This document shows positions 1 to 64,000 of a stretch of 64,000 nucleotides of DNA, one piece after another. The DNA lies in the NCBI RefSeq assembly GCF_020149765.1, contig NZ_CP083809.1:1984001-2048000 (forward strand), given 5' to 3'. Every line of letters begins with the position of its first letter. Position 1 is the stretch's first letter. This stretch comes from Pantoea agglomerans. GTDB lineage: Bacteria > Pseudomonadota > Gammaproteobacteria > Enterobacterales > Enterobacteriaceae. Position numbers and translations under genes: made by a program. The notes under the pieces were generated by a model, which searched no databases, was not told the DNA's origin, and worked only from the letters and a program-made list of their open reading frames with translations.

Positions 1-915
1 GCTAACTGCATCGCTACCTACTTTATTGTGATGGATTTCTTCTCTGTCTATAACAACACCCAGCTAAAATCAAAGATCAACACGATAACAAACGTAATCG
101 GGCTCTCTGTTGCGCTACTGATCCGGTTCCTGGTGTCGCACTTTAAGATGCCGGTTTATTACTTCACTATACCGATCGTTATTATTCCTCTTGTGCCCTA
201 TATTATGCGCCTTATCTATTTCCACTATACCACCGAAGTAAAAGCGCGCGCGAAAGGGGGAAAGATTTATAATCTGCACCTGCTTTACACGGGCGGGGCG
301 TTGATTCTCTCAAGCCTGTCTGCCGATATCTATACGCAGGTTTCGAGCCTTTTTTTAGCGCGGATACTCACCTATTCAGACCTGGGCGTCTATAGCGTGG
401 CGCTCACCCTGGGTGGCGCATGGTCATTTATTGTTTTAGCGCTGATTACCAGCTTCTTTTCGCGCATCTACAGTGAAAAAAATCCGCTGGTGGTCGAACG
501 CCTGCTGGTTAACATTAATCGCCTGGTTATCCTGCTCTCTCTGGTGATGCTCGGCGGCTTTGCTGTTTTTGGTGATGACGTTATCCGCCTGCTCTATGGC
601 GAGAGCTATAGCGACGCCGTGGCGATTATTCCCGTTATTATCATCGGTACGATGTTCTCTTCGCTCGGCACCATTTGCTACCGCTATATCATAAAGGAAT
701 CGGGCTACAGCTACCTGGCTAAAAAGATGGTTTTATGCTGTCTGTTAACCATCCCCTTATCCTGGCTAATGATCCATGCATTCGGCATTAAGGGAGCGGC
801 ATATTGCTTTTTGATAGTAGAGCTTTTGTCCTGCACGCTGCTTAATTACTTTTTTAAAGATAAAACCATTTTCAAAATGCATCTTGGCATCTTCAAATCA
901 AGAGGGTCTGCTTAA
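1..915 (+). CDS. Oligosaccharide flippase (Wzx-like), C-terminal part
   Basis: The reading frame is open from base 1, so the gene enters from outside the window; about 304 residues of the C-terminal part are present. The protein is a chain of hydrophobic helices separated by short basic loops, with the YG(E/S)-type loop and late helices typical of polysaccharide-biosynthesis flippases (MOP/MATE superfamily, Wzx/RfbX group), which move undecaprenol-linked repeat units across the inner membrane. GTG and ATG codons at 28-33 are internal. The next gene starts directly after its stop codon, implying one transcript and a surface polysaccharide cluster to the left. A+T content is higher than in the genes further right, as usual for such clusters. 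The sugar specificity cannot be told. Confidence 0.85.
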   Translation, partial: ANCIATYFIVMDFFSVYNNTQLKSKINTITNVIGLSVALLIRFLVSHFKMPVYYFTIPIVIIPLVPYIMRLIYFHYTTEVKARAKGGKIYNLHLLYTGGALILSSLSADIYTQVSSLFLARILTYSDLGVYSVALTLGGAWSFIVLALITSFFSRIYSEKNPLVVERLLVNINRLVILLSLVMLGGFAVFGDDVIRLLYGESYSDAVAIIPVIIIGTMFSSLGTICYRYIIKESGYSYLAKKMVLCCLLTIPLSWLMIHAFGIKGAAYCFLIVELLSCTLLNYFFKDKTIFKMHLGIFKSRGSA

Positions 916-1779
916 ATGATAAAACAAACGGTAAAGTCCGCCTTAAAGATAAGTGCAAATATCTTTCCTGAGTCATGTGCAAAGGCGCACTATTTTATCA
1001 GGTTCAGGAAAAGACTTAACCTGACCAATCCCTCTAACCTTAATGAGAAGATTCAGTGGCTGAAGTTTAACGAACTCGACAACGATATTTACACGCTGTG
1101 CGCCGACAAATACAAGGTCAGGGAGTATGTCTCATCAAAAGGCTGCGGTGAGATCCTAAACGATCTCTACGGCGTTTATGATAACCCCCAGGATATCGAC
1201 TACAGGGCGCTGCCCGAAAAGTTTGCGCTTAAATGCAACCATGGCGCAGGCTATAATATTATCTGTAGTGATAAAGCCCGGCTCGATATTGAGAAAACCA
1301 ACCGGCAGCTCAACAGGTGGCTAAAAGAGGATTTCTCATCGCTTTTTGTCGAGCCGCAGTACAAAAAAATCGAAAGAAAAATTTTGTGCGAAAAGTTTAT
1401 TGACAATGCGCGCGGCGGTTTTCCCGATGATTACAAGTTTTACTGTTTTAACGGCAGACCCTATGCGGTAATGGTCTGTGTCGGACGCGAAAAGGGAAGG
1501 CCAAAGTTCTACTATTTTGATATGAACTGGCATCCTCTTCCTTTCGAAGATACTCTTGAGCTAATCAGCAAAAACGATTATCCCGCCATGCCTGATGGCT
1601 TTGATAAAATGAAACACTATGCGACGCAGTTAGCCTCCGACTTCAAGTTTGTACGCGCCGATTTTTATCTTATCGCGGGCAGGGTTATTTTTGGCGAACT
1701 GACCTTTACGCCGTCAGCCGGGCTGGATGTTACGTTACAGCAGGCGGATATCATTTTAGGCAGCCAGTTAACCCTGTAA
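916..1779 (+). CDS. TupA-like ATP-grasp protein of polysaccharide cluster
   Basis: A 287-residue soluble protein whose opening (basic residues, then NLNEKIQWLK near residue 42, KYKVREYV near 70, and KCNHGAGYN near 111) matches the TupA-like ATP-grasp family (PF14305) often annotated as glycosyltransferase in capsule and O-antigen clusters. ATP-grasp enzymes form amide bonds between a carboxylate and an amine, so the likely role is to decorate a uronic-acid-containing glycan with an amino compound; that role is an inference from the family. The start codon abuts the flippase stop; AGAGGG inside the flippase end serves as ribosome binding site. It is the last gene of the cluster, followed by 180 bp without a recognisable gene. 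Confidence 0.8.
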   Translation: MIKQTVKSALKISANIFPESCAKAHYFIRFRKRLNLTNPSNLNEKIQWLKFNELDNDIYTLCADKYKVREYVSSKGCGEILNDLYGVYDNPQDIDYRALPEKFALKCNHGAGYNIICSDKARLDIEKTNRQLNRWLKEDFSSLFVEPQYKKIERKILCEKFIDNARGGFPDDYKFYCFNGRPYAVMVCVGREKGRPKFYYFDMNWHPLPFEDTLELISKNDYPAMPDGFDKMKHYATQLASDFKFVRADFYLIAGRVIFGELTFTPSAGLDVTLQQADIILGSQLTL

Positions 1780-1961
1780 CCCGCCGCGCAATCCTCTGCC
1801 GATCCTCCCTCCCTTGCCAGCGATGGCGCAGGGGACCCCATTAGCGTCCGTGAGTCGACAGTTGAGCCGTCTGTCGATTCAGCTGCCGTTGTCTCGCCAG
1901 ATGCTGACCGGCCTTGCAAATTAACAGGGCAGCGATGCAGCGACCGCACCGCCACCGATGG

Positions 1962-3191
1962 TCAGCTCTGCGCCGCCAGCAGGCAAAGCCTCTCCGCCAC
2001 CTGATAAGATTTCACAAACGACGAGATGGGCAGAAATTCGAAGCGGGAGTGGAAGTTGTGCGCGCCGGTAAAAAAGTTTGGCGTCAGCAGCCCCTTCGCC
2101 GACAGCGCCGCCCCGTCGGTGCCGCCGCGCATGGGGATCACCTTCGGTTCAATATTGAGATCCGCCAGCGCGGCGAAGATCAGATCGATGGCGCGGCGAT
2201 CCGCGCCTACGGCGTTGCTGATATTGCTGTAGATATCGCTGATGCTGATGGTGACGCTGCCGGTCGGGTAGCGTTGCGCAATCTGCATCACCGCCTGCTG
2301 CAGCTGCGCCTTACGCGCGGCAAACTGCGCCAGATCGAAATCGCGAATCGAGGCCTTCAGCGTTGCCTGGCTGGCGCCCGCCTGCATCTCGTTAAACCAG
2401 ATATAGCCTTCACGGCCCTCGGTATGCTCCGGCGTCTCCTGACGATCGAACAGGCTGATAAAGTCGTGCGCCATCAGCAGCGGATTGACCAGCACCCCTT
2501 TGGCCGACATCGGGTGCGCCGGCACGCCGGTGAAGGTGATTTCCGCTGAGGCGGCATTAAAGTTCTCATAAACCACTTCCCCCAGCTCGCAGCAGTCGAT
2601 AGTCCAGGCGAAATCGACGTTAAAGCGCCGCTCCAGATCGAGCGCTTTGGCGCCGCGCAGGCCGATCTCCTCATCGGGCACAAAGGCCACCACGATATCG
2701 CCGTGATCGCCCTGCAAATTCTCCATCAGCGTCATCACCACCGTTACCGCCGCTTTATTGTCTGCGCCCAGCACGCTGGTGCCGTCGCTGAAAATAATCT
2801 CTTCGCCGAGATAGGGGGCGATCTCTGGATGCTCGTCGCGGCGCAGCCAGATATCTTCCCGCGCGTTAAGCAACAGATCCTCGCCCTGCCAGGTGAGGAT
2901 CTGCGGATGGATATCGGGCGACAGCCCCACATCGACGGTATCGATATGGGTGATAAACCCGATGCGCGGCGCATCCTGCCGGTTGCCGCGCTTCACTGCG
3001 GTCACCGTGGCGCAGTCGTCGATAACGACCTCATCCAGCCCGAGAGCGGTCAGCTCCTGCGCCAGCAGCTGCGCCATGGCGTGCTGGGATGGCGTGCTCG
3101 GCAAAGTATTCGATTTAGCGTCGCTCTGGCTACTGACCGCCAGATAGCGGAAAAAACGTTGGGTTAACTGATTTGCAAGGGCTGTCATCAC
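1962..3191 (-). CDS. pepT: Peptidase T (tripeptide aminopeptidase)
   Basis: A 409-residue M20B metallopeptidase that removes the N-terminal residue from tripeptides in the cytoplasm. The di-zinc site is visible: THIDTVD (His82, Asp84), LGADNKA (bridging Asp144) and PDEEIG (catalytic Glu174, metal Glu175), with the M20 dimerisation domain between about residues 210 and 320. The length equals E. coli PepT. AAGGATCAGTG gives a good ribosome binding site for the ATG at 3191. It converges with the polysaccharide genes and diverges from the DppA-like gene, forming with it and the M20 peptidase further right a peptide-use neighbourhood. PepT in enterics is induced without oxygen by FNR; no clear FNR box was identified here. 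Confidence 0.95.
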   Translation of the reverse strand: MMTALANQLTQRFFRYLAVSSQSDAKSNTLPSTPSQHAMAQLLAQELTALGLDEVVIDDCATVTAVKRGNRQDAPRIGFITHIDTVDVGLSPDIHPQILTWQGEDLLLNAREDIWLRRDEHPEIAPYLGEEIIFSDGTSVLGADNKAAVTVVMTLMENLQGDHGDIVVAFVPDEEIGLRGAKALDLERRFNVDFAWTIDCCELGEVVYENFNAASAEITFTGVPAHPMSAKGVLVNPLLMAHDFISLFDRQETPEHTEGREGYIWFNEMQAGASQATLKASIRDFDLAQFAARKAQLQQAVMQIAQRYPTGSVTISISDIYSNISNAVGADRRAIDLIFAALADLNIEPKVIPMRGGTDGAALSAKGLLTPNFFTGAHNFHSRFEFLPISSFVKSYQVAERLCLLAAQS

Positions 3192-3307
3192 TGATCCTTA
3201 TTTGTCTGCCAGCAGCAGGATTCGCTATGTTACGAAAACGTGGTATCCATAAAGCGCCTGGATCATTTAGGGAATCTGACCAACGGAAGTCAATAAAAAG
3301 TGAGGAA

Positions 3308-4900
3308 ATGATGAAAGTGAAGATAGCGATGCTGGCGTTGCTGACCGCTACCCTGGCGCATAACGCCAGCGCGAAAACGCTGGTTTACTGTGCCGAAGGG
3401 TCGCCGGAAAACTTTAATCCGCAGCTCTACACCTCGGGAACCAGCGTGGACGCCAGCGCGGTGCCGGTCTTTAACCGGCTGGTGGATTTTAAATATGGCA
3501 CCACCGAACTGGTGCCGAGCCTGGCGGAAAGCTGGGAGATCAGCCCGGACGGCAAGGTCTACACCTTCCACCTGCGTAAAAACGTCCCTTTTCAGAGCAA
3601 TAAGGCCTTCAGGCCCAGCCGCGAATTCAACGCCGACGATGTTATCTTCTCTTTTATGCGGCAGATGGATAGCAAAAATCCCTACCACAACGTCTCGGGC
3701 GGCACCTACGCCAACTTTGACAGCCTGGAGTTGACCACGCTGATCAAGAGCATCGATCGCGTCGATGACCACACCGTGCGCTTTACCCTGAATCACGCGG
3801 AGTCGCCGTTCCTCGCCGATCTCGCCTGGTACTTCGCCTCGATTCACTCCGCCGAATATGCTGACCAGATGCTGAAGGCGGGCACGCCAGAGAAGGTCGA
3901 TATGGATCCCATCGGCACCGGGCCGTTCCAGCTGGTGCAGTATCAGAAAGACTCGCGCATTCTCTATAAGGCATTTCCAGACTACTGGGGAGGCAAGGCG
4001 AAGCTGGACCGCATCGTCTTCAGCATTACGCCGGACGCGTCGGTTCGGCTCGCCAAACTGGAGAAGGGAGAGTGTCAGATTATGCCGTTCCCGAATCCCG
4101 CCGATCTGGAGAAGATGCGCAGCAACCCGGCGATTAACCTGATGCAAAAGGCGGGGCTGAATACCGGCTTCCTCGCCTTCAACACCACCAAAGCGCCGCT
4201 GGATAAGGTTGAGGTGCGCCAGGCGCTGGCGATGGCGATTAATAAACCCGCCATCATCGACGCGATTTTCAAAGGCACCGGCACCGCGGCGAAAAATATT
4301 CTGCCGCCGGGCGTCTGGAGCGAAAACAACGCGCTGAAAGATTACGACTACGATCCGGAAAAGGCGAAGGCGCTGCTGCAACAGGCGGGTATTAAACCCG
4401 GTACCGAGATCGCGCTCTGGGCGATGCCGGTTTCCCGTCCCTATAACCCTAACGCTCGGCGTATGGCGGAGATGATCCAGGCGGACTGGGCGAAAGTCGG
4501 CATCAAGGCGACAATCGTTACCTACGAATGGGGCGAATATCTCAAGCGGGTGCGCAGCGGCGAGCATCAGGCGGCGCTGATGGGCTGGACCACCGCTACC
4601 GGCGATCCCGATAACTTCTTCGGCCCGCTCTACAGCTGTAAATCGTCCCAGGGCGGCTCAAACTCGTCGAAGTGGTGCTATCAGCCGTTTGAAAAGCTGA
4701 TCGTCGCGGCGCGCGCCGAGCCGGATCAGGGCAAGCGTACCGCGCTCTACCTGCAGGCGCAGCAGATTATGCATGACCAGATGCCGGCGGTGATGATTGC
4801 CCACTCCACCATCTTCGAGCCGGTGCGCAAAGAGGTGAGCGGCTACGATATCGATCCGTTCGGCAAACACATCTTCTATCCGGTCGATATCAAAGAGTAA
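3308..4900 (+). CDS. DppA-like dipeptide-binding periplasmic protein (orphan)
   Basis: A 530-residue family-5 extracellular solute-binding protein. It begins with a signal peptide (MMKVKIAML..ASAK) and continues with the DppA-like start TLVYCAEGSPENFNPQ; the stretch around residues 385-405 (RPYNPNARRMAEMIQADW) is nearly identical to E. coli DppA. It should bind dipeptides, and possibly heme, in the periplasm and deliver them to a Dpp-type ABC permease. No permease or ATPase genes follow, so it is an orphan that must share a transporter encoded elsewhere. ATG at 3308 is chosen over an upstream in-frame start at 3173 because it follows GTGAGGAA and opens the signal peptide. Its stop codon directly abuts the stop of the convergent LysR gene. 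Confidence 0.88.
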   Translation: MMKVKIAMLALLTATLAHNASAKTLVYCAEGSPENFNPQLYTSGTSVDASAVPVFNRLVDFKYGTTELVPSLAESWEISPDGKVYTFHLRKNVPFQSNKAFRPSREFNADDVIFSFMRQMDSKNPYHNVSGGTYANFDSLELTTLIKSIDRVDDHTVRFTLNHAESPFLADLAWYFASIHSAEYADQMLKAGTPEKVDMDPIGTGPFQLVQYQKDSRILYKAFPDYWGGKAKLDRIVFSITPDASVRLAKLEKGECQIMPFPNPADLEKMRSNPAINLMQKAGLNTGFLAFNTTKAPLDKVEVRQALAMAINKPAIIDAIFKGTGTAAKNILPPGVWSENNALKDYDYDPEKAKALLQQAGIKPGTEIALWAMPVSRPYNPNARRMAEMIQADWAKVGIKATIVTYEWGEYLKRVRSGEHQAALMGWTTATGDPDNFFGPLYSCKSSQGGSNSSKWCYQPFEKLIVAARAEPDQGKRTALYLQAQQIMHDQMPAVMIAHSTIFEPVRKEVSGYDIDPFGKHIFYPVDIKE

Positions 4901-5812
4901 TCAGGCCAGTCCGGCAGCGATGGCGTTCAGGCGCTGCTGGAGAAAGGCGAGAAAGGGCGACAGCGCCGCGTTGCGCTGTCGTCCCGACACCCGTTGCAGC
5001 TGCAGCGTGCGCTGGCTGAGCTGGTCGACTCCCATCTCGCGCAGCACCAGATGCTGGGTTTGGGTGGCGTTGAGCAGGGTAAAGGCGCTGCTGATGGTGA
5101 TCGCCTCGGGGGTATGAAGCAGAAACTGGTAAAGCGTGGCGAAATAGTCGCAGGTGAGCACCGGCTCAATAACGCAGCCGCGCATCTGGCAGGCGAGGTC
5201 GAACAGCTGCCGCACCGTGGTGTTTTGCTCCGGCAGCGCCATCGGATAGTGGCTGAGCGCCTCCAGCGTCACCGGCTGCTGCGCCAGCGGATGATCCTTG
5301 TGCATTGCCAGCAGCACCGGGGCGGGCCAGGATCCCATCACCTCTACGCCGCGTTCTGGATGAAGGCTGAACTGTAGCGCCACGTCGCACTCCCCGGCGC
5401 GCACCCGTTCCGCTACGCCCTGCGCGCTCTCTACCTTTAAGGCGAAGTAGACGCCGGGATTCAGCGCGCGAAACTCCGCCAGCAGGCCGGGCAGCAGGCT
5501 GAACGCCATGCCGTCGGTGCAGGCGATGCGGATCAGCGTGCGGCGGATCGCCTTCAGTCCCTTAATCTCCGCCAGCGCATGCTCCATATCGAGCTGGCTT
5601 TGCCGCACCTGACGGGCAAAGATCTCGCCCGCCTCATTAAGCACCATGCCGCGCGCATGACGATCGAACAGCGGCGCGCCCACCTGCGCCTCCAGCCGCT
5701 GGATCTGGCGGCTGATGGCGGAGACCGCCACAAACAGCTGCTCGCTGGCGGCGCTCAGCGACCCGCTGTTAGCCACGGCGAGGAAATAACGGATTTCACT
5801 GCTCAGCATCAT
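4901..5812 (-). CDS. LysR-family transcriptional regulator
   Basis: A 303-residue LysR-type regulator: winged helix-turn-helix in residues 1-65 (EIRYFLAVANSGSLSAASEQL then VSAISRQIQRLE), followed by the two-lobed effector domain. The start at 5812 is preferred over a longer frame because GAGGTGAG lies just upstream and the HTH begins there. It is transcribed away from the M20 peptidase/MHS transporter pair across a 150-bp gap that contains dyads (CTTTGC..GCAAGG near 5870 and TGGCAATGCCA near 5912), so it probably controls that pair and perhaps the DppA-like gene whose stop codon it touches. The effector is unknown; a peptide or amino-acid derivative is a guess from context. Confidence 0.85.
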   Translation of the reverse strand: MMLSSEIRYFLAVANSGSLSAASEQLFVAVSAISRQIQRLEAQVGAPLFDRHARGMVLNEAGEIFARQVRQSQLDMEHALAEIKGLKAIRRTLIRIACTDGMAFSLLPGLLAEFRALNPGVYFALKVESAQGVAERVRAGECDVALQFSLHPERGVEVMGSWPAPVLLAMHKDHPLAQQPVTLEALSHYPMALPEQNTTVRQLFDLACQMRGCVIEPVLTCDYFATLYQFLLHTPEAITISSAFTLLNATQTQHLVLREMGVDQLSQRTLQLQRVSGRQRNAALSPFLAFLQQRLNAIAAGLA

Positions 5813-5963
5813 CTCACCTCTGCACCCCGGCGGTGCGTGCCTCTTTATCGGGCATTCTAGCTTTGCTCTTAAAGCAAGGCTATGTCGATAAATTGATAAT
5901 TGTGGCAATGCCAGGCTTTTGGCAAAGATAGAGCGACGACACAATAAAAAAGACAGGGCAAAC

Positions 5964-7385
5964 ATGACGGAACAACAGGCGATTCAACAGGCGATGCGCT
6001 ATTTCGACAGCGGGGAATTTCAGCGGCTTCTGGCACGTCGCGTGGCGTGCGTCACCGAAAGCCAGCGGGCGGATCGCGACGGCGAGCTTAATCACTATCT
6101 GCATCAGGAGATCGCGCCGCAGCTGACGGCGCTCGGCTTCAGTCTGCAGATTATCGACAACACCGTAGCGGAAAATCGCCCGTTTCTGGTGGCGACGCGC
6201 ATCGAGGATGAGTCGCTGCCGACGCTGCTGGTCTACGGACATGGCGACGTGGTATTTGGCGACGATGAAAACTGGCGCGACGGCCTGGATCCCTGGCAGC
6301 TGACCGAAGAGGGCGACCGCTGGTATGGGCGCGGCAGCGCCGACAACAAAGGCCAGCACTGCATCAATCTGGCGGCGCTGGAGCAGGTCTACCAGGCGCG
6401 CGGCGGCCGGCTCGGCTTCAACTGTAAGATCCTGTTTGAAATGGGCGAAGAGATCGGCTCGCCGGGGCTGGCCGCGCTGTGTCAGCAGCAGCAGGCGCTG
6501 CTGCGCGCCGATCTCTTTATCGCCTCCGACGGGCCGCGCGTTAGCGCGTCGCAACCGACGCTGTTCCTTGGCTCGCGCGGCGCGGTCAATTTTCGCCTTA
6601 CTATCAGTGCGCGGGACAACGCCTATCACTCCGGCAACTGGGGCGGCCTGTTAAGCAATCCCGGCACCCAGCTGGCTAACGCCATTAGCACGCTGGTCAA
6701 CGCGCGCGGCGTGTTGCAGGTTGAGGCGCTGAAGCCCGACTCGCTGAGCGCGGCGGTGCGCGCCATTCTCAGCGATATCGAGGTGGGCGGTATGCCGGGC
6801 GATCCTGCGCTGGACGCCGGCTGGGGTGAACCCGGCCTGACGGCGGCGGAGCGCCTCTACGGCTGGAACACGCTGGAGGTGCTGGCGTTTGAAACCGGCA
6901 ATCCGGCGCGTCCCATGAACGCCATTCCCGGCGAGGCGACCGCGGTCTGTCAGCTGCGCTTTGTGGTGGGCACCGACTGGGAAAAGCTGGTGACGCACGT
7001 TGAAGCGCACCTGCGCGCCCACGGATTTGACTATGTGCAGGTTGAATTTCTGCGCGGCTCGCCCGCCACGCGCCTCGATCCGCAAAGCCCGCTGGTCGGC
7101 TGGGCGCTGGAGAGCCTGGCCGCCAGCAGCGGCAAAAAGCCGGCGCTGCTGCCTAACCTGGGCGGTTCGCTGCCAAACGAAGTCTTTTCCGATATTCTCG
7201 GCCTGCCGACCCTCTGGGTGCCGCACTCTTATCCGGCCTGCGGCCAGCACGGCGTCAACGAGCATATGCTGAAGTCCGTCGCACGCGAAGGGCTGCAGAT
7301 CATGACGGCACTGTTCTGGCAGCTGGGAGGAGAGGGCGAGGCGCTGCTGGCACGCCAGCAGGCTTATTCAGGAGCGCGCGTATGA
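5964..7385 (+). CDS. M20-family metallopeptidase
   Basis: A 473-residue M20 dizinc hydrolase (ArgE/DapE/CPG2 superfamily). Metal and catalytic motifs are GHGDV (His93, Asp95), SADNKG (Asp127) and MGEEIGS (Glu162, Glu163), with a lid/dimerisation domain in the middle. M20 enzymes of this length cleave dipeptides or acylated amino acids; the exact substrate is not visible. The ATG at 5964 is used because an upstream in-frame start at 5919 lacks a ribosome binding site. The last codons overlap the next gene by 4 nt (ATGA), so it is translationally coupled to an MHS-type transporter, suggesting uptake of a small substrate followed by intracellular hydrolysis. The divergent LysR gene is the likely regulator. 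Confidence 0.85.
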   Translation: MTEQQAIQQAMRYFDSGEFQRLLARRVACVTESQRADRDGELNHYLHQEIAPQLTALGFSLQIIDNTVAENRPFLVATRIEDESLPTLLVYGHGDVVFGDDENWRDGLDPWQLTEEGDRWYGRGSADNKGQHCINLAALEQVYQARGGRLGFNCKILFEMGEEIGSPGLAALCQQQQALLRADLFIASDGPRVSASQPTLFLGSRGAVNFRLTISARDNAYHSGNWGGLLSNPGTQLANAISTLVNARGVLQVEALKPDSLSAAVRAILSDIEVGGMPGDPALDAGWGEPGLTAAERLYGWNTLEVLAFETGNPARPMNAIPGEATAVCQLRFVVGTDWEKLVTHVEAHLRAHGFDYVQVEFLRGSPATRLDPQSPLVGWALESLAASSGKKPALLPNLGGSLPNEVFSDILGLPTLWVPHSYPACGQHGVNEHMLKSVAREGLQIMTALFWQLGGEGEALLARQQAYSGARV

Positions 7386-8656
7386 GCAGCCTGACGCAAG
7401 CGCCGCCGCAGGTTCAGATCCGGCCGAGCCTGCATAAAACGCTGTTCGCCACCTGTATTGGCAACGCGCTGGAGTGGTTCGATATTGCGGTTTACGGCTT
7501 TTTCGCCAGCTATATCGCCCACGCCTTTTTCCCCACCAGCGACGCCTCCGTGTCGCTGCTGCTCACCTTTGGCAGCTTTGGCGTCTCTTTTCTTATTCGT
7601 CCGCTCGGCGCGGTGGTGCTGGGCAACTACGCCGATCGCCACGGGCGCAAAAAGGCGCTGCTGCTCTCCATTAACCTGATGATGCTGGGCGGCGCGATCA
7701 TTACCTTTATGCCGGAGTACGGCACCATCGGGCTGGCGGCACCGCTGCTGATCATGCTGGCGCGCCTGATTCAGGGCTTCTCGGCGGGCGGCGAGTTCGG
7801 CAGCTCAACGGCGTTTCTGGTGGAGCATTTTCCCGAGCGCAAAGCCTTTATCGCCAGCTGGCAGTTTGCGACGCAGGGCGCCAGCACGCTGATGGCCTCC
7901 GCCTTTGGCCTGGGGCTGACGCAGATCCTTAGCGAGGCGCAGATCCACTCCTGGGGCTGGCGCATTCCGTTTGCCTTCGGTCTGCTAATCGGCCCGCTGG
8001 GGATCTATATCCGCCGTCACGTTCATGAACCGGCCAGCTTCGCGCAGCAGGCGAAAACCACGGCGCCGCTGAAGCAGCTGTTCGGGCAGCAGAAAGAGCG
8101 GATGCTGCTGGCGATCGGACTGATGGTGATTTCAACGGCGGTTAACTACATGCTTAACTATGTGCCGACCTACGCCACCAAAACGCTGCATCTGCCGGGC
8201 AGCGTCGCGTTTAGCGCCACGCTGCTGGCGGGCGCCATTTTGACGCTGGTCACGCCGCTGATGGGGCTGTGGGCCGAGCGCGTAGGGCGCGTGCCGCTGA
8301 TGTGGGGCTCGCTGCTGCTGCTGCTGGTGACGATCTATCCCGCCTTCAGCTATATGGTGGATCACACCTCGCCGCTGACGCTGATGCTGCTGGTGGGCTG
8401 GATGGCGCTGCTGAAATCGATCTACTTCTCCACCGTGCCGTCGGTAATGGCGGATCTCTTTCCGGTGAGCACGCGCGCCAGCGGCATGGCGATCGGCTAT
8501 AACGTTGCGGTGACCCTCTTCGGCGGCTTTGCGCCGCTGGTCTGCACGCTGCTGATTAACGCCACCGGCAGCAGCCTCGCGCCGGGATACTATCTGATGG
8601 CGGTATCGCTGCTGAGCGCCGCGGCGCTGCTGCGCAGCCGGTCGCGCGTTGCCTGA
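7382..8656 (+). CDS. MFS transporter, metabolite:H+ symporter (MHS) family
   Basis: A 424-residue, 12-helix major facilitator. The N-terminal GNALEWFDIAVYGFFA and the loop RPLGAVVLGNYADRHGRKKAL are signatures of the metabolite:H+ symporter subfamily (ProP, KgtP, ShiA, citrate carriers). The second cytoplasmic signature RLIQGFSAGGEFGSSTAFL is also present. It should import an organic acid, betaine-like or amino-acid-derived compound with protons across the inner membrane. Its start overlaps the upstream M20 peptidase gene by 4 nt, so transporter and hydrolase are probably made together. The substrate cannot be assigned from sequence alone. Confidence 0.85.
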   Translation: MSSLTQAPPQVQIRPSLHKTLFATCIGNALEWFDIAVYGFFASYIAHAFFPTSDASVSLLLTFGSFGVSFLIRPLGAVVLGNYADRHGRKKALLLSINLMMLGGAIITFMPEYGTIGLAAPLLIMLARLIQGFSAGGEFGSSTAFLVEHFPERKAFIASWQFATQGASTLMASAFGLGLTQILSEAQIHSWGWRIPFAFGLLIGPLGIYIRRHVHEPASFAQQAKTTAPLKQLFGQQKERMLLAIGLMVISTAVNYMLNYVPTYATKTLHLPGSVAFSATLLAGAILTLVTPLMGLWAERVGRVPLMWGSLLLLLVTIYPAFSYMVDHTSPLTLMLLVGWMALLKSIYFSTVPSVMADLFPVSTRASGMAIGYNVAVTLFGGFAPLVCTLLINATGSSLAPGYYLMAVSLLSAAALLRSRSRVA

Positions 8657-8698
8657 ACGCGTTTTAGAGAAGGGGTTACGGGCGAGGAAGGGGCTTAT

Positions 8699-8724
8699 CG
8701 TCTCGCGTCGCAAGGCGCGAGACG
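8699..8724. repeat. Perfect 9-bp inverted repeat after MHS transporter gene
   Basis: CGTCTCGCG (8699-8707) and CGCGAGACG (8716-8724) form a 9-bp stem with an 8-nt loop 43 bp after the transporter stop. No T-run follows on either strand, so it may be an mRNA-stabilising or Rho-linked hairpin rather than an intrinsic terminator. Confidence 0.5.
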
Positions 8725-8784
8725 GCCTGTTACCGGGGCGGGACAACCGTACAGCTTCGCATAACTGCGGCTTTTACAGCTGAA

Positions 8785-8807
8785 AAGGCCGTCTCGAGGA
8801 CGGCCTT
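8785..8807 (-). terminator. Intrinsic terminator of aldA
   Basis: AAGGCCGTC (8785-8793) and GACGGCCTT (8799-8807) form a 9-bp stem with a 5-nt loop. Read on the minus strand the right arm ends in TTTT, which fits termination about 100 nt beyond the aldA stop. Confidence 0.65.
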
Positions 8808-8903
8808 CAGGTGGTGTGCTGACAGATTATTCAGCCTGAAAAGGGCTATTGCGCTGACAACGCTGTCGAATAGCTGTTTTGCTCCAGGAGGCCCGTCTCA
8901 GCT

Positions 8904-10343
8904 TTACAAGGAGAACTGCAGATAGGCGACGTGCGTCTGCAGGTATTCTTCCAGCCCATGCCGTCCGTCGGCACCGCCGATGCCCGATTTACGCCAGCCC
9001 GCATGGAAACCCTGCATCGCTTCAAAGTTTTCGCGGTTTACGTAGGTTTCGCCGAACTTCAGCTTGCGCAGCGCCACCATGGTGGTATTCAAATCCCGCG
9101 TATAAAGAGAGGAGGTCAGGCCGTACTCGCAGTCGTTAGCCAGCGCGATGGCTTCGTCCAGCGTTTTAAAGGTCATCACCGGCAGCACCGGGCCGAAGAT
9201 CTCCTCGCGCATAATCTCCATATCCTGACGGACATCGGTGATAATGGTAGGCTGGAAAAAGAAGCCTTTCTCACCGGCGCGTTTGCCGCCCAGCACCACC
9301 TTGCCGCCCGCCGCCACCGCGTCCGCCACTTTTTTCTCGACGCGCGCCAGCGCGGCGGCGTTAATCAGCGGCCCCATATCCAGCTCGCGCTGCTCTGCCG
9401 GATCGCCGAAGGTCACGGCGTTAAACGCCTCGGTTAAGGCGCTCATAAAGCGGTCGTAAATGCCTTCCTGCACATAAACCCGCTCCGCGCAGTTACACAC
9501 CTGTCCGCTGTTGATGACCCGGGAGCTGACGATCGCCTTAACCGCTAACTCCACATCGGCATCATCCATCACGATGGCGGGCGCCTTGCCGCCCAGCTCC
9601 AGCGACACTTTGGTCACGTTTTTTGCCGCCGCCGACATGGTGGCGACCCCTGCGCCAACGCTGCCGGTCAGGCTGACCAGACCAACCTTCGCATTGGCGG
9701 CCAGCTCCTGACCAATCTCCGGGCCGTAGCCATAGACAAGATTAAACACGCCCGGCGGCAGGCCGATGCGATCAACGATCTCAGTAAAGATGCTGGCGTT
9801 AAGCGGCGTCAGCTCGCTGGGCTTGATCACAATGGTGTTGCCGGTAATCAGCGCGGGCGCAGCTTTGCGCGCGATCAAAAAGAAAGGGAAGTTCCACGGC
9901 AGGATCCCGGTGGTCACGCCGATCGCCTTTTTAAAGACAAAAATGTTTTCATTTGGGCGATCGCTGTTGACGATTTCGCCCTCATAGCGGCGCGCCCACT
10001 CGGCCATATATTCCAGATAATCGGCGGTGAACAGCACCTCGGTCTGCGCCAGCCCCTGCGTTTTCCCTCCTTCGGCGACGATAGTGGCGGTGAGTTCCGG
10101 CTCGCGGTCGCGGATCGCGGCCGCCAGCTTGCGCAGCCAGTTGCCGCGCTCAACGGCGGGCAGCGCCTCCCATGCCGGCTGTGCGCTTTCGGCGGCGTCA
10201 ATCGCGCGGCTGGCGTCCTGCGCGCGACCTTCAGGTATGCGAGCCAGCAGCGCTTCGGTGGCCGGATTGATCACCTCAATCCATTTATCGCCGCTGTGCG
10301 CGACAAACTCACCGTTAATGTAATGTTTGAGTTCTGTTGTCAT
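8904..10343 (-). CDS. aldA: Lactaldehyde dehydrogenase
   Basis: A 479-residue NAD-dependent aldehyde dehydrogenase, the same length as and strongly similar to E. coli AldA. The active site shows GILPWNFPFF (Asn151), VSLELGGKAP (general base Glu249) and NSGQVCNCAE (nucleophile Cys283). AldA oxidises L-lactaldehyde, the product of rhamnulose-1-phosphate and fuculose-1-phosphate cleavage, to L-lactate, and also glycolaldehyde. Its presence 1.3 kb from rhaT links it to the rhamnose cluster, although it is transcribed separately and in the opposite direction. In E. coli aldA is unlinked to rha, so this arrangement is notable. A terminator lies downstream at 8785-8807. Confidence 0.93.
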   Translation of the reverse strand: MTTELKHYINGEFVAHSGDKWIEVINPATEALLARIPEGRAQDASRAIDAAESAQPAWEALPAVERGNWLRKLAAAIRDREPELTATIVAEGGKTQGLAQTEVLFTADYLEYMAEWARRYEGEIVNSDRPNENIFVFKKAIGVTTGILPWNFPFFLIARKAAPALITGNTIVIKPSELTPLNASIFTEIVDRIGLPPGVFNLVYGYGPEIGQELAANAKVGLVSLTGSVGAGVATMSAAAKNVTKVSLELGGKAPAIVMDDADVELAVKAIVSSRVINSGQVCNCAERVYVQEGIYDRFMSALTEAFNAVTFGDPAEQRELDMGPLINAAALARVEKKVADAVAAGGKVVLGGKRAGEKGFFFQPTIITDVRQDMEIMREEIFGPVLPVMTFKTLDEAIALANDCEYGLTSSLYTRDLNTTMVALRKLKFGETYVNRENFEAMQGFHAGWRKSGIGGADGRHGLEEYLQTHVAYLQFSL

Positions 10344-10582
10344 CTGCCGAATCTCCGATGTCGGGTACGTTAATAAAGTGTTTTATAAATGCAGCGTGAA
10401 ACAAAACCCAAAGCGTCACCTTAGTCTCACTGCCATGTGCGGTGCGGCGCTGGCAAATATAAGCAGATTGGGATGATAACGGCGGCAGAAGGTTGTATTG
10501 GTCGGCAGCGGCCCGCATATCTACCTGAGTTGCACAAAGCGGAATTTGGGCCAACACTTTCAGTAGGTATAAGGGGGATGTT

Positions 10583-10849
10583 ATGGCTAGCGGATGGGCG
10601 TCAGACGGCGCCGTTCAGGAACAGATCGAAAGTACGGTAAATGATGAGATCGCGCGCGTGCGCGGCACCATGAGCAAAGGCGAAAGCGCCGAGTTTTGCG
10701 ACGAGTGCGGCGAGCCGATCCCACAGGCGCGCCGTGAGGCGGTGCCCGGTGTGCGCTTCTGCCTGGCGTGCCAGCAGGAGCATGACAAGGCGCTAAAGGG
10801 CAGCGCGCTCTTCAACCGCCGCGGCAGTAAAGACAGCCAGCTGCGTTAG
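10583..10849 (+). CDS. ybiI: DksA/TraR-type zinc-finger protein YbiI
   Basis: An 88-residue protein matching E. coli YbiI over its whole length, including the MASGWA start and the terminal NRRGSKDSQLR. A C4 zinc finger is visible (CDECGEP..., then CLACQQ; Cys at about residues 39, 42, 60 and 63), as in the DksA/TraR family, which binds the secondary channel of RNA polymerase. YbiI lacks the long coiled coil of DksA, and its function is not established. AAGGGGGATGTT is the ribosome binding site. Its stop codon lies one base from the stop of the convergent yoaK-like gene. Confidence 0.92.
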   Translation: MASGWASDGAVQEQIESTVNDEIARVRGTMSKGESAEFCDECGEPIPQARREAVPGVRFCLACQQEHDKALKGSALFNRRGSKDSQLR

Positions 10850-10850
10850 C

Positions 10851-10949
10851 TCAGGAGCCTGGCATGGCGAGGCCGCTGCCGATGAACCATGCCAGAAAGC
10901 CGACGCCAGCCGCGATAATCGCGATCGGAAACAGAATACCCACTCTCAT
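10851..10949 (-). CDS. yoaK: YoaK-like 32-residue membrane protein
   Basis: A 32-codon gene too short for standard ORF calling: it starts MRVGILFPI and ends GLAMPGS. Length, the MR(V/I)GI(L/I)FP start, the central FLAWF and the C-terminal small-residue tail match the E. coli small membrane protein YoaK as recalled. One transmembrane helix spans about residues 4-25. A clear ribosome binding site (CGAGG, 9 nt before the ATG) supports translation. It sits 27 bp after the next gene on the same strand, so both may form an operon. The role of YoaK is unknown. Confidence 0.8.
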   Translation of the reverse strand: MRVGILFPIAIIAAGVGFLAWFIGSGLAMPGS

Positions 10950-10976
10950 TAAAACCTCGTTATCTCTATCTTTGCG

Positions 10977-11315
10977 TCAGGCGACCTGCATTACCGCGCG
11001 GTGCGTTTTCAGCATGCTAAACAGTTGAAACTGGGAGGCGTCGCTAACGTCGCGCAGCACTTCACCCTTTTTATAGGTAATGCGGTGTACCTGACCCAGC
11101 TGACGCCACACCACCAGCGCCGAGGCGATCAGCGCGCAGTTATCTTCCGCCTGCTGGCACTCCAGCGTGGCGTACTGCGCCTCTTCCAGTCCATTAATAA
11201 AAATCTTTAACGCGCTGGCGGGCAGTATGGCGCGCAGGTCGTCCAGCATGACGCGGCTGACCCCACGCGTTAAAAACAGCGTTAACCATTTTCCCGTCAT
11301 CTCTATCCCGGCCAT
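10977..11315 (-). CDS. Hypothetical protein, about 107-112 residues
   Basis: An open frame of 112 codons with ordinary codon use and no recognised domain; the product is mostly alpha-helical with two cysteines in the middle. An internal ATG at 11300 is preceded by GGGATAGAG and may be the true start, giving 107 residues. It is followed after 27 bp by the yoaK-like gene on the same strand. The opposite-strand frame 11001-11210 is shorter and looks like a shadow. I do not recognise the family. Confidence 0.5.
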   Translation of the reverse strand: MAGIEMTGKWLTLFLTRGVSRVMLDDLRAILPASALKIFINGLEEAQYATLECQQAEDNCALIASALVVWRQLGQVHRITYKKGEVLRDVSDASQFQLFSMLKTHRAVMQVA

Positions 11316-11657
11316 TGAAGATTTTTACCGTTTTATACGGTGTTAAGCGCCATTAGTGAAGCGATCTTTCTGTTGCTGCCAGCGGCGAGACAAAAGCGGC
11401 AGCCAGCTGATAAATGTGCTGCGCGGCACAGCATATTTCAAAAAAAACCTGAATAATAAGTTACTTAAAGGATGATCCCGCTGCCAGTCCGACAAAGTCG
11501 AAACTGTGATCCGCGTAGGGAGTAACTGGCGGATATTGCCATTCCGGCTTTGCAATCGGCAGCCATCCAAAGGCTGAGGCGTTCAGGCGCGCCGTAGACT
11601 GCCTGCTAATCAGGAACCCGGTTTCCTGTAGGCCTCAACCTTATGCAAGGAATAACA
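11316..11657. other. Non-coding stretch before rhaT
   Basis: About 340 bp without a credible gene. A short dyad ACCGT-N5-ACGGT (near 11328-11342) lies just before the hypothetical gene on the left. The right part should hold the rhaT promoter with RhaS and CRP sites as in E. coli, but I could only see a CRP half site (CTGTGAT near 11505) and cannot place the RhaS sites. A minus-strand frame (11343-11570) has no ribosome binding site. Confidence 0.4.
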
Positions 11658-12692
11658 ATGAACAGTGCCATTATTGCAGGTATCTTCTGGCATCTCGTCG
11701 GAGCTGCCAGCGCCGCGTGTTTTTACGCGCCGTTTAAACAGGTGAAAAAGTGGTCATGGGAAACGATGTGGTCGGTGGGCGGCTTTGTCTTCTGGCTGAT
11801 CCTGCCGTGGGCGGTGAGCGCCGTGCTGCTGCCGAACTTCTGGGCTTACTACGGCAGCTTCAGCCTCTCTCAGCTGCTGCCGGTATTTCTGTTCGGCGCG
11901 ATGTGGGGCATCGGCAACATTAACTACGGCCTGACGATGCGCTATCTCGGCATGTCGATGGGCATTGGCATTGCGATCGGCATTACGCTGGTGGTCGGCA
12001 CCCTGATGACGCCGCTGATCCAGGGGCGCTTCGGCGAGCTGTTCGCCTCGACCGGTGGTCGTCTGACGCTGCTCGGCGTCGCCGTGGCGCTGGTAGGGGT
12101 CGCCATCGTTTCCCGCGCCGGCCTGCTGAAGGAGCGTGCGCTGGGGATCAACGCCGAGGAGTTCAACCTCAGAAAGGGGCTGGTGCTGGCGGTACTGTGC
12201 GGCATCTTCTCGGCCGGCATGTCGTTTGCTATGGATGCGGCTAAGCCGATGCATGAAGCGGCGGCGCAGCTGGGAATCGACCCGCTCTACGTCGCGCTGC
12301 CAAGCTATGTGGTGATTATGGGCGGCGGGGCGCTGGTCAATCTGGCGTTCTGTTTTATCCGCCTGGCGGTGAAGCCGGATCTGTCGCTGCGTCGCGATCT
12401 CGCCGTGGCCAGGCCGCTGCTGATTGCCAATATCGCCTTCGCGGTGCTGGGCGGCACGATGTGGTATCTGCAGTTTTTCTTCTACGCCTGGGGCCACGCC
12501 AGCATTCCGCCGCAGTATGACTACGTCAGCTGGATGCTGCATATGAGCCTGTACGTGCTGTGCGGCGGACTGGTCGGGCTGCTGCTGAAAGAGTGGAAGT
12601 CGGCCGGGCGCCGTCCGGTCAGCGTGCTCTCCATCGGCTGCGTGGTGATTATTATCGCCGCCAATATCGTCGGACTTGGTCTGGCCGCGTAA
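11658..12692 (+). CDS. rhaT: L-rhamnose:H+ symporter
   Basis: A 344-residue inner-membrane protein with ten predicted helices, the same length as E. coli RhaT and starting with the near-identical GIFWHL(V)[12 protein letters not shown]. It imports L-rhamnose (and L-lyxose) with protons. The ATG at 11658 follows CAAGGAATAACA; an upstream in-frame start at 11643 is not needed. It converges with rhaR, and both genes meet at a strong hairpin terminator. Gene order rhaT, rhaR, rhaS, rhaB, rhaA, rhaD, rhaM is the same as in E. coli. Confidence 0.96.
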
Positions 12693-12723
12693 GCCTGCAG
12701 GAATAAGGTTTTAACGCAGAGAT

Positions 12724-12748
12724 AAAGTGCCCGCACGGGCACTTTTTT
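12724..12748. terminator. Terminator between rhaT and rhaR
   Basis: AAAGTGCCCG (12724-12733), 2-nt centre, CGGGCACTTT (12736-12745) followed by TTT: a 10-bp GC-rich stem with a T-run on the plus strand and an A/T-rich mirror on the minus strand. It ends rhaT and probably rhaR as well. Confidence 0.85.
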
Positions 12749-12784
12749 GGCGCTGCCGGAGAGATAAACGGCTGATGCTTTTTT

Positions 12785-13657
12785 TCAGGACGGCGTTTTG
12801 TCCTGCGCTGAACTGCCTGACCGCTGCGGCACAAACTGCTGGCGCCAGGCGCTGGGGGTTAAGCCCGTGTCGCGGGTAAACACCACCGAAAAATAGTTGC
12901 TGTCGTCGAAACCGCAGCGTGCCGCCACTTCGCCAATCAGGCAATCCTGGGTGCGCAGCAGATGCTTCGCCTGACAGAGCTGCAGCTGGCGCAGGTAGTG
13001 GCCGACCGTCATGCCGGTCTGCTGACGAAACAGCTGCTTCAGTGCGCGCTCGTTCAGCGAATTCTGCTGGCAAAACGCCGCCAGATCGAAGGGGCGCGCC
13101 ACCGCGCCCTGCAGCGCCGACATCAGCAGGTCGAGCTGTTCGCCCTCCGGCAGCGCCCAGGGGCGATCCGCCGCATAGCCGTGACGGCGCAGAATCAACG
13201 CCAGCTGTAAAAAGAGCGCTTCGGTGAGCTGAATCGAGAGGGGATCGCTCTTGCGGCTCTCGCGCTCCAGCTGGCTGATAACGCCGCGCGCCAGCGCCAT
13301 ACCGCGCGTGGTCAGCCGCCAGCAGCCGGGGGCGTCGCCCCCCTGTGGCGGCAGCAGTTGTCCCCAGTCGAGCGCCAGGCCGAAGCGGTCGCGGCAGTAG
13401 AGAATATTGTCCAGCACCAGATCGTTGACGCTGTCATAGCTGTGGCAATCCCGATCGCGAATATAGAAGACGTCGCCGCAGGTAATCAGCCAGGGGCGAT
13501 CGTTAAGAATATGCAGGCCGTTGCCGCGCCAGACGATAACAATTTCGCTGAACTCATGCTGGTGAGCGGGAAAAGAGGGCTGCGGCATCCGCTCAGCCAC
13601 CGTAACCGGCAGGCCTGGGGCGGCAAAATAGTCGTCCCGACTCAGTATCAGCGTCAT
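12785..13657 (-). CDS. rhaR: L-rhamnose-responsive activator RhaR
   Basis: A 290-residue AraC/XylS-family activator. The N-terminal cupin ([18 protein letters not shown], about residues 39-56) binds rhamnose; two helix-turn-helix motifs occupy about residues 180-280, the second ending in [25 protein letters not shown]. The match to E. coli RhaR is clear, including the inducer-domain signature. RhaR switches on the rhaSR operon. Only 12 bp separate it from rhaS upstream, so the two are co-transcribed. The protein is a few residues longer than E. coli RhaR (282). Confidence 0.94.
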
Positions 13658-13669
13658 CGCTCGCTCCTT

Positions 13670-14491
13670 TTACATCATCTGCTGGCGCTCCGCGCGTGGG
13701 GCGCAGCCAAATTCACGTCGAAACAGGGTGGAGAAATGGTTACTGTCGCCGAAGCCGCACTGAAAGGCGATATCGGTGATGCGCAGATCGCTGTGGCGCA
13801 GCAGGTGACGCGCCTGCAGCAGGCGCAGACGGTTCAGATAGCGCTGCGGCGTGCTGCCGGTCTGCTGCTTCATCTGACGGTGTAGCGTGCGCAGCGACAG
13901 CGAAAAGCGGTCGGCCAGCGCCTCCCACAAAATTTCTTCACTGTAGTGGTCGTTAAGCCAGTCGAGCAGGCGATGCAGGCGTGCTTCCTGATCCTGCGCC
14001 TGCTCGTTGCGGCACGCTTCGCGCAGCAATACCAGCAGCTGCAGAAAGAGCTGTTCCTGTCGCGCCTGCTTCTCCAGCGACCAGCCATCATCCTGCCGCA
14101 TCTTCGCCACCACATCCAGCGCCTGCGTCATCACTTTGGTATTTATCCGCCAGTGGGAAGCGTAGTTGCCCTCGCGATCGTTCGGCAGCAGCGCCTGCAG
14201 ACCCGACAGAAAGCGAAACGCGCCCGGACTGCGGTAGAGCACGTTGGTCAGGCAGAGATTATCCGTCTGCTCATAGAGGTGGCGATCGTGATCGCGCACG
14301 AAGCAGACGCAGCCGGCGCAGAGCGTCTGCGGCTGGCCGTTGAAGACGTGAATGCCTGAACCCTGTTCCACCAGCACGATTTCATGAAAATCGTGGTGGT
14401 GTTCGGGAAACGCCTGCTGCGGCACGCGCGGTTCGATAGCGATGGCGTAGTCGCCCGGCGGGAAGAAATCGGCACTGTGTAAAATCGTCAT
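13670..14491 (-). CDS. rhaS: L-rhamnose-responsive activator RhaS
   Basis: A 273-residue AraC/XylS-family activator of rhaBAD and rhaT. Residues 16-50 ([28 protein letters not shown] in pieces) and the C-terminal double HTH ([16 protein letters not shown], then [17 protein letters not shown]) match E. coli RhaS. I start it at 14491 rather than 14506 because the ATG there is preceded by GAGG at the right distance and corresponds to the E. coli start MT(V/I)LHS. It diverges from rhaB; the intergenic region holds the shared control sites. Confidence 0.95.
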
Positions 14492-14656
14492 GGGAGCCTC
14501 GGTCATTTAACAAAAGCGTAACCGAGTCTACTCAGCGCCCGCGCGGCTCACCTTGAATTTTCAACCACGAAGCGCAGGAAATCTGCTTTTTATTCAAGAT
14601 ATTCCCGCCAGTTAACAGAATTGCGGCGAAGCTCACATCCATCGCCCTTGCGCCTC

Positions 14657-14672
14657 TGTGATCTCTCTCACG
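14657..14672. promoter_or_regulatory. CRP site in rhaS-rhaB intergenic region
   Basis: TGTGA-N6-TCACG (14657-14672), nine of ten core positions of the CRP consensus, lying just upstream of the putative RhaS half-sites and about 110 bp before rhaB. This is the position expected for the CRP site that co-activates rhaBAD in E. coli. Confidence 0.75.
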
Positions 14673-14677
14673 AACTT

Positions 14678-14724
14678 CTTTGCAAACCTGCCAGCGGCAT
14701 TGCCGCGCTGGCAGTAAGGGGAAG
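14678..14724 (+). promoter_or_regulatory. Putative RhaS binding half-sites upstream of rhaB
   Basis: CTTTGCAAACCTGCCAG (14678-14694) and CTGGCAGTAAGGGGAAG (14708-14724) are inverted relatives. The right one resembles the E. coli rhaBAD RhaS half-site (CTGTCAGTAACGAGAAG as recalled). They are 13 bp apart, whereas E. coli has 17-bp half-sites 16 bp apart, so exact borders are uncertain. A perfect 9-bp inverted repeat CTGCCAGCG/CGCTGGCAG (14688-14696/14706-14714) sits at the centre. TACTCT near 14744 may be the -10 element of rhaB. Confidence 0.6.
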
Positions 14725-14781
14725 GTGGCGGGCGCGCAAGGTTCCTACTCTGTCAGCATCATATCTAAGGAAGAGCGGACC

Positions 14782-16263
14782 ATGAGTAAGCGAAATATCG
14801 TTGCGGTTGATTTGGGCGCATCCAGCGGACGCGTGATGCTCGCCCGGTGGGACGCCGCATCACAGCAGATCGATCTGCGCGAGGTACATCGTTTCGCCAG
14901 CCGCCGCGAACGCCGTGCCGGCTATGACTGCTGGGATCTCGATCATCTGGAGCGTGAAATTCGCGCCGGGCTGGCGCGGCTGGATGAGGAGAATATTGTG
15001 CCGGACAGCATCGGCATCGACACCTGGGGCGTCGATATGGTGCTGCTCGACAAGGCGGGCAACCGCGTCGGCGAAGCGGTGAGCTATCGCGACAAGCGCA
15101 CCCACGGCGTGATGGAGCAGGCGCTGCGCGAGCTGGGAAAAGAGGCGATCTACGCGCGCACCGGCATCCAGTTTCTGCCCTTCAATACCCTTTATCAGTT
15201 TCGCGCCCTGAGCCAGCAGCAGCCCGACTGGAAAGAGAAGGTGGCCCACGCCCTGATGATCCCCGACTATCTGCACTATCGCCTGACGGGCAGGCTGAAC
15301 TGGGAATATACCAACGCCACCACCACGCAGCTGCTGAATATCGAAAGCGGCGAATGGGATGCTGACCTGCTCAGCTGGGCCGGCGCGTCGCCCGCCTGGT
15401 TCGGCAAGCCGACCTCGCCGGGCAATGTGATCGGCTACTGGCAGAACGCCCGCGGCGTCGATATTCCGATAATCGCCGTCACCACGCACGACACCGCCAG
15501 CGCGGTGCTCGCCACGCCGCTGAAGCAGGACAACGCGGCCTATCTCAGCTCCGGCACCTGGTCGCTGATGGGATTCGAAAGCCTGCTGCCTTACGCCTCC
15601 GCAGACGCCCTCAGGGCCAACATCACCAATGAGGGCGGGGCGGAAGGCTATCGCGTGCTGAAAAACATCATGGGCCTCTGGCTGCTGCAGCGGGTCTGCG
15701 TCGAGCTGCAGATTGAGGATCTCTGCGCGCTGATCGCCGAGACCGAGCAGGAGCCCGCCTGCCGCGCCCTGATCAATCCTAACCACGCGCGCTTTATCAA
15801 TCCCGAAAGCATGGTGAACGAAATCCAGAACGCCTGCGCCGAACAGCATATGGCAGTGCCGCAGTCCGCCGCCGCGCTGGCGCGCTGTATTTTCGACAGC
15901 CTCGCGCTGCTCTACCGTGAGGTAATCGACGAGCTGGGCAGGCTGCGCGGCAGCGCGTTTCAGCAGCTGCACGTGGTGGGCGGCGGCAGCCAGAACCAGC
16001 TGCTTAACCAGCTCTGCGCCGACGCCTGCGAAATACCGGTGCTGGCCGGGCCGGTCGAAGCCTCAACCCTGGGCAACGTCGGCTGCCAGCTTATCGCCTC
16101 AGGCGAACTGACCGACGTCGCGGATTTCCGCCGCTGCGTAGAAAAAAACTTCCCTCTGAAGACATTTGAACCGCTGACCAACAGCGCCTTTCGTGCCAGT
16201 CGGGCACGCTTTTCGGCGCTGAGTCAGCCTGCTAAGGAACTCGCATATGACAAAGCTGATTGA
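14782..16263 (+). CDS. rhaB: L-rhamnulokinase
   Basis: A 493-residue FGGY-family sugar kinase phosphorylating L-rhamnulose at O1. The N-terminal phosphate loop [15 protein letters not shown] (residues 6-20), [10 protein letters not shown] near 77 and the C-terminal [15 protein letters not shown] loop match E. coli RhaB. The ATG at 14782 follows AAGGAAGAGCGGACC; a longer frame from 14680 would run into the promoter. The gene overlaps rhaA by 17 nt, implying tight co-translation. It is the first gene of rhaBADM. Confidence 0.96.
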
Positions 16264-17503
16264 GCAAGCCTTTGAACTGGCTAAACAACGTTATGCCGAT
16301 ATCGGCGTGGATGTCGATGAAGCAATGGCGCGCCTGGATAGCGTTCCCGTCTCCATGCACTGCTGGCAGGGAGACGACGTGCGCGGCTTTGAGAATCCGC
16401 AGGGCGCGCTGACCGGCGGCATTCAGGCAACCGGCAACTATCCGGGCAAAGCGCGCAGCGCCGATGAGCTGCGCGCCGATCTGGAAAAAGCGATGTCGCT
16501 GATCCCCGGCCCTAAGCGTCTCAACCTGCACGCTATCTATCTGGAAAGCGAATCGCCGGTGGATCGCGACGTCATTGAGCCAAAGCACTTCGCTAACTGG
16601 GTGGCGTGGGCGAAGCAGCAGAAGCTGGGGCTCGATTTTAATCCGAGCTGCTTCTCGCATCCGCTGAGCGCCGACGGATTTACCCTGTCGCACGCCGACA
16701 AGGCGATTCGCCAGTTCTGGATCGATCACTGCAAGGCGAGCCGTCGCATATCGGCTTACTTCGGCGAGCAGCTCGGCACCCCGTCGGTAATGAATATCTG
16801 GGTGCCGGACGGGATGAAGGATCTCACCGTGGATCGGCTGGCGCCGCGTCAGCGTCTGCTGAGCGCGCTGGATGAGGTGATCGCCGAGAAGCTCAGCCCG
16901 CAGCACCATATCGACGCGGTCGAGAGCAAGCTGTTCGGCATCGGCGCGGAAAGCTACACCGTCGGCTCCAGCGAGTTCTTTATGGGCTATGCCACCAGCC
17001 GTCAGACCGCGCTGACGCTGGACGCCGGCCATTTTCATCCGACCGAGGTGATCTCCGACAAGATCTCCGCCGCCATGCTCTTTGTACCGCGCCTGCTGCT
17101 GCACGTCAGCCGTCCGGTGCGCTGGGACAGCGACCATGTGGTGCTGCTTGACGATGAAACCCAAGCGATCGCCAGCGAGATCGTGCGCCACCAGCTGTTT
17201 GACAAGGTGCATATCGGCCTCGACTTCTTCGACGCCTCGATTAACCGCATCGCCGCCTGGGTCATCGGCACGCGCAACACCCGGAAAGCACTGCTGCGCG
17301 CGCTGCTGGAGCCGACCGATCGCCTGCGTCAGGCCGAAGCCGCCGGGGATTACACCGCGCGTCTGGCGCTGCTGGAAGAGCAAAAATCGCTGCCGTGGCA
17401 GGCGGTATGGGAGGCCTGGTGCCTGCGCCATGACGTTCCCGCCGACGCCAGCTGGCTAAGCGATGTGCGTCACTATGAAAAACAAATTCTGAATCAACGT
17501 TAA
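16247..17503 (+). CDS. rhaA: L-rhamnose isomerase
   Basis: A 418-residue metal-dependent (Mn/Zn) isomerase converting L-rhamnose to L-rhamnulose, nearly identical in length to E. coli RhaA (419). Conserved stretches include [40 protein letters not shown] and [14 protein letters not shown], which contain metal ligands and substrate contacts of the (beta/alpha)8 barrel. The start lies inside the end of rhaB, and nine bases separate its stop from rhaD. Cytoplasmic. Confidence 0.97.
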
Positions 17504-17512
17504 GGGTTCACT

Positions 17513-18355
17513 ATGCAAAGCATTCTTTCATCCTGGTTTGTACAGGGAATGGTGAAAGCCACCAGCGATATGTGGCTGAAGGGCTGGGACGAACGTAACG
17601 GCGGCAACGTCTCGCTGCGCTTGCTGGAAGAGGAGGTGAAGCCTTTTGCCAGCGACTTTTACGCCGAGCCGCGCTGCGTTGAGCTGACGAAACCGGCGCC
17701 CGAACTGGCCAACTGCTGGTTTCTCGTTACCGGCTCCGGCAAGTTTTTCCGCAACGTACAGCTCGACCCGGCCGACAGCCTGGCGCTGCTGAAGGTCGAT
17801 GAGCAAGGCCTCTCCTTTAAAATTCACTGGGGGCTGAGCAACGGTGGGCTGCCCACCTCCGAGCTGGCGTCGCACTTCCAGTCCCACAGCGTGCGCAAAG
17901 CCGTTACCGGCGGCGCGGATCGCGTAATTATGCACTGCCACGCCACCCACTTTATGGCGCTGAGCTACGTGGTGGATCTCGATTCAGCGCGCTTTACCCG
18001 TCTGCTGTGGGAAGGCAGCACCGAGTGTCTGGTGGTGTTCCCGGATGGCGTCGGCATTCTGCCGTGGATGGTGCCGGGAACCGATGAAATCGGCCAGGCG
18101 ACGGCTGAGAAGATGGCGTCTCACAGCATTGTGATGTGGCCGTTCCACGGCATCTTCGGCGCGGGGCCGACGCTGGACGAGGCCTTTGGCCTGATCGACA
18201 CCGCAGAGAAATCCTCCGAGGTGATCGTGAAGGTGCTGTCGATGGGGGGCATCCGCCAGAGCATCACCACCGAACAGCTGGTGGCGCTGGGCCAGCGCTT
18301 CAACGTTAAGCCGTGGCAGGCGGCGCTTGATGCAGGGCCAGCCAATGCTTCGTAA
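17513..18355 (+). CDS. rhaD: L-rhamnulose-1-phosphate aldolase
   Basis: A 280-residue zinc class II aldolase that splits L-rhamnulose 1-phosphate into dihydroxyacetone phosphate and L-lactaldehyde. Visible signatures are [10 protein letters not shown], the [11 protein letters not shown] phosphate loop (near residue 76), the zinc site VIMHCHATH (near 140) and the catalytic segment [19 protein letters not shown]. Six residues longer than E. coli RhaD. The lactaldehyde product is the substrate of AldA encoded 7 kb to the left. It overlaps rhaM by 11 nt. Confidence 0.96.
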
Positions 18356-18659
18356 AGCCTTTGTTATGCAGGTAAACGCCGATTGTCATCAGGAGTATGA
18401 GCGCCGTCATTCGCCCATCTGGCCGGAGCTGGCGGAAACGCTTAAGGCACACGGCGCGCACAACTATGCGATCTGGCTGGATGCCGAACGGCATCTGCTG
18501 TTCGCCAGCGTGGAAATCGAGTCGGAAGAGCGCTGGAACGCGGTGGCGCAGACAGAGGTGTGCCAGCGCTGGTGGGCGTCAATGAAAGAGCTGATGCCGA
18601 GCAATGCCGACAACAGTCCGGTTAGCCAGCCGCTGAAGCCGGTCTTTTTCCTCGAGTAA
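18345..18659 (+). CDS. rhaM: L-rhamnose mutarotase
   Basis: A 104-residue protein of the RhaM family interconverting alpha and beta anomers of L-rhamnose. Key features are [10 protein letters not shown] (active His), [11 protein letters not shown] and CQRWWASM, all shared with E. coli RhaM, which has the same length. The ATG at 18345 inside the end of rhaD is chosen over 18327 because it gives the family start MLRKAF. Last gene of the operon; a hairpin terminator follows. Confidence 0.95.
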
Positions 18660-18673
18660 ACTGCAGAAACGAG

Positions 18674-18697
18674 CAGGGCGGGATAACTCCCGCCCTG
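18674..18697 (+). terminator. Terminator after rhaBADM
   Basis: CAGGGCGGGA (18674-18683), 4-nt loop, TCCCGCCCTG (18688-18697): a perfect 10-bp GC-rich stem 14 bp after the rhaM stop, followed by a short A/T-rich tail. It lies between the convergent rhaM and comR genes. Confidence 0.7.
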
Positions 18698-18720
18698 ATT
18701 ACTTCATAGCGCAAAAATAT

Positions 18721-19371
18721 TCAGCGCGACTTCATGCACTGACCGGTCAGCGTCGGCCACATCGCCATCAGCGTGTCGATAATGTTATCGAGATCCGCTT
18801 TCGGCACGCCTTCACGCGCGCGCACCGACATACCCTGCAGCATACAGGCGAGATAGCGCGCCAGGGAGAGAATATCGACCTGTGCCGGAATATCGCCGCG
18901 CTGCTGACGCGCGGTGAGAAAATCGAGCAGCGTCTGCTGCTGCGCCTGGTGCTGCTGGCGCAGCATATGGGCGATCTCGCTCGATGATGAAGAGAGCGCG
19001 GTCGAGGTGCAGATAAAGAAACAGCCCGCCGGGGTGTCGCAGTGGGTGAAGCAGGCCGCCGTGGCGCGGAACCAGCCTTCAATCGCTTCGGCAACCGGCT
19101 TGCTCTCATCCTGCAGCGCGGCGTTGCGCTCGGCGCTAAAGCGCTCGATATAGCGTTCCATTGCCGCGCGGAACAGGCCCTCTTTATTCTCGAACTCGGC
19201 GTAAAGCGTCGGCGCTTTCGCACCGGTAGCGGCGACCAGATCGGAAAGCGACGTGCCTTCATAGCCGTGGGTCCAGAACAGCGTCAGCGCTTTGTCCAGC
19301 GCCGCGTCCCGGTCAAAGGTTTTGGGCCGGCCGCGACATTTTTTTACGGCTTCATCATGTTGCTGGCTCAT
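18721..19371 (-). CDS. comR: TetR-family repressor, ComR (YcfQ) type
   Basis: A 216-residue TetR/AcrR repressor. The N-terminal KCRGRPKTFDRDAALDKAL and the HTH with GYEGTSLSDLVAATGAKAPTLYAEFENKEGLFRAAM (residues about 11-70) follow E. coli ComR almost residue by residue, as does CDTPAGCFF in the ligand domain. ComR binds copper and represses the outer-membrane-associated stress gene bhsA/comC. Here it faces two BhsA-like genes across 290 bp containing palindromes that fit operators, the same layout as comR-bhsA. GAGGATCT is its ribosome binding site. Copper ligands cannot be confirmed by eye. Confidence 0.85.
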   Translation of the reverse strand: MSQQHDEAVKKCRGRPKTFDRDAALDKALTLFWTHGYEGTSLSDLVAATGAKAPTLYAEFENKEGLFRAAMERYIERFSAERNAALQDESKPVAEAIEGWFRATAACFTHCDTPAGCFFICTSTALSSSSSEIAHMLRQQHQAQQQTLLDFLTARQQRGDIPAQVDILSLARYLACMLQGMSVRAREGVPKADLDNIIDTLMAMWPTLTGQCMKSR

Positions 19372-19403
19372 AGATCCTCACGTCTGAAAAACATCCCATT
19401 AAA

Positions 19404-19417
19404 TTACCGATCATTAA
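19404..19417. promoter_or_regulatory. ComR-like operator near comR start
   Basis: TTACCGATCATTAA is a 12 of 14 match to the perfect palindrome TTAACGATCGTTAA found at the bhsA-like promoter. It lies 33 bp upstream of comR and may mediate autorepression. Confidence 0.5.
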
Positions 19418-19570
19418 GAAAATATGCAAGCCAGCCCGCACGCCGCTGCAGGCAGGTTGGCATTTTGTGCGTTGACGCCTGTTTTTCACCCATATGGTTA
19501 AGTGTAAAAGGGCGCTGAAGCCCATACTCACGCCTCTTCTGCATTAAAATAACGATCGATAAATTAATGT

Positions 19571-19618
19571 TGACGCCACCCGGCAGGATGCTCTACTATT
19601 TATTTAACGATCGTTAAT
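19571..19618 (+). promoter_or_regulatory. Promoter and palindromic operator of bhsA-like genes
   Basis: TTGACG (19571-19576) and TACTAT (19595-19600) with an 18-bp spacer form a sigma70-type promoter. The perfect palindrome TTAACGATCGTTAA (19605-19618) covers the expected transcription start, so a bound TetR-type repressor would block initiation. A third copy of the core, TAACGATCG, lies at 19550-19558 upstream of the -35. Confidence 0.7.
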
Positions 19619-19664
19619 TAATTTAACGACATCTTTTACCTGACCGAATATGAGAGCCGATATC

Positions 19665-19922
19665 ATGAAAACTACCAAACTGACCCTGGCCGCACTGGCC
19701 CTTACCACCCTGACTTTTGGCGCATTTGCTGCAGACCAGGTTGCCAGCGATCCGCTGCACCAGACGCCGGTAGGCACCATCTCCGCGCAGGGCGGCCCTA
19801 ACCTGGATTCACTGGAAGCGCAGCTGAACGCGAAAGCGGATGCCGCAGGGGCGAAATCATTCCGCATCACCTCGACTTCCGGCCAGAACAACCTGCACGG
19901 CACCGCGGTAATTTATCAGTAA
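19665..19922 (+). CDS. BhsA/McbA-type DUF1471 secreted protein, copy 1
   Basis: An 85-residue protein with a signal peptide (MKTTKLTLAALALTTLTF..AFAA) and a short DUF1471 (YdgH/BhsA/McbA) domain ending SFRITSTSGQNNLHGTAVIYQ. Such proteins sit in the periplasm or outer membrane and respond to copper, oxidative and envelope stress; BhsA lowers copper permeability in E. coli. GAGAGCCGATATC before the ATG at 19665 decides the start. The domain is divergent, with QVASDPLHQTPVGTIS in place of the usual segment. It is followed after 31 bp by a paralog and faces comR. Confidence 0.8.
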   Translation: MKTTKLTLAALALTTLTFGAFAADQVASDPLHQTPVGTISAQGGPNLDSLEAQLNAKADAAGAKSFRITSTSGQNNLHGTAVIYQ

Positions 19923-19953
19923 GAGAGCGGCGTCAGAGAGAAGGAGAGAGAGG

Positions 19954-20211
19954 ATGAAAAGCGTGAAATATGTCGTGATGGCGGCGCTGCTCGGTACCAT
20001 TTCCTTTGCCAGCGCAGCGGCCCAACCGCTTCAGGCCGCCCCCTGTTTCCAGACCGGGGCCGCAGCGGTTAACGTGAGCGGCAGCAGCAGCCTGATTTCC
20101 CTGGAGCAGCAGCTGTCGGGAAAGCAGGAGAGCGGTCGCGTAACCTCTTTCCCCATCGCTTCGACCTCTGGCGCGAGCAGGCTGTCTGGCACAGCCGCCA
20201 GCCTTAACTAA
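19954..20211 (+). CDS. BhsA/McbA-type DUF1471 secreted protein, copy 2
   Basis: An 85-residue paralog of the gene before it: signal peptide (MKSVKYVVMAALLGTISFASAAAQ split around residue 22), then the aligned blocks SLISLEQQLSGKQ and SFPIASTSGASRLSGTA. Copy 1 has the corresponding SLEAQLNAKAD and SFRITSTSGQNNLHGTA. The pair is best explained by tandem duplication and divergence. AGAAGGAGAGAGG is a strong ribosome binding site. A terminator follows directly, so the two genes form a complete operon that the ComR-type repressor likely controls. Confidence 0.8.
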   Translation: MKSVKYVVMAALLGTISFASAAAQPLQAAPCFQTGAAAVNVSGSSSLISLEQQLSGKQESGRVTSFPIASTSGASRLSGTAASLN

Positions 20212-20212
20212 G

Positions 20213-20252
20213 AAAAAGGGGCTTCAGAATAGATTCTGAAGCCCCTTTTTTT
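20213..20252. terminator. Bidirectional terminator after bhsA-like pair
   Basis: GGGGCTTCAGAAT (20218-20230) and ATTCTGAAGCCCC (20233-20245) form a 13-bp stem flanked by A-run and T-run. It terminates the plus-strand pair and, on the other strand, sotB, whose stop lies at its edge. Confidence 0.85.
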
Positions 20253-21435
20253 ATCCGTTGCTGCGCAACTGCGGGTATTTGCGGAAGATCGCGATACACC
20301 AGAACAGCGCAACCAGCCCCAGCAGCCCGCCAATATTTCCTACGTCGGCCATGCCTAAATGTTCGCTGACCTGATTGCCCAGCAGCGCGCCCGCGCCGAT
20401 GCCGATATTATAGATGCCTGACATCAGCGACATCGCCACGTCGGTGGCATCCGGTGCCAGCGACAGCACGCGCACCTGCATCGCCAGACCGATCATCATC
20501 ATCGCCATACCCCACAGAATACAGAGCGTCGAAATCGCCGCCGGACGGACCGCGGCGAAGATCAGCAGCCCCATGCAGAGCGTAATAATGGCTATCGCGG
20601 CGATCAGCAGCGCCGACGGAAACTTATTGCCCAGCGAGCTAAAGAGCAGGCTGCCGAGGATCCCGGCGGAGCCGAACAGCAGCAGCAGCAGCGTAGTAAA
20701 GTTCTCATCCGCACTGGCCACGAACTGCATAAAGGGTTCGATATAGCTGTAGGCGGTGTAATGGGCGGTGACCACCAGCGTTACCAGCAGATACATGCTG
20801 ACCAGCGCGGGGCGGCGAAACAGCATCGGCACGCTGCTGAGCGAGCCGGTATGTTCGCTCGGCAGACGCGGCAGGATGCGCGCCAGCAGCACCATCAGCA
20901 CCAGCGCCGAGACGCCAATCATGCCGAAGGTGGTGCGCCAGCCCAGATATTGTCCCACCACGCGGCCGATCGGCACGCCCAGCACCATCGCCAGCGCGGT
21001 ACCGGTCGCCAGCATGCTTAACGCCTGGGTCTTTTTACCGGCGGGCGCGACGCGGATCGCCAGCGAGGCGGTGATCGACCAGAACACCGCATGCGCCAGC
21101 GCGATGCCGATGCGCGACAGCACCAGCGAGGCGAAGCTCCACGCGAAGGTTGAGAGCACATGGCTAACGATAAAGATCAGGAACAGCACCGACAGCAGAA
21201 TGCGCCGCTCGATATTGCGCGTCAGCAACATCAGAGGCAGCGAAAGCAGCGCCACCACCCAGGCATAAATCGTAAGCATAATGCCCACGTCAGCGCTTTT
21301 CATGCTGAAGCTGGCGCCGATATCGGAGAGCAGACCGACGGGGACAAATTCGGTGGTGTTGAAAACAAAGGCGGCGATAGCCAGCAGCACCACGCGTAGC
21401 CAGGCCGTTTTACGGGATACAGTAGTTGGTTGCAT
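20251..21435 (-). CDS. sotB: Sugar efflux transporter SotB
   Basis: A 394-residue, 12-helix major facilitator matching E. coli SotB (YdeA): the opening TVSRK(T)[35 protein letters not shown] and [31 protein letters not shown] are shared. SotB exports arabinose, IPTG and related sugars and also relieves other metabolite stress. The ribosome binding site upstream of 21435 is weak. A terminator shared with the bhsA-like pair lies at its 3' end. A role in exporting excess rhamnose pathway sugars would be speculation. Confidence 0.9.
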
Positions 21436-21606
21436 GAAAATAGATCAGTCAGAGCAGCAGCAAAAAAGATGCGGTTCACATCCACGAAAGTGACTTACGT
21501 CACAAATTATTGACTATTGTGGAGGAATTGCACGGCAAGGGGAACGATGAAACGCAGTTTTATCCTGAAAGTTTTTTATCGCCCGACCGGCGGGCGATAA
21601 AAGCGG

Positions 21607-22164
21607 TTATCCGCGCGGGGTTTTGCCTGGCATCATACGCCTGAGCGTATTGTCCTTAAGGAAATAGTGATGAAACAGCGCGCCAGCGGCATGCAGGCCA
21701 ATCAGCCAGTATCCCAGCGGGGCCAGGGTTTCATGCCAGCCGATCAGGGTATCGGAAAGGTCGAAGTTGGGCTCGCCTGCCACCGGCATCGGTATGCCAA
21801 ACAGCCACCAGTCGCGTCCGCGCAGATAGCGCGAGGTTATGCCCAGGATCGGCAGGGTGATAAACAGCGCATAGATCAGCGTATGCACCAGATGCGCCAG
21901 GCCGGTTTGCCAGCGGGCGGCAGGCGGCGTTATCGGCGGCGTGCGGTGGCGCTTGCGCAACAGCAGACGGGCCAGCATCAACAGCAGGACGGTAAAGCCT
22001 GCGCTGAAATGGGTGATAATCATCGCGTAGCCCTGCCAGGAGCCGCGCTGGGCAAAGCCGCGCAGCTCGATGGTCGCGTAAGCCAGCGCGACCAACAGAA
22101 AGGTCAGCCAGTGAAGGGCAATTTGTGAAGCGGCATATTTTTCGCGCATAGTTTGCTCAGGCAT
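21607..22164 (-). CDS. cybB: Cytochrome b561
   Basis: A 185-residue four-helix membrane cytochrome b, like E. coli CybB. Haem-ligand histidines are in QIALHWLTFLL, ITHFSAGF, GWHETLAPLGY and GLHAAGALFHHYF, and the C-terminus KDNTLRRMMPGK is characteristic. CybB has been described as a superoxide:ubiquinone oxidoreductase. An internal ATG at 22149 matches the E. coli start and may be the true one; neither start has a strong ribosome binding site. Downstream a stem (21575-21601) lacks a T-run. Confidence 0.92.
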   Translation of the reverse strand: MPEQTMREKYAASQIALHWLTFLLVALAYATIELRGFAQRGSWQGYAMIITHFSAGFTVLLLMLARLLLRKRHRTPPITPPAARWQTGLAHLVHTLIYALFITLPILGITSRYLRGRDWWLFGIPMPVAGEPNFDLSDTLIGWHETLAPLGYWLIGLHAAGALFHHYFLKDNTLRRMMPGKTPRG

Positions 22165-22273
22165 CAGGAAGAAGAGCTCTAGCTTACTGGAATAAGAGGC
22201 GAAATCTTAACAAACTGGCGCAACGGCGCAAACCCGCAGGCTGACCTCCTGAGCGAGGCCAGCATTATCAGAG

Positions 22274-22525
22274 TCAGGCGATATGCTTTAGTGCCACGCT
22301 ATTCTGTATCCTCAGGTTTTTTTTTACCGGCAGCGGGCAGCACGCCTCGCAGCCCAGCGATCCGGGATAGTACTTGCGCGCCTGCTGAATAGCGGCGTTG
22401 GCGGTGTAAAAGGTGCCGAGAAACAGGCGGGCTTCAAGCGGGGGGAGATACTGGCAGCCAGCGGCGTGGACCACGTGATTATCATTGTAGCCAGAAATTT
22501 TTGAAACGTAGTAGTAATGGCCCAT
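22274..22525 (-). CDS. Small Cys/His-containing conserved protein
   Basis: An 83-residue protein beginning MGHYYYVSKI, with HVVHAAGCQYLP, then LGTFYTANAAIQQARKYYP and the Cys-rich CEACCPLPVKK. The pattern H-x5-C ... C-x2-CC suggests metal binding; short proteins of this type are widespread in gammaproteobacteria without a known function. I start at 22525 because GAGGATGTCCC precedes it; a longer frame from 22558 has no ribosome binding site. It stands alone, flanked by hairpin-poor spacers. Confidence 0.65.
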   Translation of the reverse strand: MGHYYYVSKISGYNDNHVVHAAGCQYLPPLEARLFLGTFYTANAAIQQARKYYPGSLGCEACCPLPVKKNLRIQNSVALKHIA

Positions 22526-22647
22526 TGGGACATCCTCATTGCTGAAAGAAAAGTACATTTATTGTTGGAGTGTGAGGAATTATAGCCGCTAACAGGGGCT
22601 TTGTTATTTTATGGATCTGAATAATAAGCATGCTCAGTATTAACAGG

Positions 22648-22671
22648 CTAAAAAGGACGCAGCCGCGTCCT
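22648..22671 (-). terminator. Terminator of ynfM
   Basis: On the minus strand AGGACGC-GGCT-GCGTCCT is followed by TTTTT: a 7-bp stem 23 bp after the ynfM stop. Confidence 0.75.
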
Positions 22672-22693
22672 GTTTAGCTAACGCCGCGCGGCG

Positions 22694-23953
22694 TCAGAGT
22701 CTTTTTTGCTGCAGGCGCCAGCCAACCAGCAGGGCAAGCAGCAGCAGCGCGGAGATAAAAAGGGTAATGCCCGGCCAGCCGTAGCTGTGCCAGAAGAGGC
22801 CACCGAGGGTGCCGGCTACGCTGGAACCCGCATAGTAGCTAAAGAGATAGAGCGACGACGCCTGACCTTTGGCACGACGCGCGCGCGGGCCTATCCAGCC
22901 GCTGGCGACCGCGTGGGCAGCAAAAAAACCGGCGGTAAACAGCATCATACCGATGAATATCCACCACACCGCGCTCAGGGCGGTCAGCAGCAGGCCCGCC
23001 AGCATCAGCGCCGTGGCGCCGAGCAGCACCGGGCCGCGTCCCAACTTCATCGTCAGCGCGCCCGCCTTCGGCGAACTCCATGAGCCGGTCAGATAGACCA
23101 CGGAAAGCAGGCCGACAACGGCCTGGCTGAGATGGTAGGGTGCGCCGAGCAGACGGTAGCCGATATAGTTAAACAGGGTGACGAAGGCGCCCATCAGCAG
23201 AAAGCCTTCGGCAAACAGCAGCGGCAGCCCGGCGTCGCGCCAGTGGAGACGAAAGTTAATCATCAGGCTGCGCGGCTTCAGCGACGCCGGACGAAAGTGG
23301 CGCGACGCGGGCAGTATGCGCCAGAACATCAGCGCTGAGGCGAGGGCGCTGCAGCCAATCGCCGCGATGGCGACGCGCCAGGAGAAGAAATCGGTCAGCA
23401 CGCCGCTCAGTAAGCGGCCGCTCATGCCGCCGATAGAGTTACCGCTGATATAGAGCCCCATAGAAAAAGCGATAACGCTGGGATGGATCTCCTCGCTGAG
23501 ATAGGTCATGCCCACGGCGGCAACGCCGCTGAGCGACAGCCCGGTCAGGGCGCGCATCAGCAAAATCCCCTGCCAGCTGTTCATGGCGGAGGAAATCAGG
23601 GTGCAGATTGCCGCCAGCATAAGCGCGGTGACCATCACGTTTTTGCGGCCGACGGCGTCAGAAAGCGGCCCGGTTACCAGCAGCCCTAGCGCCATCAGCC
23701 CGGTGGCGACAGAGAGTGAAATACTGCTCTGGGCGGGTGAGACGCCGAACTGCGCCGACAGCACCGGCAGAATAGGCTGCACGCAGTAGAGCAGCGCAAA
23801 GGTCGCCAGACCGGCGGAGAAGAGCGCCAGCGTGACGCGCATAAACTGCGGCGTGCCGCGTTTGATCCACACGGGCGAGGCCGCGGGAGAGAGTGCCGGC
23901 GAGTCGTCTGGCTCGCCGTCGTCGAGAGTAACCGCCTGAGAAGAGCGACGCAC
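22694..23953 (-). CDS. ynfM: MFS transporter YnfM
   Basis: A 419-residue, 12-helix major facilitator almost identical in length to E. coli YnfM (417), sharing IKRGTPQF(M/T)RVTLALFSAG, LLYCVQPILPVLS, YLSEEIHPS and GPRA(R/K)RAKGQASSLYLFSYY. YnfM is reported as an exporter of arabinose-type sugars and other compounds. GTG at 23953 preceded by TAAGGAATTAAT is the start. It diverges from the LysR gene ynfL over 93 bp, the same pair as in E. coli. Confidence 0.92.
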   Translation of the reverse strand: MRRSSQAVTLDDGEPDDSPALSPAASPVWIKRGTPQFMRVTLALFSAGLATFALLYCVQPILPVLSAQFGVSPAQSSISLSVATGLMALGLLVTGPLSDAVGRKNVMVTALMLAAICTLISSAMNSWQGILLMRALTGLSLSGVAAVGMTYLSEEIHPSVIAFSMGLYISGNSIGGMSGRLLSGVLTDFFSWRVAIAAIGCSALASALMFWRILPASRHFRPASLKPRSLMINFRLHWRDAGLPLLFAEGFLLMGAFVTLFNYIGYRLLGAPYHLSQAVVGLLSVVYLTGSWSSPKAGALTMKLGRGPVLLGATALMLAGLLLTALSAVWWIFIGMMLFTAGFFAAHAVASGWIGPRARRAKGQASSLYLFSYYAGSSVAGTLGGLFWHSYGWPGITLFISALLLLALLVGWRLQQKRL

Positions 23954-24046
23954 ATTAATTCCTTAACTGAAAAAAGTCCCTCTACTCTAGGAAAGCGCTA
24001 ATAGGTTGTCTAATATATTAATAATCTTAATTGATATGTTGAAACT

Positions 24047-24943
24047 ATGAATATCGAACTGCGTCACCTGCGCTACTTTCTCGCGGTCGCGGAAGAGCTG
24101 CACTTTGGCCGCGCGGCGCAGCGACTCAGTATCTCCCAGCCGCCGCTCAGCCAGCAGATTATGCAGCTGGAGCAGGCGATTGAGGCGAAGCTGCTTACCC
24201 GCACCAACCGCAGCGTCCAGCTTACCCCGGCGGGAAAGCAGTTCCTCAGCGATACGCGCGCGATTTTACAGCAGGTAGAGCAGGCAGCCGAGCGCGCCGC
24301 GCGGCTGGAGCGCGGCGAGGAGGGGGAGCTGCGCATCGGTTTTACCTCTTCCGCGCCTTTTACCGGCCTGGTCTCCGACGCGCTCTATCAGTTTCGCCAG
24401 CGCTGGCCGCAGGTGCATATCCAGATTCAGGAGATCAACACCCGCCAGCAGCTTGCGCCGCTGCATGAGGGCAGGCTCGATCTGGGGGTGATGCGCAACA
24501 CCGCGCTGCCGCCCGACCTGCGTTATCAGCTGCTGCTGCGTGAACCGCTGCGCGCGGTGGTGCACTGGGCGCATCCGCTGGCGGATGAGGAGACCATCTC
24601 TGTTCGCGCGCTGGCCAGCGAACCTTTCGTTTTCTTCGATCCGCAGGGCGGCACGGCGCTGCACGGCGAAATCCTCAGCCTGCTGCGGCGCTACCAGATC
24701 AAGCCCTACATTATGCAGGAGGTTGGCGAGGCGATGACGATTCTCGGGCTGGTGGCGACCGGCCTCGGCGTGTCAATTTTGCCCGCCTCCTTCGCCCGCG
24801 CGCGGCTGGCCGATGTGGTCTGGCTGCCGCTCAGGGAGGAGGATGCGCTGTCGGAGATATGGCTGGTCTGGTCGGCGGAGCGCGAGCCGTCGATGCAGAT
24901 GCGCAATATGATGCGGCTGCTCTCGCCCGCAGCGGAAAAATAG
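24047..24943 (+). CDS. ynfL: LysR-family regulator YnfL
   Basis: A 298-residue LysR regulator starting MNIELRHLRYF(L/V)AVAEELHFGRAA, the same as E. coli YnfL; the effector domain shares LRIGFTSSAPF and EPFVFFDP and TGLGVSILPASF. The divergent position next to ynfM is conserved, so it is the likely regulator of that transporter. The 93-bp gap is A+T-rich with overlapping TTAATATATTA-type dyads near 24010-24025 that could be its binding region. Confidence 0.93.
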   Translation: MNIELRHLRYFLAVAEELHFGRAAQRLSISQPPLSQQIMQLEQAIEAKLLTRTNRSVQLTPAGKQFLSDTRAILQQVEQAAERAARLERGEEGELRIGFTSSAPFTGLVSDALYQFRQRWPQVHIQIQEINTRQQLAPLHEGRLDLGVMRNTALPPDLRYQLLLREPLRAVVHWAHPLADEETISVRALASEPFVFFDPQGGTALHGEILSLLRRYQIKPYIMQEVGEAMTILGLVATGLGVSILPASFARARLADVVWLPLREEDALSEIWLVWSAEREPSMQMRNMMRLLSPAAEK

Positions 24944-24974
24944 GGGTCAGGCCTTCAGCAAAGTCTGGTTTTTA

Positions 24975-24990
24975 TGTGCTGTAAATCACA
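24975..24990. promoter_or_regulatory. CRP site upstream of mlc
   Basis: TGTGCTGTAAATCACA matches TGTGA-N6-TCACA at nine of ten core positions and has flanking T-rich arms. It lies about 95 bp upstream of mlc; CRP control of mlc is known in E. coli. Confidence 0.75.
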
Positions 24991-25044
24991 TTTCAAATCA
25001 AATATTTGACGCTAAGCCGCAATCTGCCTCACCATAGCTGCTGT

Positions 25045-25066
25045 TTATTTAGAAGCGCGAAAATAA
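25045..25066. promoter_or_regulatory. Mlc/NagC-type operator upstream of mlc
   Basis: TTATTT-N10-AAATAA with CGCG in the middle, ending 15 bp before the GTG start of mlc. The symmetric A/T-rich arms are those bound by Mlc and NagC; the place fits Mlc autorepression. Confidence 0.6.
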
Positions 25067-25081
25067 CCGGGAGCACAGGGC

Positions 25082-26299
25082 GTGAAGCTGGAGAGTCAGC
25101 CTGGCCATATTGACCAGATCAAACAGACTAATGCAGGCGTGGTTTATCGCCTGATCGATCTCTACGGTCCGATTTCGCGTATCGAACTTTCCCGACTGGC
25201 GCAGCTGGCGCCTGCCAGCATCACCAAAATTGTGCGTGAAATGCTCGATGCCCATCTGGTGCAGGAAACGGAATTTCAGGAGCCTGGCTCGCGCGGCCGC
25301 CCGGCCATCGGCCTGATCCTCGATACCCTCGCCTGGCACTATCTCGCGGTGCGCCTGCACCGCGGCGCGCTGACCCTGACGCTGCGCGATCTCAGCAGCC
25401 GCGCGCTGGTAGAGGAGTCGTTGCCGCTGCCTGACGAAGCGCAGCAGCCGCTGCTCACCTCGCTAATCGACTGCGTGGACGCCTTTTTTATGCGCCATCA
25501 GCGCAAACTGGAGCGGCTGACGGCGATAGCCATTACGCTGCCCGGGCTGATTAACGCCGCCTCGGGCGTGGTGCACCGACTGCCGGGCTACGAGGCGCGT
25601 GATATCCCGCTGGGCGATACCCTGGCGCAGCGCACCGGCGTGCCGGTTTTCGTGCAGCATGATATCTCCGCCTGGACGCTGGCGGAGGCGCTGTTCGGCG
25701 CCTCGCGCGGGGCGCAGGACGTTATCCAGATTGTGATTGACGACACGGTCGGCGCTGGCGTCATCAGCGGCGGCCAGCTGCTGCATAAAAGCGGCCGCGC
25801 GCTGGTGGAGATTGGACATACCCAGATCGATCCCTATGGCCAGCAGTGCTACTGCGGCAATCACGGCTGTCTGGAAACGGTCGCCAGCACCGGCAGCCTG
25901 CTGGCGCTGGCAGCGCAGCGCCTGGAGGCACAGCCCGACAGCGTGCTGCACCAGCAGCCCTTAACGCTGGCGTCGCTCTGCCTGGCGGCCCAGCAGGGGG
26001 ATCGGCTGGCGCGCGACGCCATCGCAGGGGTTGGGCATCACGTTGGCCGGATGCTGGCGATGATGGTCAATATTTTCAATCCGCAGCATATTTTAATCGG
26101 TTCGCCGCTCAACCAGGCCGCTGAGGTGCTGTTTCCCGCCGTCAGCAGCACCATTCGTCAGCAGGCGCTGCCCGCCTACAGCGAGGTGATCCAGCTCGCC
26201 CCGACGGCGTTCCGCGAGCCGGGCACCCTCGGCGCGGCGGCGCTGATCAAAGACGCCCTCTACAGCGGCTATCTGCTGGTGAAGCTGTTACAAGGTTAA
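25082..26299 (+). CDS. mlc: Glucose-responsive global repressor Mlc
   Basis: A 405-residue ROK-family repressor: N-terminal winged HTH (QPGHIDQIKQTNAG, then SRIELSRLAQLAPASITKIVREML), zinc-binding CYCGNHGCLE near residue 257, and ROK sugar-fold motifs. Mlc represses ptsG, ptsHI, manXYZ and malT; it is released when unphosphorylated PtsG (IIBC-Glc) captures it at the membrane. The GTG start agrees with E. coli. CRP and Mlc-like sites lie upstream. The neighbourhood ynfM/ynfL-mlc-ynfK is the same as in E. coli. Confidence 0.95.
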   Translation: MKLESQPGHIDQIKQTNAGVVYRLIDLYGPISRIELSRLAQLAPASITKIVREMLDAHLVQETEFQEPGSRGRPAIGLILDTLAWHYLAVRLHRGALTLTLRDLSSRALVEESLPLPDEAQQPLLTSLIDCVDAFFMRHQRKLERLTAIAITLPGLINAASGVVHRLPGYEARDIPLGDTLAQRTGVPVFVQHDISAWTLAEALFGASRGAQDVIQIVIDDTVGAGVISGGQLLHKSGRALVEIGHTQIDPYGQQCYCGNHGCLETVASTGSLLALAAQRLEAQPDSVLHQQPLTLASLCLAAQQGDRLARDAIAGVGHHVGRMLAMMVNIFNPQHILIGSPLNQAAEVLFPAVSSTIRQQALPAYSEVIQLAPTAFREPGTLGAAALIKDALYSGYLLVKLLQG

Positions 26300-26355
26300 G
26301 CGCGACTGAACTTTGCGCTAACGCAAGCTGCCCGCCGTCCGCACTCCTTACAATG

Positions 26356-26382
26356 GGTTTTGCTTTTTTGTAAAACAAAACC
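26356..26382. repeat. Inverted repeat upstream of ynfK
   Basis: GGTTTTG (26356-26362) and CAAAACC (26376-26382) flank a T-rich spacer 22 bp before the ynfK start. It could be a regulator site; it does not match the BirA operator well. Confidence 0.4.
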
Positions 26383-26403
26383 GTTACGTTGAGGAGGAGT
26401 GGG

Positions 26404-27102
26404 GTGAAAAATCTGTTCATTACCGGCACTGATACCGCTGTAGGAAAGACCGTTGTTTCGCGCGCGCTTCTGCAGTATCTCGCTCATGCGGGCCTGAGCG
26501 CAGTCGGTTTTAAACCGGTGGCGCGCAACGCCGTACGGAGCGCAGAGGGCCTGCGCAGTAAAGATGCGCTGGTTTTGCAGAGCAGCTCGACGCTTACCCT
26601 GCCTTACGACGCGATTAACCCGTTAATTTACGAAGAAGACGAAGTCAGCATTCGCCCGCGCCGGCCAGTGGACTATCCGCTGCTGAGCCAAAGCCTGCAG
26701 CGGCTGGAGCAGCAGGCCGACTGCGTGGTGGTCGAAGGCACCGGCGGCTGGCGCAGCCTGATGAACGATGCGAAGCCGCTCTCTGGCTGGGTGGCTCAGC
26801 ATCATATGCCGGTGGTGCTGGTGGTGGGCATCAAACAGGGCTGCCTCAGTCATGCGCTGCTGACCGCCGAGGCGATCGCGCGCGACGGGCTGCCGCTGGC
26901 GGGCTGGGTCGCGAACCGCATTAACCCTGGACTGGCGCACTATGCGGAGCTGATTGACGTGCTGCGCGACAGCATCGACGCGCCGCTGCTGGGAGAATTG
27001 CCCTATCTGCCGCGCGCCGAACAGCGCGATTTAGCCGGCTACCTCGATCTCTCTTCAATGGGCATCGCCGCGTTGCCCGATTCAGGTGCAAAGATCGCCT
27101 GA
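26404..27102 (+). CDS. ynfK: Dethiobiotin synthetase paralog BioD2/YnfK
   Basis: A 232-residue P-loop protein of the dethiobiotin synthetase family: FITGTDTAVGKTVVSRALLQ (ATP site, residues 5-20), EGTGGWRSLMND (near 118) and GWVANRINPG. The closest recalled relative is E. coli YnfK (BioD2) rather than BioD. It carboxylates and cyclises 7,8-diaminopelargonate in biotin synthesis, but its cellular need alongside BioD is unclear. The GTG at 26404 follows GAGGAGGAGTGGG and is preferred to TTG at 26389, which would use the ribosome binding site as codons. Confidence 0.92.
   Translation: MKNLFITGTDTAVGKTVVSRALLQYLAHAGLSAVGFKPVARNAVRSAEGLRSKDALVLQSSSTLTLPYDAINPLIYEEDEVSIRPRRPVDYPLLSQSLQRLEQQADCVVVEGTGGWRSLMNDAKPLSGWVAQHHMPVVLVVGIKQGCLSHALLTAEAIARDGLPLAGWVANRINPGLAHYAELIDVLRDSIDAPLLGELPYLPRAEQRDLAGYLDLSSMGIAALPDSGAKIA
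27074..27090. promoter_or_regulatory. NtrC-like enhancer site upstream of nucleobase permease
   Basis: TGCCCGATTCAGGTGCA agrees with TGCACC-N5-GGTGCA at ten of twelve positions and lies inside the end of ynfK, about 160-170 bp before the -12 element at 27245. Two other purine genes in the window have comparable sites. Confidence 0.55.
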
Positions 27103-27231
27103 GGGTGAAACATAATGCTTCAAAGCCGCTGCGGCTGAATCGATGGTTTCAGGATCCAGCCCAGCGCGCCTCTTTTTTAATTCCATTCTATTCAGCCAGT
27201 TAGCAATATTTTCTCTCGCTGCCTGCGCGCG

Positions 27232-27247
27232 TGGCGTGATTAATGCA
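27232..27247 (+). promoter_or_regulatory. Sigma54-type promoter of nucleobase permease
   Basis: TGGCGTGATTAATGCA has GG and GC exactly 10 bp apart as required at -24/-12, with TGGC and TGCA cores. Transcription would start near 27258, leaving a 27-nt leader. It overlaps an inverted repeat GTGATTAA/TTAATCAC (27236-27243/27257-27264). Confidence 0.5.
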
Positions 27248-27284
27248 TTAACAGCGTTAATCACTAGACTGCCGGAGCACGATT

Positions 27285-28664
27285 ATGTCGCATTCAGAAG
27301 AAAAAGCATTGCTGTACGGGCTGGACGAACGCATCAGGCCTGCGCCCGCTTTTTTCGCCGCGCTGCAGCACCTGCTGGCCAGCGTGGTCGGCATTATTAC
27401 ACCACCGCTGATCATTGGCTCGGTACTGGGGCTGCAGGCCTATATTCCCTATCTGATCAGCATGTCGCTGCTGGTCTCCGGCATGGGAACCTTTCTTCAG
27501 GCGCGGCGCGTGGCGGGGATTGGTGCGGGCATGATCTGTCTGCAGGGCACCAGCTTCGCCTTTCTCGGCGTGATCCTTTCCGGCGGGATGATCGTCAAAA
27601 GCCGCGGCGGATCGCCGGAGGATATTATGGCGATGATCTTCGGCTGCACGCTGGTCGCCGCGCTGATCCCGCTGCTGATTAGCCGCTGCGTCTCGCAGCT
27701 GCGCCGCGTTCTGACGCCGGTGGTGACCGGCACGGTGATCACGCTGATCGGCATCAGCCTGATTAAGGTGAGCATTACCGACTGGGCAGGCGGGCACAAC
27801 GCCGTGAATTTCGGCGCGCCCGGCAATCTGGCGCTCGGCGCGCTGACGCTGCTGGTGATTATCGCGCTGAACCGCATGCGCAACCGCTGGGCGCGGCTGA
27901 TTGCGGTTATCGCCGGTATTGCCGTCGGCTGCCTCGCCGCGGCGCTGAGCGGTATGCTGGTGCTGAAACCGCTGCCGGCGACGGGCTGGCTGGCGCTGCC
28001 GGGCTTTTTCCGCTTCGGCTTCGCCTTCGACTGGACCATTTTCTTGCCGATTGCGCTGGTGTCGGTGATCTCGGTGATTGAGGCGGTGGGCGATCTTACC
28101 GCCAACTGTATGCTGTCGCAGCAGCCGATCAGCGGGCCGCAGTTTCAGCGTCGCCTGCAGGGCGGCATCTGCGCCGACGGCATCAGCTGTGTGCTGGCGG
28201 CGGTTTTCTCCGCTTTTCCCAACACCACCTTTGCGCAGAATAACGGCGTGATCCAGATGACCGGCGTGGCGAGCCGCTATGTCGGCATGGTAATGGGCGC
28301 GATGCTGGCGCTGCTCGGGCTGTTTCCCGCCGTTGGCGCGCTGATGCAGCAGATCCCGCCGCCGGTGCTGGGCGGCGCGACGCTGGTGATGTTCGGCAGC
28401 GTGGTGGCCGCCGGGATCCGCGTTATGACCCAAACCCCGCTGGGGCGGCGCGAGATGTTGATTGTGGCGGTCTCCTTTGGGCTGGGGCTGGGCGTCGAGG
28501 CGGTGCCGGAAGCGCTGAAGCAGTTCCCGCCGCTGGTGGGTCAGATCTTTGGCCATGCGGTGACGACCGGCGGCGTGCTGGCGATCCTGCTCAATCTGGT
28601 GCTGCCCAGCGAGCCGCGTGCGGTGGTTTTGCCGCAGGGCGAAGCGGTGGAAAAAGGGCTGTAG
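27285..28664 (+). CDS. Nucleobase:cation symporter-2 (xanthine permease type)
   Basis: A 459-residue NCS2 transporter with about 12-14 helices. Family motifs are the QHLLA stretch in helix 1 region (AALQHLLASVVGIITPPLI), the CLQGTSFAFLGV region, E/QN-type motif NTTFAQNNGVIQMTGVASRYVG and GGATLVMFG. The ASRYVG and QNNGVIQ(M/L)TG blocks are closest to the xanthine permeases XanP/XanQ of E. coli, less to uracil carriers. It should import a purine with protons. Together with guaD and hpxO it points to purine use as nitrogen source; an upstream sigma54-type promoter supports this. A terminator follows. Confidence 0.85.
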   Translation: MSHSEEKALLYGLDERIRPAPAFFAALQHLLASVVGIITPPLIIGSVLGLQAYIPYLISMSLLVSGMGTFLQARRVAGIGAGMICLQGTSFAFLGVILSGGMIVKSRGGSPEDIMAMIFGCTLVAALIPLLISRCVSQLRRVLTPVVTGTVITLIGISLIKVSITDWAGGHNAVNFGAPGNLALGALTLLVIIALNRMRNRWARLIAVIAGIAVGCLAAALSGMLVLKPLPATGWLALPGFFRFGFAFDWTIFLPIALVSVISVIEAVGDLTANCMLSQQPISGPQFQRRLQGGICADGISCVLAAVFSAFPNTTFAQNNGVIQMTGVASRYVGMVMGAMLALLGLFPAVGALMQQIPPPVLGGATLVMFGSVVAAGIRVMTQTPLGRREMLIVAVSFGLGLGVEAVPEALKQFPPLVGQIFGHAVTTGGVLAILLNLVLPSEPRAVVLPQGEAVEKGL

Positions 28665-28684
28665 AGAGGGATAACAGCTAATTT

Positions 28685-28720
28685 GGCCCAGGCGCGATAA
28701 CATTTGCGCCTGGGCCTTTT
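28685..28720 (+). terminator. Terminator after nucleobase permease
   Basis: GGCCCAGGCGC (28685-28695) and GCGCCTGGGCC (28706-28716) form an 11-bp stem followed by TTTT. Confidence 0.85.
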
Positions 28721-28750
28721 GCCTGTGGGAGGGAGGCAACCTCTGAGGCG

Positions 28751-29887
28751 TTACGGATTAAGGCGGCGGCGGGTGCGCCCGGAGCTCAGGTAGTCGGCGA
28801 TATAGTCCTGCGAAATTTCCCCGCTGTAGCGGCCATCCTCATCCACGATCGGCATCCAGACGGTGTTGTGCTCATACAGCTTTGAGAGCACCACGCGCAG
28901 GTTCTCTTCCGCCTTGCCGGTTACCCGAAAAGTGTGCAGCCGCTCTTCGCAGTAGCCGCTGGCGTCTCGTGCCTCGCGGCGCTTGACAAAGCCGAGCGGT
29001 TTACCGTCGTTATCCACCACCGTGACCGAACGCATATCGTTTTCATCCATCAGGGCGAACGCCTCCGCCAGCGGGGTGGCGCGCTTAACGGTGATAGTGG
29101 GCTGCTGATCGGTGACGTCGCCCGCCTGCACCAGCAGCAGGCGCTTCAGCGTGCGGTCCTGGCCGACGAAAGAGCCGACGAAGTCATTTTTCGGGCTGGC
29201 CAGCAGCTCATCCGGGCTGGCGCACTGCACGATTTTCCCCTGGCCAAACACCGCGATGCGGTCGCCGAGCTTGAGCGCTTCGTCAATATCGTGGCTCACC
29301 AGCATCACGGTTTTCTTCAGCTGCCGCTGCATATCAAGAAACTCGTTCTGGATCGCCTCGCGGTTAATCGGGTCGACCGCGCCGAAGGGTTCATCCATCA
29401 GCAGCACCGGCGGATCCGCCGCCAGCGCGCGGATCACCCCAATACGCTGCTGCTGGCCGCCCGACATCTCGCGCGGGTAGCGGTGCAGAAATTTGCGGGG
29501 ATCGAGCGCCACCATGCTCATCAGCTCGGTGGCGCGTTCGCGGCAGCGCTTTTTGTCCCAGCCCAGCATGCGCGGCACCACGGTGATGTTCTCTTCAATG
29601 GTCATATTGGGGAAGAGGCCAATCTGCTGGATCACATAGCCGATATTGCGGCGCAGGGTCACGGTATCCTGGGTGCTGGTATCCTCGCCGTTGATCAAAA
29701 TTTTGCCGCTGGTGCTGGGGATAAGGCGATTAATCATCTTCAGCGTGGTGGTCTTGCCGCAGCCCGAGGGGCCGAGCAGCACGCACATTTCTCCCTGCGG
29801 TACATGCAGGCTGACGTTATCGACGGCGGTGACGCTGGTGCCGTTTTTCTGGGTAAAGGTTTTCGTCAGGTTTTCCAGTTTTATCAT
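28751..29887 (-). CDS. osmV: Osmoprotectant ABC transporter ATPase (OsmU system)
   Basis: A 378-residue ABC ATPase of the glycine betaine/choline/carnitine type: Walker A GPSGCGKTTT (39-48), signature MSGGQQQR, Walker B LLMDEPFGAVDP, H-loop SHD, then two CBS domains that sense ionic strength in this family (about 250-370). It closely resembles Salmonella OsmV. It energises import of glycine betaine and choline-O-sulfate under osmotic stress. Last gene of a four-gene operon; its ATG overlaps the osmW stop by one base (TAATG). Confidence 0.92.
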   Translation of the reverse strand: MIKLENLTKTFTQKNGTSVTAVDNVSLHVPQGEMCVLLGPSGCGKTTTLKMINRLIPSTSGKILINGEDTSTQDTVTLRRNIGYVIQQIGLFPNMTIEENITVVPRMLGWDKKRCRERATELMSMVALDPRKFLHRYPREMSGGQQQRIGVIRALAADPPVLLMDEPFGAVDPINREAIQNEFLDMQRQLKKTVMLVSHDIDEALKLGDRIAVFGQGKIVQCASPDELLASPKNDFVGSFVGQDRTLKRLLLVQAGDVTDQQPTITVKRATPLAEAFALMDENDMRSVTVVDNDGKPLGFVKRREARDASGYCEERLHTFRVTGKAEENLRVVLSKLYEHNTVWMPIVDEDGRYSGEISQDYIADYLSSGRTRRRLNP

Positions 29888-30534
29888 TATCGAATCCCCT
29901 TAGGAGTCAGCGCCGACTGCAGACGATGCAGCAGCCAGTCAAGAATAATGGCCAGCAGGCAGATCATCAGCGCGCCGGCGATTAACATACGAATATCGCT
30001 GCCGCTGATGCCGTCGAGCAGCAGCAGGCCAAGCCCGCCAGCGCCGATAACCGCGGCGATGGCCATTACGCCGACATTCATGACCACGGCGGTGCGAATG
30101 CCGCCGAAAATCACCGGCAGCGCCATAGGAATTTCCACCCAGCGCAGCCGCTGCCAGAAGGTCATGCCGATGCCGCGTCCCGCCTCGCGTAGGCCGTCAG
30201 GCAGGTTCTCCAGCGCGGTATGGGTATTGCGCACAATCGGCAGCAGCGAATAGAGAAACACCGCGGTAATCGCCGGCAGCGCGCCGATGCCCTGGCCGAT
30301 CAGCGAAAAGAGCGGGATCATCAGGCCGAACAGGGCAATGGTCGGGATGGTAAGCACCACGGTGGCGATGCCCAGCACCGGCGCGGCCAGCCACCTGACG
30401 CGCACGATCAGCACCCCCAGCGGCACGCCAGCGACGATGGCGCAGCCAACCGCCACCAGCACCAGCCAGGTATGCTGCCAGGTCAGCGCCAGCAGGCTGC
30501 TCCAGTTGTTAATAATGTAGTGAAAGGTATCCAT
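29887..30534 (-). CDS. osmW: Osmoprotectant ABC transporter permease
   Basis: A 215-residue BPD-type permease with five to six helices; the EAA-loop region (LREAGRGIGMTFWQRLRWVEIPMALPVIFGGIRTA in part) is clear. It pairs with the other permease of the operon to form the channel of the OsmU-type osmoprotectant importer. It is translationally coupled to osmV through a one-base overlap and starts 9 bp after the binding-protein gene. Confidence 0.9.
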   Translation of the reverse strand: MDTFHYIINNWSSLLALTWQHTWLVLVAVGCAIVAGVPLGVLIVRVRWLAAPVLGIATVVLTIPTIALFGLMIPLFSLIGQGIGALPAITAVFLYSLLPIVRNTHTALENLPDGLREAGRGIGMTFWQRLRWVEIPMALPVIFGGIRTAVVMNVGVMAIAAVIGAGGLGLLLLDGISGSDIRMLIAGALMICLLAIILDWLLHRLQSALTPKGIR

Positions 30535-30543
30535 AGGGCCGCC

Positions 30544-31461
30544 TTACAGCATGTTGTTGGCTGTGAGAAAGTCGCGCGCAACCTGCTCGGGCGACTGATG
30601 ATCGATATCGACGCGCTTGTTCAGCTCGGTAATCGCCTCGCTGGTGAGCAGCGGCGAAAGCTGATTCAGCGCCGCCGCCAGGCCAGGATGGCTCTCCAGC
30701 ACATCTTTACGCACCACCGGCGTGACGTTGTAGCTGGGGAAGAAGTGCCTGTCATCCTCCAGCACCTTGAGATCGAACCCCTTGACCCGTCCGTCGGTGG
30801 TATAGACCAGGCCTGCATCGACAAAGCCGTCACGCACCGCGTTATAGACCAGACCGGGATCCATCTGCCGAATCTGCGGCCGATCCAGCGTCAGGTTATA
30901 GGCGCTCTGCAGCGGCTTCATGCCGTCTGAGCGGCCGGAGAACTCCAGATCCAGCCCGAGCCGCCAGTTATGGTCGGGATCGCGCTGGCGCACCTGTTCA
31001 ATTTTCGCCACCAGCTGCGACATGGTGCTGATGCCTTCTTTCTCGGCGCGCGCGCGCTGCATGGCGAAGGCGTAGGTGTTATTCATCGGGGCCGGGTTAA
31101 GCCATACCAGCCCCAGCTTGCCGTCGAGGGATTTCACCGTCTGGTACGCCTCGTCAGAGGACATCGGCTTTTTAATGTGGTTAAAGATGATCAGCGAGGT
31201 GCCGGTATACTCCCAGGTCATATCCACCTGTTTATTGAGCATGGCGTTACGGCCGATGGTGGTCGCGATATTGCGTTTGGCGATCACCTGAAAGCCTTTC
31301 TTCTGCAGCCACATCACCGTCATGGCGGAAAGGATATGCTGCTCGGTAAAACTTTTGGTCGCCATCACCAGCGGCGCGGCGGCCTGTGCCCCCTGGCTAA
31401 ATGCCAGCGTTGCGGCGAGGGCCACGGCGGTGGCTCTTAACCAGCGCGTCAGCGTCGTCAT
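30544..31461 (-). CDS. osmX: Osmoprotectant-binding periplasmic protein
   Basis: A 305-residue OpuAC-type binding protein with a signal peptide ([21 protein letters not shown]) and the family motif [13 protein letters not shown] at the mature N-terminus, then DMTWEYTGT. It captures betaine-like osmoprotectants in the periplasm. ATG at 31461 follows AGGGAGATTTTT; a longer start at 31485 would overlap the upstream gene. Aromatic box residues that bind the quaternary amine cannot be fixed by eye. Confidence 0.9.
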
Positions 31462-31474
31462 AAAAATCTCCCTG

Positions 31475-32191
31475 TTAAGCCGCATGTGGGCTGAGAAAGC
31501 GACCCAGCGCCGCCAGCAGCATATCGAGCAGCAGCGCGAACATTGCCGTGGCGACCGCGCCGAGGATCAGCGTAGGAAAGTCGTTAAGATAGATGCCGGG
31601 GAAAATCAGTTCGCCGTAGCTGCTGGCGCCGATAAGAAACGCCAGCGGCGCGGTCCCGACGTTAATGGCGGTGGCGATGCGGATGCCCGCCAGCATGACC
31701 GGGTAGGCGTTGGGCAGCTCCACCTGGCGCAGGCGCTGGAATTTGGTCATCCCAATGCCGTTTGCGGCTTCAATCAGAGAGGGCGGCACCGCGCTCAGGC
31801 CGGAAAAGGTGTTGCGCACAATCGGCAGCAGCGAGGCGAGAAACAGGGCAAAGAGCGCCGGTTTTTCGCCAATGCCCAGTACCACCATCGCCAGCGCCAG
31901 CACCGCCAGCGGCGGCAGGGTATTGCCGACGTTGAAAACCTGCATCGCATATTCGGCCCAGCGGCGCGCAAAAGGGCGGCTCAGCAGAATGCCGCTGGGA
32001 ATGCCGACCAGCAGCGCAAACAGCATCGACCAGAAGACCAGATAGAGATGCTGCTGGCCCAGGTAAATCAGGTCGACGCGCCGCGCGCGCAGCGTATCGA
32101 TACCGATGCCCCAGACCAGCAGCGCCAGCACCCCCACAATAGCCAGCAGCCCGAGTCCGGCACGTCTGACCAGTGAACCATGTTGCATCAT
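31475..32191 (-). CDS. osmY: Osmoprotectant ABC transporter permease, first gene of operon
   Basis: A 238-residue BPD-type permease with about six helices; [31 protein letters not shown] and [22 protein letters not shown] carry the EAA-type loop. It resembles the OsmU permease named OsmY in Salmonella, not the unrelated periplasmic OsmY of E. coli. ATG at 32191 (or 32188) follows CAGGGGAATT; the frame from 32230 lacks a site. First gene of the operon, with a 296-bp upstream region shared with a divergent exporter gene. Confidence 0.88.
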
Positions 32192-32487
32192 CAATTCCCC
32201 TGTTGGTTGTTGTGCGGGCCAGCAATGCACTGACCGCTAATTTTCAGGTTTTGTTAAAAAGCCTTTAAGCCTATAGCAGCATGAAACGGGTGAAGCCAGT
32301 TTTTATCGGAAAAATCAGACAGATAGAAATAGACAGAATAGCGGCCAGAGCCGCATGGTATCTGGTTTCGGCAGGAAATTATCTCTTTACGGCTCGCTAA
32401 CGTGACACCGTCACATCAGCGGCGCACGTCAGGCACACCGGCGACGCAAATTTAGGCTAGCCTTGCTGGATAACAAAAGGGAGATGT

Positions 32488-33954
32488 ATGACTGAAAGCG
32501 CACACCTGCAGGTCAGCCACCGCGGCTGGATCCTCTTCGCCTGTATGCTGGCGATGTTTATGGCCGCCATCGAGGTAACCATCGTCGCCACGGCGATGCC
32601 GACCATCATTGCCGAGCTGGGCGGGTTTTCACAGTTTGGCTGGGTTTTCTCTGTCTATCTGCTGACGCAGGCGGTGAGCGTGCCGCTTTACGGCCGGCTG
32701 GCGGATATGTGGGGACGGCGCAAAATGTTTTTTATCGGCACCTCGCTGTTTCTGCTCGGCTCGGTGCTCTGCGGCTTCGCCCACAGCATGCTGTGGCTGA
32801 TCCTGTTTCGCGCCTTTCAGGGGCTGGGCGCAGGGGCGATTATGCCGCTCAGCTCTACCATCGTCGCCGATATCTACTCGCCGCGCGAACGCGCCAGCGT
32901 TCAGGGCTGGCTCTCCAGCGTCTGGGGCGTGGCGGCAATCGTCGGTCCGCTTACCGGGGCCTGGCTGGTACAGCACTTTAGCTGGTCACTGATCTTCTGG
33001 GTTAATCTGCCGATAGGGCTTATCAGCATGGCGATGCTGGCGCGCTTCCTGCCTGCGCACTGCGCCGATGAGAAGCCGCAGCCGCTGAACGTAACGGGCA
33101 GCCTCTGGCTGACGATCTGCGTCAGCGCGCTGCTGATGGCGCTGCTGCAGGCGGAGTGGCTCGGCTACTGGCTACTCGCCTTTCTGCTGCTGGCGCTGTT
33201 CGCCGGCTGGCAGCTGAAAAAGCATGAGCAGCGCGCCGATGCACCGCTGTTTCCGCTGGAGATCTGGCGCAGCCGTTTGATTATCGCCGGTAACGCCGGC
33301 AACCTGATTATCGGCGCGGCGATGATGGGGATCAGCGCCTTTTTGCCCACCTGGATCCAGGGCATCACCGGCGGCACGCCGCTGCAGGCGGGCAGCGCCC
33401 TGGCGATGATGTCGATCGGCTGGCCGCTGGCCAGCACGCTGAGCGGGCGGCTGATGCTGCGCACCTCATACCGCTTCACCGCCCAGCTCGGCGCGCTGCT
33501 GCTGGTGGCGGGCAGCGCCTTGCTGCTGCTGCTGCGCGCGGAGAGCCCCATCTGGCAGGCGGGGGCGACCGCCTTTGTCATCGGCACCGGCATGGGCATG
33601 ACCAGCACCACCTTTCTGGTGTCGGTGCAGAACCATGCGCACTACGATATTCGCGGCATCTGCACCGCGTCGATTATGTTCAGCCGCATGATGGGGTCCG
33701 CTGTCGGCACCGCCCTGATGGGTGCCGTGCTGAACCTTAATCTGGCGCAGCGGCTGCCGCACGCTGAGGATCCGGTGCAGCAGGTTATGTCGGCGCCAAC
33801 GCGCGACGCGCTCTCCAGCGAGAGGCTGCACCATATGGTGCAGGCGATCGCCGCCTCGCTGCACTGGGTGTTTGTGGTGGCGCTGATGATTGCGCTGTTA
33901 GCGCTGGGGGTCGCCTGGATGATGCCGCGGCAGCGGCCGGAACAGGCAGAATAG
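32488..33954 (+). CDS. DHA2-family (14-helix) drug:H+ antiporter
   Basis: A 488-residue major facilitator with 14 predicted helices. Motif A GRLADMWGRRKMF, motif C-like GPLTGAWL and the N-terminal D/E in MAAIEVTIVATAMPTI mark the drug:H+ antiporter-2 family (EmrB, SmvA, MdtD type). No EmrA-like partner lies next to it. Likely exports toxic organic compounds; the substrate is unknown. GGGAGATGT precedes the ATG. It diverges from the osmoprotectant operon. Confidence 0.85.
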   Translation: MTESAHLQVSHRGWILFACMLAMFMAAIEVTIVATAMPTIIAELGGFSQFGWVFSVYLLTQAVSVPLYGRLADMWGRRKMFFIGTSLFLLGSVLCGFAHSMLWLILFRAFQGLGAGAIMPLSSTIVADIYSPRERASVQGWLSSVWGVAAIVGPLTGAWLVQHFSWSLIFWVNLPIGLISMAMLARFLPAHCADEKPQPLNVTGSLWLTICVSALLMALLQAEWLGYWLLAFLLLALFAGWQLKKHEQRADAPLFPLEIWRSRLIIAGNAGNLIIGAAMMGISAFLPTWIQGITGGTPLQAGSALAMMSIGWPLASTLSGRLMLRTSYRFTAQLGALLLVAGSALLLLLRAESPIWQAGATAFVIGTGMGMTSTTFLVSVQNHAHYDIRGICTASIMFSRMMGSAVGTALMGAVLNLNLAQRLPHAEDPVQQVMSAPTRDALSSERLHHMVQAIAASLHWVFVVALMIALLALGVAWMMPRQRPEQAE

Positions 33955-33977
33955 AAAAGGGCGACGGCGTCGCCCTT
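33955..33977 (-). terminator. Terminator of ynfD
   Basis: AAGGGCGAC-GGC-GTCGCCCTT (33957-33977); on the minus strand TTTT follows. It lies between the convergent exporter gene and ynfD. Confidence 0.7.
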
Positions 33978-34037
33978 ACTGGATGCCGACGCGGATAAGA
34001 TGGCCTTTATCCGCGCCGCGTTGTCAGCGGATTAAGA

Positions 34038-34337
34038 TTACTGCGCAGGCGCGTCCTGCGAGCTGCCTGCGCTGTCAGGCACGCTGCCTTCGTCGCCGCG
34101 GCCCACGCGCTTATAAACAATTTTCTGCGTGTCGTTTTCGCAATGGCCCACCACCTGACCGCCCGCCTGGTCGACCTGATCGTTAGGCACGATATCCAGC
34201 GAAAAACCCGATTCCGGGACGCCGTTCTGAATAATTTTCTGGCTGATGTCCGCTTTAACGGACTCGCAGGAGGCGTGCGCCAGCATCGGCAGCGCCAGTA
34301 AAGTTGCGATTAACATTCCGGTCTGTTTCTTCATCAT
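34038..34337 (-). CDS. ynfD: DUF1161 periplasmic protein YnfD
   Basis: A 99-residue protein with a signal peptide (KKQTGMLIATLLALPMLAHA) and a DUF1161 domain: CESVKADISQKI, GFSLDIV, VVGHCENDTQKIVYKR. Two cysteines may form a disulfide. It corresponds to E. coli YnfD, with a longer Gly/Ser/Pro-rich tail. AGGAGAAG suggests the second of two adjacent ATG codons (34334) as the start. Its function is unknown. It is near ynfB and ynfA, as in E. coli. Confidence 0.82.
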   Translation of the reverse strand: MMKKQTGMLIATLLALPMLAHASCESVKADISQKIIQNGVPESGFSLDIVPNDQVDQAGGQVVGHCENDTQKIVYKRVGRGDEGSVPDSAGSSQDAPAQ

Positions 34338-34389
34338 CTTCTCCTTTTGCGTAGTGAACCTTACTGACTATAGCAGTCCGCGAAAAAAA

Positions 34390-34728
34390 TCAGGGCGTGA
34401 CCGGTCGGCCGGTGCGGCGATCGAGACAGCGCAGGGTATTGGCTTCCCAGTAGGCGTTGATGTTATAGCTCTTTTCGCAGGCGTCGCGGGTATCAAAGGC
34501 GCGGTTCGCTTTATCGAACTCTTTCTCTACGCGGCTGTTCACCTTATTGCGCAACTGCCGGGTGTCATTCCATTGCTCTTTGCTCTGACGCGCGGCTTCA
34601 TTACTGGCGGCGTTGTTGCCATCTTCAATAATCAGGCGGCTGGTGTTGGCGCTGGCCGGCGCAGCGGTCAGCATCGCGCTGCCGGCCAGCAGCACGGCGA
34701 GCAGGGTCGGAAACAATTTGTTCATCAT
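34390..34728 (-). CDS. ynfB: DUF1283 (UPF0482) periplasmic protein YnfB
   Basis: A 112-residue protein with signal peptide and the block KEQWNDTR(Q/N)LR, EK(E)FDKA, CE....NINAYWE(A/P)[12 protein letters not shown], nearly the same as E. coli YnfB. Two conserved cysteines (about 84 and 101) suggest a disulfide in the periplasm. Function unknown. It lies 52 bp upstream of ynfD on the same strand, so they may be co-transcribed. Confidence 0.9.
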
Positions 34729-34856
34729 CTTTTCCTTCGGTTAACGCCTGGCGCGCAGGGATGGTTCCGGGTTGCGGCAGGCCGGGCTTAGTATATCATC
34801 GCGCTTTATTTGCTCACCAGTAGTGGGCGCTCTGTTTAACTTTCCGAGAGGGTTCC

Positions 34857-35186
34857 ATGCTGATCAAAACCGCGCTGCTCTTTTTTCTTACCGCCATCGC
34901 GGAGATAGTCGGCTGCTTTTTACCCTGGCTGTGGCTGAAAAAAGGCGGCTCCGCCTGGCTGTTGCTGCCTGCCGCGCTGAGTCTGATGGCCTTTGTCTGG
35001 CTGCTCACGCTGCATCCTGCGGCGAGCGGGCGTGTCTATGCGGCCTACGGCGGCGTCTACGTGCTGACCGCGCTGCTCTGGCTGCGCGTGGTGGATGGCG
35101 TGAAGCTGAGCGCGTGGGACTGGAGCGGGGCGCTGGTGGCGTTTTGCGGCATGCTGATCATTGTGGCGGGCTGGGGACGCGCCTGA
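34857..35186 (+). CDS. ynfA: UPF0060 membrane protein YnfA
   Basis: A 109-residue protein with four helices, matching the YnfA/UPF0060 family: [20 protein letters not shown](A)[14 protein letters not shown] and LWLRVVDG. YnfA is related to small multidrug resistance transporters and has been linked to dye and drug efflux in Shigella. GAGGGTTCC serves as ribosome binding site. It diverges from ynfB. Confidence 0.93.
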
Positions 35187-35223
35187 GCGGAGGAGGCCAG
35201 CGGCAGGCTGGCCTCGGGCGGCG

Positions 35224-35970
35224 TCAGGGCTTGTGTACTTTCAGGCCGGCCTGCGTCTGGCTTACCGGCATCATCTCAAGGGTATTGATATTGACGTGCT
35301 TCGGCAGCGTGGCGACCCAGTAAACCGCCTCGGTAACATCTTCCGCCGTCAGCGCCGTTGCGCCTTCGTAGACCTTATCCGCTTTCTCATCGTCGCCTTT
35401 GAAGCGCACGTTAGAAAACTCCGTGCCGCCAACCAGGCCGGGTTCGATATCGGTGACGCGCAGCGCGGTGCCGTGCAGATCGGTGCGCAGGTTAAGGCTG
35501 AACTGACGCACAAAGGCTTTGGTCGCGCCGTAGACGTTGCCGCCCGCGTAGGGCCAGCTGCCGGCGACAGAGCCGATATTGATAATATGGCCGACGTTGC
35601 GCTCCACCATATCCGGCAGCAGGGCGCGGGTCATAAAGACCAGGCCTTTGGTGTTGGTGTCGATCATATTTTCCCAGTCTTCGACGCTGGCGCGGTGCGC
35701 CGGCTCGATGCCGAGCGCCAGGCCGGCGTTATTGACCAGCACGTCGATGTTGCGCCACCCGGCGGGCAGCGAGGCGACCGCCTCTTCGATGGCGGCGCGG
35801 TTGCGCACGTCGAGCTGCAGGGGATAAAGGTTCTCGCCCAGCTCCTCCTTCAGCGCCTGCAGACGCTCAGCGCGGCGGCCGCTGGCAATCACTTTGTGGC
35901 CAGCTGCAATGAACCGGCGGGTGATACTTTGACCAAAACCGGCCGTCGCGCCGGTAACAAAAATAATCAT
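35224..35970 (-). CDS. ydfG: NADP-dependent 3-hydroxy acid dehydrogenase YdfG
   Basis: A 248-residue short-chain dehydrogenase, same length as E. coli YdfG. Coenzyme motif TGATAGFG (6-13), NADP-preferring GRR near 31, NNAG at 80-83 and catalytic Ser134, Tyr147, Lys151. It oxidises L-allo-threonine and 3-hydroxy acids and reduces malonic semialdehyde, the toxic product of the Rut pyrimidine pathway. Single gene next to the nitrogen-regulated guaD promoter region, which it faces. Confidence 0.93.
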   Translation of the reverse strand: MIIFVTGATAGFGQSITRRFIAAGHKVIASGRRAERLQALKEELGENLYPLQLDVRNRAAIEEAVASLPAGWRNIDVLVNNAGLALGIEPAHRASVEDWENMIDTNTKGLVFMTRALLPDMVERNVGHIINIGSVAGSWPYAGGNVYGATKAFVRQFSLNLRTDLHGTALRVTDIEPGLVGGTEFSNVRFKGDDEKADKVYEGATALTAEDVTEAVYWVATLPKHVNINTLEMMPVSQTQAGLKVHKP

Positions 35971-36104
35971 CTCACTGTTCCTTATACGTTTTCAGGTTGA
36001 CCTGTTTTCACCATACCACTTCGGCAGCGCCGCTGCGCGGCAAATGCGCGCGCGGGCGGTCAGGGTCGTTTTCAGGGGAGGCGCTGCGCTATGGTGGCGC
36101 GCGC

Positions 36105-36121
36105 TGCACCATCGTCGGGCA
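36105..36121. promoter_or_regulatory. NtrC-like enhancer site upstream of guaD
   Basis: TGCACCATCGTCGGGCA has a perfect left half (TGCACC) and a 4 of 6 right half at the correct 5-bp spacing. It lies about 145-160 bp before the -12 element at 36264. The preceding TGGTGGCGCGCGC adds a further symmetric half. Confidence 0.5.
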
Positions 36122-36250
36122 GAGCCCATGCAGGCTTTTTTTAGCCTTCCTTAGCCGCCAGAGAGGCAACCGGTTGCGCACACGATACCTTTTTTACCGC
36201 CGCGGCAAAAATGCCTTTTTCACATAACATCCTGATTAATCGTCTTGTTC

Positions 36251-36266
36251 TGGCATGCAGGTTGCA
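36251..36266 (+). promoter_or_regulatory. Sigma54-type promoter of guaD
   Basis: TGGCATGCAGGTTGCA fits TGGCAYG-N4-TTGCA at all fixed positions, with GG and GC 10 bp apart. Transcription would start near 36277, 48 nt before the ATG. The rest of the 354-bp gap between ydfG and guaD shows no gene. Confidence 0.8.
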
Positions 36267-36324
36267 ATTTATCGCTTATTGACCGACGGCAAACCGCGCC
36301 CGGGAGCGGAATTAAGGAAAGAGT

Positions 36325-37644
36325 ATGTCATCACCCCTCACGGCCATTCGCGCCAGCTTTTTTGACTTTACCGATGTCGCGCATCAGCCCGATGCGATCG
36401 CCTCGCAGGCGCGCTATATCGACGATGGCGTGCTGCTGCTGGAGGCAGGGCGTATTGTCGGACTGCATCGCTGGGAAACGCTCTCCCATGCGCCAGCCGA
36501 TCTTATTGATCTGCGCGGCCGGCTGATTGTGCCGGGCTTTGTCGACACCCATATCCACTATCCGCAGACCGAGATGATTGGCGCCTTTGGCGAGCAGCTG
36601 CTGCAGTGGCTCAGCCACTATACCTTCCCGGTGGAAAGTCAGTACCACTCCGCCGACCACGCCGCCGCCATGTCCGCCTTTTTCCTGCAGCAGCTGCTGG
36701 CGAACGGCACCACCAGCGCACTGGTATTCGGCACCGTGCATCCCCAGTCGGTCGAGGCGCTGTTCAGCGCCGCCGAAGCGATAGAGATGCGGCTGATTGC
36801 CGGCAAGGTAATGATGGATCGCCATGCACCGGAAGCCCTGCTGGAAACGCCGGAGCAGAGCTATGCCGACACGCGGGCGCTGATTGAGCGCTGGCACGGG
36901 CGCGGTCGACTCAGCTATGCGCTGACGCCGCGCTTCGCCCCCACCTCGACGCCGGCGCTGCTGGAGAAGGTGCGGCAGCTGCGGCAAGAGTATCCCGACG
37001 TCTGGCTGCATACCCACCTGAGCGAAAACCCGCAGGAGGTTGCCTGGGTGAAGTCGCTGTTTCCGCAGCACGACGGCTATCTTGACGTTTATCATCGGCA
37101 CCAGCTTACCGGACGACGCAGCCTGTTCGCGCACTGCCTGCATCTGGAGGATCACGAGTGGCAGTGTCTGCATCATACCGATTCCGCCATCGCCTTCTGC
37201 CCGACCTCGAACCTGTTCCTCGGCAGCGGGCTGTTCAATCTGAAGCGCAGCTGGCAGCAGGGGGTCAGGATCGGCATCGGCACCGACGTCGGGGCGGGCA
37301 CCACCTTTAATATGCTGCAGACGCTGGGGGAAGCCTATAAGGTCGGCCAGCTGCAGCAGTATCGGCTCAGCGCGGCGGAGGCGTTCTACCACGCCACCCT
37401 CGGCGGCGCGCACGCCCTCGATCTGCACCACCATATCGGCAACTTCGCGCCCGGCAAAGAGGCGGACTTCGTGGTGCTGGACCCGGCGGTTTCGCCGCTT
37501 CAGCGGCTGCGCATCGGCAACAGTAAGGATATCTGGGAGCGGCTGTTCGTACTGATGACGCTGGGCGACGATCGCAATATCGCCGAGACCTGGGTGAACG
37601 GACGCCCGGTATGGCGGCGCGACGAGGCGGAAACGCAGCGCTGA
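36325..37644 (+). CDS. guaD: Guanine deaminase
   Basis: A 439-residue amidohydrolase converting guanine to xanthine and ammonia. Metal-site motifs are GFVDTHIHYPQ (His76, His78), HTHLSE near residue 234, HC(L)HLED near 271 and the terminal GTDVGAG metal aspartate near 325. The length and the TEMIGAFGEQLLQWL substrate region match E. coli GuaD. TTAAGGAAAGAGT is the ribosome binding site. A sigma54 promoter and NtrC-like site upstream indicate expression under nitrogen limitation, as for purine genes of Klebsiella. Confidence 0.94.
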   Translation: MSSPLTAIRASFFDFTDVAHQPDAIASQARYIDDGVLLLEAGRIVGLHRWETLSHAPADLIDLRGRLIVPGFVDTHIHYPQTEMIGAFGEQLLQWLSHYTFPVESQYHSADHAAAMSAFFLQQLLANGTTSALVFGTVHPQSVEALFSAAEAIEMRLIAGKVMMDRHAPEALLETPEQSYADTRALIERWHGRGRLSYALTPRFAPTSTPALLEKVRQLRQEYPDVWLHTHLSENPQEVAWVKSLFPQHDGYLDVYHRHQLTGRRSLFAHCLHLEDHEWQCLHHTDSAIAFCPTSNLFLGSGLFNLKRSWQQGVRIGIGTDVGAGTTFNMLQTLGEAYKVGQLQQYRLSAAEAFYHATLGGAHALDLHHHIGNFAPGKEADFVVLDPAVSPLQRLRIGNSKDIWERLFVLMTLGDDRNIAETWVNGRPVWRRDEAETQR

Positions 37645-37704
37645 GTTGTTGCGGGCGCGGCAACCTGCCAGGATAAACCTTTGCACGGTAATCAGGAGCG
37701 AGGC

Positions 37705-39753
37705 ATGAACGTCAGACAAAATCCGTTTTTTCAGGTAAGCACGCTGCCCTGGCAGGCACCGCCGTTTGACCAGATTCAGGAAGAGGACTTTCTGCCCGCG
37801 CTGCAGGCGGGTATTGAAGAGAAGCGCCAGGAGGTGCAGGCGATTGCACATAATCCCGATGCGCCCACCTTTGCCAACACCTTCGAGGCGCTGGAGCGCA
37901 GCGGACAGCTGCTCGAACGCGTTAATCTGGTTTTTAGCGCCATGACCTCGGCCAATACCAGCGATTATCTGCAGCAGGTGGATGAAGAGATCGCGCCGCA
38001 GCTGACCGCGCTTAACGACGAGATCGTCCTGAACGGCGCGCTCTTTGCCCGTCTTGACGCCATCTACCAGCAGCGTGAGACGCTGGAACTCGATCCTGAA
38101 TCGCTGCGGCTGGTGGAGGTGACCTGGCAGCACTTTCAGCTGTCAGGTGCCAGTCTGGAGGAGGAGGCCAAACAGAAGCTTAAGGCGCTCAATCAGCAGG
38201 CGGCGCGCCTCAGCACGCGCTTTACCAATAAGCTGCTGGCCGCCACCAAAGCGGGCGGGCTGGTGGTGCAGAACGCCGAGGCGCTGGCGGGGCTGAGTCC
38301 GGCGGATCTGGCGGTAGCGCAGGCGGCGGCACAGGCGCGCGGGCTGGAAAACGCCTGGCTGCTGGTGCTGCAGAACACCACCCAGCAGCCGGCTCTGCAG
38401 CTGTTGCGCACGCGCGCGACGCGTCAGGCGCTGTTCGACGCCTCGGTCAGCCGCAGCGAAAAGGGCGACGAGAACGATACCCGGGCGCTGGTGCTGGAGC
38501 TGGCACAGGTGCGCGCGCAGCAGGCGCAGCTGCTCGGCTTCGCCAGCTTCGCCGAATGGCAGCTGCAGGATCAGATGGCGAAAACCCCCGATGCGGCGTT
38601 CGCCTTTATGCGCCATATCGTTCCGGCGGCGCGGGCGCGTGCCGAACGCGAAGCGGCCGCCATCCAGCAGACCATCGATCGCCAGCAGGGCGACTTTACC
38701 CTGGCCGCCTGGGACTGGAGCTTCTACGCCGAGCAGGTGCGTAAAGCGCAGTACGATCTCGACGAAAGCGAGATCCGCCCCTATTTCGAACTCAACAACG
38801 TGCTGGAGAAAGGGGTTTTCTGGGCGGCGAATCAGCTCTACGGCATTCGCGTCACCGAGCGTCACGATCTGCCGGTCTACCATCCTGACGTGCGCGTCTA
38901 TGAGATTTTTGATGTCGACGACTCGCCGCTGGCGCTGTTCTATACCGACTACTTCAAGCGCGACAATAAAGGCGGCGGCGCGTGGATGAGCAACCTCGTT
39001 AACCAGTCGCGGCTGCTGGCGACGCGTCCGGTGATCTACAACGTCTGCAACTATACCCGACCGCCGGAAGGCGAACCGGCGCTGCTCAGCTGGGATGAGG
39101 TGATTACGCTGTTCCATGAGTTCGGCCATACGCTGCACGGGCTGTTCGCCACCCAGCGCTATCCGAGCCTCTCCGGCACCGCCACGCCGCGCGACTTTGT
39201 CGAGTTTCCTTCGCAGTTCAACGAACACTGGGCGAGCGAGCCGCTGGTGTTCCTCAACTATGCGCGCCACTACCAGAGCGGTGAGGCGATGCCGGAAGCG
39301 CTGCACCAGAAAATCGTGCGCGCCAGCCGCTTTAACAAGGGCTATGACATGAGCGAGCTGCTGGCCGCCGCGCTGCTGGATCTGCACTGGCACAGCATCG
39401 GCGCCGGCGAGACGCCGCAGTCGGTCGAGGGGTTTGAGCAGCAGGCGCTACAGAGCGACGGTCTGGCGCTGAAGGCCGTTCCGCCGCGCTATCGCTCCAG
39501 CTATTTCCAGCATATCTGGGGCGGCGGCTACGCGGCGGGCTATTATGCCTATATCTGGACGCAGATGCTGGCGGACGACGGCTATCAGTGGTTTGTGGAG
39601 AACGGCGGCCTGTCGCGCGAGAACGGCGACCGCTTCCGCCAGATGATCCTGTCGCGCGGCAACAGCAGCGATCTGAAACAGCTCTATGAGAAGTGGCGCG
39701 GCGGCGAGCCGCAGCTGGAGCCGATGCTGAAAAATCGCGGCCTGGCCGACTAA
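37705..39753 (+). CDS. dcp: Peptidyl-dipeptidase Dcp
   Basis: A 682-residue M3-family metallopeptidase that removes C-terminal dipeptides. The zinc motif HEFGH is at residues 471-475 with the third ligand about 25 residues on (EFPSQFNEHW). Strong similarity to E. coli Dcp along the whole length, for example HPVIYN-like VIYNVCNYTRPP and GGGYAAGYYAYIWTQMLADDGYQWF. ATG at 37705 follows AGGAGCGAGGC. No signal peptide, so it acts in the cytoplasm. A strong terminator follows. Confidence 0.95.
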   Translation: MNVRQNPFFQVSTLPWQAPPFDQIQEEDFLPALQAGIEEKRQEVQAIAHNPDAPTFANTFEALERSGQLLERVNLVFSAMTSANTSDYLQQVDEEIAPQLTALNDEIVLNGALFARLDAIYQQRETLELDPESLRLVEVTWQHFQLSGASLEEEAKQKLKALNQQAARLSTRFTNKLLAATKAGGLVVQNAEALAGLSPADLAVAQAAAQARGLENAWLLVLQNTTQQPALQLLRTRATRQALFDASVSRSEKGDENDTRALVLELAQVRAQQAQLLGFASFAEWQLQDQMAKTPDAAFAFMRHIVPAARARAEREAAAIQQTIDRQQGDFTLAAWDWSFYAEQVRKAQYDLDESEIRPYFELNNVLEKGVFWAANQLYGIRVTERHDLPVYHPDVRVYEIFDVDDSPLALFYTDYFKRDNKGGGAWMSNLVNQSRLLATRPVIYNVCNYTRPPEGEPALLSWDEVITLFHEFGHTLHGLFATQRYPSLSGTATPRDFVEFPSQFNEHWASEPLVFLNYARHYQSGEAMPEALHQKIVRASRFNKGYDMSELLAAALLDLHWHSIGAGETPQSVEGFEQQALQSDGLALKAVPPRYRSSYFQHIWGGGYAAGYYAYIWTQMLADDGYQWFVENGGLSRENGDRFRQMILSRGNSSDLKQLYEKWRGGEPQLEPMLKNRGLAD

Positions 39754-39757
39754 TATT

Positions 39758-39783
39758 AAGCGGGCGCAACGCCCGCTTTTTTT
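39758..39783. terminator. Terminator between dcp and hpxO
   Basis: AAGCGGGCG-CAA-CGCCCGCTT followed by TTTTT (39758-39783). It ends dcp; the convergent hpxO stop lies inside the T-run. Confidence 0.9.
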
Positions 39784-40939
39784 ATCCCAGCGGACCGCCC
39801 TCAATGGTCTCGCACATGCCGGCCAGCACGCGCTCGCCGGTTTCCTGACGCAGCTCCTGATACCAGGCCGCCGTCGCCGCGGGATCTTTGCCGTGGGTCA
39901 CGTCGCAGCGCTTGCGCGCTTTCAGCACCAGATCGCGGGTACGGCTCACCCGGCGCGCCTCATAGCGCCGCAGCGCATCCTCAATGCCCAGCGAGTGGGC
40001 GGCGAGAGAAGTCGCCAGCACCAGCGCATCCTCCATCGCCGCGCAGCCGCCCTGGCCAATATCCGGCGTGGTGCTGTGCGCCGCATCGCCCAGCAGCGCG
40101 ACGCGACCGCTGACAAAACGGCTAAAGGGATCGATATCGTGGATCTCGACGCGGTTGGTGGTCGCCGGATCGATGGCGTCGATAAGCCGCTGCACCGGCT
40201 GCGCCCAGCCCTGGAAGTAGCGGCGCAGATCCGCTTTGACCGTGCTGCGGTCTTCCGCCAGGCCTTTCGGCAATGGCACGTCAAAAAAGAAGTAGAAGCG
40301 GTTGCCGCTCACCGGCATCAGCGAGACGCGTTTGCCTTCGCCGACGAAGGTGGTCCACTGATCGGCGGGCGCCAGCGCGGCATCGATCTCCACCAGCCCG
40401 TTCCAGTTGACGTAGCCGGCGTAGCGGCGCTCGACCTTTTCCCCCAGCACGCTCTGCCGAATAACCGAATGCGCACCGTCGGCGGCGATCAGCAGATCCC
40501 CCTGCGCGGTGGTGCCATCTTCGAACAGGGCAGTGACGCCGTGCTCATGCTGTTCAACCTGCGCCACGCGCTTGCCGAAGCTGACGCGTTCGCGCCCGTA
40601 GCTGTCGATCAGCATCGCCTGCAGTTCAGCGCGCGCCACCGGAGAGGGATATTCTCCTACCTGGCGCACCAGCGGTTCCATACTGAAACGCGTCAGGGTC
40701 GCGCCGCTGGCGAAATCCTGATAGGCCATAAAGGCCATATTGCCGCTCAGGGCGCGCAGCTGCGCTTTCAGCCCCAGCGCGTTAAGGCATTTAACGCCGT
40801 TCGGCCAGACAGAGATGGCGGCGCCTACCGGCTTCATCTCTTTTACCGCTTCAAAAACTTCTGTTTCAATGCCCACCTTCTCCAGCGCGAGCGCCGCGCT
40901 CATGCCGCCGATGCCGCCGCCAATTACAATCGCTTTCAT
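39782..40939 (-). CDS. hpxO: FAD-dependent urate hydroxylase
   Basis: A 385-residue flavin monooxygenase that converts urate to 5-hydroxyisourate, matching Klebsiella HpxO: FAD motif VIGGGIGGMSAAL (5-17), EAVKEMKPVGAAISVWPNGVKCL, GYVNWNGLVEID, GEGKRVSLMPVS and GDAAHSTTPDIGQGGCAAMEDA. ATG at 40939 follows AAGGAGATATCT; a frame extending to 40984 would cover the promoter. Later steps (HpxT hydrolase, OHCU decarboxylase, allantoinase) are not in the window. A sigma54-type promoter lies 30-45 bp upstream. Confidence 0.92.
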   Translation of the reverse strand: MKAIVIGGGIGGMSAALALEKVGIETEVFEAVKEMKPVGAAISVWPNGVKCLNALGLKAQLRALSGNMAFMAYQDFASGATLTRFSMEPLVRQVGEYPSPVARAELQAMLIDSYGRERVSFGKRVAQVEQHEHGVTALFEDGTTAQGDLLIAADGAHSVIRQSVLGEKVERRYAGYVNWNGLVEIDAALAPADQWTTFVGEGKRVSLMPVSGNRFYFFFDVPLPKGLAEDRSTVKADLRRYFQGWAQPVQRLIDAIDPATTNRVEIHDIDPFSRFVSGRVALLGDAAHSTTPDIGQGGCAAMEDALVLATSLAAHSLGIEDALRRYEARRVSRTRDLVLKARKRCDVTHGKDPAATAAWYQELRQETGERVLAGMCETIEGGPLG

Positions 40940-40967
40940 AGATATCTCCTTGTCGATAACCTGAAGC

Positions 40968-40983
40968 TGCAACTTTTGTACCA
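40968..40983 (-). promoter_or_regulatory. Sigma54-type promoter of hpxO
   Basis: On the minus strand TGGTACAAAAGTTGCA, with GG and GC 10 bp apart and a perfect TTGCA. Transcription would start near 40957, an 18-nt leader before hpxO. Confidence 0.7.
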
Positions 40984-41066
40984 ACCCGGCAGCCCCCGTC
41001 TGGCGGGCTTTTACTGACAGCAGAGGGGCAGGGACGCGCCAGCAGCAGGCAGAAGGAGAGAATAAA

Positions 41067-41083
41067 TGCCTCTTTTTGGTGCT
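41067..41083. promoter_or_regulatory. NtrC-like enhancer site upstream of hpxO
   Basis: TGCCTCTTTTTGGTGCT matches TGCACC-N5-GGTGCA at nine of twelve positions and lies about 110-125 bp upstream of the predicted hpxO start of transcription. Confidence 0.5.
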
Positions 41084-41217
41084 TTGCGGTTTGCCTGAAT
41101 CTTTCGTTTCAGGCAGGCGGCGGAAGTGTGACCGCCTGGCGCTTTTCCGCGCGCGGCGCAGACGTTTGTCTGTTCACCAGCCATACTTAGCCGGTGTCGA
41201 ACCCAGGGAGAGTAAAA

Positions 41218-41478
41218 ATGAAAAGTCGTTACATCATACTGCTGCTCGCCGCCTTACTGCTGGGGCAGAGTGCCATCGCTCAGCCGACGGCCTCGTCGAC
41301 GCTGTTTAGCGGCCGGGCACCTGTGCCCCAGCTGACGCCCGTGGCGGCGAAGTGCGACCTCGCCAGCTGTCAGCAGAACTGCTACGTGGAGCGATCCCAC
41401 TGCAATACGCGCGGCAACGGCTCCTGCAGCAGCCAGACGCAGATTTGCGTGCAGAACTGCGCCAGCCAGTGTAGATAA
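41218..41478 (+). CDS. Small secreted cysteine-rich protein
   Basis: An 86-residue protein with a clear signal peptide (MKSRYIILLLAALLLGQSAIA) and a mature part with eight cysteines in a regular spread (KCDLASCQQNCYVERSHC, then CSSQTQICVQNCASQC). The even number suggests four disulfides formed in the periplasm. I do not recognise the family. AGGGAGAGTAAAA precedes the ATG. A stem-type terminator follows at 41483, so it is a single-gene unit. Confidence 0.7.
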   Translation: MKSRYIILLLAALLLGQSAIAQPTASSTLFSGRAPVPQLTPVAAKCDLASCQQNCYVERSHCNTRGNGSCSSQTQICVQNCASQCR

Positions 41479-41482
41479 CGCC

Positions 41483-41514
41483 ATAAACGGCAAATCAGCA
41501 GGTTTGCCGTTTAT
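41483..41514 (+). terminator. Terminator-like hairpin after Cys-rich gene
   Basis: ATAAACGGCAAA (41483-41494) and TTTGCCGTTTAT (41503-41514) form a perfect 12-bp stem with an 8-nt loop five bases after the stop codon. No pure T-run follows; the right arm is T-rich. Confidence 0.6.
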
Positions 41515-41565
41515 AGATCGCGATCAAACCATCCTGCCGCCGTTTCCCTTTCCTGTGGGCCATCA

Positions 41566-41637
41566 CCTAAAATAGGGCTTTTCTGCTGCCTGAACCGGGC
41601 TACTGGCGGACAAGTTCCGCCTCTTTTTAGGGATGTT
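41566..41637 (+). promoter_or_regulatory. Possible attenuator-type leader of emrE
   Basis: GGCGGA-CAAGT-TCCGCC (41605-41621) is followed by TCTTTTT, a terminator-like hairpin ending only 10 bp before the emrE start. CCTAAAA (41566-41572) is the exact complement of TTTTAGG (41625-41631), which contains the T-run and part of the ribosome binding site AGGGATGTT. Two exclusive folds are therefore possible. A ligand cannot be named; it does not show the ACGR loops of the guanidine-II riboswitch. Confidence 0.4.
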
Positions 41638-41967
41638 ATGACTTACCTTTATCTGTTTATCGCCATCGTGGCGGAAGTGATTGCAACCAGCAGCCTTAAG
41701 GCTTCGGAATCCTTTACCCGGCTCTGGCCCGTCGTGGTGTCGCTTGTTGGCTATAGCATCGCCTTCTATTTCCTGGCGCTGGTGCTGCGCACCATGCCCA
41801 CCGGCATTGCCTATGCGATCTGGTCGGGCGTCGGCATCGTGCTGATTTCCGTCGTCGGCTGGGTGGTGTTTAAGCAAAAGCTCGATCTGCCCGCGATTAT
41901 AGGCCTCGCGCTGATTATCGCCGGGGTGCTGGTAGTGAATCTTTTTTCTAAAACGGTAGGGCACTGA
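41638..41967 (+). CDS. emrE: Small multidrug resistance transporter EmrE
   Basis: A 109-residue four-helix SMR protein. The membrane glutamate is in AIVAEVIATSSLK (Glu13) and the conserved PTGIAYAIWSGVGIVLIS and LDLPAIIGLALIIAGV match E. coli EmrE, which exchanges protons for quaternary cations such as methyl viologen. It could also be a guanidinium-type SMR, but the FTRLWP and IWSGVG blocks favour EmrE. AGGGATGTT is the ribosome binding site; the leader may be regulatory. Confidence 0.9.
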   Translation: MTYLYLFIAIVAEVIATSSLKASESFTRLWPVVVSLVGYSIAFYFLALVLRTMPTGIAYAIWSGVGIVLISVVGWVVFKQKLDLPAIIGLALIIAGVLVVNLFSKTVGH

Positions 41968-42182
41968 GGGAGTCTGGTTCACCTTATCCGCTACAACGCC
42001 TCCTGTGTCAGCAGCGACCCGCTTTTTATAACCCATGTCGCCACCGATCTGGACGTTGTTGATATGGCAGCAGACCAGGATAAGGTAATGGCCACCGGCT
42101 GGTTTACCCGCGCGGGAATGGGTCAGCTGAGCGCTGACGGCAAGATACCCGGCGGGCTGTCGCTGCTGATGCAGCCCTGTTA

Positions 42183-43250
42183 TCAGGCCTGCTGCGCTGC
42201 GCGGTACTCCGCGATCAGCGTGTTAACCAGCTCCGCTGCCGCCATTTCCCGCGCCCGCATAACGCCCTGGCCCGCCCACTGCGCGTCAAAGCCGTGCTCG
42301 CCCTGCGACGTCGCGGCGGCGGCCAGCGCTTTGCCAAGGGAGTAGGTCAGGGGATAGGCAGGGATCGCCGCTGGCGGCAGGTCGCGCGTCGCACGGCAAA
42401 AGGCGTTGCTGAGGCAGCGCGCCGGACGACCGGAGATCGCGGCGGTCATTTCGGTTCCGGCGGCCGCGTCGTTTTTCAGCGCCGCGCGCCAGGCAGCATT
42501 CGCGGCTGACTCAGGGCAGAGCACAAACGCCGTGCCCAGCTGTACCCCTGCGGCTCCCAGCCTCATCATTGCGGCGATATCGCTGCCGTCCATAATGCCG
42601 CCTGCGGCGATAACGGGCAGGTCGCACGCCTTGAGTATCGCCTGCAGCAGCGTCCGGGTGCTCATCTGCGCATCCGCCTGTTCTGGATCGAAAATGCCGC
42701 GATGGCCGCCCGCCTCAAAACCTTGCGCCACCACGAAATCGATACCGGCGTCAGCGACCTGGCGCGCTTCATCGACCGAGGTGGCGCTTGCCAGAGTTAC
42801 AATGCCTTGCTGTTTCAGCCGCTCAATAACCGCTTTTTCCGGCAGGCCGAAGTGAAAACTGACCGCGGCGGGCGCGGCATCGATCAGCAGCTCAAGCAGC
42901 GGGGAGTCGGCGTTGAACGTGGGGTAGATCTCGGTCAGCGTCGCGGGCGGCGGGACGCCATACTGCGCAAACAGCGGCGCAAAGCGCGCCAGCCAGGCGC
43001 GTTCGCGTTCGGCATCGCGCTGCGGTGGGGCGTGACAGAAGAGGTTTACGTTGACCGGGGCGGCGGTAAGCTGCCGCAGGCGGCTCAGCATAGCGCTGGC
43101 CTGCACCGGGGTAGAGGCACCCACGCTGATGGAGCCGAGCGCGCCCGCATTACTCACGGCGGCCGCCAGTTCGGGGGTAGAGACGCCCGCCATCGGCGCC
43201 TGAATCAAAGGAAAAGCGATCTGTAACGCACGGCAGAGGGGATTGTCCAT
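42183..43250 (-). CDS. Nitronate monooxygenase / NAD(P)H:flavin oxidoreductase family
   Basis: A 355-residue FMN-dependent TIM-barrel protein of the 2-nitropropane dioxygenase (nitronate monooxygenase) family: IQAPMAGVSTPELAAAVSNAGALGSI (residues about 15-40), HFGLPEKAVIERLKQQGI, AQGFEAGGHRG (with the catalytic His) and PVIAAGGIMDGSDIAAMMRLGA for phosphate binding. It detoxifies alkyl nitronates. ATG at 43250 follows AGGAGCGAAG; the longer frame to 43352 has no site. It stands alone. Confidence 0.88.
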   Translation of the reverse strand: MDNPLCRALQIAFPLIQAPMAGVSTPELAAAVSNAGALGSISVGASTPVQASAMLSRLRQLTAAPVNVNLFCHAPPQRDAERERAWLARFAPLFAQYGVPPPATLTEIYPTFNADSPLLELLIDAAPAAVSFHFGLPEKAVIERLKQQGIVTLASATSVDEARQVADAGIDFVVAQGFEAGGHRGIFDPEQADAQMSTRTLLQAILKACDLPVIAAGGIMDGSDIAAMMRLGAAGVQLGTAFVLCPESAANAAWRAALKNDAAAGTEMTAAISGRPARCLSNAFCRATRDLPPAAIPAYPLTYSLGKALAAAATSQGEHGFDAQWAGQGVMRAREMAAAELVNTLIAEYRAAQQA

Positions 43251-43563
43251 CTTCGCTCCTGCTGGTGGAATTAAGAGCGGGCAGCATCGCGTTGTGGGAG
43301 AGGAAACGCAACTCCGGTGTTCAACTCTGCGCGTCAGGCAGCAAAAAACCATATATCCGCAGCAGCCTCTGCGGCGGCGATAGATCCAGATGCAATAGCG
43401 AGTGTAAAGAGTTAGATTATCACTTTACATTAGTTACAGCATACACAGGTCATATACATATTGATCATCATAACCTTCTGTGCATATATATCTTGTCTTA
43501 CAGATAAAAGGGCAGCTGGCTTAACCGTCCGGAAGCGCAAGGCTTCCGGATAGTTGCCGCCTG
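43251..43563. other. Non-coding, A+T-rich spacer
   Basis: 313 bp without a credible gene. The middle (43400-43500) is markedly A+T-rich. CCGGAAGC-GCAAG-GCTTCCGG (43531-43551) is a perfect 8-bp hairpin just after the transketolase operon, without a T-run. The promoter of the nitronate monooxygenase gene must lie in the left part. Confidence 0.5.
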
Positions 43564-44580
43564 TCAGACGCCACGCTCCAGCCACGCCGTAATCTGCGTC
43601 ACCATTGCCTGAGTCGAGATGCCATAGCGATCGTGTAGCGTTGGCAGCGCGCCCGCGTCGAGGAAGGCATCGGGCAGGGCGATCTGCCGGAAACGGGGCG
43701 TCACGCCGTGGCGCAGCAGCGTCGCCGCGATGGCTTCGCCCAGGCCGCCGGTAATCGAGTGGTTTTCCGCCGTAATGACCAGCCGTCCCGCGCTGACCGC
43801 TTCGCCGGCCTCGCGCAGTATCGTCGCCTCGTCCAGCGGCTTGATCACCGGAGAGTGCACCACAGCGACCTCAATGCCGTGGCTTTCCAGCTGTTCAGCC
43901 GCCTCCAGCGCGCGCATCGTCATTAAGCCGCTGCTGATAATCACCGCATGTTTGCCTGAGCGCAGCCGCTGCGCTTTGCCGTGCTGATAGCGATAGTCAT
44001 ACTTATCCAGCACCAGCGGCACCTTGCCGCGCAGCAGGCGCATATAGACAGGCCCCTGATGATCGACGATGGCGGGCACTACCTGGCTGATTTCCCGCGC
44101 ATCGCAGGGATCGATAATCGTCAGGTTGGGCATACCGCGAAATATCGCCAGATCTTCGGTCGCCTGATGGCTTGGACCGTAGCCGGTGGTGAGACCGGGC
44201 AGGGCGCAGGCGATTTTCACGTTCAGATTCTCTTCGGCGATCGCCATGCAGATAAAGTCATAGGCGCGGCGCGAAGCGAACACCGCGTAGGTGGTGACAA
44301 AGGGGGTAAAGCCTTCGCGCGCCATGCCGGCGGCGGCGCTCATCAGCAGCTGCTCCGCCATCCCCATCTGAAAGAAACGGTCGGGGAAGGCGTCGGCGAA
44401 AAGGTGCAAATCGGTATATTTGCTCAGATCGGCGGTTAAGCCGACGATATCCTGACGCTGACGCGCCAGTTCGACCAGCGCATGGCCAAAGGGCGCGGCT
44501 TCCGTCGGCTGGCCCTCGGCGGCAATCGAGGCGATCATCGCCGAGGTCGTCAGGCGTTTTTTTAACGTTGAAGTGCTCAT
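43564..44580 (-). CDS. Transketolase-like protein, C-terminal subunit
   Basis: A 338-residue protein with the pyrimidine-binding and C-terminal domains of transketolase: ADLSKYTDLH, QMGMAEQLLMSAAAGMAREG (with the catalytic Glu), then GLTTGYGPSHQATEDLA and ENHSITGGLGEA. It needs the N-terminal half encoded just upstream to form a thiamine-diphosphate enzyme. ATG at 44580 follows AGGGAGAATAAG; one base separates it from the upstream stop. Last gene of the operon. Confidence 0.88.
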   Translation of the reverse strand: MSTSTLKKRLTTSAMIASIAAEGQPTEAAPFGHALVELARQRQDIVGLTADLSKYTDLHLFADAFPDRFFQMGMAEQLLMSAAAGMAREGFTPFVTTYAVFASRRAYDFICMAIAEENLNVKIACALPGLTTGYGPSHQATEDLAIFRGMPNLTIIDPCDAREISQVVPAIVDHQGPVYMRLLRGKVPLVLDKYDYRYQHGKAQRLRSGKHAVIISSGLMTMRALEAAEQLESHGIEVAVVHSPVIKPLDEATILREAGEAVSAGRLVITAENHSITGGLGEAIAATLLRHGVTPRFRQIALPDAFLDAGALPTLHDRYGISTQAMVTQITAWLERGV

Positions 44581-44581
44581 C

Positions 44582-45421
44582 TTATTCTCCCTGTTCCAGC
44601 GCAGTAAGGGCTTTATCCCACTCATCGGCGTCGACGCGGATAAAGTGGGTTTTCTCCCGGGTTTCCAGAAAAGGCACGCCTTTGCCCATTCGGGTATCAC
44701 AAATAATTACGCGCGGCTGCGCTTGCGGCCAGTTGCGCGCGGCGTCAAAGGCGGCAACCAGCGCATCGATATCGTTGCCGTCCACCCGCTGCGCATACCA
44801 GCCGAAAGCCTGCCAGCGCTCGAGGACAGGCTCGAACGCCAGAATCTCGCTGCTGTGGCCATCCGCCTGCTGGTTGTTGACGTCGATAATCGCGATCAGA
44901 TTATCAAGCCGCCAGTGCGACGCCGACATGGCGGCCTCCCAGGTCGAGCCCTCATTCAGTTCCCCGTCGGAAAGCAGGTTATAGACCCGCGAGGTCGAGC
45001 CCTTACGCTTCAGCCCCAGGCAGGCACCAACCGCAATGCCCAGTCCGTGGCCGAGCGAGCCGCCGGTGATCTCCATACCGGGGGTATAGGCCGCCATGCC
45101 CGACATCGGCAGACGGCTCTCGTCGCTGCCGTAGGTTTCGCGTTCCGCCTCGGGGATCACGCCCGCTTCCAGTAGCGCCGCATAGAGGGCGATAGCGTAG
45201 TGGCCGATAGAGAGATAGAAACGATCGCGGCCTTCCCATTCGGGATCCTCGGCGCGATAGTTCAGCGCATGGAAATAGCTTACGGCGAGCAGATCGGCGG
45301 CACCCAGCGCCTGACCGATATAGCCCTGGCCCTGAACCTGGCCCATCAGCAACGCATGGCGACGAATGCGCGCGGCGCGCTGCCGCAGGGTCAGCGGCGC
45401 CGACGAAGTAAGAGTATGCAT
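44582..45421 (-). CDS. Transketolase-like protein, N-terminal subunit
   Basis: A 279-residue thiamine-diphosphate-binding half of a split transketolase. The cofactor motif is GDG-like: NLLSDGELNEGSTWEAAMSAS followed after about 25 residues by IIDVNNQQADG. GGSLGHGLGIAVG is the phosphate-binding segment. Split transketolases act on unusual sugars (for instance apulose-4-phosphate in apiose use). CAGGAGGTTCT is an excellent ribosome binding site. The acceptor and donor here are unknown. Confidence 0.88.
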   Translation of the reverse strand: MHTLTSSAPLTLRQRAARIRRHALLMGQVQGQGYIGQALGAADLLAVSYFHALNYRAEDPEWEGRDRFYLSIGHYAIALYAALLEAGVIPEAERETYGSDESRLPMSGMAAYTPGMEITGGSLGHGLGIAVGACLGLKRKGSTSRVYNLLSDGELNEGSTWEAAMSASHWRLDNLIAIIDVNNQQADGHSSEILAFEPVLERWQAFGWYAQRVDGNDIDALVAAFDAARNWPQAQPRVIICDTRMGKGVPFLETREKTHFIRVDADEWDKALTALEQGE

Positions 45422-45433
45422 AGAACCTCCTGA

Positions 45434-46732
45434 TTAACGATTAACGTCCGCTGCCCGAATACGCAGCACGCAGAGCGCGCCGAGCAGCAGAACCGCAGCG
45501 ATAAAGTACATGCCCGACGCGGGCGAACCGGTAAGCGTGGTAATCGATCCGATAAGCCAGGGCGAAAAGAATCCGGCGAGATTGGCGAGGCAGTTCACCG
45601 CCGCGATGCCCGCAGCGGCAGAGACGCCGCCCAGCAGATTGGTCGGCAGCATCCAGAACAGCGACGAGGCGGAAAGAATGCCCGCCGCCGCCAGGCAGAG
45701 GAAGAACAGCGACAGCGTGACGCTGTGGCCCAGCAAAGTCGCCATCGTCAGGCCCGCCATGCCGAGCACCATCGGCACGATAAGATGCCAGCGCCGTTCG
45801 CGATGGCGATCGCTGCTGCGGCCCGCCATCAGCATAAACACGATGGCGCACAGATAGGGCAGGCTGGTGAGCAGGCCGATATGCAGCGGCTCGCGGATGC
45901 CGGCATTTCTTACCAGCGTCGGCAGCCAGAAGGTCAGGGCGTATTGACCCATCACCACGCAAAAGTAGATCGCCGCCAGCGTCCAGAGGCGTTTGTCCGC
46001 CACAAACTCTTTAATAGTGCCGTGATGCGACTTTTGCTGGTTATCCTCATCCAGTTCGGCGCGTACCATGCTTTTTTCGCCTTCATCGAGCCAGCTCGCC
46101 TGCTCGACGCGATCCTTCAGCACCAGCAGCACTACAAACCCCATCAGGATGGTGGGGATCGCCTCCAGCATGAACATCCACTGCCAGCCGGCCCAGCCGT
46201 GCGATCCGGCGAAAGTTTCCATAATCCAGCCGGATAGCGGGCCGCCGATCATGCCGGAGAGCGGAATGGCGACGAACCAGAGCACCGTCATGCGCGCCCG
46301 ACGATGGGCGGGAAACCAGTAGGTGAGATAGAGCAGCAGCCCGGGCGCCAGTCCGGCTTCGGCAACGCCAAGCAGGAATCGCAGCAGATAGAACTGCCAT
46401 GCGGTCTCGACAAAGGCGAAGGCGCCGGAGATCAGGCCCCAGGTGATCATAATGCGGGCGATCCAACGGCGCGCACCGACGCGATGCAGGATCAGATTGC
46501 TGGGTACCTCAAAGAGAAAGTAACCAAGAAAAAAGATCCCGGCGCCGAGGCCGTAGACCGTTTCGCTCAGTGAGAGATCGTCCATCATTTGCAGCTTGGC
46601 GAAGCCGACGTTGACGCGATCCAGATAGGCGCAGAGGTAACACAACATTAAGAACGGCATCAGGCGCCAGGCGATTTTGCGATAGGCGCCGTCGCGCGCA
46701 GCGACCGCCGCACCGATATTCAGCGTTGTCAT
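45434..46732 (-). CDS. MFS transporter, anion:cation symporter (ACS) family
   Basis: A 432-residue, 12-helix major facilitator. YLDRVNVGFAKLQM, EVPSNLILHRVGARRWIARIMITWG and RFLLGVAEAGLAPGLLLYLTYWFP are signatures of the ACS family (phthalate, tartrate, sugar-acid permeases). It sits between the SDR and transketolase genes, so it should import the substrate of this operon, probably a carboxylated sugar or polyol-derived acid. ATG at 46732 follows GGAGTGATAATC; an in-frame GTG lies at 46741. Confidence 0.85.
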   Translation of the reverse strand: MTTLNIGAAVAARDGAYRKIAWRLMPFLMLCYLCAYLDRVNVGFAKLQMMDDLSLSETVYGLGAGIFFLGYFLFEVPSNLILHRVGARRWIARIMITWGLISGAFAFVETAWQFYLLRFLLGVAEAGLAPGLLLYLTYWFPAHRRARMTVLWFVAIPLSGMIGGPLSGWIMETFAGSHGWAGWQWMFMLEAIPTILMGFVVLLVLKDRVEQASWLDEGEKSMVRAELDEDNQQKSHHGTIKEFVADKRLWTLAAIYFCVVMGQYALTFWLPTLVRNAGIREPLHIGLLTSLPYLCAIVFMLMAGRSSDRHRERRWHLIVPMVLGMAGLTMATLLGHSVTLSLFFLCLAAAGILSASSLFWMLPTNLLGGVSAAAGIAAVNCLANLAGFFSPWLIGSITTLTGSPASGMYFIAAVLLLGALCVLRIRAADVNR

Positions 46733-46787
46733 GATTATCACTCCGGGAGTGAACCAGCAGCCAGGCTGCTGGAGAAAAGGGGGACGA

Positions 46788-47537
46788 TCAGTGGATCAGC
46801 ATGCCGCCGTTCACGTCTAAGGTGACGCCGGTAAGGTAGCTGGAGAGATCGCTGGCGAGAAACAGCGCCGCGTGCGCCACGTCGTCAGCTGCGCCAAGAC
46901 GCCCGAGGGGGATCGAATCGATAATGGCGTGACGGCGCTCGTCGTGCAGCAGTCCGCCGGTGATATCGGTCTGGATCAGGCCGGGCGTCAGGGCATTGAC
47001 GCGGATCTGATCCGGCCCGAACTCGCGCGCCATCGCTTTGGTCAGACCCAGAACGCCCGCCTTCGCGGCACTGTAGTGAGGACCGCCGAAAATGCCGCCG
47101 CCGCGCTGCGCCGATACCGACGAGAGACAGACGATGCTGCCACCGCCCTGACGCTGCATCGCAGGGATCACCGCCTGCGACATCAGCAGCGTGCCGCGCA
47201 GGTTGACATCCAGAATGCGGTTGTAGTCTTCGAGGCCGATCTCCAGCGTTTTCACCGGCTGCGTAATGCCGGCGTTATTCACCAGCACGTCGATGCGGCC
47301 GTATTCCTTCATGACCTCAGCGACGGCACGCTGAATCGCCTCGGCGTCGGTGACGTTGGCCGCAAGGCCCAGATGGCCGGATCCCAGCTCCAGCGCGGTG
47401 CGCTGCGCTGCCGATTCATCAAGATCGAGCACCACCACGCGCGCGCCATGGTGAGCGAAGCAGGCGGCCGTAGCGCGTCCAATACCGCGCTGAGACGCGG
47501 CGCCCGTAATAATCGCAACTTTCTCTTTCAGCAACAT
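46788..47537 (-). CDS. Short-chain dehydrogenase/reductase
   Basis: A 249-residue classical SDR with TGAASQRGIG (11-20), NNAG (87-90) and catalytic Ser140, Tyr155, Lys159; Asp at the end of beta-2 (VLDLD, near 38) suggests NAD preference. Similar to FabG-like sugar and polyol dehydrogenases. First gene of the operon SDR - MFS - transketolase N - transketolase C, so it probably oxidises or reduces the imported substrate before ketol transfer. GGAGCCAGTT precedes the ATG. Confidence 0.88.
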   Translation of the reverse strand: MLLKEKVAIITGAASQRGIGRATAACFAHHGARVVVLDLDESAAQRTALELGSGHLGLAANVTDAEAIQRAVAEVMKEYGRIDVLVNNAGITQPVKTLEIGLEDYNRILDVNLRGTLLMSQAVIPAMQRQGGGSIVCLSSVSAQRGGGIFGGPHYSAAKAGVLGLTKAMAREFGPDQIRVNALTPGLIQTDITGGLLHDERRHAIIDSIPLGRLGAADDVAHAALFLASDLSSYLTGVTLDVNGGMLIH

Positions 47538-47733
47538 AACTGGCTCCAGATTCTTTTTTTATAGGGTTCGGTATCGCTACCGGCAGGGTTCATCCTCAGC
47601 ATCAGAAATAGCGCGTAAAGTGGCAATGCAAAAAAATTCATTTGATGCTGAATGAAATTGTTGGTTTGATGCAGTTAACATTTTTCAATGTTTTAAACGG
47701 ACATAAATCACAAAATCGCGAGCGGAAACAGTT

Positions 47734-48630
47734 ATGGAAAAACCAGTCAGCCAGCTTCCTTCATTAAAATCACTGCGCGTCTTTGAAGAAGTGGCGCAGT
47801 CAGAAAATGTGGCTCGCGCGGCGGAAAAATTAAATATCACGCCGTCGGCGGCGAGCCACCAGCTGGCAAAACTGGAAAAGGAGCTGGGCTCGATTCTGTT
47901 TCACCGATCGGCAAAAGGGGTAGCGTTAACCCTGGCGGGCGAGCGCTATTTGGCGGAGATTCGTCCGCTGATCCTCAGCCTGACGCAGGCTACGGCGCGG
48001 CTGCGCAATGAGAAAGATCGCAGCGCGCTGCGCATTCACTGCGCCCCCAGCTTTGGACTGTTATGGCTGCTGCCGCGTATTCATCAGTTTCGCGAAGCGC
48101 ACCCGGACATACAGGTTTCGCTCTCCTGCTCCTATGAGAACTTATCCTTCAGCCGCGATAATATCGATATTGCGGTACGCCACGGTTTTCCGGAATGGAA
48201 GGCGTTTGAAATAAAAACTATTCGCCATGAAAAAATGTCAGTGCTGGCGTCGCCCGACTATCTGGATAAATATCCGCTGCGTGCGCCGGACGAATTAAAT
48301 AACCACGCGCTGATCCTTTCCGAATCGCCGTTAATTCAGTGGCCGCAGTGGTTCGCCACGCAGCAATTGCCGCAGCCGACTCAGGAGTGGCTGTTTCGCT
48401 TCGATCGCTCCTATATGAGCCTTGAGGCAGCGATGCTCGGCCACGGGCTGATTTTCGAAAGCGAACTGCTGGCTGCCGACTATCTTCGCAGCGGCAAACT
48501 GGTCAGGGTATTTGATGACGCCATGAGCCTGCCGGTCAGCGCCCATCACCTGGTTTATCCGCGCGGCTATGCGCAGTTCCCGCGCGTCAGTTACTTTTTG
48601 CAGTGGATTCAGGCGCAGCTGGACGCCTGA
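47734..48630 (+). CDS. LysR-family regulator (GcvA-like)
   Basis: A 298-residue LysR regulator with the GcvA-type N-terminus LPSLKSLRVFEEVAQSENVARAAEKLNITPSAASHQLAKLE in part, and a two-lobed effector domain. It is divergent from the SDR-transporter-transketolase operon across 196 bp that is A+T-rich and contains repeated TTTGATGC motifs (47640-47675), a likely binding region. It is therefore the probable regulator of that operon. Confidence 0.85.
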   Translation: MEKPVSQLPSLKSLRVFEEVAQSENVARAAEKLNITPSAASHQLAKLEKELGSILFHRSAKGVALTLAGERYLAEIRPLILSLTQATARLRNEKDRSALRIHCAPSFGLLWLLPRIHQFREAHPDIQVSLSCSYENLSFSRDNIDIAVRHGFPEWKAFEIKTIRHEKMSVLASPDYLDKYPLRAPDELNNHALILSESPLIQWPQWFATQQLPQPTQEWLFRFDRSYMSLEAAMLGHGLIFESELLAADYLRSGKLVRVFDDAMSLPVSAHHLVYPRGYAQFPRVSYFLQWIQAQLDA

Positions 48631-48840
48631 TGGGAAAGCGCCAGTCGCGCTACTGTCACATTCACGCCAGACGGACTAGTTTTTATTGCTGGACGCGCGA
48701 TGCTGATCTTCTCGACTATCTTTTTCGTACTGGCGAGCCGCCGCGTTCGTCACCGACATAGCGTGCGGCAGCAATATTGTCGACTTAATTACCGCCGGGG
48801 CACGCGCCCTGGCTTTAATCGTTGCCGGAGACATCAGGTC

Positions 48841-49857
48841 ATGCACAACCTTGATATTCAGGTATTAAACACAGGATTGCAGTGGGTTGACGCGCATGAG
48901 GTATGGCTCTGTACGGTGCTTTCAACCTACGGATCGTCGCCGCGACCGCCCGGCGCGATGATGATCATCCGCAAAGAGGGGCATCACTGCGGCTCGCTGT
49001 CAGGCGGCTGCGTTGAAGAGAGTTTTATTGAGCATATCGATCGCAACGCTTTTCCGGCCGCCAGCCAGGTGGTGCGCTACGGTGAAGGCGGATTTGAGCC
49101 GGACAGGGCGCTGCCGTGCGGCGGCGTGCTCGATATTTTGGTGGAAAAGCTGCCGCCCGGCGCAGAGAGCCGCGCCTATTTGCAGCAAATGCACGATGCG
49201 CTGGTCGCCGCGACGGCGGTGAAAAAGAAAATTATTCTGCCGCATCCCTGTTATGCGCTGGAGCCGGCCGCCTATACCAGCAGCACGCTGACTTACCGCG
49301 ACGGGGCGGCGATAACGCTGACGCTCTCGACCGCACCCAGGCTGGTTATCGGTGGGCTTTCCAGCGTCGCGGTGTTCTGCGCCAATTTTGCCGTTGCGCT
49401 CGGCTTTGAAACCATCGTCTGCGAACACCGCGACGAGGCGCTGGCGAATATGGCCTCGGCGCTGGACCCAAACGTCAGGCTGATCAAGCAGTTTCCCGCC
49501 GTTTATCTGGAGCGGAAGGGCTGCCATGCCGGGACGGCGATCCTGTCGCTTACCCACGATCCGCGCATTGACGACCTCACCATGATGGAGGCGGTAAATC
49601 TGCCTGCGTTCTATATCGGCGCGATGGGATCGAAAAAGAACAGCCTGAGAAGAAAAGAGCGGCTGGGCCAGTATGGCGACCTGGCACCCGATCAGATCAG
49701 CCGCATTCACGCGCCGGTCGGGCTCGATATCGGCAGTAAAACGCCGTCGGAGATCGCGCTGTCGGTAATGGCGGACATTGTGCGCTACAAAAACGGCTGC
49801 GTAGCGGCGGCGCAGCCGAGGCTGGCAGAAGTGTGCGGGCAGGGAAGTTTGCTATGA
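48841..49857 (+). CDS. XdhC-family molybdoenzyme maturation protein
   Basis: A 338-residue XdhC/CoxI family protein: GSSPRPPGAMM(I), CGSLSGGCVEE (near residues 51-61), then a Rossmann-type domain with VIGGLSSVAVFCANFAVALGFE and the C-terminal YIGAMGSKKNSLRRKERL and DIGSKTPSEIALSVMADIV. XdhC proteins insert sulfurated molybdenum cofactor into xanthine dehydrogenase-type enzymes. ATG at 48841 gives the usual N-terminus; the frame from 48700 has a basic, low-quality extension. It overlaps the next gene by 4 nt. No molybdoenzyme structural genes are near. Confidence 0.85.
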   Translation: MHNLDIQVLNTGLQWVDAHEVWLCTVLSTYGSSPRPPGAMMIIRKEGHHCGSLSGGCVEESFIEHIDRNAFPAASQVVRYGEGGFEPDRALPCGGVLDILVEKLPPGAESRAYLQQMHDALVAATAVKKKIILPHPCYALEPAAYTSSTLTYRDGAAITLTLSTAPRLVIGGLSSVAVFCANFAVALGFETIVCEHRDEALANMASALDPNVRLIKQFPAVYLERKGCHAGTAILSLTHDPRIDDLTMMEAVNLPAFYIGAMGSKKNSLRRKERLGQYGDLAPDQISRIHAPVGLDIGSKTPSEIALSVMADIVRYKNGCVAAAQPRLAEVCGQGSLL

Positions 49858-50420
49858 GGATCGCCATTCTGGTGATGGCGGCCGGCTTTAGCCGCCGCTT
49901 TAAAGCGAGCAGCGGCGAGCATAAGCTGCTTGCCTCGCTCAACGGCAGGCCGGTTTTACAGCACACGCTGGACCATGCCGTTGCTACCGGACTGGATGTT
50001 TTCGTGGTGACGCGGCCGGAAGACAGGGCAATCCATACGCTGATTCCTGCTGGCCGCGCGGTTATCTGCCGCAGCGCGGGTATCGGCGACTCTATCGCGG
50101 CGGGGGTAAAAGCCACAGCGGACTACGACGGCTGGCTGATTACGTTAGGTGATATGCCGTTTATCGCGGAGGAAAGCCTGCTGGCCGTGGCGGATGCGCT
50201 GCATCATGCACCGCTGGTTCGCGCGCAGGTTGAAGGCAAGCCAGGGCACCCGGTGGGATTTCAGCACGCGTTTTATTCCGCGCTAGCAGCCCTGACCGGC
50301 GACAGCGGCGCGCGTGGGGTGCTTAACAGCGCGCCGTGTCGGGCGGTGGCGTTAACGGACAAGGGATGTCTGCTGGATATTGATACCCGTTCAGATCTTC
50401 AGCGTACTGTTGCGCTTTAG
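49854..50420 (+). CDS. MocA-type molybdenum cofactor cytidylyltransferase
   Basis: A 188-residue nucleotidyltransferase: LVMAAGFSRRFK (residues 5-16, nucleotide loop), HKLLASLNGRPVLQHTLDHA, LGDMPFI (metal Asp) and GHPVGF. It belongs to the MobA-like family whose MocA member makes molybdopterin cytosine dinucleotide. The ATGA overlap with the XdhC gene shows a coupled pair for maturing an MCD- or Mo-sulfur-containing hydroxylase, with xanthine dehydrogenase or an aldehyde oxidase as candidates. Function by family, not proven. Confidence 0.82.
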   Translation: MRIAILVMAAGFSRRFKASSGEHKLLASLNGRPVLQHTLDHAVATGLDVFVVTRPEDRAIHTLIPAGRAVICRSAGIGDSIAAGVKATADYDGWLITLGDMPFIAEESLLAVADALHHAPLVRAQVEGKPGHPVGFQHAFYSALAALTGDSGARGVLNSAPCRAVALTDKGCLLDIDTRSDLQRTVAL

Positions 50421-50546
50421 CGGCTCAGCCAGAGAGGTTTCCGGCTGAGAAGGGGGTTAAATAGTCACTCCGCCGGCAAGCAAGTTGAAATGCGCCCGCC
50501 GCCCGTTATTATCGGCATGACGGCGGCGGTCAAATAAAGGTCTGTT

Positions 50547-51148
50547 ATGAAATCAACAGCTCTGCAAAGCATGTATCGTTCTGCAAGCGAGAACACGATC
50601 GCAGCCTGGGCGAAAAATGCAGGAATCGGGGACATCCGCGAGGGAAACTACTACGATCCCGTAAAACTCTCTCTTGCAGCAGGTATAAAGCAACACACGG
50701 CTTTCATTTTACTTTCTTACCTCTGACTCTGCCGCTTTATAATCCTCACGAGCAACTGCCAGCGAAAGTAGAGCAATTGACCCGCATCTGGGGTGAGTTT
50801 CATGCAAAAAAAATTGTTATCAGGCATCTTCGGTTAGTTGCGCTGCCTGGCCAGCTGTTGCTTGCGGGCATTCCTGAGAGTCCTGCAATAGCTTTGCGCC
50901 AGTCATTCTGCGAGAAGGTGCTGAATTCCCAATGGAAAAATGAGCTGCTGATGCGCCACACCGGCAGCTCATTGCCGGCACCATTCTGGCACAGCACCGT
51001 TTTACGCTACAGCGCGACTTTTTTACCCGTGACCCTGCGTCAGTTCTTTTTTGAACGTCAGGGCATTAATTTCGGCGATGTGACTGGAGAGCTGATATTA
51101 GCGAGATGCAACTACAACTGGACAGAGTGTTATCCGCTGGCATGTTAA
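50547..51148 (+). pseudogene. Frameshifted gene, possible 2H phosphoesterase-like protein
   Basis: An ATG at 50547 with a good ribosome binding site (AAAGGT) opens a 59-codon frame that stops at 50724. The frame one base earlier is open from before 50660 to 51148 and continues smoothly: GFHFTFLPLTLPLYNP..., ending NWTECYPLAC. Joined near 50690 the two give a protein of about 200 residues. It has two H-x-T motifs (HFT near the junction and FWHST in the second half) as in 2H/LigT-type phosphoesterases; this family call is tentative. A single-base loss in the region 50685-50700 explains the break. No slippery heptamer is seen. Confidence 0.5.
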
Positions 51149-51256
51149 CTGAGGCGAGGTAAGAGCCTGTGTTGCTGGCCGGGAAGTTAAACTCTGCAGA
51201 TAACATCTCAGCGTTATAGCTGATTAAGCGCAGCAGCGTCATTACAAGGGAGAATG

Positions 51257-51487
51257 ATGAAAAGATTCATTACGCATCACGAGTTACGGCAACAACTTCT
51301 GCAAGATCCGGCGTTCCGGGCTGCTTACGAGGCTGAATGCCAGAATCCTGAACCGGATTATCAGATTATCCGCCATCACGATGATGGAACTGAAGAACTG
51401 GTGTATGACTCGCGGCAGGAGAAGCAGGACAGGCTGGCTATCAACGATTCTACTGAACGCGCTGACCGGATAGCCGATGATAAATAG
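51257..51487 (+). CDS. Hypothetical small acidic protein
   Basis: A 76-residue, strongly charged protein. The start FITHHELRQQLLQDPAFRAAYEAE resembles the N-terminal helix of HigA-type antitoxins, but no helix-turn-helix follows; instead come EPDYQIIRHHDDGTEELVYD and a charged tail. It could be a truncated or diverged antitoxin, or an unrelated regulator. AGGGAGA precedes two ATG codons; the second (51257) has better spacing. It lies in an A+T-rich island between broken genes. Confidence 0.45.
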   Translation: MKRFITHHELRQQLLQDPAFRAAYEAECQNPEPDYQIIRHHDDGTEELVYDSRQEKQDRLAINDSTERADRIADDK

Positions 51488-51587
51488 ATCGAGTAAAACT
51501 GGGATAGTCGCAAAGATATGACCAGAGCAGTTACGGCCCGAAAACGGCAGTTTCCCGCTACCGATATTTAGGTGCACATAATGTATA

Positions 51588-51905
51588 TTATGTTAAATGA
51601 GATATTAGCCGCAGCAAACAGAGATCTCTCAAAGAGCCTTTATTCTCCCTCCTCTTCTCTTTTGACTCGAACCTTTCTATACAGTATGTCGCGGTGGCGC
51701 TCTCCAGCAATATCTGACTCTGTTCCTTCGGACGGTCAGCGCTGTAAACCTGCGAAACTATGTGGCTGGTCTGCGCCTCTGGTCTGAAAGGCTCCGTCGG
51801 ACATTCGCTAAATGCTTTAACGCGCTGTTCAGCCTGCACCTGCGTCAGGTTGTTCGTCCGATCTTTTTTACCCTGTTCGTAAAACTGCCGCAGAAACGCC
51901 GTCAT
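51588..51905 (-). CDS. Doubtful ORF, possible gene fragment
   Basis: A 105-codon frame rich in Glu, Gln, Arg and Lys beginning MTAFLRQFYEQGKKDRT. The frame is open for at least 30 codons further upstream (to about 52000, through HFDPNTRPRREHNYRW) without an ATG and overlaps the end of the next gene on the same strand. The composition looks protein-like, but there is no ribosome binding site. It may be the remainder of a larger gene. I do not recognise it. Confidence 0.3.
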   Translation of the reverse strand: MTAFLRQFYEQGKKDRTNNLTQVQAEQRVKAFSECPTEPFRPEAQTSHIVSQVYSADRPKEQSQILLESATATYCIERFESKEKRRENKGSLRDLCLLRLISHLT

Positions 51906-51990
51906 CCAGCGGTAATTATGCTCCCGGCGCGGACGCGTATTGGGATCGAAGTGAATGCTGGAGAGTTTCGCAACGGCATGGCTGGCGGTG

Positions 51991-52422
51991 TTAGTACGCG
52001 CCAGTTGCGTTAAGGTCGATAACTGGCAGGATGGCTACGTTACCGGCGTAAAAGAGATCTGAATTAGTAAATGAATAAATTCGGCCTGTTATCGTCACAT
52101 TTACGTGCGAACCATAGCCGGTTATTCTGGCGCTGCCGGTGTCAGCAACCATAAAAGGCGTGCGCTTTTTAAGGTGCTCCCGCGGATTACCCTGTTGCTT
52201 TGTGTCCAGGTAATAACGATAAACATCCGAAACCGTTGCACCACCACCCTTGTACTTTGTTACGTACAAATACACCTCTGGCGTGATTTGCTGCTCTGAA
52301 TAAAGCTCGTCGTCCGGTGGCTGTGATGCGTAATAGTGAATAGTCGCATATCCCACCACAATCAACAGAAGTACAGCAGTGAGCGCGCGGTGCAACCACT
52401 TAATAACCGTGCTGTTTGGCAT
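51991..52422 (-). CDS. Hypothetical membrane-anchored protein
   Basis: A 143-residue protein with one N-terminal transmembrane helix (about residues 11-29) and a periplasmic domain with many Tyr and Thr residues (EVYLYVTKYKGGGATVSDVYRYYLD, then VNVTITGRIYSF). AGGGAATAGTTT precedes the ATG. Architecture resembles small membrane-anchored immunity proteins found next to secreted toxins, but that is a guess; no toxin gene is visible. The gene lies in the A+T-rich island. Confidence 0.5.
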   Translation of the reverse strand: MPNSTVIKWLHRALTAVLLLIVVGYATIHYYASQPPDDELYSEQQITPEVYLYVTKYKGGGATVSDVYRYYLDTKQQGNPREHLKKRTPFMVADTGSARITGYGSHVNVTITGRIYSFTNSDLFYAGNVAILPVIDLNATGAY

Positions 52423-52672
52423 AAACTATTCCCTGTTTAATCCAGATTCCATTGATAACAGATGCGGGTAAATAATTACCCATTTAGCCTGTGGGTTCAA
52501 TTGACACGCACCGCTTATGGCGTTAAAGGCGTTCTCTTTCTACGCCCTCTTCTCCTTTCGGCTTCTTATGCGCGCCACGCATCAAATCAGAGAACCAGAA
52601 TGAAGCCACAGACAAGCGGTCTCCCTTTCCTCGGTACCGAGCCTGAATGCGGCTTTATCAGGTGTTAAGCAT

Positions 52673-53806
52673 TCAGGGTTTCAGAATCACTTTGGTCCAC
52701 CCCTCGTCGCGGTTGTCAAAGTGCTTATACCCCTCGGGCGCTTCTGCCAGCTGCAGCCGGTGCGAAATAATTTGCGCCGGATTCGCCTTGCCCTGATGGA
52801 TAAGTCTGGCAAGCTGACGGTTATAGGCCTTAACGTTGCACTGACCGGTCTTAATCGACTGACCTTTAAACCAGAAGTTGCCAAAATCGAAAGGCATCTT
52901 GCCCTGTTTAGCCAGTTCGCTTGCCGCACCGGGATCCTGCGGAACAAACACGCCTACCGCGCCAATGCCGCCCGTCGCTTTGGTTGATGCCACCAGACTG
53001 TTCATGGTGGCGGAGTTATCCTCATGGCCATGTTTATTACAGCACTGGTAGCCTACGCATTCGCAGCCGCAATCCGTGCCGCGCCCGTCGGTTAACTCAA
53101 GAATTTTATTTACCGCCTCATCGCCAACGCCATTGATGGCCACTGCGCCGATTTTTTCCGCTAGCGCCAGTCGATCGGGATGCGTATCAACCACAAACAC
53201 CTGTGATGCGCCCTTAATGATGGCGGAATGCGCAGCCATCAAGCCGACCGGACCCGCACCATAAATGGCGACGCTTTCTCCTGGTCGCAACCCCGCCAGC
53301 TCGGTGGCATGCCAGCCGGTGGGAAAGATATCGGACAGCAGGACGTAGTCTTCCTCCTTTTCAACCGCATCCGGCGGCAGTACCAGACAGTTAAAATCAG
53401 CAAAGGGAACGCGCAGTAATTCCGCCTGGCCGCCATCCCACGGCCCCATTTCGGCAAAGCCATAGGCCGCGCCGGCCGTTCCGGGGTTGGCCGTCAGGCA
53501 GTAGCCGGTTAACCCTTTTTCGCAGTTTTCACAGAATCCGCAGCCAACATTGAACGGCAGGCAGACATAATCACCCACTTTTATCCGCTCTACGGCGCCG
53601 CCGACCTCAATGACCTGCCCCATATTTTCATGACCAAATATGCGCCCCTGTTCAAAGCTGGTGCGCCCCTCGTACATATGCAGGTCAGAACCGCAGATGT
53701 TGGTGGTGGTGATACGGACAAGCACGTCGGTTGGCCGAACAATTCTGGCATCCGGAACATCTTTTACTGAAACATCGAAAGGCCCGTTGTAAACGACTGC
53801 TTTCAT
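52673..53806 (-). CDS. fdhA: Glutathione-independent formaldehyde dehydrogenase
   Basis: A 377-residue zinc alcohol dehydrogenase superfamily member. Catalytic zinc ligands are in NICGSDLHMYEG (Cys38) and FGHENMG (His59); structural zinc cysteines are at about 89, 92, 95 and 103; the NAD motif is AIYGAGPVGLMAA. The inserted CGCECVGYQCCNKHGHEDN loop is typical of glutathione-independent formaldehyde dehydrogenase (Pseudomonas type), which oxidises formaldehyde to formate with tightly bound NAD. AGAGGAGAACATT precedes the ATG. Inverted repeat CCTGAATGC/GCATTCAGG (52642-52677) spans its stop. Confidence 0.9.
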   Translation of the reverse strand: MKAVVYNGPFDVSVKDVPDARIVRPTDVLVRITTTNICGSDLHMYEGRTSFEQGRIFGHENMGQVIEVGGAVERIKVGDYVCLPFNVGCGFCENCEKGLTGYCLTANPGTAGAAYGFAEMGPWDGGQAELLRVPFADFNCLVLPPDAVEKEEDYVLLSDIFPTGWHATELAGLRPGESVAIYGAGPVGLMAAHSAIIKGASQVFVVDTHPDRLALAEKIGAVAINGVGDEAVNKILELTDGRGTDCGCECVGYQCCNKHGHEDNSATMNSLVASTKATGGIGAVGVFVPQDPGAASELAKQGKMPFDFGNFWFKGQSIKTGQCNVKAYNRQLARLIHQGKANPAQIISHRLQLAEAPEGYKHFDNRDEGWTKVILKP

Positions 53807-54018
53807 AATGTTCTCCTCTTATGAGTGATCGGTTTATGGCGGCGACTGCGGCTACTTGCTGTCGCCCCCATAGTGACACCGCCTCGTCAATCAAATATTT
53901 TGACTGACTTTTAAGTGTAGAACATCTTTTAGCTCACATTTTAATCAACTATGTCACTTTGTAACAGTGATTAATGGCTGCGCTTAGCCAGTTTTTTTGA
54001 ACGAAGCACGGGCCGGGA

Positions 54019-55140
54019 TTACTGGATGCTGGCAATAGCGACCCAGTTTGCATCCTTGCCAACGGGCGCTTCGGCAACCCGTTGCAGTTCGCCGCTCTCT
54101 TTAATGGCATAGCTGCCGATGACCGCACTCTTCTCGCCGCTGGCGATCAGCCAGCGCCCGTCTGGCGTAATGGCGATGCCGCGCGGCTGTTTTTCAACCC
54201 GCCAGCTGTTGATGAGCTGCAGCTTTCCATCCTGTGGGCTGACGCGGTAGCCGGTTACCGTGCTGCTGGTGCGCTCCGTCACGTAGAGAAAGTGCCCGTC
54301 TGGCGTAATGTGGATATCAGCTGCCCAGATGCGCGGCGTGGTGTCGCTGTAGCTGGCGGTGCGCTCCACGCCGTGCTGCAGCTGATATTTCTCCGCAACC
54401 GCGCTGGGATAGTCTGCCACCTTTGTCAGCGTGCCGTCGGGCTGCCGGACGAACTGCGTGATGGCACCGCTCATTTCGCCGACGTTATAAAGGAAGCGAT
54501 TATCCGGCGACAGCGCCGAGTGACGCGGCCCGCTTTTCTCCGCCGTGGCGACGAAACCTGGCTCCAGCGGCGTCAGCTGGCCATCCGGATGCAGCGCGAG
54601 CTGCAGAACGCGATCGGTGCCCAGCACGCCGACGTAAGCTGAGCGATTAGTCGCATCCACAATGACCGAATGCGCGGCGTGACCGGTCTCTACCTCCGAT
54701 ATGAAGGGCGCCGCCAGCTTCCCGTCCGCGCCGAGACGATAAACATGCACCAGGCCGCTATCGTAGGAAGCCGCCAGCAAAAAGCGCCCTTGCCTGTCCA
54801 GGCTGATATAGGGATAGCTTGCGGCCGCCACGCACGCTGACGACGGCGTCAGCGCCCCGCTCTTACCGTTAACAGACCAGCTCGCCAGCCGCATCGGCTG
54901 GCTGCGCACGGCAGCATAGAGCGTCTTTTTATCGGGGCTGATTGCCATCGGCATCACCTTGCCGCCCGCTGGCGTATCGCCAAGGTGCTTCAGCACGCCG
55001 GTCCGTTCGTTCAGGGCGTAGCGCGCGATATTGCCATCCTCCGCCGCCGATACGTAGACAAAGGTCTGCGCCAGCAGTGAACCGCTAAAGGCCATGCCCA
55101 GCAGAAGAATCGACTGGCGCAGCGCCAGGGAGTTATTCAT
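54019..55140 (-). CDS. Secreted beta-propeller lactonase
   Basis: A 373-residue protein of the lactonase (YbhE/Pgl-type, seven-bladed propeller) family with a signal peptide (LRQSILLLGMAFSGSLLA). Repeated blade motifs include MAISPDKKTLYAAVR, YISLDRQGRFLLAASY, HSALSPDNRFLYNVGE and IHITPDGHFLYVTER. Cytoplasmic Pgl hydrolyses 6-phosphogluconolactone; this one is exported, so a natural substrate would be the unphosphorylated gluconolactone made by Gcd, encoded 1.2 kb away. That pairing is inferred from location and compartment. GAGGTGACAC is the ribosome binding site. Confidence 0.82.
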   Translation of the reverse strand: MNNSLALRQSILLLGMAFSGSLLAQTFVYVSAAEDGNIARYALNERTGVLKHLGDTPAGGKVMPMAISPDKKTLYAAVRSQPMRLASWSVNGKSGALTPSSACVAAASYPYISLDRQGRFLLAASYDSGLVHVYRLGADGKLAAPFISEVETGHAAHSVIVDATNRSAYVGVLGTDRVLQLALHPDGQLTPLEPGFVATAEKSGPRHSALSPDNRFLYNVGEMSGAITQFVRQPDGTLTKVADYPSAVAEKYQLQHGVERTASYSDTTPRIWAADIHITPDGHFLYVTERTSSTVTGYRVSPQDGKLQLINSWRVEKQPRGIAITPDGRWLIASGEKSAVIGSYAIKESGELQRVAEAPVGKDANWVAIASIQ

Positions 55141-55426
55141 GTGTCACCTCAGTGGGTTAAGAGTTGCCGCTTCAGGTATACGCAGCCGGACGCGACCGGG
55201 TTATGTGTGGCTGCCAGAGGCCTGTTGGGGATTTGCCCAAAATGCCAGCGTATTCATATTGTTACATAGTTGTTATCTTTTATCATTTATTCAGAAATGT
55301 GTGCTGGCTCACTGCCGATTAGCCCGCTAATCCTCTGAAACGCAGCCGGTTGCCCGCAATGACCAATGCGGTTAAATCTCGCCTGGCCCGAACCTGCTAC
55401 TCTTAGCCTCCACATCTGGAGGATCC

Positions 55427-56167
55427 ATGAATTCACTAATTGATATTTTTACCAGCCATAAAAGCGAACGCAGTTTTACCGAGCAGCCGATTGATGACGC
55501 GATTCTGGATCGCATTATCAGCACCGCTTACCGCGCGCCGACCTCGGTTAACTCGCAGCAGGTCTCTGTGGTGGTAACCCGCGATGCGGCGAAGCGTCAG
55601 GCGATCTCGCAGATTGCCGGCGGCCAGCCGTGGATCGCCAAAGGGCCGGTATTTCTGACTTTTGTGCTGGATATGCATAAATCGCGCGTGGCGATGGAAG
55701 CGATCGGCCGCGAGCAGATCGCGCAGCAGAGTATTGAAAGCATCGTTTCCGGCGCCACCGATGTGGGCATCGCGCTGGGCTCGGTGATGGCTGCCGCGCG
55801 CGCGGAAGGCCTCGGCATCGTGCCGATTGGCGGCATCCGCCGCGACCCAGAGGCGCTGATTAGCCTGCTTGAGCTGCCGGAATATACCTTCCCGGTCGCG
55901 GGCGTGGTGATTGGCTATGTCGATGAGCCGTCGCACCAGAAACCGCGTCTGCCGCTGGAGACCTTCCGTCACGAAGAGACCTACCGCACAGCGGGCCTGG
56001 AGGAGAAGATCGCCGCCTACAATCAGGAGATGGTGCAGCACTGGCAGAACATCGGCCGTTCCGATGGCGAAAGCTGGAGCGAAAGCGTCAGCGGCTATTA
56101 TCAGAACATCTATTTCCCGCACGTGCTGGGGGCACTGAAAAAACAGGGTTTCGGCAACGATAAATAA
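55427..56167 (+). CDS. NADPH-dependent nitroreductase-family oxidoreductase (NfsA-like)
   Basis: A 246-residue FMN-dependent protein: SHKSERSF opening with Arg contacts for FMN, RAPTSVNSQQ (36-45), then VDVGIALGS-like DVGIALGSVMAAARAEGLG and P(I)GGIRRDP. Closest to NfsA-type NADPH oxygen-insensitive nitroreductases and flavin reductases. A Cys-poor, cytoplasmic homodimer is expected. GGAGGATCC precedes the ATG. The gene converges with gcd on a shared strong terminator. Confidence 0.87.
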   Translation: MNSLIDIFTSHKSERSFTEQPIDDAILDRIISTAYRAPTSVNSQQVSVVVTRDAAKRQAISQIAGGQPWIAKGPVFLTFVLDMHKSRVAMEAIGREQIAQQSIESIVSGATDVGIALGSVMAAARAEGLGIVPIGGIRRDPEALISLLELPEYTFPVAGVVIGYVDEPSHQKPRLPLETFRHEETYRTAGLEEKIAAYNQEMVQHWQNIGRSDGESWSESVSGYYQNIYFPHVLGALKKQGFGNDK

Positions 56168-56251
56168 CCCCTGCCGCCGCGCTGGCCCGCGGGAGCGCTA
56201 CCTCTTTAAGCCAGCGCGCTCGAAATCCAGACTCAGCCGTTATGCACGGCA

Positions 56252-56281
56252 AAAAAAAGCGCCCGATCGGGCGCTTTTTTC
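56252..56281. terminator. Bidirectional terminator between nfsA-like gene and gcd
   Basis: AAAAAAGCGCCC-GATC-GGGCGCTTTTTT (56252-56281 region): an almost perfect palindrome with A-run and T-run, ideal for termination in both directions. Confidence 0.92.
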
Positions 56282-56311
56282 TTTCTTTTTGCGCGAGGCG
56301 CATGGCTGGCG

Positions 56312-58666
56312 TTATTTCAGACGGAACGCCACCACGCTGTCGCCGCCTTTGGTGCCGAGCGACCCGTGGCCACCAGCGGCAATCACCACATACTGCTTGC
56401 CATCTTTCCCCATAAAGGTCGACGGCGTGGCCTGCGCGCCCGCACTCAGCTCGGTCTGCCACAGCAGCGCGCCGGTGGTGCTGTCATAGGCGCGGAAGAA
56501 ATTATCCGCCGTCGCACCGTGAAACACCACATCGCCCGCCGTTACCAGCGGCCCGCCGTGCGCCACCATCCCCATCGGAAAGCCAATCGGGAAGCGGCCC
56601 GGCAGGAACGCCGTGTTGAGGTTTTTGGTGGTACCGACGCGGCGCAGCCATTCGGTCTTGCCGGTTTTCAGATCGACGCCCACCATACGACCCCACGGCG
56701 GCGCAATACAGGGTATGCCCAGCTCTGACGAGAACTGCTGAATATGGATAGCGTAATCGCCGTGGAAGTTTTCATTCCAGTAAGGCGAACCATCCTTAGT
56801 AAACAGACGCTCGGTGGCGGTGTCCGGCGTACGCTTGATCAGGTTGTACTTATAGGCCAGACGCACCGGGGCGGCGATCAGCAGCTGACGCTCAGGATCA
56901 ACCGCTACCGAGCCCCAGTTAAACACGCCGAAATTGCCCGGGAAAATCAGCGAGCCCTTCTCGGTCGCCGGCGTCCACGGATTGCCGTCATAGCGCAGTT
57001 CGCGGAAGCCGATACGGCAGCTCATCTGGTCGAACGGCGAAATACCCCACATCGCCTTTTCCGTCAGCGGCTGCGGAATAAAGTTCAGGCTGGAGACCGG
57101 CTGCGTGGCAGCGAACTTCTCGCCCGGGACGCCCCCTTCGGTCGACACCTTCACCTGATTAACCGGATAGATCGGCTGGCCGGTCAGACGGTTGAGCACA
57201 AACAGGTTGCCGGTTTTGGTCGGCAGGATCACCGCCGGCTGCGGGCTGCCCTGATAGTCGATATCCACCAGCGACGGCTGAGACGGGTTATCGCGGTCCC
57301 AGAGGTCGTGGCTGGCGCTCTGATAACGCCATTTAAAGGCGCCGGTTTTCAGATCCAGCGCCACCAGCGCATCGCGGAATTTCTCCGTGTTGCTGTTGGG
57401 ATCGCGCTCGATGCCGACTTCATCCGGCGAAGCGTTGCCAAACGGCACGTAGACCAGGCCGTTTTTCAGGTCGGCGCTCAGCGTCGCCCAGGCAACCGGA
57501 GTGTCCTGCGGATAGGTTGCATCCGCCGCAATCGGCTGGGTCGCTTCTGGCTGAGCCGGATCGAAGTTCCACACCAGACGGCCGGTGACGGCGTCCCAGG
57601 CGCGGATGACACCGGACGGGTTGCCGCGGTTAAAGCCGTTGTCCATCACCGAGCCGCCCACAATCACCAGATTGCCCGCCACCAGCGGCGCGGAGGTTTG
57701 CATCAGCGCATGCGGACGCACCTCGCCCATATTGACATGCAGGTCGACCACGCCGTTCTGACCGAAATCGGCGCACGGCTTGCCGCTGTCGGCGTCCAGC
57801 GCTACCAGCTTCGCATCGGTGGTCGCGTTATAAATACGTTTACGGCAGAGCGCAGGCTGCGAGCCGCTGTCTGCCCCCGCCGCGCTGCTGGCGTCGTAGA
57901 AAGCAACGCCGCGACAGGTCTGGTGCTGCTGCATATAGGAGCGATTCTGCGGCGGCGCATATTTCCACTTCACCGCGCCGGTTTCTGGATCGAGCGCGTG
58001 CACCTCATTATGCGGCGTACAGAAGTAGAGCATGCCGTTCACCTTCAGCGGCGTCGCCTCAAAGGTATACTCGGTCGCGTCATCGCTCTGGCGCAGGTCG
58101 CCGGTGTGGTAGGTCCAGGCTACCTCAAGATCTTTTACGTTCTCTTTGGTGATCTGATTCAGCGAGGAGAAGCGCAGCGCATTGGTGGAGCCGCCGTAGG
58201 CTGTCCAGTCATTGCCGGCGCCGGTGGAGGCGGACGGCGTGCGCGCAGTAGTAATGGTGCCCTGCTGCGGCAGCGGATCGTAAAAGCAGAGGCCGATCAC
58301 CAGCGCGATCATCACCACCACCGTAGAACCGAGGAAAGGATGGAATTTGCGCTGGGTCAGCGGACGCACCACCCAGGGAAGCGCCAGCCAGACGCCAAGC
58401 AGGCCGAACAGGTCGCCGCGCGGGATCCACTGCCACTTGTCAAAGCCGACTTCCCAGATAGTCCAGAACAGCGTGATCCACATCAGCAGCGCGTAGAGCG
58501 AGAGCGCGCTGCGTTTATTCAGGAACAGCAGCAGTGCGGTAAGCAGCAAGCCTGCGGCCATCAGCGCATAAAAGGCGCTGCCCCCCAGCAGCAAAAGCTT
58601 CCCGCCCATATACAGCATCGCAACGGCGACAATCGCCATCACGATACTGGTTAGCTTGTTAATCAT
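56312..58666 (-). CDS. gcd: PQQ-dependent membrane glucose dehydrogenase
   Basis: A 784-residue quinoprotein with five N-terminal transmembrane helices (about residues 1-140) and a periplasmic eight-bladed propeller. Motifs include NDWTAYGGSTNALRFSSLNQI, QTCRGVAFYD, NPSGVIRAWDAVTGRLVW and PFDQMSCRIGFRELRYDG, all as in E. coli Gcd. It oxidises glucose to gluconolactone in the periplasm and feeds electrons to ubiquinone; activity needs PQQ from outside or from pqq genes elsewhere. ATG at 58666 follows AGAAGGATC; the six extra N-terminal codons in the longer frame are that site. Gluconic acid production is typical of Pantoea-like bacteria. Confidence 0.95.
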   Translation of the reverse strand: MINKLTSIVMAIVAVAMLYMGGKLLLLGGSAFYALMAAGLLLTALLLFLNKRSALSLYALLMWITLFWTIWEVGFDKWQWIPRGDLFGLLGVWLALPWVVRPLTQRKFHPFLGSTVVVMIALVIGLCFYDPLPQQGTITTARTPSASTGAGNDWTAYGGSTNALRFSSLNQITKENVKDLEVAWTYHTGDLRQSDDATEYTFEATPLKVNGMLYFCTPHNEVHALDPETGAVKWKYAPPQNRSYMQQHQTCRGVAFYDASSAAGADSGSQPALCRKRIYNATTDAKLVALDADSGKPCADFGQNGVVDLHVNMGEVRPHALMQTSAPLVAGNLVIVGGSVMDNGFNRGNPSGVIRAWDAVTGRLVWNFDPAQPEATQPIAADATYPQDTPVAWATLSADLKNGLVYVPFGNASPDEVGIERDPNSNTEKFRDALVALDLKTGAFKWRYQSASHDLWDRDNPSQPSLVDIDYQGSPQPAVILPTKTGNLFVLNRLTGQPIYPVNQVKVSTEGGVPGEKFAATQPVSSLNFIPQPLTEKAMWGISPFDQMSCRIGFRELRYDGNPWTPATEKGSLIFPGNFGVFNWGSVAVDPERQLLIAAPVRLAYKYNLIKRTPDTATERLFTKDGSPYWNENFHGDYAIHIQQFSSELGIPCIAPPWGRMVGVDLKTGKTEWLRRVGTTKNLNTAFLPGRFPIGFPMGMVAHGGPLVTAGDVVFHGATADNFFRAYDSTTGALLWQTELSAGAQATPSTFMGKDGKQYVVIAAGGHGSLGTKGGDSVVAFRLK

Positions 58667-59149
58667 GATCCTTCTCTTCCTCATTCCAGCGACGAAATAA
58701 AATAAATAAACATAACTTCAACGTTATTTTAACTTAGGTAAATTTTTCGTAAAAACACAATATCTTGCGAGCCTTTAGCGAGGCTAACGAATTAGCGACA
58801 GCAAAAAACGCGACAGGCTTGCTGTGCAGAGATGCGACGCCAGAAGCTGCCCGTAATGGTCCGATACGGCTAATAAGTTAACGCGTTTTACCGCATCTTT
58901 TGTTCAAGCTGATGACAAATAAGACACACAAAATTAACACAATAGCCCGCGATGCCCTTTTCGTCCCCGATCGCCACCGCCTGCATCGCTTTACTGCACC
59001 TTAATGATGCGCAGGCGAACCATTAGTCTGTTAATTTGATGCCTGTATCGCCTTCCCGCGGAGCCAGACGCCCGGCCAGCGCGGCAAACGCCATTCCGGC
59101 ACCGTTCTTGCTTCTGCCTTGCTGACCCTATTCAGGCAGGAGAAGCTCT
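58667..59149. other. Long non-coding region between gcd and MFS gene
   Basis: 483 bp with no credible gene. The gcd side (58680-58790) is very A+T-rich and likely holds its promoter. AGGCAGGAGAAGCTCT near 59133 is the ribosome binding site of the next gene. I recognise no binding-site motif with certainty. Confidence 0.45.
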
Positions 59150-60469
59150 ATGCAGCCAAGTCGCTATCGTTACGTTATCTTTTCTCTTTTGTTCTTCGTG
59201 GCATTGATTAACTACATCGACCGCGGCGCACTGTCGTTTGCCGCTAACGCCATCTCGCAGGAGTATCAGTTCAGTAAAGTGCAGCTGGGCGCGGTGCTGG
59301 GCTATTTCGGTTTCGGCTATCTGTTCGGTTCGCTGTGCGGCGGCTTCCTCGCGGATCGGCTCGGCACCCGCAAGGTGTGGCTGATAGCGGGCGTGCTCTG
59401 GTCGCTGCTGGAGATTGCCACCGCCTGGGCCGGCGATTTGGGCATGGCGCTGTTCGGCGGCTCGGCGATTATGGGCTTCGCCGCCCTGCGCATTCTGTTC
59501 GGCTTCTCCGAGGGGCCGGCCTACGCGCTGATGAACAAAGCGATCGCCCACTGGGCGCCAGATAACGAGCGCGGCTTCGCGCTGAGCATCGGCCTGCTCT
59601 CCACGCAGGTAGGATCGCTGCTGACCGCGCCGATTGCGGTCGGTCTGCTGCTGCTGACCCACGACTGGCGCATGATGTTTATTCTGCTGGGCGTCTTCTC
59701 GCTGCTGGCGATGCTGCTGTTTGCGCGTACCTTCAGTGACTCCCCGGCGCAGCACCCGGCGGCGAACGCGGCGGAACGGGCGCTGATCCGCGACGGACAG
59801 CATCAGGAGGCGCACGGCGATACGCCGCTGCCCTGGTGGCGCTTCTTCACCAGCCGCACGCTGGTATGCAATGCGCTGGGCTACTTCTCCTTTCTCTATA
59901 TCACCTTTACCCTGGTGACCTGGCTGCCGAAATATCTGCAGGACAGCTTCCATTACGATCTCCATTCCCTCTGGTATGTGGCGATGATCCCCTGGAGCGG
60001 CGCCTGCCTGACGGTGCTGCTCGGCGGCCGACTCGCCGATCGCCTGCTGGCGCGCTTCAGTAATCTGCGCGTAGCGCGTAATCTGTTTGCCGCCGTGACG
60101 CTGCTGGGCACCGCCTGCTGTTTTATGGCCATTCCCTGGGCCGGATCGGCGGCGGCGATTATTGCGCTGATGACGCTGGGCAACGCGCTCAACGCCATGG
60201 TGAATAACGTTTACTGGTCGGTGGTGATCGACGTGACGCCAAAAGCCTCTGTCGGCGCCTTTAGCGGCATGACGCTGGCCATCGCCAACCTCGCTGCCAT
60301 TGTCTCGCCAATGCTGTGCGGCTGGCTGGCAGAGTATTACGGCTACAATGCGATGTTTACCGTCACCGCCCTGATTGCGCTGGGCAGCATGCTGGCGATG
60401 ACGCTGCTGCAGCCAGAGAAGCGTCTGCAGCCGCAGCCTGCGGCGGCCGTGGCGCAGCAGGCGCTATAA
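59150..60469 (+). CDS. MFS transporter, ACS family (sugar-acid type)
   Basis: A 439-residue, 12-helix transporter starting RYRYVIFSLLFFVALINYIDRGALSFAA in part, the opening of the hexuronate/glucarate branch of the anion:cation symporters. GGFLADRLGTRKVW is motif A and RILFGFSEGPAYALMNKA the motif of helix 4. Neighbouring Gcd makes gluconate, so uptake of gluconate, ketogluconate or a related acid is a reasonable guess. Strong ribosome binding site GCAGGAGAAGCTCT. Alone on its strand. Confidence 0.83.
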   Translation: MQPSRYRYVIFSLLFFVALINYIDRGALSFAANAISQEYQFSKVQLGAVLGYFGFGYLFGSLCGGFLADRLGTRKVWLIAGVLWSLLEIATAWAGDLGMALFGGSAIMGFAALRILFGFSEGPAYALMNKAIAHWAPDNERGFALSIGLLSTQVGSLLTAPIAVGLLLLTHDWRMMFILLGVFSLLAMLLFARTFSDSPAQHPAANAAERALIRDGQHQEAHGDTPLPWWRFFTSRTLVCNALGYFSFLYITFTLVTWLPKYLQDSFHYDLHSLWYVAMIPWSGACLTVLLGGRLADRLLARFSNLRVARNLFAAVTLLGTACCFMAIPWAGSAAAIIALMTLGNALNAMVNNVYWSVVIDVTPKASVGAFSGMTLAIANLAAIVSPMLCGWLAEYYGYNAMFTVTALIALGSMLAMTLLQPEKRLQPQPAAAVAQQAL

Positions 60470-60608
60470 CCGTCGGGGGCGCACGACAGGCCGTAACGCG
60501 CTGCGCAGTTCCCTCACCGCCTCGCGCGGCGGATCGAAGCCGTTTGCGGTACAGGTAACCGTTCCCTCCGCCGGGTACGCCGCAGAGCCTCAACCTGCGG
60601 CGCTGCCC

Positions 60609-61238
60609 TCAGCCGTGGCGTGCGCAGAAGCGCGCAATGTCACCCGACTGGAAATCAGCCAGGTTCGCCATCAGCTTTTCCAGCGGCCACTCCCACCAGG
60701 CGATCTGCTGCAGCCGTGCCGCAATCGCGGGCGTAAAGCGCATGCGGATCGGTTTCGCCGGCACGCCGCCCACGATACTGTAGGGGGCGACATCTTTGGT
60801 CACCACCGCGCCGGCCGCCAGCACCGCGCCGTCACCTACCGTGACGCCCGGTAGCACAATCACGCCGTGACCGATCCAGACGTCGTTGCCGATAATGACG
60901 CGTGCGGCGCGGCGGCTGGCGAAAAAGCCGCTGTCGCGCGTCGCGCGGGCGTCGTAATACTCAGGACAGTAGGTAAAGCGATGCTGTGAAGCGCGATCCA
61001 TGGGATGGTTTGGCGCGCCGAGGCGCACCTGGTTGGCGATAGCGGTAAAGCGGCCAATCTGCGCGTCCGCCACGCTGCAGTATTCGCCGAGACAGGAGAA
61101 GTCACCCAGCGTGCTGTATTCGAGACAGCTGTGCGCCAGGATTTCGCACTGCTGCCCGACGGTAGCGTCGCGCAGGCGTACGCTGTCGTGGATAAAGGTC
61201 TGCTGCAGTCGGGCGGAAGAGAGAGCGTGCAAAGACAT
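60609..61238 (-). CDS. Hexapeptide-repeat acetyltransferase (DapH/VatD/CatB type)
   Basis: A 209-residue left-handed beta-helix acyltransferase. Hexapeptide repeats run from about residue 15 to 165; catalytic His lies in APNHPMDRASQHRFTY, and VIIGNDVWIGHGVIVLPGVTVGDGAVLAAGAVVTKDV then GGVPAKPIR are typical. The layout fits the family seen with phosphonate genes (TIGR03308), but no phn genes are here, so the acceptor may be an antibiotic, sugar or other small molecule. ACGAGGCCACT decides the start at 61238. Immediately right lies the tisB-like locus on the same strand, with its own terminator between. Confidence 0.8.
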   Translation of the reverse strand: MSLHALSSARLQQTFIHDSVRLRDATVGQQCEILAHSCLEYSTLGDFSCLGEYCSVADAQIGRFTAIANQVRLGAPNHPMDRASQHRFTYCPEYYDARATRDSGFFASRRAARVIIGNDVWIGHGVIVLPGVTVGDGAVLAAGAVVTKDVAPYSIVGGVPAKPIRMRFTPAIAARLQQIAWWEWPLEKLMANLADFQSGDIARFCARHG

Positions 61239-61377
61239 AGTGGCCTCGTCTGGTCGGATGTCTGGATAAGCGGCGCGCGCGGCGCGGCGGAAACAGCGCT
61301 GACGGTAACGGGCGAAGATGACAGGCAGAAGACAGCGAGGTTGCGGCCGGGCAAGACGAGGACGGGACAAGGCGACG

Positions 61378-61406
61378 AAAAAGGCGGAGTGGTCAGCTCC
61401 GCCTTT
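61378..61406 (-). terminator. Terminator of tisB-like mRNA
   Basis: AAAGGCGGAG (61380-61389) and CTCCGCCTTT (61397-61406); on the minus strand the stem is followed by TTTTT. It ends the toxin mRNA 14 nt after the stop codon. Confidence 0.85.
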
Positions 61407-61419
61407 ATTCAAGTTCCGG

Positions 61420-61509
61420 CTAGTGATCCTGGCCGGTCAGTTGCAAAAGGGCAACGATGATCTGCAAGATGATCCGGATAAGATCCAGGATCAATCTAAT
61501 CAGCTCCAT
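61420..61509 (-). CDS. tisB: TisB-like SOS-induced toxic membrane peptide
   Basis: A 29-codon gene (starting MELIRLILDLI, ending LTGQDH) too short for ORF calling. It encodes one amphipathic hydrophobic helix with Arg and Asp at regular intervals; IIVALLQL aligns with IVAALQL of E. coli TisB, which also has 29 residues. TisB opens the inner membrane, lowers proton motive force and promotes persister formation after DNA damage. Support: AAGGAG ribosome binding site, held in a CTCCT-TTAAC-AGGAG hairpin (61520-61534) as expected for a standby-dependent toxin; about 205 nt leader; SOS box upstream; divergent antisense-type RNA; terminator. The C-terminus TGQDH differs from TisB, and ZorO is a second relative. 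Confidence 0.75.
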   Translation of the reverse strand: MELIRLILDLIRIILQIIVALLQLTGQDH

Positions 61510-61519
61510 CACTTTCCTT

Positions 61520-61534
61520 CTCCTTTAACAGGAG
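61520..61534 (-). promoter_or_regulatory. Hairpin sequestering the tisB ribosome binding site
   Basis: On the minus strand CTCCT-GTTAA-AGGAG: the second arm is the Shine-Dalgarno element of tisB. Such hiding of the site is a hallmark of tisB mRNA, where ribosomes load at an upstream standby site. Confidence 0.6.
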
Positions 61535-61592
61535 CGCGCTGTTCGGCTACCGAGGCTTTGACTCTACCCGCCGGGCGCCTAAGCACATCTTG

Positions 61593-61608
61593 TGGAGAGC
61601 GCTGAGCG
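61593..61608 (-). promoter_or_regulatory. Predicted IstR pairing (standby) site in tisB leader
   Basis: Plus-strand GTGGAGAGCGCTGAGC is repeated as GTGGAGAGTGCTGAGC at 61787-61802 in the divergent RNA. RNA from the right copy can therefore pair over 16 nt (one U-G) with the tisB mRNA at about +107 to +122 of the predicted transcript. Confidence 0.7.
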
Positions 61609-61718
61609 GCACTCGTTGCTAAAGCCACAGGCCAGCACCACCTGATGCCTGCCGGGATTTTCAAAACCGTGCCCCTGGGAGCGGCCAGTCAGCAAGTCGG
61701 CTCAGCTACGCGCTCAAC

Positions 61719-61738
61719 ACCTGTATAACCATACAGTA
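61719..61738. promoter_or_regulatory. LexA (SOS) box and tisB promoter
   Basis: CTGTATAACCATACAG (61721-61736) fits CTG-N10-CAG with alternating TA-rich flanks (ACCTG..CAGTA). On the minus strand TATACA inside it can act as the -10 element, giving a start near 61714. LexA binding would shut off tisB until DNA damage. Confidence 0.85.
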
Positions 61739-61750
61739 TTTTGGCGAAAC

Positions 61751-61779
61751 TTGAAATATTTCTCCGCGCTATTTAGAAT
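61751..61779 (+). promoter_or_regulatory. Constitutive promoter of istR-like RNA
   Basis: TTGAAA (61751-61756) and TAGAAT (61774-61779) with a 17-bp spacer: near-consensus sigma70 promoter directed away from tisB and outside the LexA box, start expected near 61785. Confidence 0.8.
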
Positions 61780-61784
61780 CGCAG

Positions 61785-61882
61785 GTGTGGAGAGTGCTGA
61801 GCACCTCGTTCGCGGCGCGGTCACCAGCCGTTAAGCGAACAAAAAAAGAAAGGATTTGGCCGTGACGCCAAATCCTTTTTTT
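61785..61882 (+). ncRNA. istR: IstR-1-like antitoxin small RNA
   Basis: About 98 nt from the predicted start to the end of a strong terminator (AAAGGATTTGGC-loop-GCCAAATCCTTT, then T-run; 61849-61882). The 5' end holds GTGGAGAGTGCTGAGC, complementary to the tisB mRNA standby region. Constant expression from a LexA-independent promoter would keep tisB silent in unstressed cells, as IstR-1 does in E. coli. A longer IstR-2-type transcript from the SOS box region is possible. No open frame with a start codon and ribosome binding site lies inside. Confidence 0.72.
61849..61882 (+). terminator. Terminator of istR-like RNA
   Basis: 12-bp stem AAAGGATTTGGC / GCCAAATCCTTT with a CGTGAC loop and a following T-run. 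It abuts the stop of the minus-strand dehydrogenase gene and may also end that transcript. Confidence 0.9.
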
Positions 61883-61896
61883 ATGCCCGCAAAAAG

Positions 61897-63189
61897 CTAC
61901 TTCGCGCTGACGCGCCACACCGTGTTGCCGGCGTCATCCGCAATCAGCAGTCCGCCCTGACTATCGGCAGCCAGACCGACCGGCAAGCCTCGCACCTGCT
62001 TCTGATCGTCGGTCAGAAAGCCCGTCACCACCGGCTGCGGCAATCCGACCGGCTTACCGTTTTCAAATTTCACCCACACCACCTGATAGCCGTTAAGCGG
62101 CGTGCGGTTCCAGCTGCCGTGTTCGCTGACGAAGGCGCCGCCGCGATACTGCGGCATATTGTCCGCCTGGTAGAAGAGCAGCCCCAGCGGCGCAACGTGC
62201 GAGCTGAGCGCATAGTCTGGCTTAATCGCCTTCTCTACCAGGTCGGGACGCTGCGGCTGGGCGCGCGTATCCACATGCTGACCGAAATAGCTGTAGGGCC
62301 AGCCGTAGAATCCATTCTCCTGCACCGACGTCATATAGTCCGGCACCAGATCGGAGCCGATCTCGTCACGCTCGTTAACGATGGCCCACAGCCGGTTGCT
62401 CTGCGGCTCCCACTGCAGCCCGGTCGGGTTGCGCAGCCCGCTGGCGTAAACGCGCGTCGCGCCGCTGGCGGCGTCCACTTCCAGCACCGCCGCACGATGA
62501 TATTCCGCGCCGATGCCGTTCTCGGTGATATTGCTGTTGGAGCCGATGCCAACATAGAGCTTGCTGCCGTCCGGGCTGGCGACCAGCGCTTTGGTCCAGT
62601 GATGGTTAATCGGCCCGCCCGGCAGATCGGTCACCCGCTGAGGCGGCGTGCGGATCTCCGTTTGCCCCTCCTGATAGGGGAACTTCACCAGGCTGTCGGC
62701 GTTGGCGACATAGAGCGTATTGCCGATCAGCTGCATACCAAAGGGGGAAAAGAGGTTGTCGATAAAGGTGTGCTGCTCCCATTTACCGTTGACGTTGCGC
62801 AGCAGCGTGATGCGGTTGCCGCCCTCGCCGCCTTTTCCTGACGCCTTCTGCACAATGCCCATAATCAGCTGCTTGGGTCGCGTGGTGGGTTTGGCCGGGC
62901 CGTTCGATTCCGCCACCAGCACATCGCCGTTAGGCAGCGTCAGCACCTGACGCGGATGCCTGAGGTTTTCCGCGATTTTTTCAATTTTCAGCCCCTGCGC
63001 CACCTTCGGCATCTCGCCCTGCTTCCACGGCACCCCTTCCGGCACCTGCATCGGCGGCATAAAGAAGTTTTTCGCTTCAGGCAGTTCCGGGTTCGGTCCG
63101 ATCTGCTTTTGCGGATCGAGCTGGGCGCCGCTGTCGCAGCCAGCCAGCAGCGCGGTCAGCGCCACGGCGATAAGCGTTTGCTTTTTCAT
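61897..63189 (-). CDS. PQQ-dependent sugar (sorbosone) dehydrogenase-like lipoprotein
   Basis: A 430-residue lipoprotein: signal with lipobox LLAGC (Cys18) and a six-bladed propeller of the sorbosone/soluble aldose dehydrogenase type (PQQ-GDH-B fold). Segments HPRQVLTLPNGDVLVAES, HHWTKALVASPDGSKLYVGIGSN, ASGLRNPTGLQWEPQSNRLWA and GAFVSEHGSWNRTPLNGYQVVW are typical and contain PQQ and calcium contacts. It probably oxidises aldoses or sorbosone in the periplasm. GGAGAGGCACCG precedes the ATG. Together with gcd it makes two PQQ enzymes in 7 kb. A DUF2231 membrane gene lies 12 bp upstream on the same strand. Confidence 0.85.
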   Translation of the reverse strand: MKKQTLIAVALTALLAGCDSGAQLDPQKQIGPNPELPEAKNFFMPPMQVPEGVPWKQGEMPKVAQGLKIEKIAENLRHPRQVLTLPNGDVLVAESNGPAKPTTRPKQLIMGIVQKASGKGGEGGNRITLLRNVNGKWEQHTFIDNLFSPFGMQLIGNTLYVANADSLVKFPYQEGQTEIRTPPQRVTDLPGGPINHHWTKALVASPDGSKLYVGIGSNSNITENGIGAEYHRAAVLEVDAASGATRVYASGLRNPTGLQWEPQSNRLWAIVNERDEIGSDLVPDYMTSVQENGFYGWPYSYFGQHVDTRAQPQRPDLVEKAIKPDYALSSHVAPLGLLFYQADNMPQYRGGAFVSEHGSWNRTPLNGYQVVWVKFENGKPVGLPQPVVTGFLTDDQKQVRGLPVGLAADSQGGLLIADDAGNTVWRVSAK

Positions 63190-63201
63190 CGGTGCCTCTC
63201 C

Positions 63202-63609
63202 TTAAGCGATGCGCTGACGCAGCGCGAGTTGAACATTGGCGATCAGCATCAGCACCACCACACAGGTGGACAGCGTTACGCCGGACGGCACGACAGCGTA
63301 GGCGTCGCGGCTGTGAACGAAGGCGTTGACGATGGCCAGCACAACCGCCAGCAGCGTCAGCCAGAAATGGACCTTCTCCGCGCGGCTGCTGCCGCGGAAC
63401 AGATCAATCAGGGCGATAAGACGCGGAATAATGGCGATAACCAGCCCGATGGCGATTAGCCAGCTGGCGGCGTGCGTCCACTCCACGACATAACTGTTAA
63501 GGTAAATAATGTCGAAGATCCATGCCGCCACAAAAAAGCCGAGCGGCACAGGTTCCAACAGCGTGTAAAGCGCCACGGCAAAAGCCGATCGTCCCGAGTG
63601 TCTGGTCAT
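63202..63609 (-). CDS. DUF2231 membrane protein
   Basis: A 135-residue protein with four helices of the DUF2231 type (YTLLEPVPLGFFVAAWIFDIIY, then HAASWLIAIGLVIAIIPRLIALIDLF). Proteins of this family are often paired with sorbosone-dehydrogenase-like genes, as here (12 bp gap), suggesting an electron-transfer or anchoring role; this is an inference. The ATG at 63609 has GGAGATGAGA upstream; in-frame ATGs at 63615 and 63621 are possible, and the 63678 start has no site. Confidence 0.72.
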   Translation of the reverse strand: MTRHSGRSAFAVALYTLLEPVPLGFFVAAWIFDIIYLNSYVVEWTHAASWLIAIGLVIAIIPRLIALIDLFRGSSRAEKVHFWLTLLAVVLAIVNAFVHSRDAYAVVPSGVTLSTCVVVLMLIANVQLALRQRIA

Positions 63610-63736
63610 TCTCATCTCCATATCATTGAGCGTTACAGCACATAAAACGCGCTGCGCCTGTAAAATATTAGTAAACATGAAGAAAAGTGACGGAAAGATT
63701 CAGGATGTGATGCGGCGTCCCTGCCGCAAAACCGCG

Positions 63737-64000
63737 TCAGCCCTTGTCAGCGGGCAGCGTGACCCAGTAGCCGGGCTGGTAAGGCAGGGGTAAAAATTTC
63801 TCATGGAATTCGCGGAAGGTGGCATCCGGATCGAGATCGGCAAAGAGATCGGGATGCAGCCACTTCGCCAGCACCTGGATGGCGACAAACTGATAAGGAC
63901 TGTCGTAGAACTGATGCCAGATGGCGTGCGCGTGGCCGTTGTGCGCCACCGGAAGGGTTTTAAAGGCGTCGCGCATCATCAGCATGTGCAGGCGCTTTTC
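63737..64000 (-). CDS. Iron-complex ABC transporter substrate-binding protein, C-terminal part
   Basis: The frame is open to the window edge, so only the last 87 residues are seen. HAHAIWHQFYDSPYQFVAIQVLAKWLHPDLFADLDPD and the FLPLPYQPGYWVTL end are those of periplasmic ferric-siderophore or haem-type binding proteins of the FecB/BtuF fold. The rest of the gene and probably a TonB-dependent receptor or permease lie to the right. Confidence 0.65.
   Translation of the reverse strand, partial: EKRLHMLMMRDAFKTLPVAHNGHAHAIWHQFYDSPYQFVAIQVLAKWLHPDLFADLDPDATFREFHEKFLPLPYQPGYWVTLPADKG

Follow-up and report, generated by a model that had tools for sequence, protein, structure and literature searches.

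The window analysed here, a 64,000-nt stretch of the Pantoea agglomerans genome, carries near its right-hand end a putative type I toxin–antitoxin locus with divergent genes and a LexA box, whose arrangement, as confirmed at the level of sequence, is that of tisB/istR-1 in E. coli. On the minus strand, a leader of ~200 nt between the LexA box and the Shine–Dalgarno sequence GGAGAAGG precedes a short hydrophobic open reading frame, the transcript of which plausibly starts, judging from the sequence, at position 61714; on the plus strand, a small antisense RNA is predicted to be transcribed in the opposite direction (Table 1). The anatomy and control logic of the locus had been read from the letters alone in a preliminary description, and conservation and co-varying complementarity indicate that this reading was right; function we infer. 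The open reading frame is read directly from the sequence and keeps its 29 codons in 44 of 45 distinct loci, the Shine–Dalgarno sequence is hidden as had been described (the minimum-energy fold has its AGGAG paired to CTCCT), and a promoter scan of 61300-61960 listed no promoter-like site other than the divergent TTGAAA-17-TAGAAT (shuffle mean 0.2). The described 98-nt RNA with a terminator fared less evenly: the RNA folds with a z of -5.77, whereas the terminator, placed by eye and fold, went unlisted on the plus strand by a terminator scan, which reported the antisense hairpin in its minus-strand reading only (1 found; shuffle mean 1.0). The toxin terminator was not listed by the same scan.

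Table 1. Features of the toxin–antitoxin locus, in positions of the window.
Feature	Position	Strand	Remarks
LexA (SOS) box CTGTATAACCATACAG	61721..61736	.	near-perfect; core also present next to recA and sulA of own genome
Toxin open reading frame, 29 codons + stop, MELIRLILDLIRIILQIIVALLQLTGQDH	61509-61420	-	one hydrophobic helix expected
Shine–Dalgarno sequence GGAGAAGG	61523-61516	-	read from sequence
Sequestering hairpin CTCCT(N5)AGGAG	61534-61520	-	minimum-energy fold
Shine–Dalgarno region including hairpin, as one feature	61516..61534	-	
Leader element, E. coli tisB pseudoknot type	61618..61662	-	model R1
Pseudoknot stem 2, left arm GCAGG	61648..61652	-	
Pseudoknot stem 2, right arm CCTGT	61627..61631	-	
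Antisense target (presumed standby site) in toxin leader	61591..61607	-	
Antisense RNA promoter TTGAAA-17-TAGAAT	61751..61779	+	
Antitoxin RNA, 98 nt, ends inferred	61785..61882	+	predicted from sequence
Seed at 5' end of antitoxin RNA, complementary to target	61786..61802	+	
Antitoxin RNA terminator, hairpin + T run	61849..61882	+	by eye and fold; stem conserved
Coding-region hairpin GTTGC(CCTTTT)GCAAC, codons 19-24	61440..61455	-	
Toxin mRNA terminator	61378..61405	-	by eye and fold

A 523-bp stretch of locus DNA was matched in the window's own genome and in 33 of 35 congeners (34 of the 36 Pantoea genomes sampled), in none of 24 genomes outside the genus, and nowhere in the plasmid and phage collections. 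The 63 locus records obtained, which include the window's own and represent many genomes twice, reduce to the 45 distinct sequences used below. Among these, the toxin starts with ATG in 44 and with ATT in one, and the single exception to the 29-codon length has 38 codons. Around the GTTGC...GCAAC hairpin, codons 17-20 and 23-25 do not vary across the 45, even at synonymous sites, which suggests for these positions a precise role of the peptide or a constraint on the RNA; of 31 canonical tisB loci, 23 were caught by a single pattern as having a GTTGC...GCAAC-like sequence. The losses that the preliminary description had named as evidence against itself, namely of the reading frame, the SOS box or the complementarity in close relatives, were looked for and are absent; all three are conserved, and the complementarity co-varies.

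The chromosomal setting had been given as a site between an acetyltransferase and a PQQ dehydrogenase. The sugar-dehydrogenase side of this statement holds in 29 of 31 named loci, whereas the acetyltransferase is an inconstant neighbour (14/31, two of these being short matches). Chance open reading frame, leader peptide and prophage gene were considered and rejected as identities of the peptide; the genes around it are metabolic, and those 29 loci retain the sugar-dehydrogenase flank. In the two remaining named loci (L072 and L077), none of the four window neighbours lies within ~3 kb, indicating a different site. One Pantoea genome carries an extra copy of the toxin 3' end and terminator (L104, 2491-2577) at ~100 bp from its intact locus, and two records titled Enterobacter ludwigii and Enterobacter cancerogenus (L085 and L100) hold a Pantoea-type locus with a neighbour protein 86-88% identical; their titles may be wrong.

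The LexA box, described beforehand as CTG-N10-CAG, is borne out both by its presence in 45 of 45 distinct loci and by a genome-wide count of its core. The 4.84-Mb genome contains CTGTAT-N4-ATACAG six times, against 0 for the reversed control, and the six sites lie beside recA, sulA and a umuDC-like pair, in two phage-like stretches, and at the toxin locus. Because the box core is common to recA, sulA and the umuDC-like genes, the sequence supports the assignment of the toxin locus to LexA control.

On the divergent strand, the antisense promoter retains a 17-nt spacer at its best site, with 8-10 of 12 consensus bases, in 45/45 distinct loci. The preliminary description had noted a 16-nt direct repeat with one mismatch, read as U-G in RNA, joining the 5' end of the antisense RNA to the toxin leader; the repeat and its mismatch stand, and the leader coordinates shift by one, to 61592-61607 from 61593-61608. 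Extended, the repeat spans 17 nt (61591-61607 vs 61786-61802), the one T/C difference becoming G-U in RNA. The duplex prediction proposed for the antisense RNA and the toxin transcript gave a divided answer, since 1 of 500 shuffles did as well but so did 402 of 1000 random 98-mers of the window. Total duplex energy of the full antisense RNA against the toxin mRNA was therefore set aside as uninformative and the longest helix was used in its place: it measures 17 bp, and a helix of at least 17 bp was found with 1 of 1500 random window 98-mers.

In the sequences compared, antisense RNA and target change together. The two variable seed bases match between them in 61/61 records (TC 30, CT 28, AT 3), a set that includes duplicates of the same genomes and holds three haplotypes. 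Over the full 16 nt, seed and target are identical in 26 of the 61 records and differ by one base in 35; of the latter, 14 permit G-U and 21 are non-pairing at that base, and the difference falls at the same position in 34. The target begins 25 nt past an 11-nt core motif of the leader in every one of the 61 records. When put to the Rfam covariance model of istR (RF01400), a check that the preliminary description had suggested, the antitoxin RNA went unrecognised: none of three Pantoea loci reached the gathering cut-off, compared with nine of nine canonical tisB loci, and the region 58000-64000 gave no match up to an E value of 5.

Upstream of the target lies a leader element that connects the Pantoea locus with E. 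coli tisB. Translation of tisB is described as requiring an H-type pseudoknot in the leader, an essential element in which positions 53-57 pair with 73-77, and positions 54-57 were mutated against 74-77 (PMC7708055); we map the mutated E. coli positions to GCUG/CAGC. The elements from which the model R1 was built had initially been gathered with a filter requiring four of five stem-2 pairs, and an unfiltered recount showed that this filter had removed none of the distinct leader cores, which number 57 (27 from Pantoea, 24 canonical and 6 others). Scored without any pairing filter, all 57 cores form four or five of the five stem-2 pairs; one leader with a differing core (L022) falls outside the core pattern, and off-site cores, which include other leaders, provide no clean control for this count. 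Three of the five base pairs differ on both sides between lineages.

Covariation of stem 2 was assessed with 19 selected leaders, aligned without gaps, against 500 shuffles. Pairing cells amounted to 92.6% (0/500 shuffles reach this), 24 cells were changed on both sides vs 7.4 in shuffles (0/500), and the covariation score was 0.746 vs 0.201 (0/500), or at most 0.392 when the partner was slid; these three measures can rise above shuffles from relatedness alone. In the same 19 leaders, the number of pairs changed on both sides was that of the shuffles (3 vs 2.9), and further pair types numbered 10 vs 8.4, a value reached in 53/500 shuffles. A register-free swap test barely separated own from swapped partners (5.86 bp, n=28, vs 5.38 bp, n=672), and it picked the wrong site in L067. 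R1 recovers the locus in its own genome with 51.3 bits (E 1.1e-11), the window sequence being one of the 19 training rows. Pseudoknot stem 2 is shared between the Pantoea locus and E. coli tisB.

Although TisB was the top match in both collections, the toxin peptide scored 9.1 bits against a cut-off of 25 with Pfam PF13939 and 6.9 bits against a cut-off of 38 with NCBIfam TIGR04459, and in a Pfam scan of ten relatives' peptides a single one, a second TisB copy, gave a match, another Pantoea variant being without any. Searching with the Pantoea peptides recovered relatives from 10 of the 392 genomes of the family and 4 of 154 genera; PF13939 exceeds its cut-off in 76 of the 392 genomes, and 27 of the 154 genera hold a match to it with an E value of 0.01 or lower. 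Profile comparison with hhalign placed the Pantoea toxins against TisB at 91.5%, with a score of 26.7 over 18 columns (best of 60 column-shuffled controls, 18.5), and against DinQ-like toxins at a score of 14.9, inside the shuffled range (best 20.6); TisB against the DinQ-like profile scored 23.7 (shuffled best, 17.9). At profile level, the Pantoea toxin is related to TisB. As the curated models call neither TisB nor istR, 'tisB-like' is a better name than 'tisB'. The functional homology with tisB claimed beforehand is supported with caveats: order and spacing resemble those of tisB and the leader element is shared, the curated TisB and istR models do not recognise the locus, and function would follow from analogy.

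Set beside tisB/istR-1, the locus shares the LexA box, a divergent antisense RNA with a 5' end that would pair with the leader at a site well upstream of the Shine–Dalgarno sequence, the order of parts, leader pseudoknot stem 2 and the hidden Shine–Dalgarno hairpin, a layout similar to that of canonical tisB leaders. It also shares a 29-residue toxin with an IVAxLQL core and GTTGC...GCAAC in the coding sequence. Spacing is close, with 97 nt in E. coli vs 93 in Pantoea from LexA box to leader core, 32 vs 36 nt from leader core to antisense target, and 155 vs 134 nt from leader core to ATG. The toxins differ at both termini, the Pantoea antisense RNA is missed by the istR model, and the chromosomal sites are distinct (ivbL-emrD in E. 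coli vs the sugar-dehydrogenase side in Pantoea). Similarity extends further still: dinQ/agrB and plasmid-borne dqlB/agrB have a divergent antisense RNA and a like leader element, with SOS control in the case of dinQ, but differ in toxin core (ALLELIR), in the GTG start of dinQ and in spacing inside the element. shoB/ohsC offers a toxin core IIIAVLQL, and an antisense target just downstream of a weak leader match at the expected place; as a difference, its K-12 stretch shows no LexA box on visual inspection. Pantoea and other genera also hold second tisB-like loci (L067, L070, L102, L103, L112, L189), which have the leader element and a QLTGR toxin end but a GTG start and another antisense seed, the repeat being scored for L189 only; L102, L103 and L112 are second, diverged loci on other contigs in some Pantoea genomes.

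We consider it highly probable that the locus is an SOS-controlled divergent type I toxin–antitoxin system of the tisB/istR-1 class, forming a separate Pantoea subfamily and acting as tisB logic predicts. DNA damage would lead to LexA cleavage and synthesis of the toxin mRNA, which would then outnumber the antisense RNA. Ribosomes would dock at a distant standby site in the leader, composed of the pseudoknot and a single-stranded site, unless the antisense RNA covered the latter; by analogy with tisB, docked ribosomes would shift to the otherwise hidden Shine–Dalgarno sequence and translate the 29-residue membrane peptide, which would enter the membrane, depolarise the cell and slow growth. 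For mRNA processing, standby loading, toxicity and dormancy alike, we infer the Pantoea case from experiments in E. coli.

One alternative concerns ribosome standby. Under control of the dinQ/agrB type, antisense binding would refold the leader and hide the Shine–Dalgarno sequence with no standby involved, and this arrangement gains from the like element borne by DinQ-like loci and from a report that translation of dinQ +44 is independent of ribosome standby (PMC5668327); the Pantoea toxin profile is nevertheless nearer TisB, its match to DinQ-like toxins lying within the shuffled range, and we regard such control as rather unlikely here. The agreement of seed and target could also be maintained by gene conversion between two short repeats instead of by selection for pairing, since the copies are 195 bp apart and agree at both variable bases throughout the 61 records. 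Their identity is, however, limited to ~17 nt with differing flanks, and the one-position difference in 35 of those records, 34 of them at the same position, argues against conversion, which should have erased it; conversion seems quite improbable as the explanation.

The remaining alternatives concern the peptide and its state. A conserved, SOS-induced membrane peptide that is regulatory and not toxic, with an antisense RNA that merely tunes its dose, would accommodate the frozen codons 17-20 and 23-25 if these reflect a precise role, although the same codons may answer to an RNA constraint; such type I toxin mRNAs are described as commonly silenced in two layers, through a hidden ribosome site and through an antisense RNA (PMC5668327), and the regulatory peptide is in our view improbable. 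That the locus is a silent relic can draw on the missing DNA match in 2 of 35 congeners and on the ATT codon in one of 45 loci, but with frame, box, promoter and seed agreement all conserved this is exceedingly improbable. The reading as a toxin–antitoxin system with tisB logic is retained, with the Pantoea loci as a subfamily that has diverged within the tisB class, has kept the RNA leader in common with it and possibly belongs to a wider family including DinQ and ShoB.

The case for that wider family comes from searches with R1, none of whose 19 training rows is a DinQ or ShoB member. Over the 392 family genomes, R1 found 86 strong places at 41-55 bits (training rows included), followed by a gap down to 32 bits. 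Thirteen places follow (E 1e-5 to 1e-3), of which 12 have an antisense-type repeat, and nine of these also a hydrophobic open reading frame at the expected distance; both features occurred together at 7 of 1500 random positions sampled within fetched loci, themselves bearers of such systems. Among the 12, L154 is a CRISPR spacer and no locus, its repeat match arising from the array's own repeats, and one of the nine (L162) has a DinQ-like frame that looks disrupted. The toxins found in this way are, by labels assigned by eye, DinQ-like, ShoB-like, second TisB-like and unnamed peptides. Of 21 other weak places fetched, which are part of those listed, 5 show both repeat and open reading frame, so the weak tail mixes real loci with chance. 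In five of ten DinQ-like leaders, picked for equal length, 94.3% of stem-2 cells pair and covariation is 0.629 vs 0.373 (1/500 shuffles), while further pair types do not exceed shuffles (464/500). In K-12 stretches, R1 matched both genes at the expected place, dinQ with 14.5 bits (E 0.017 over 21.6 kb) and shoB with 10.6 bits, which at E 0.28 is not significant alone. Extended to the whole order at E up to 0.001, the search detected the element in 15 of 345 genomes, every one of them a member of the family to which the window belongs.

R1, with neither DinQ nor ShoB members in its training set, picks up DinQ-like and ShoB-like loci whose parts follow the same order, and these systems may therefore be one family. 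We lean slightly towards the view that TisB, DinQ/DqlB, ShoB, the Pantoea toxins and several unnamed peptides make up a single enterobacterial type I family, whose conserved core would be a homologous ribosome-docking leader pseudoknot and in which toxin sequence, antisense seed and even the SOS box would be exchangeable. Several finds of the search stand somewhat apart. L163 and L173, in another genus, have an unnamed toxin type (MSLLSAIIVVLEF-VA-MRLIRLLFN) together with the leader element and a LexA box; L161 has LexA box, leader element and repeat with no open reading frame by the criteria used. The spacer of L154 (G120:C10, ~842-874, in an array of period 61) matches the toxin-leader element, by eye closest to the ShoB-like form, and such loci may therefore ride on CRISPR-targeted mobile elements.

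In the literature, tisB, zor and shoB are called non-homologous, with pseudoknots predicted at equivalent positions in zor and shoB (PMC7708055); a shared fold is thus an idea already present in that paper, and what may be new here is the proposed homology of the leader element. Similarities and differences between dinQ and tisB have been listed (PMC5668327), excerpts of PMC3567139 state that no homology was found for DinQ peptides, and DqlB is described as an experimentally tested plasmid DinQ-like system (PMC12365149). Among open-access papers on Pantoea with tisB or type I toxin–antitoxin systems, titles and the beginnings of abstracts mention no such locus. Excerpts of PMC9040746 present tisB/istR as restricted to the Enterobacter-Escherichia clade, and published searches are described as using 90% identity and coverage for the protein and 80% for genes. 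The presence of a conserved counterpart with the same RNA element in 34 of 36 Pantoea genomes points to an older and broader system. The Pantoea loci offer a natural test set for standby translation, and the wider family, if true, would make the leader element a search probe for type I toxins missed by protein models and would explain the common control logic among systems called non-homologous.
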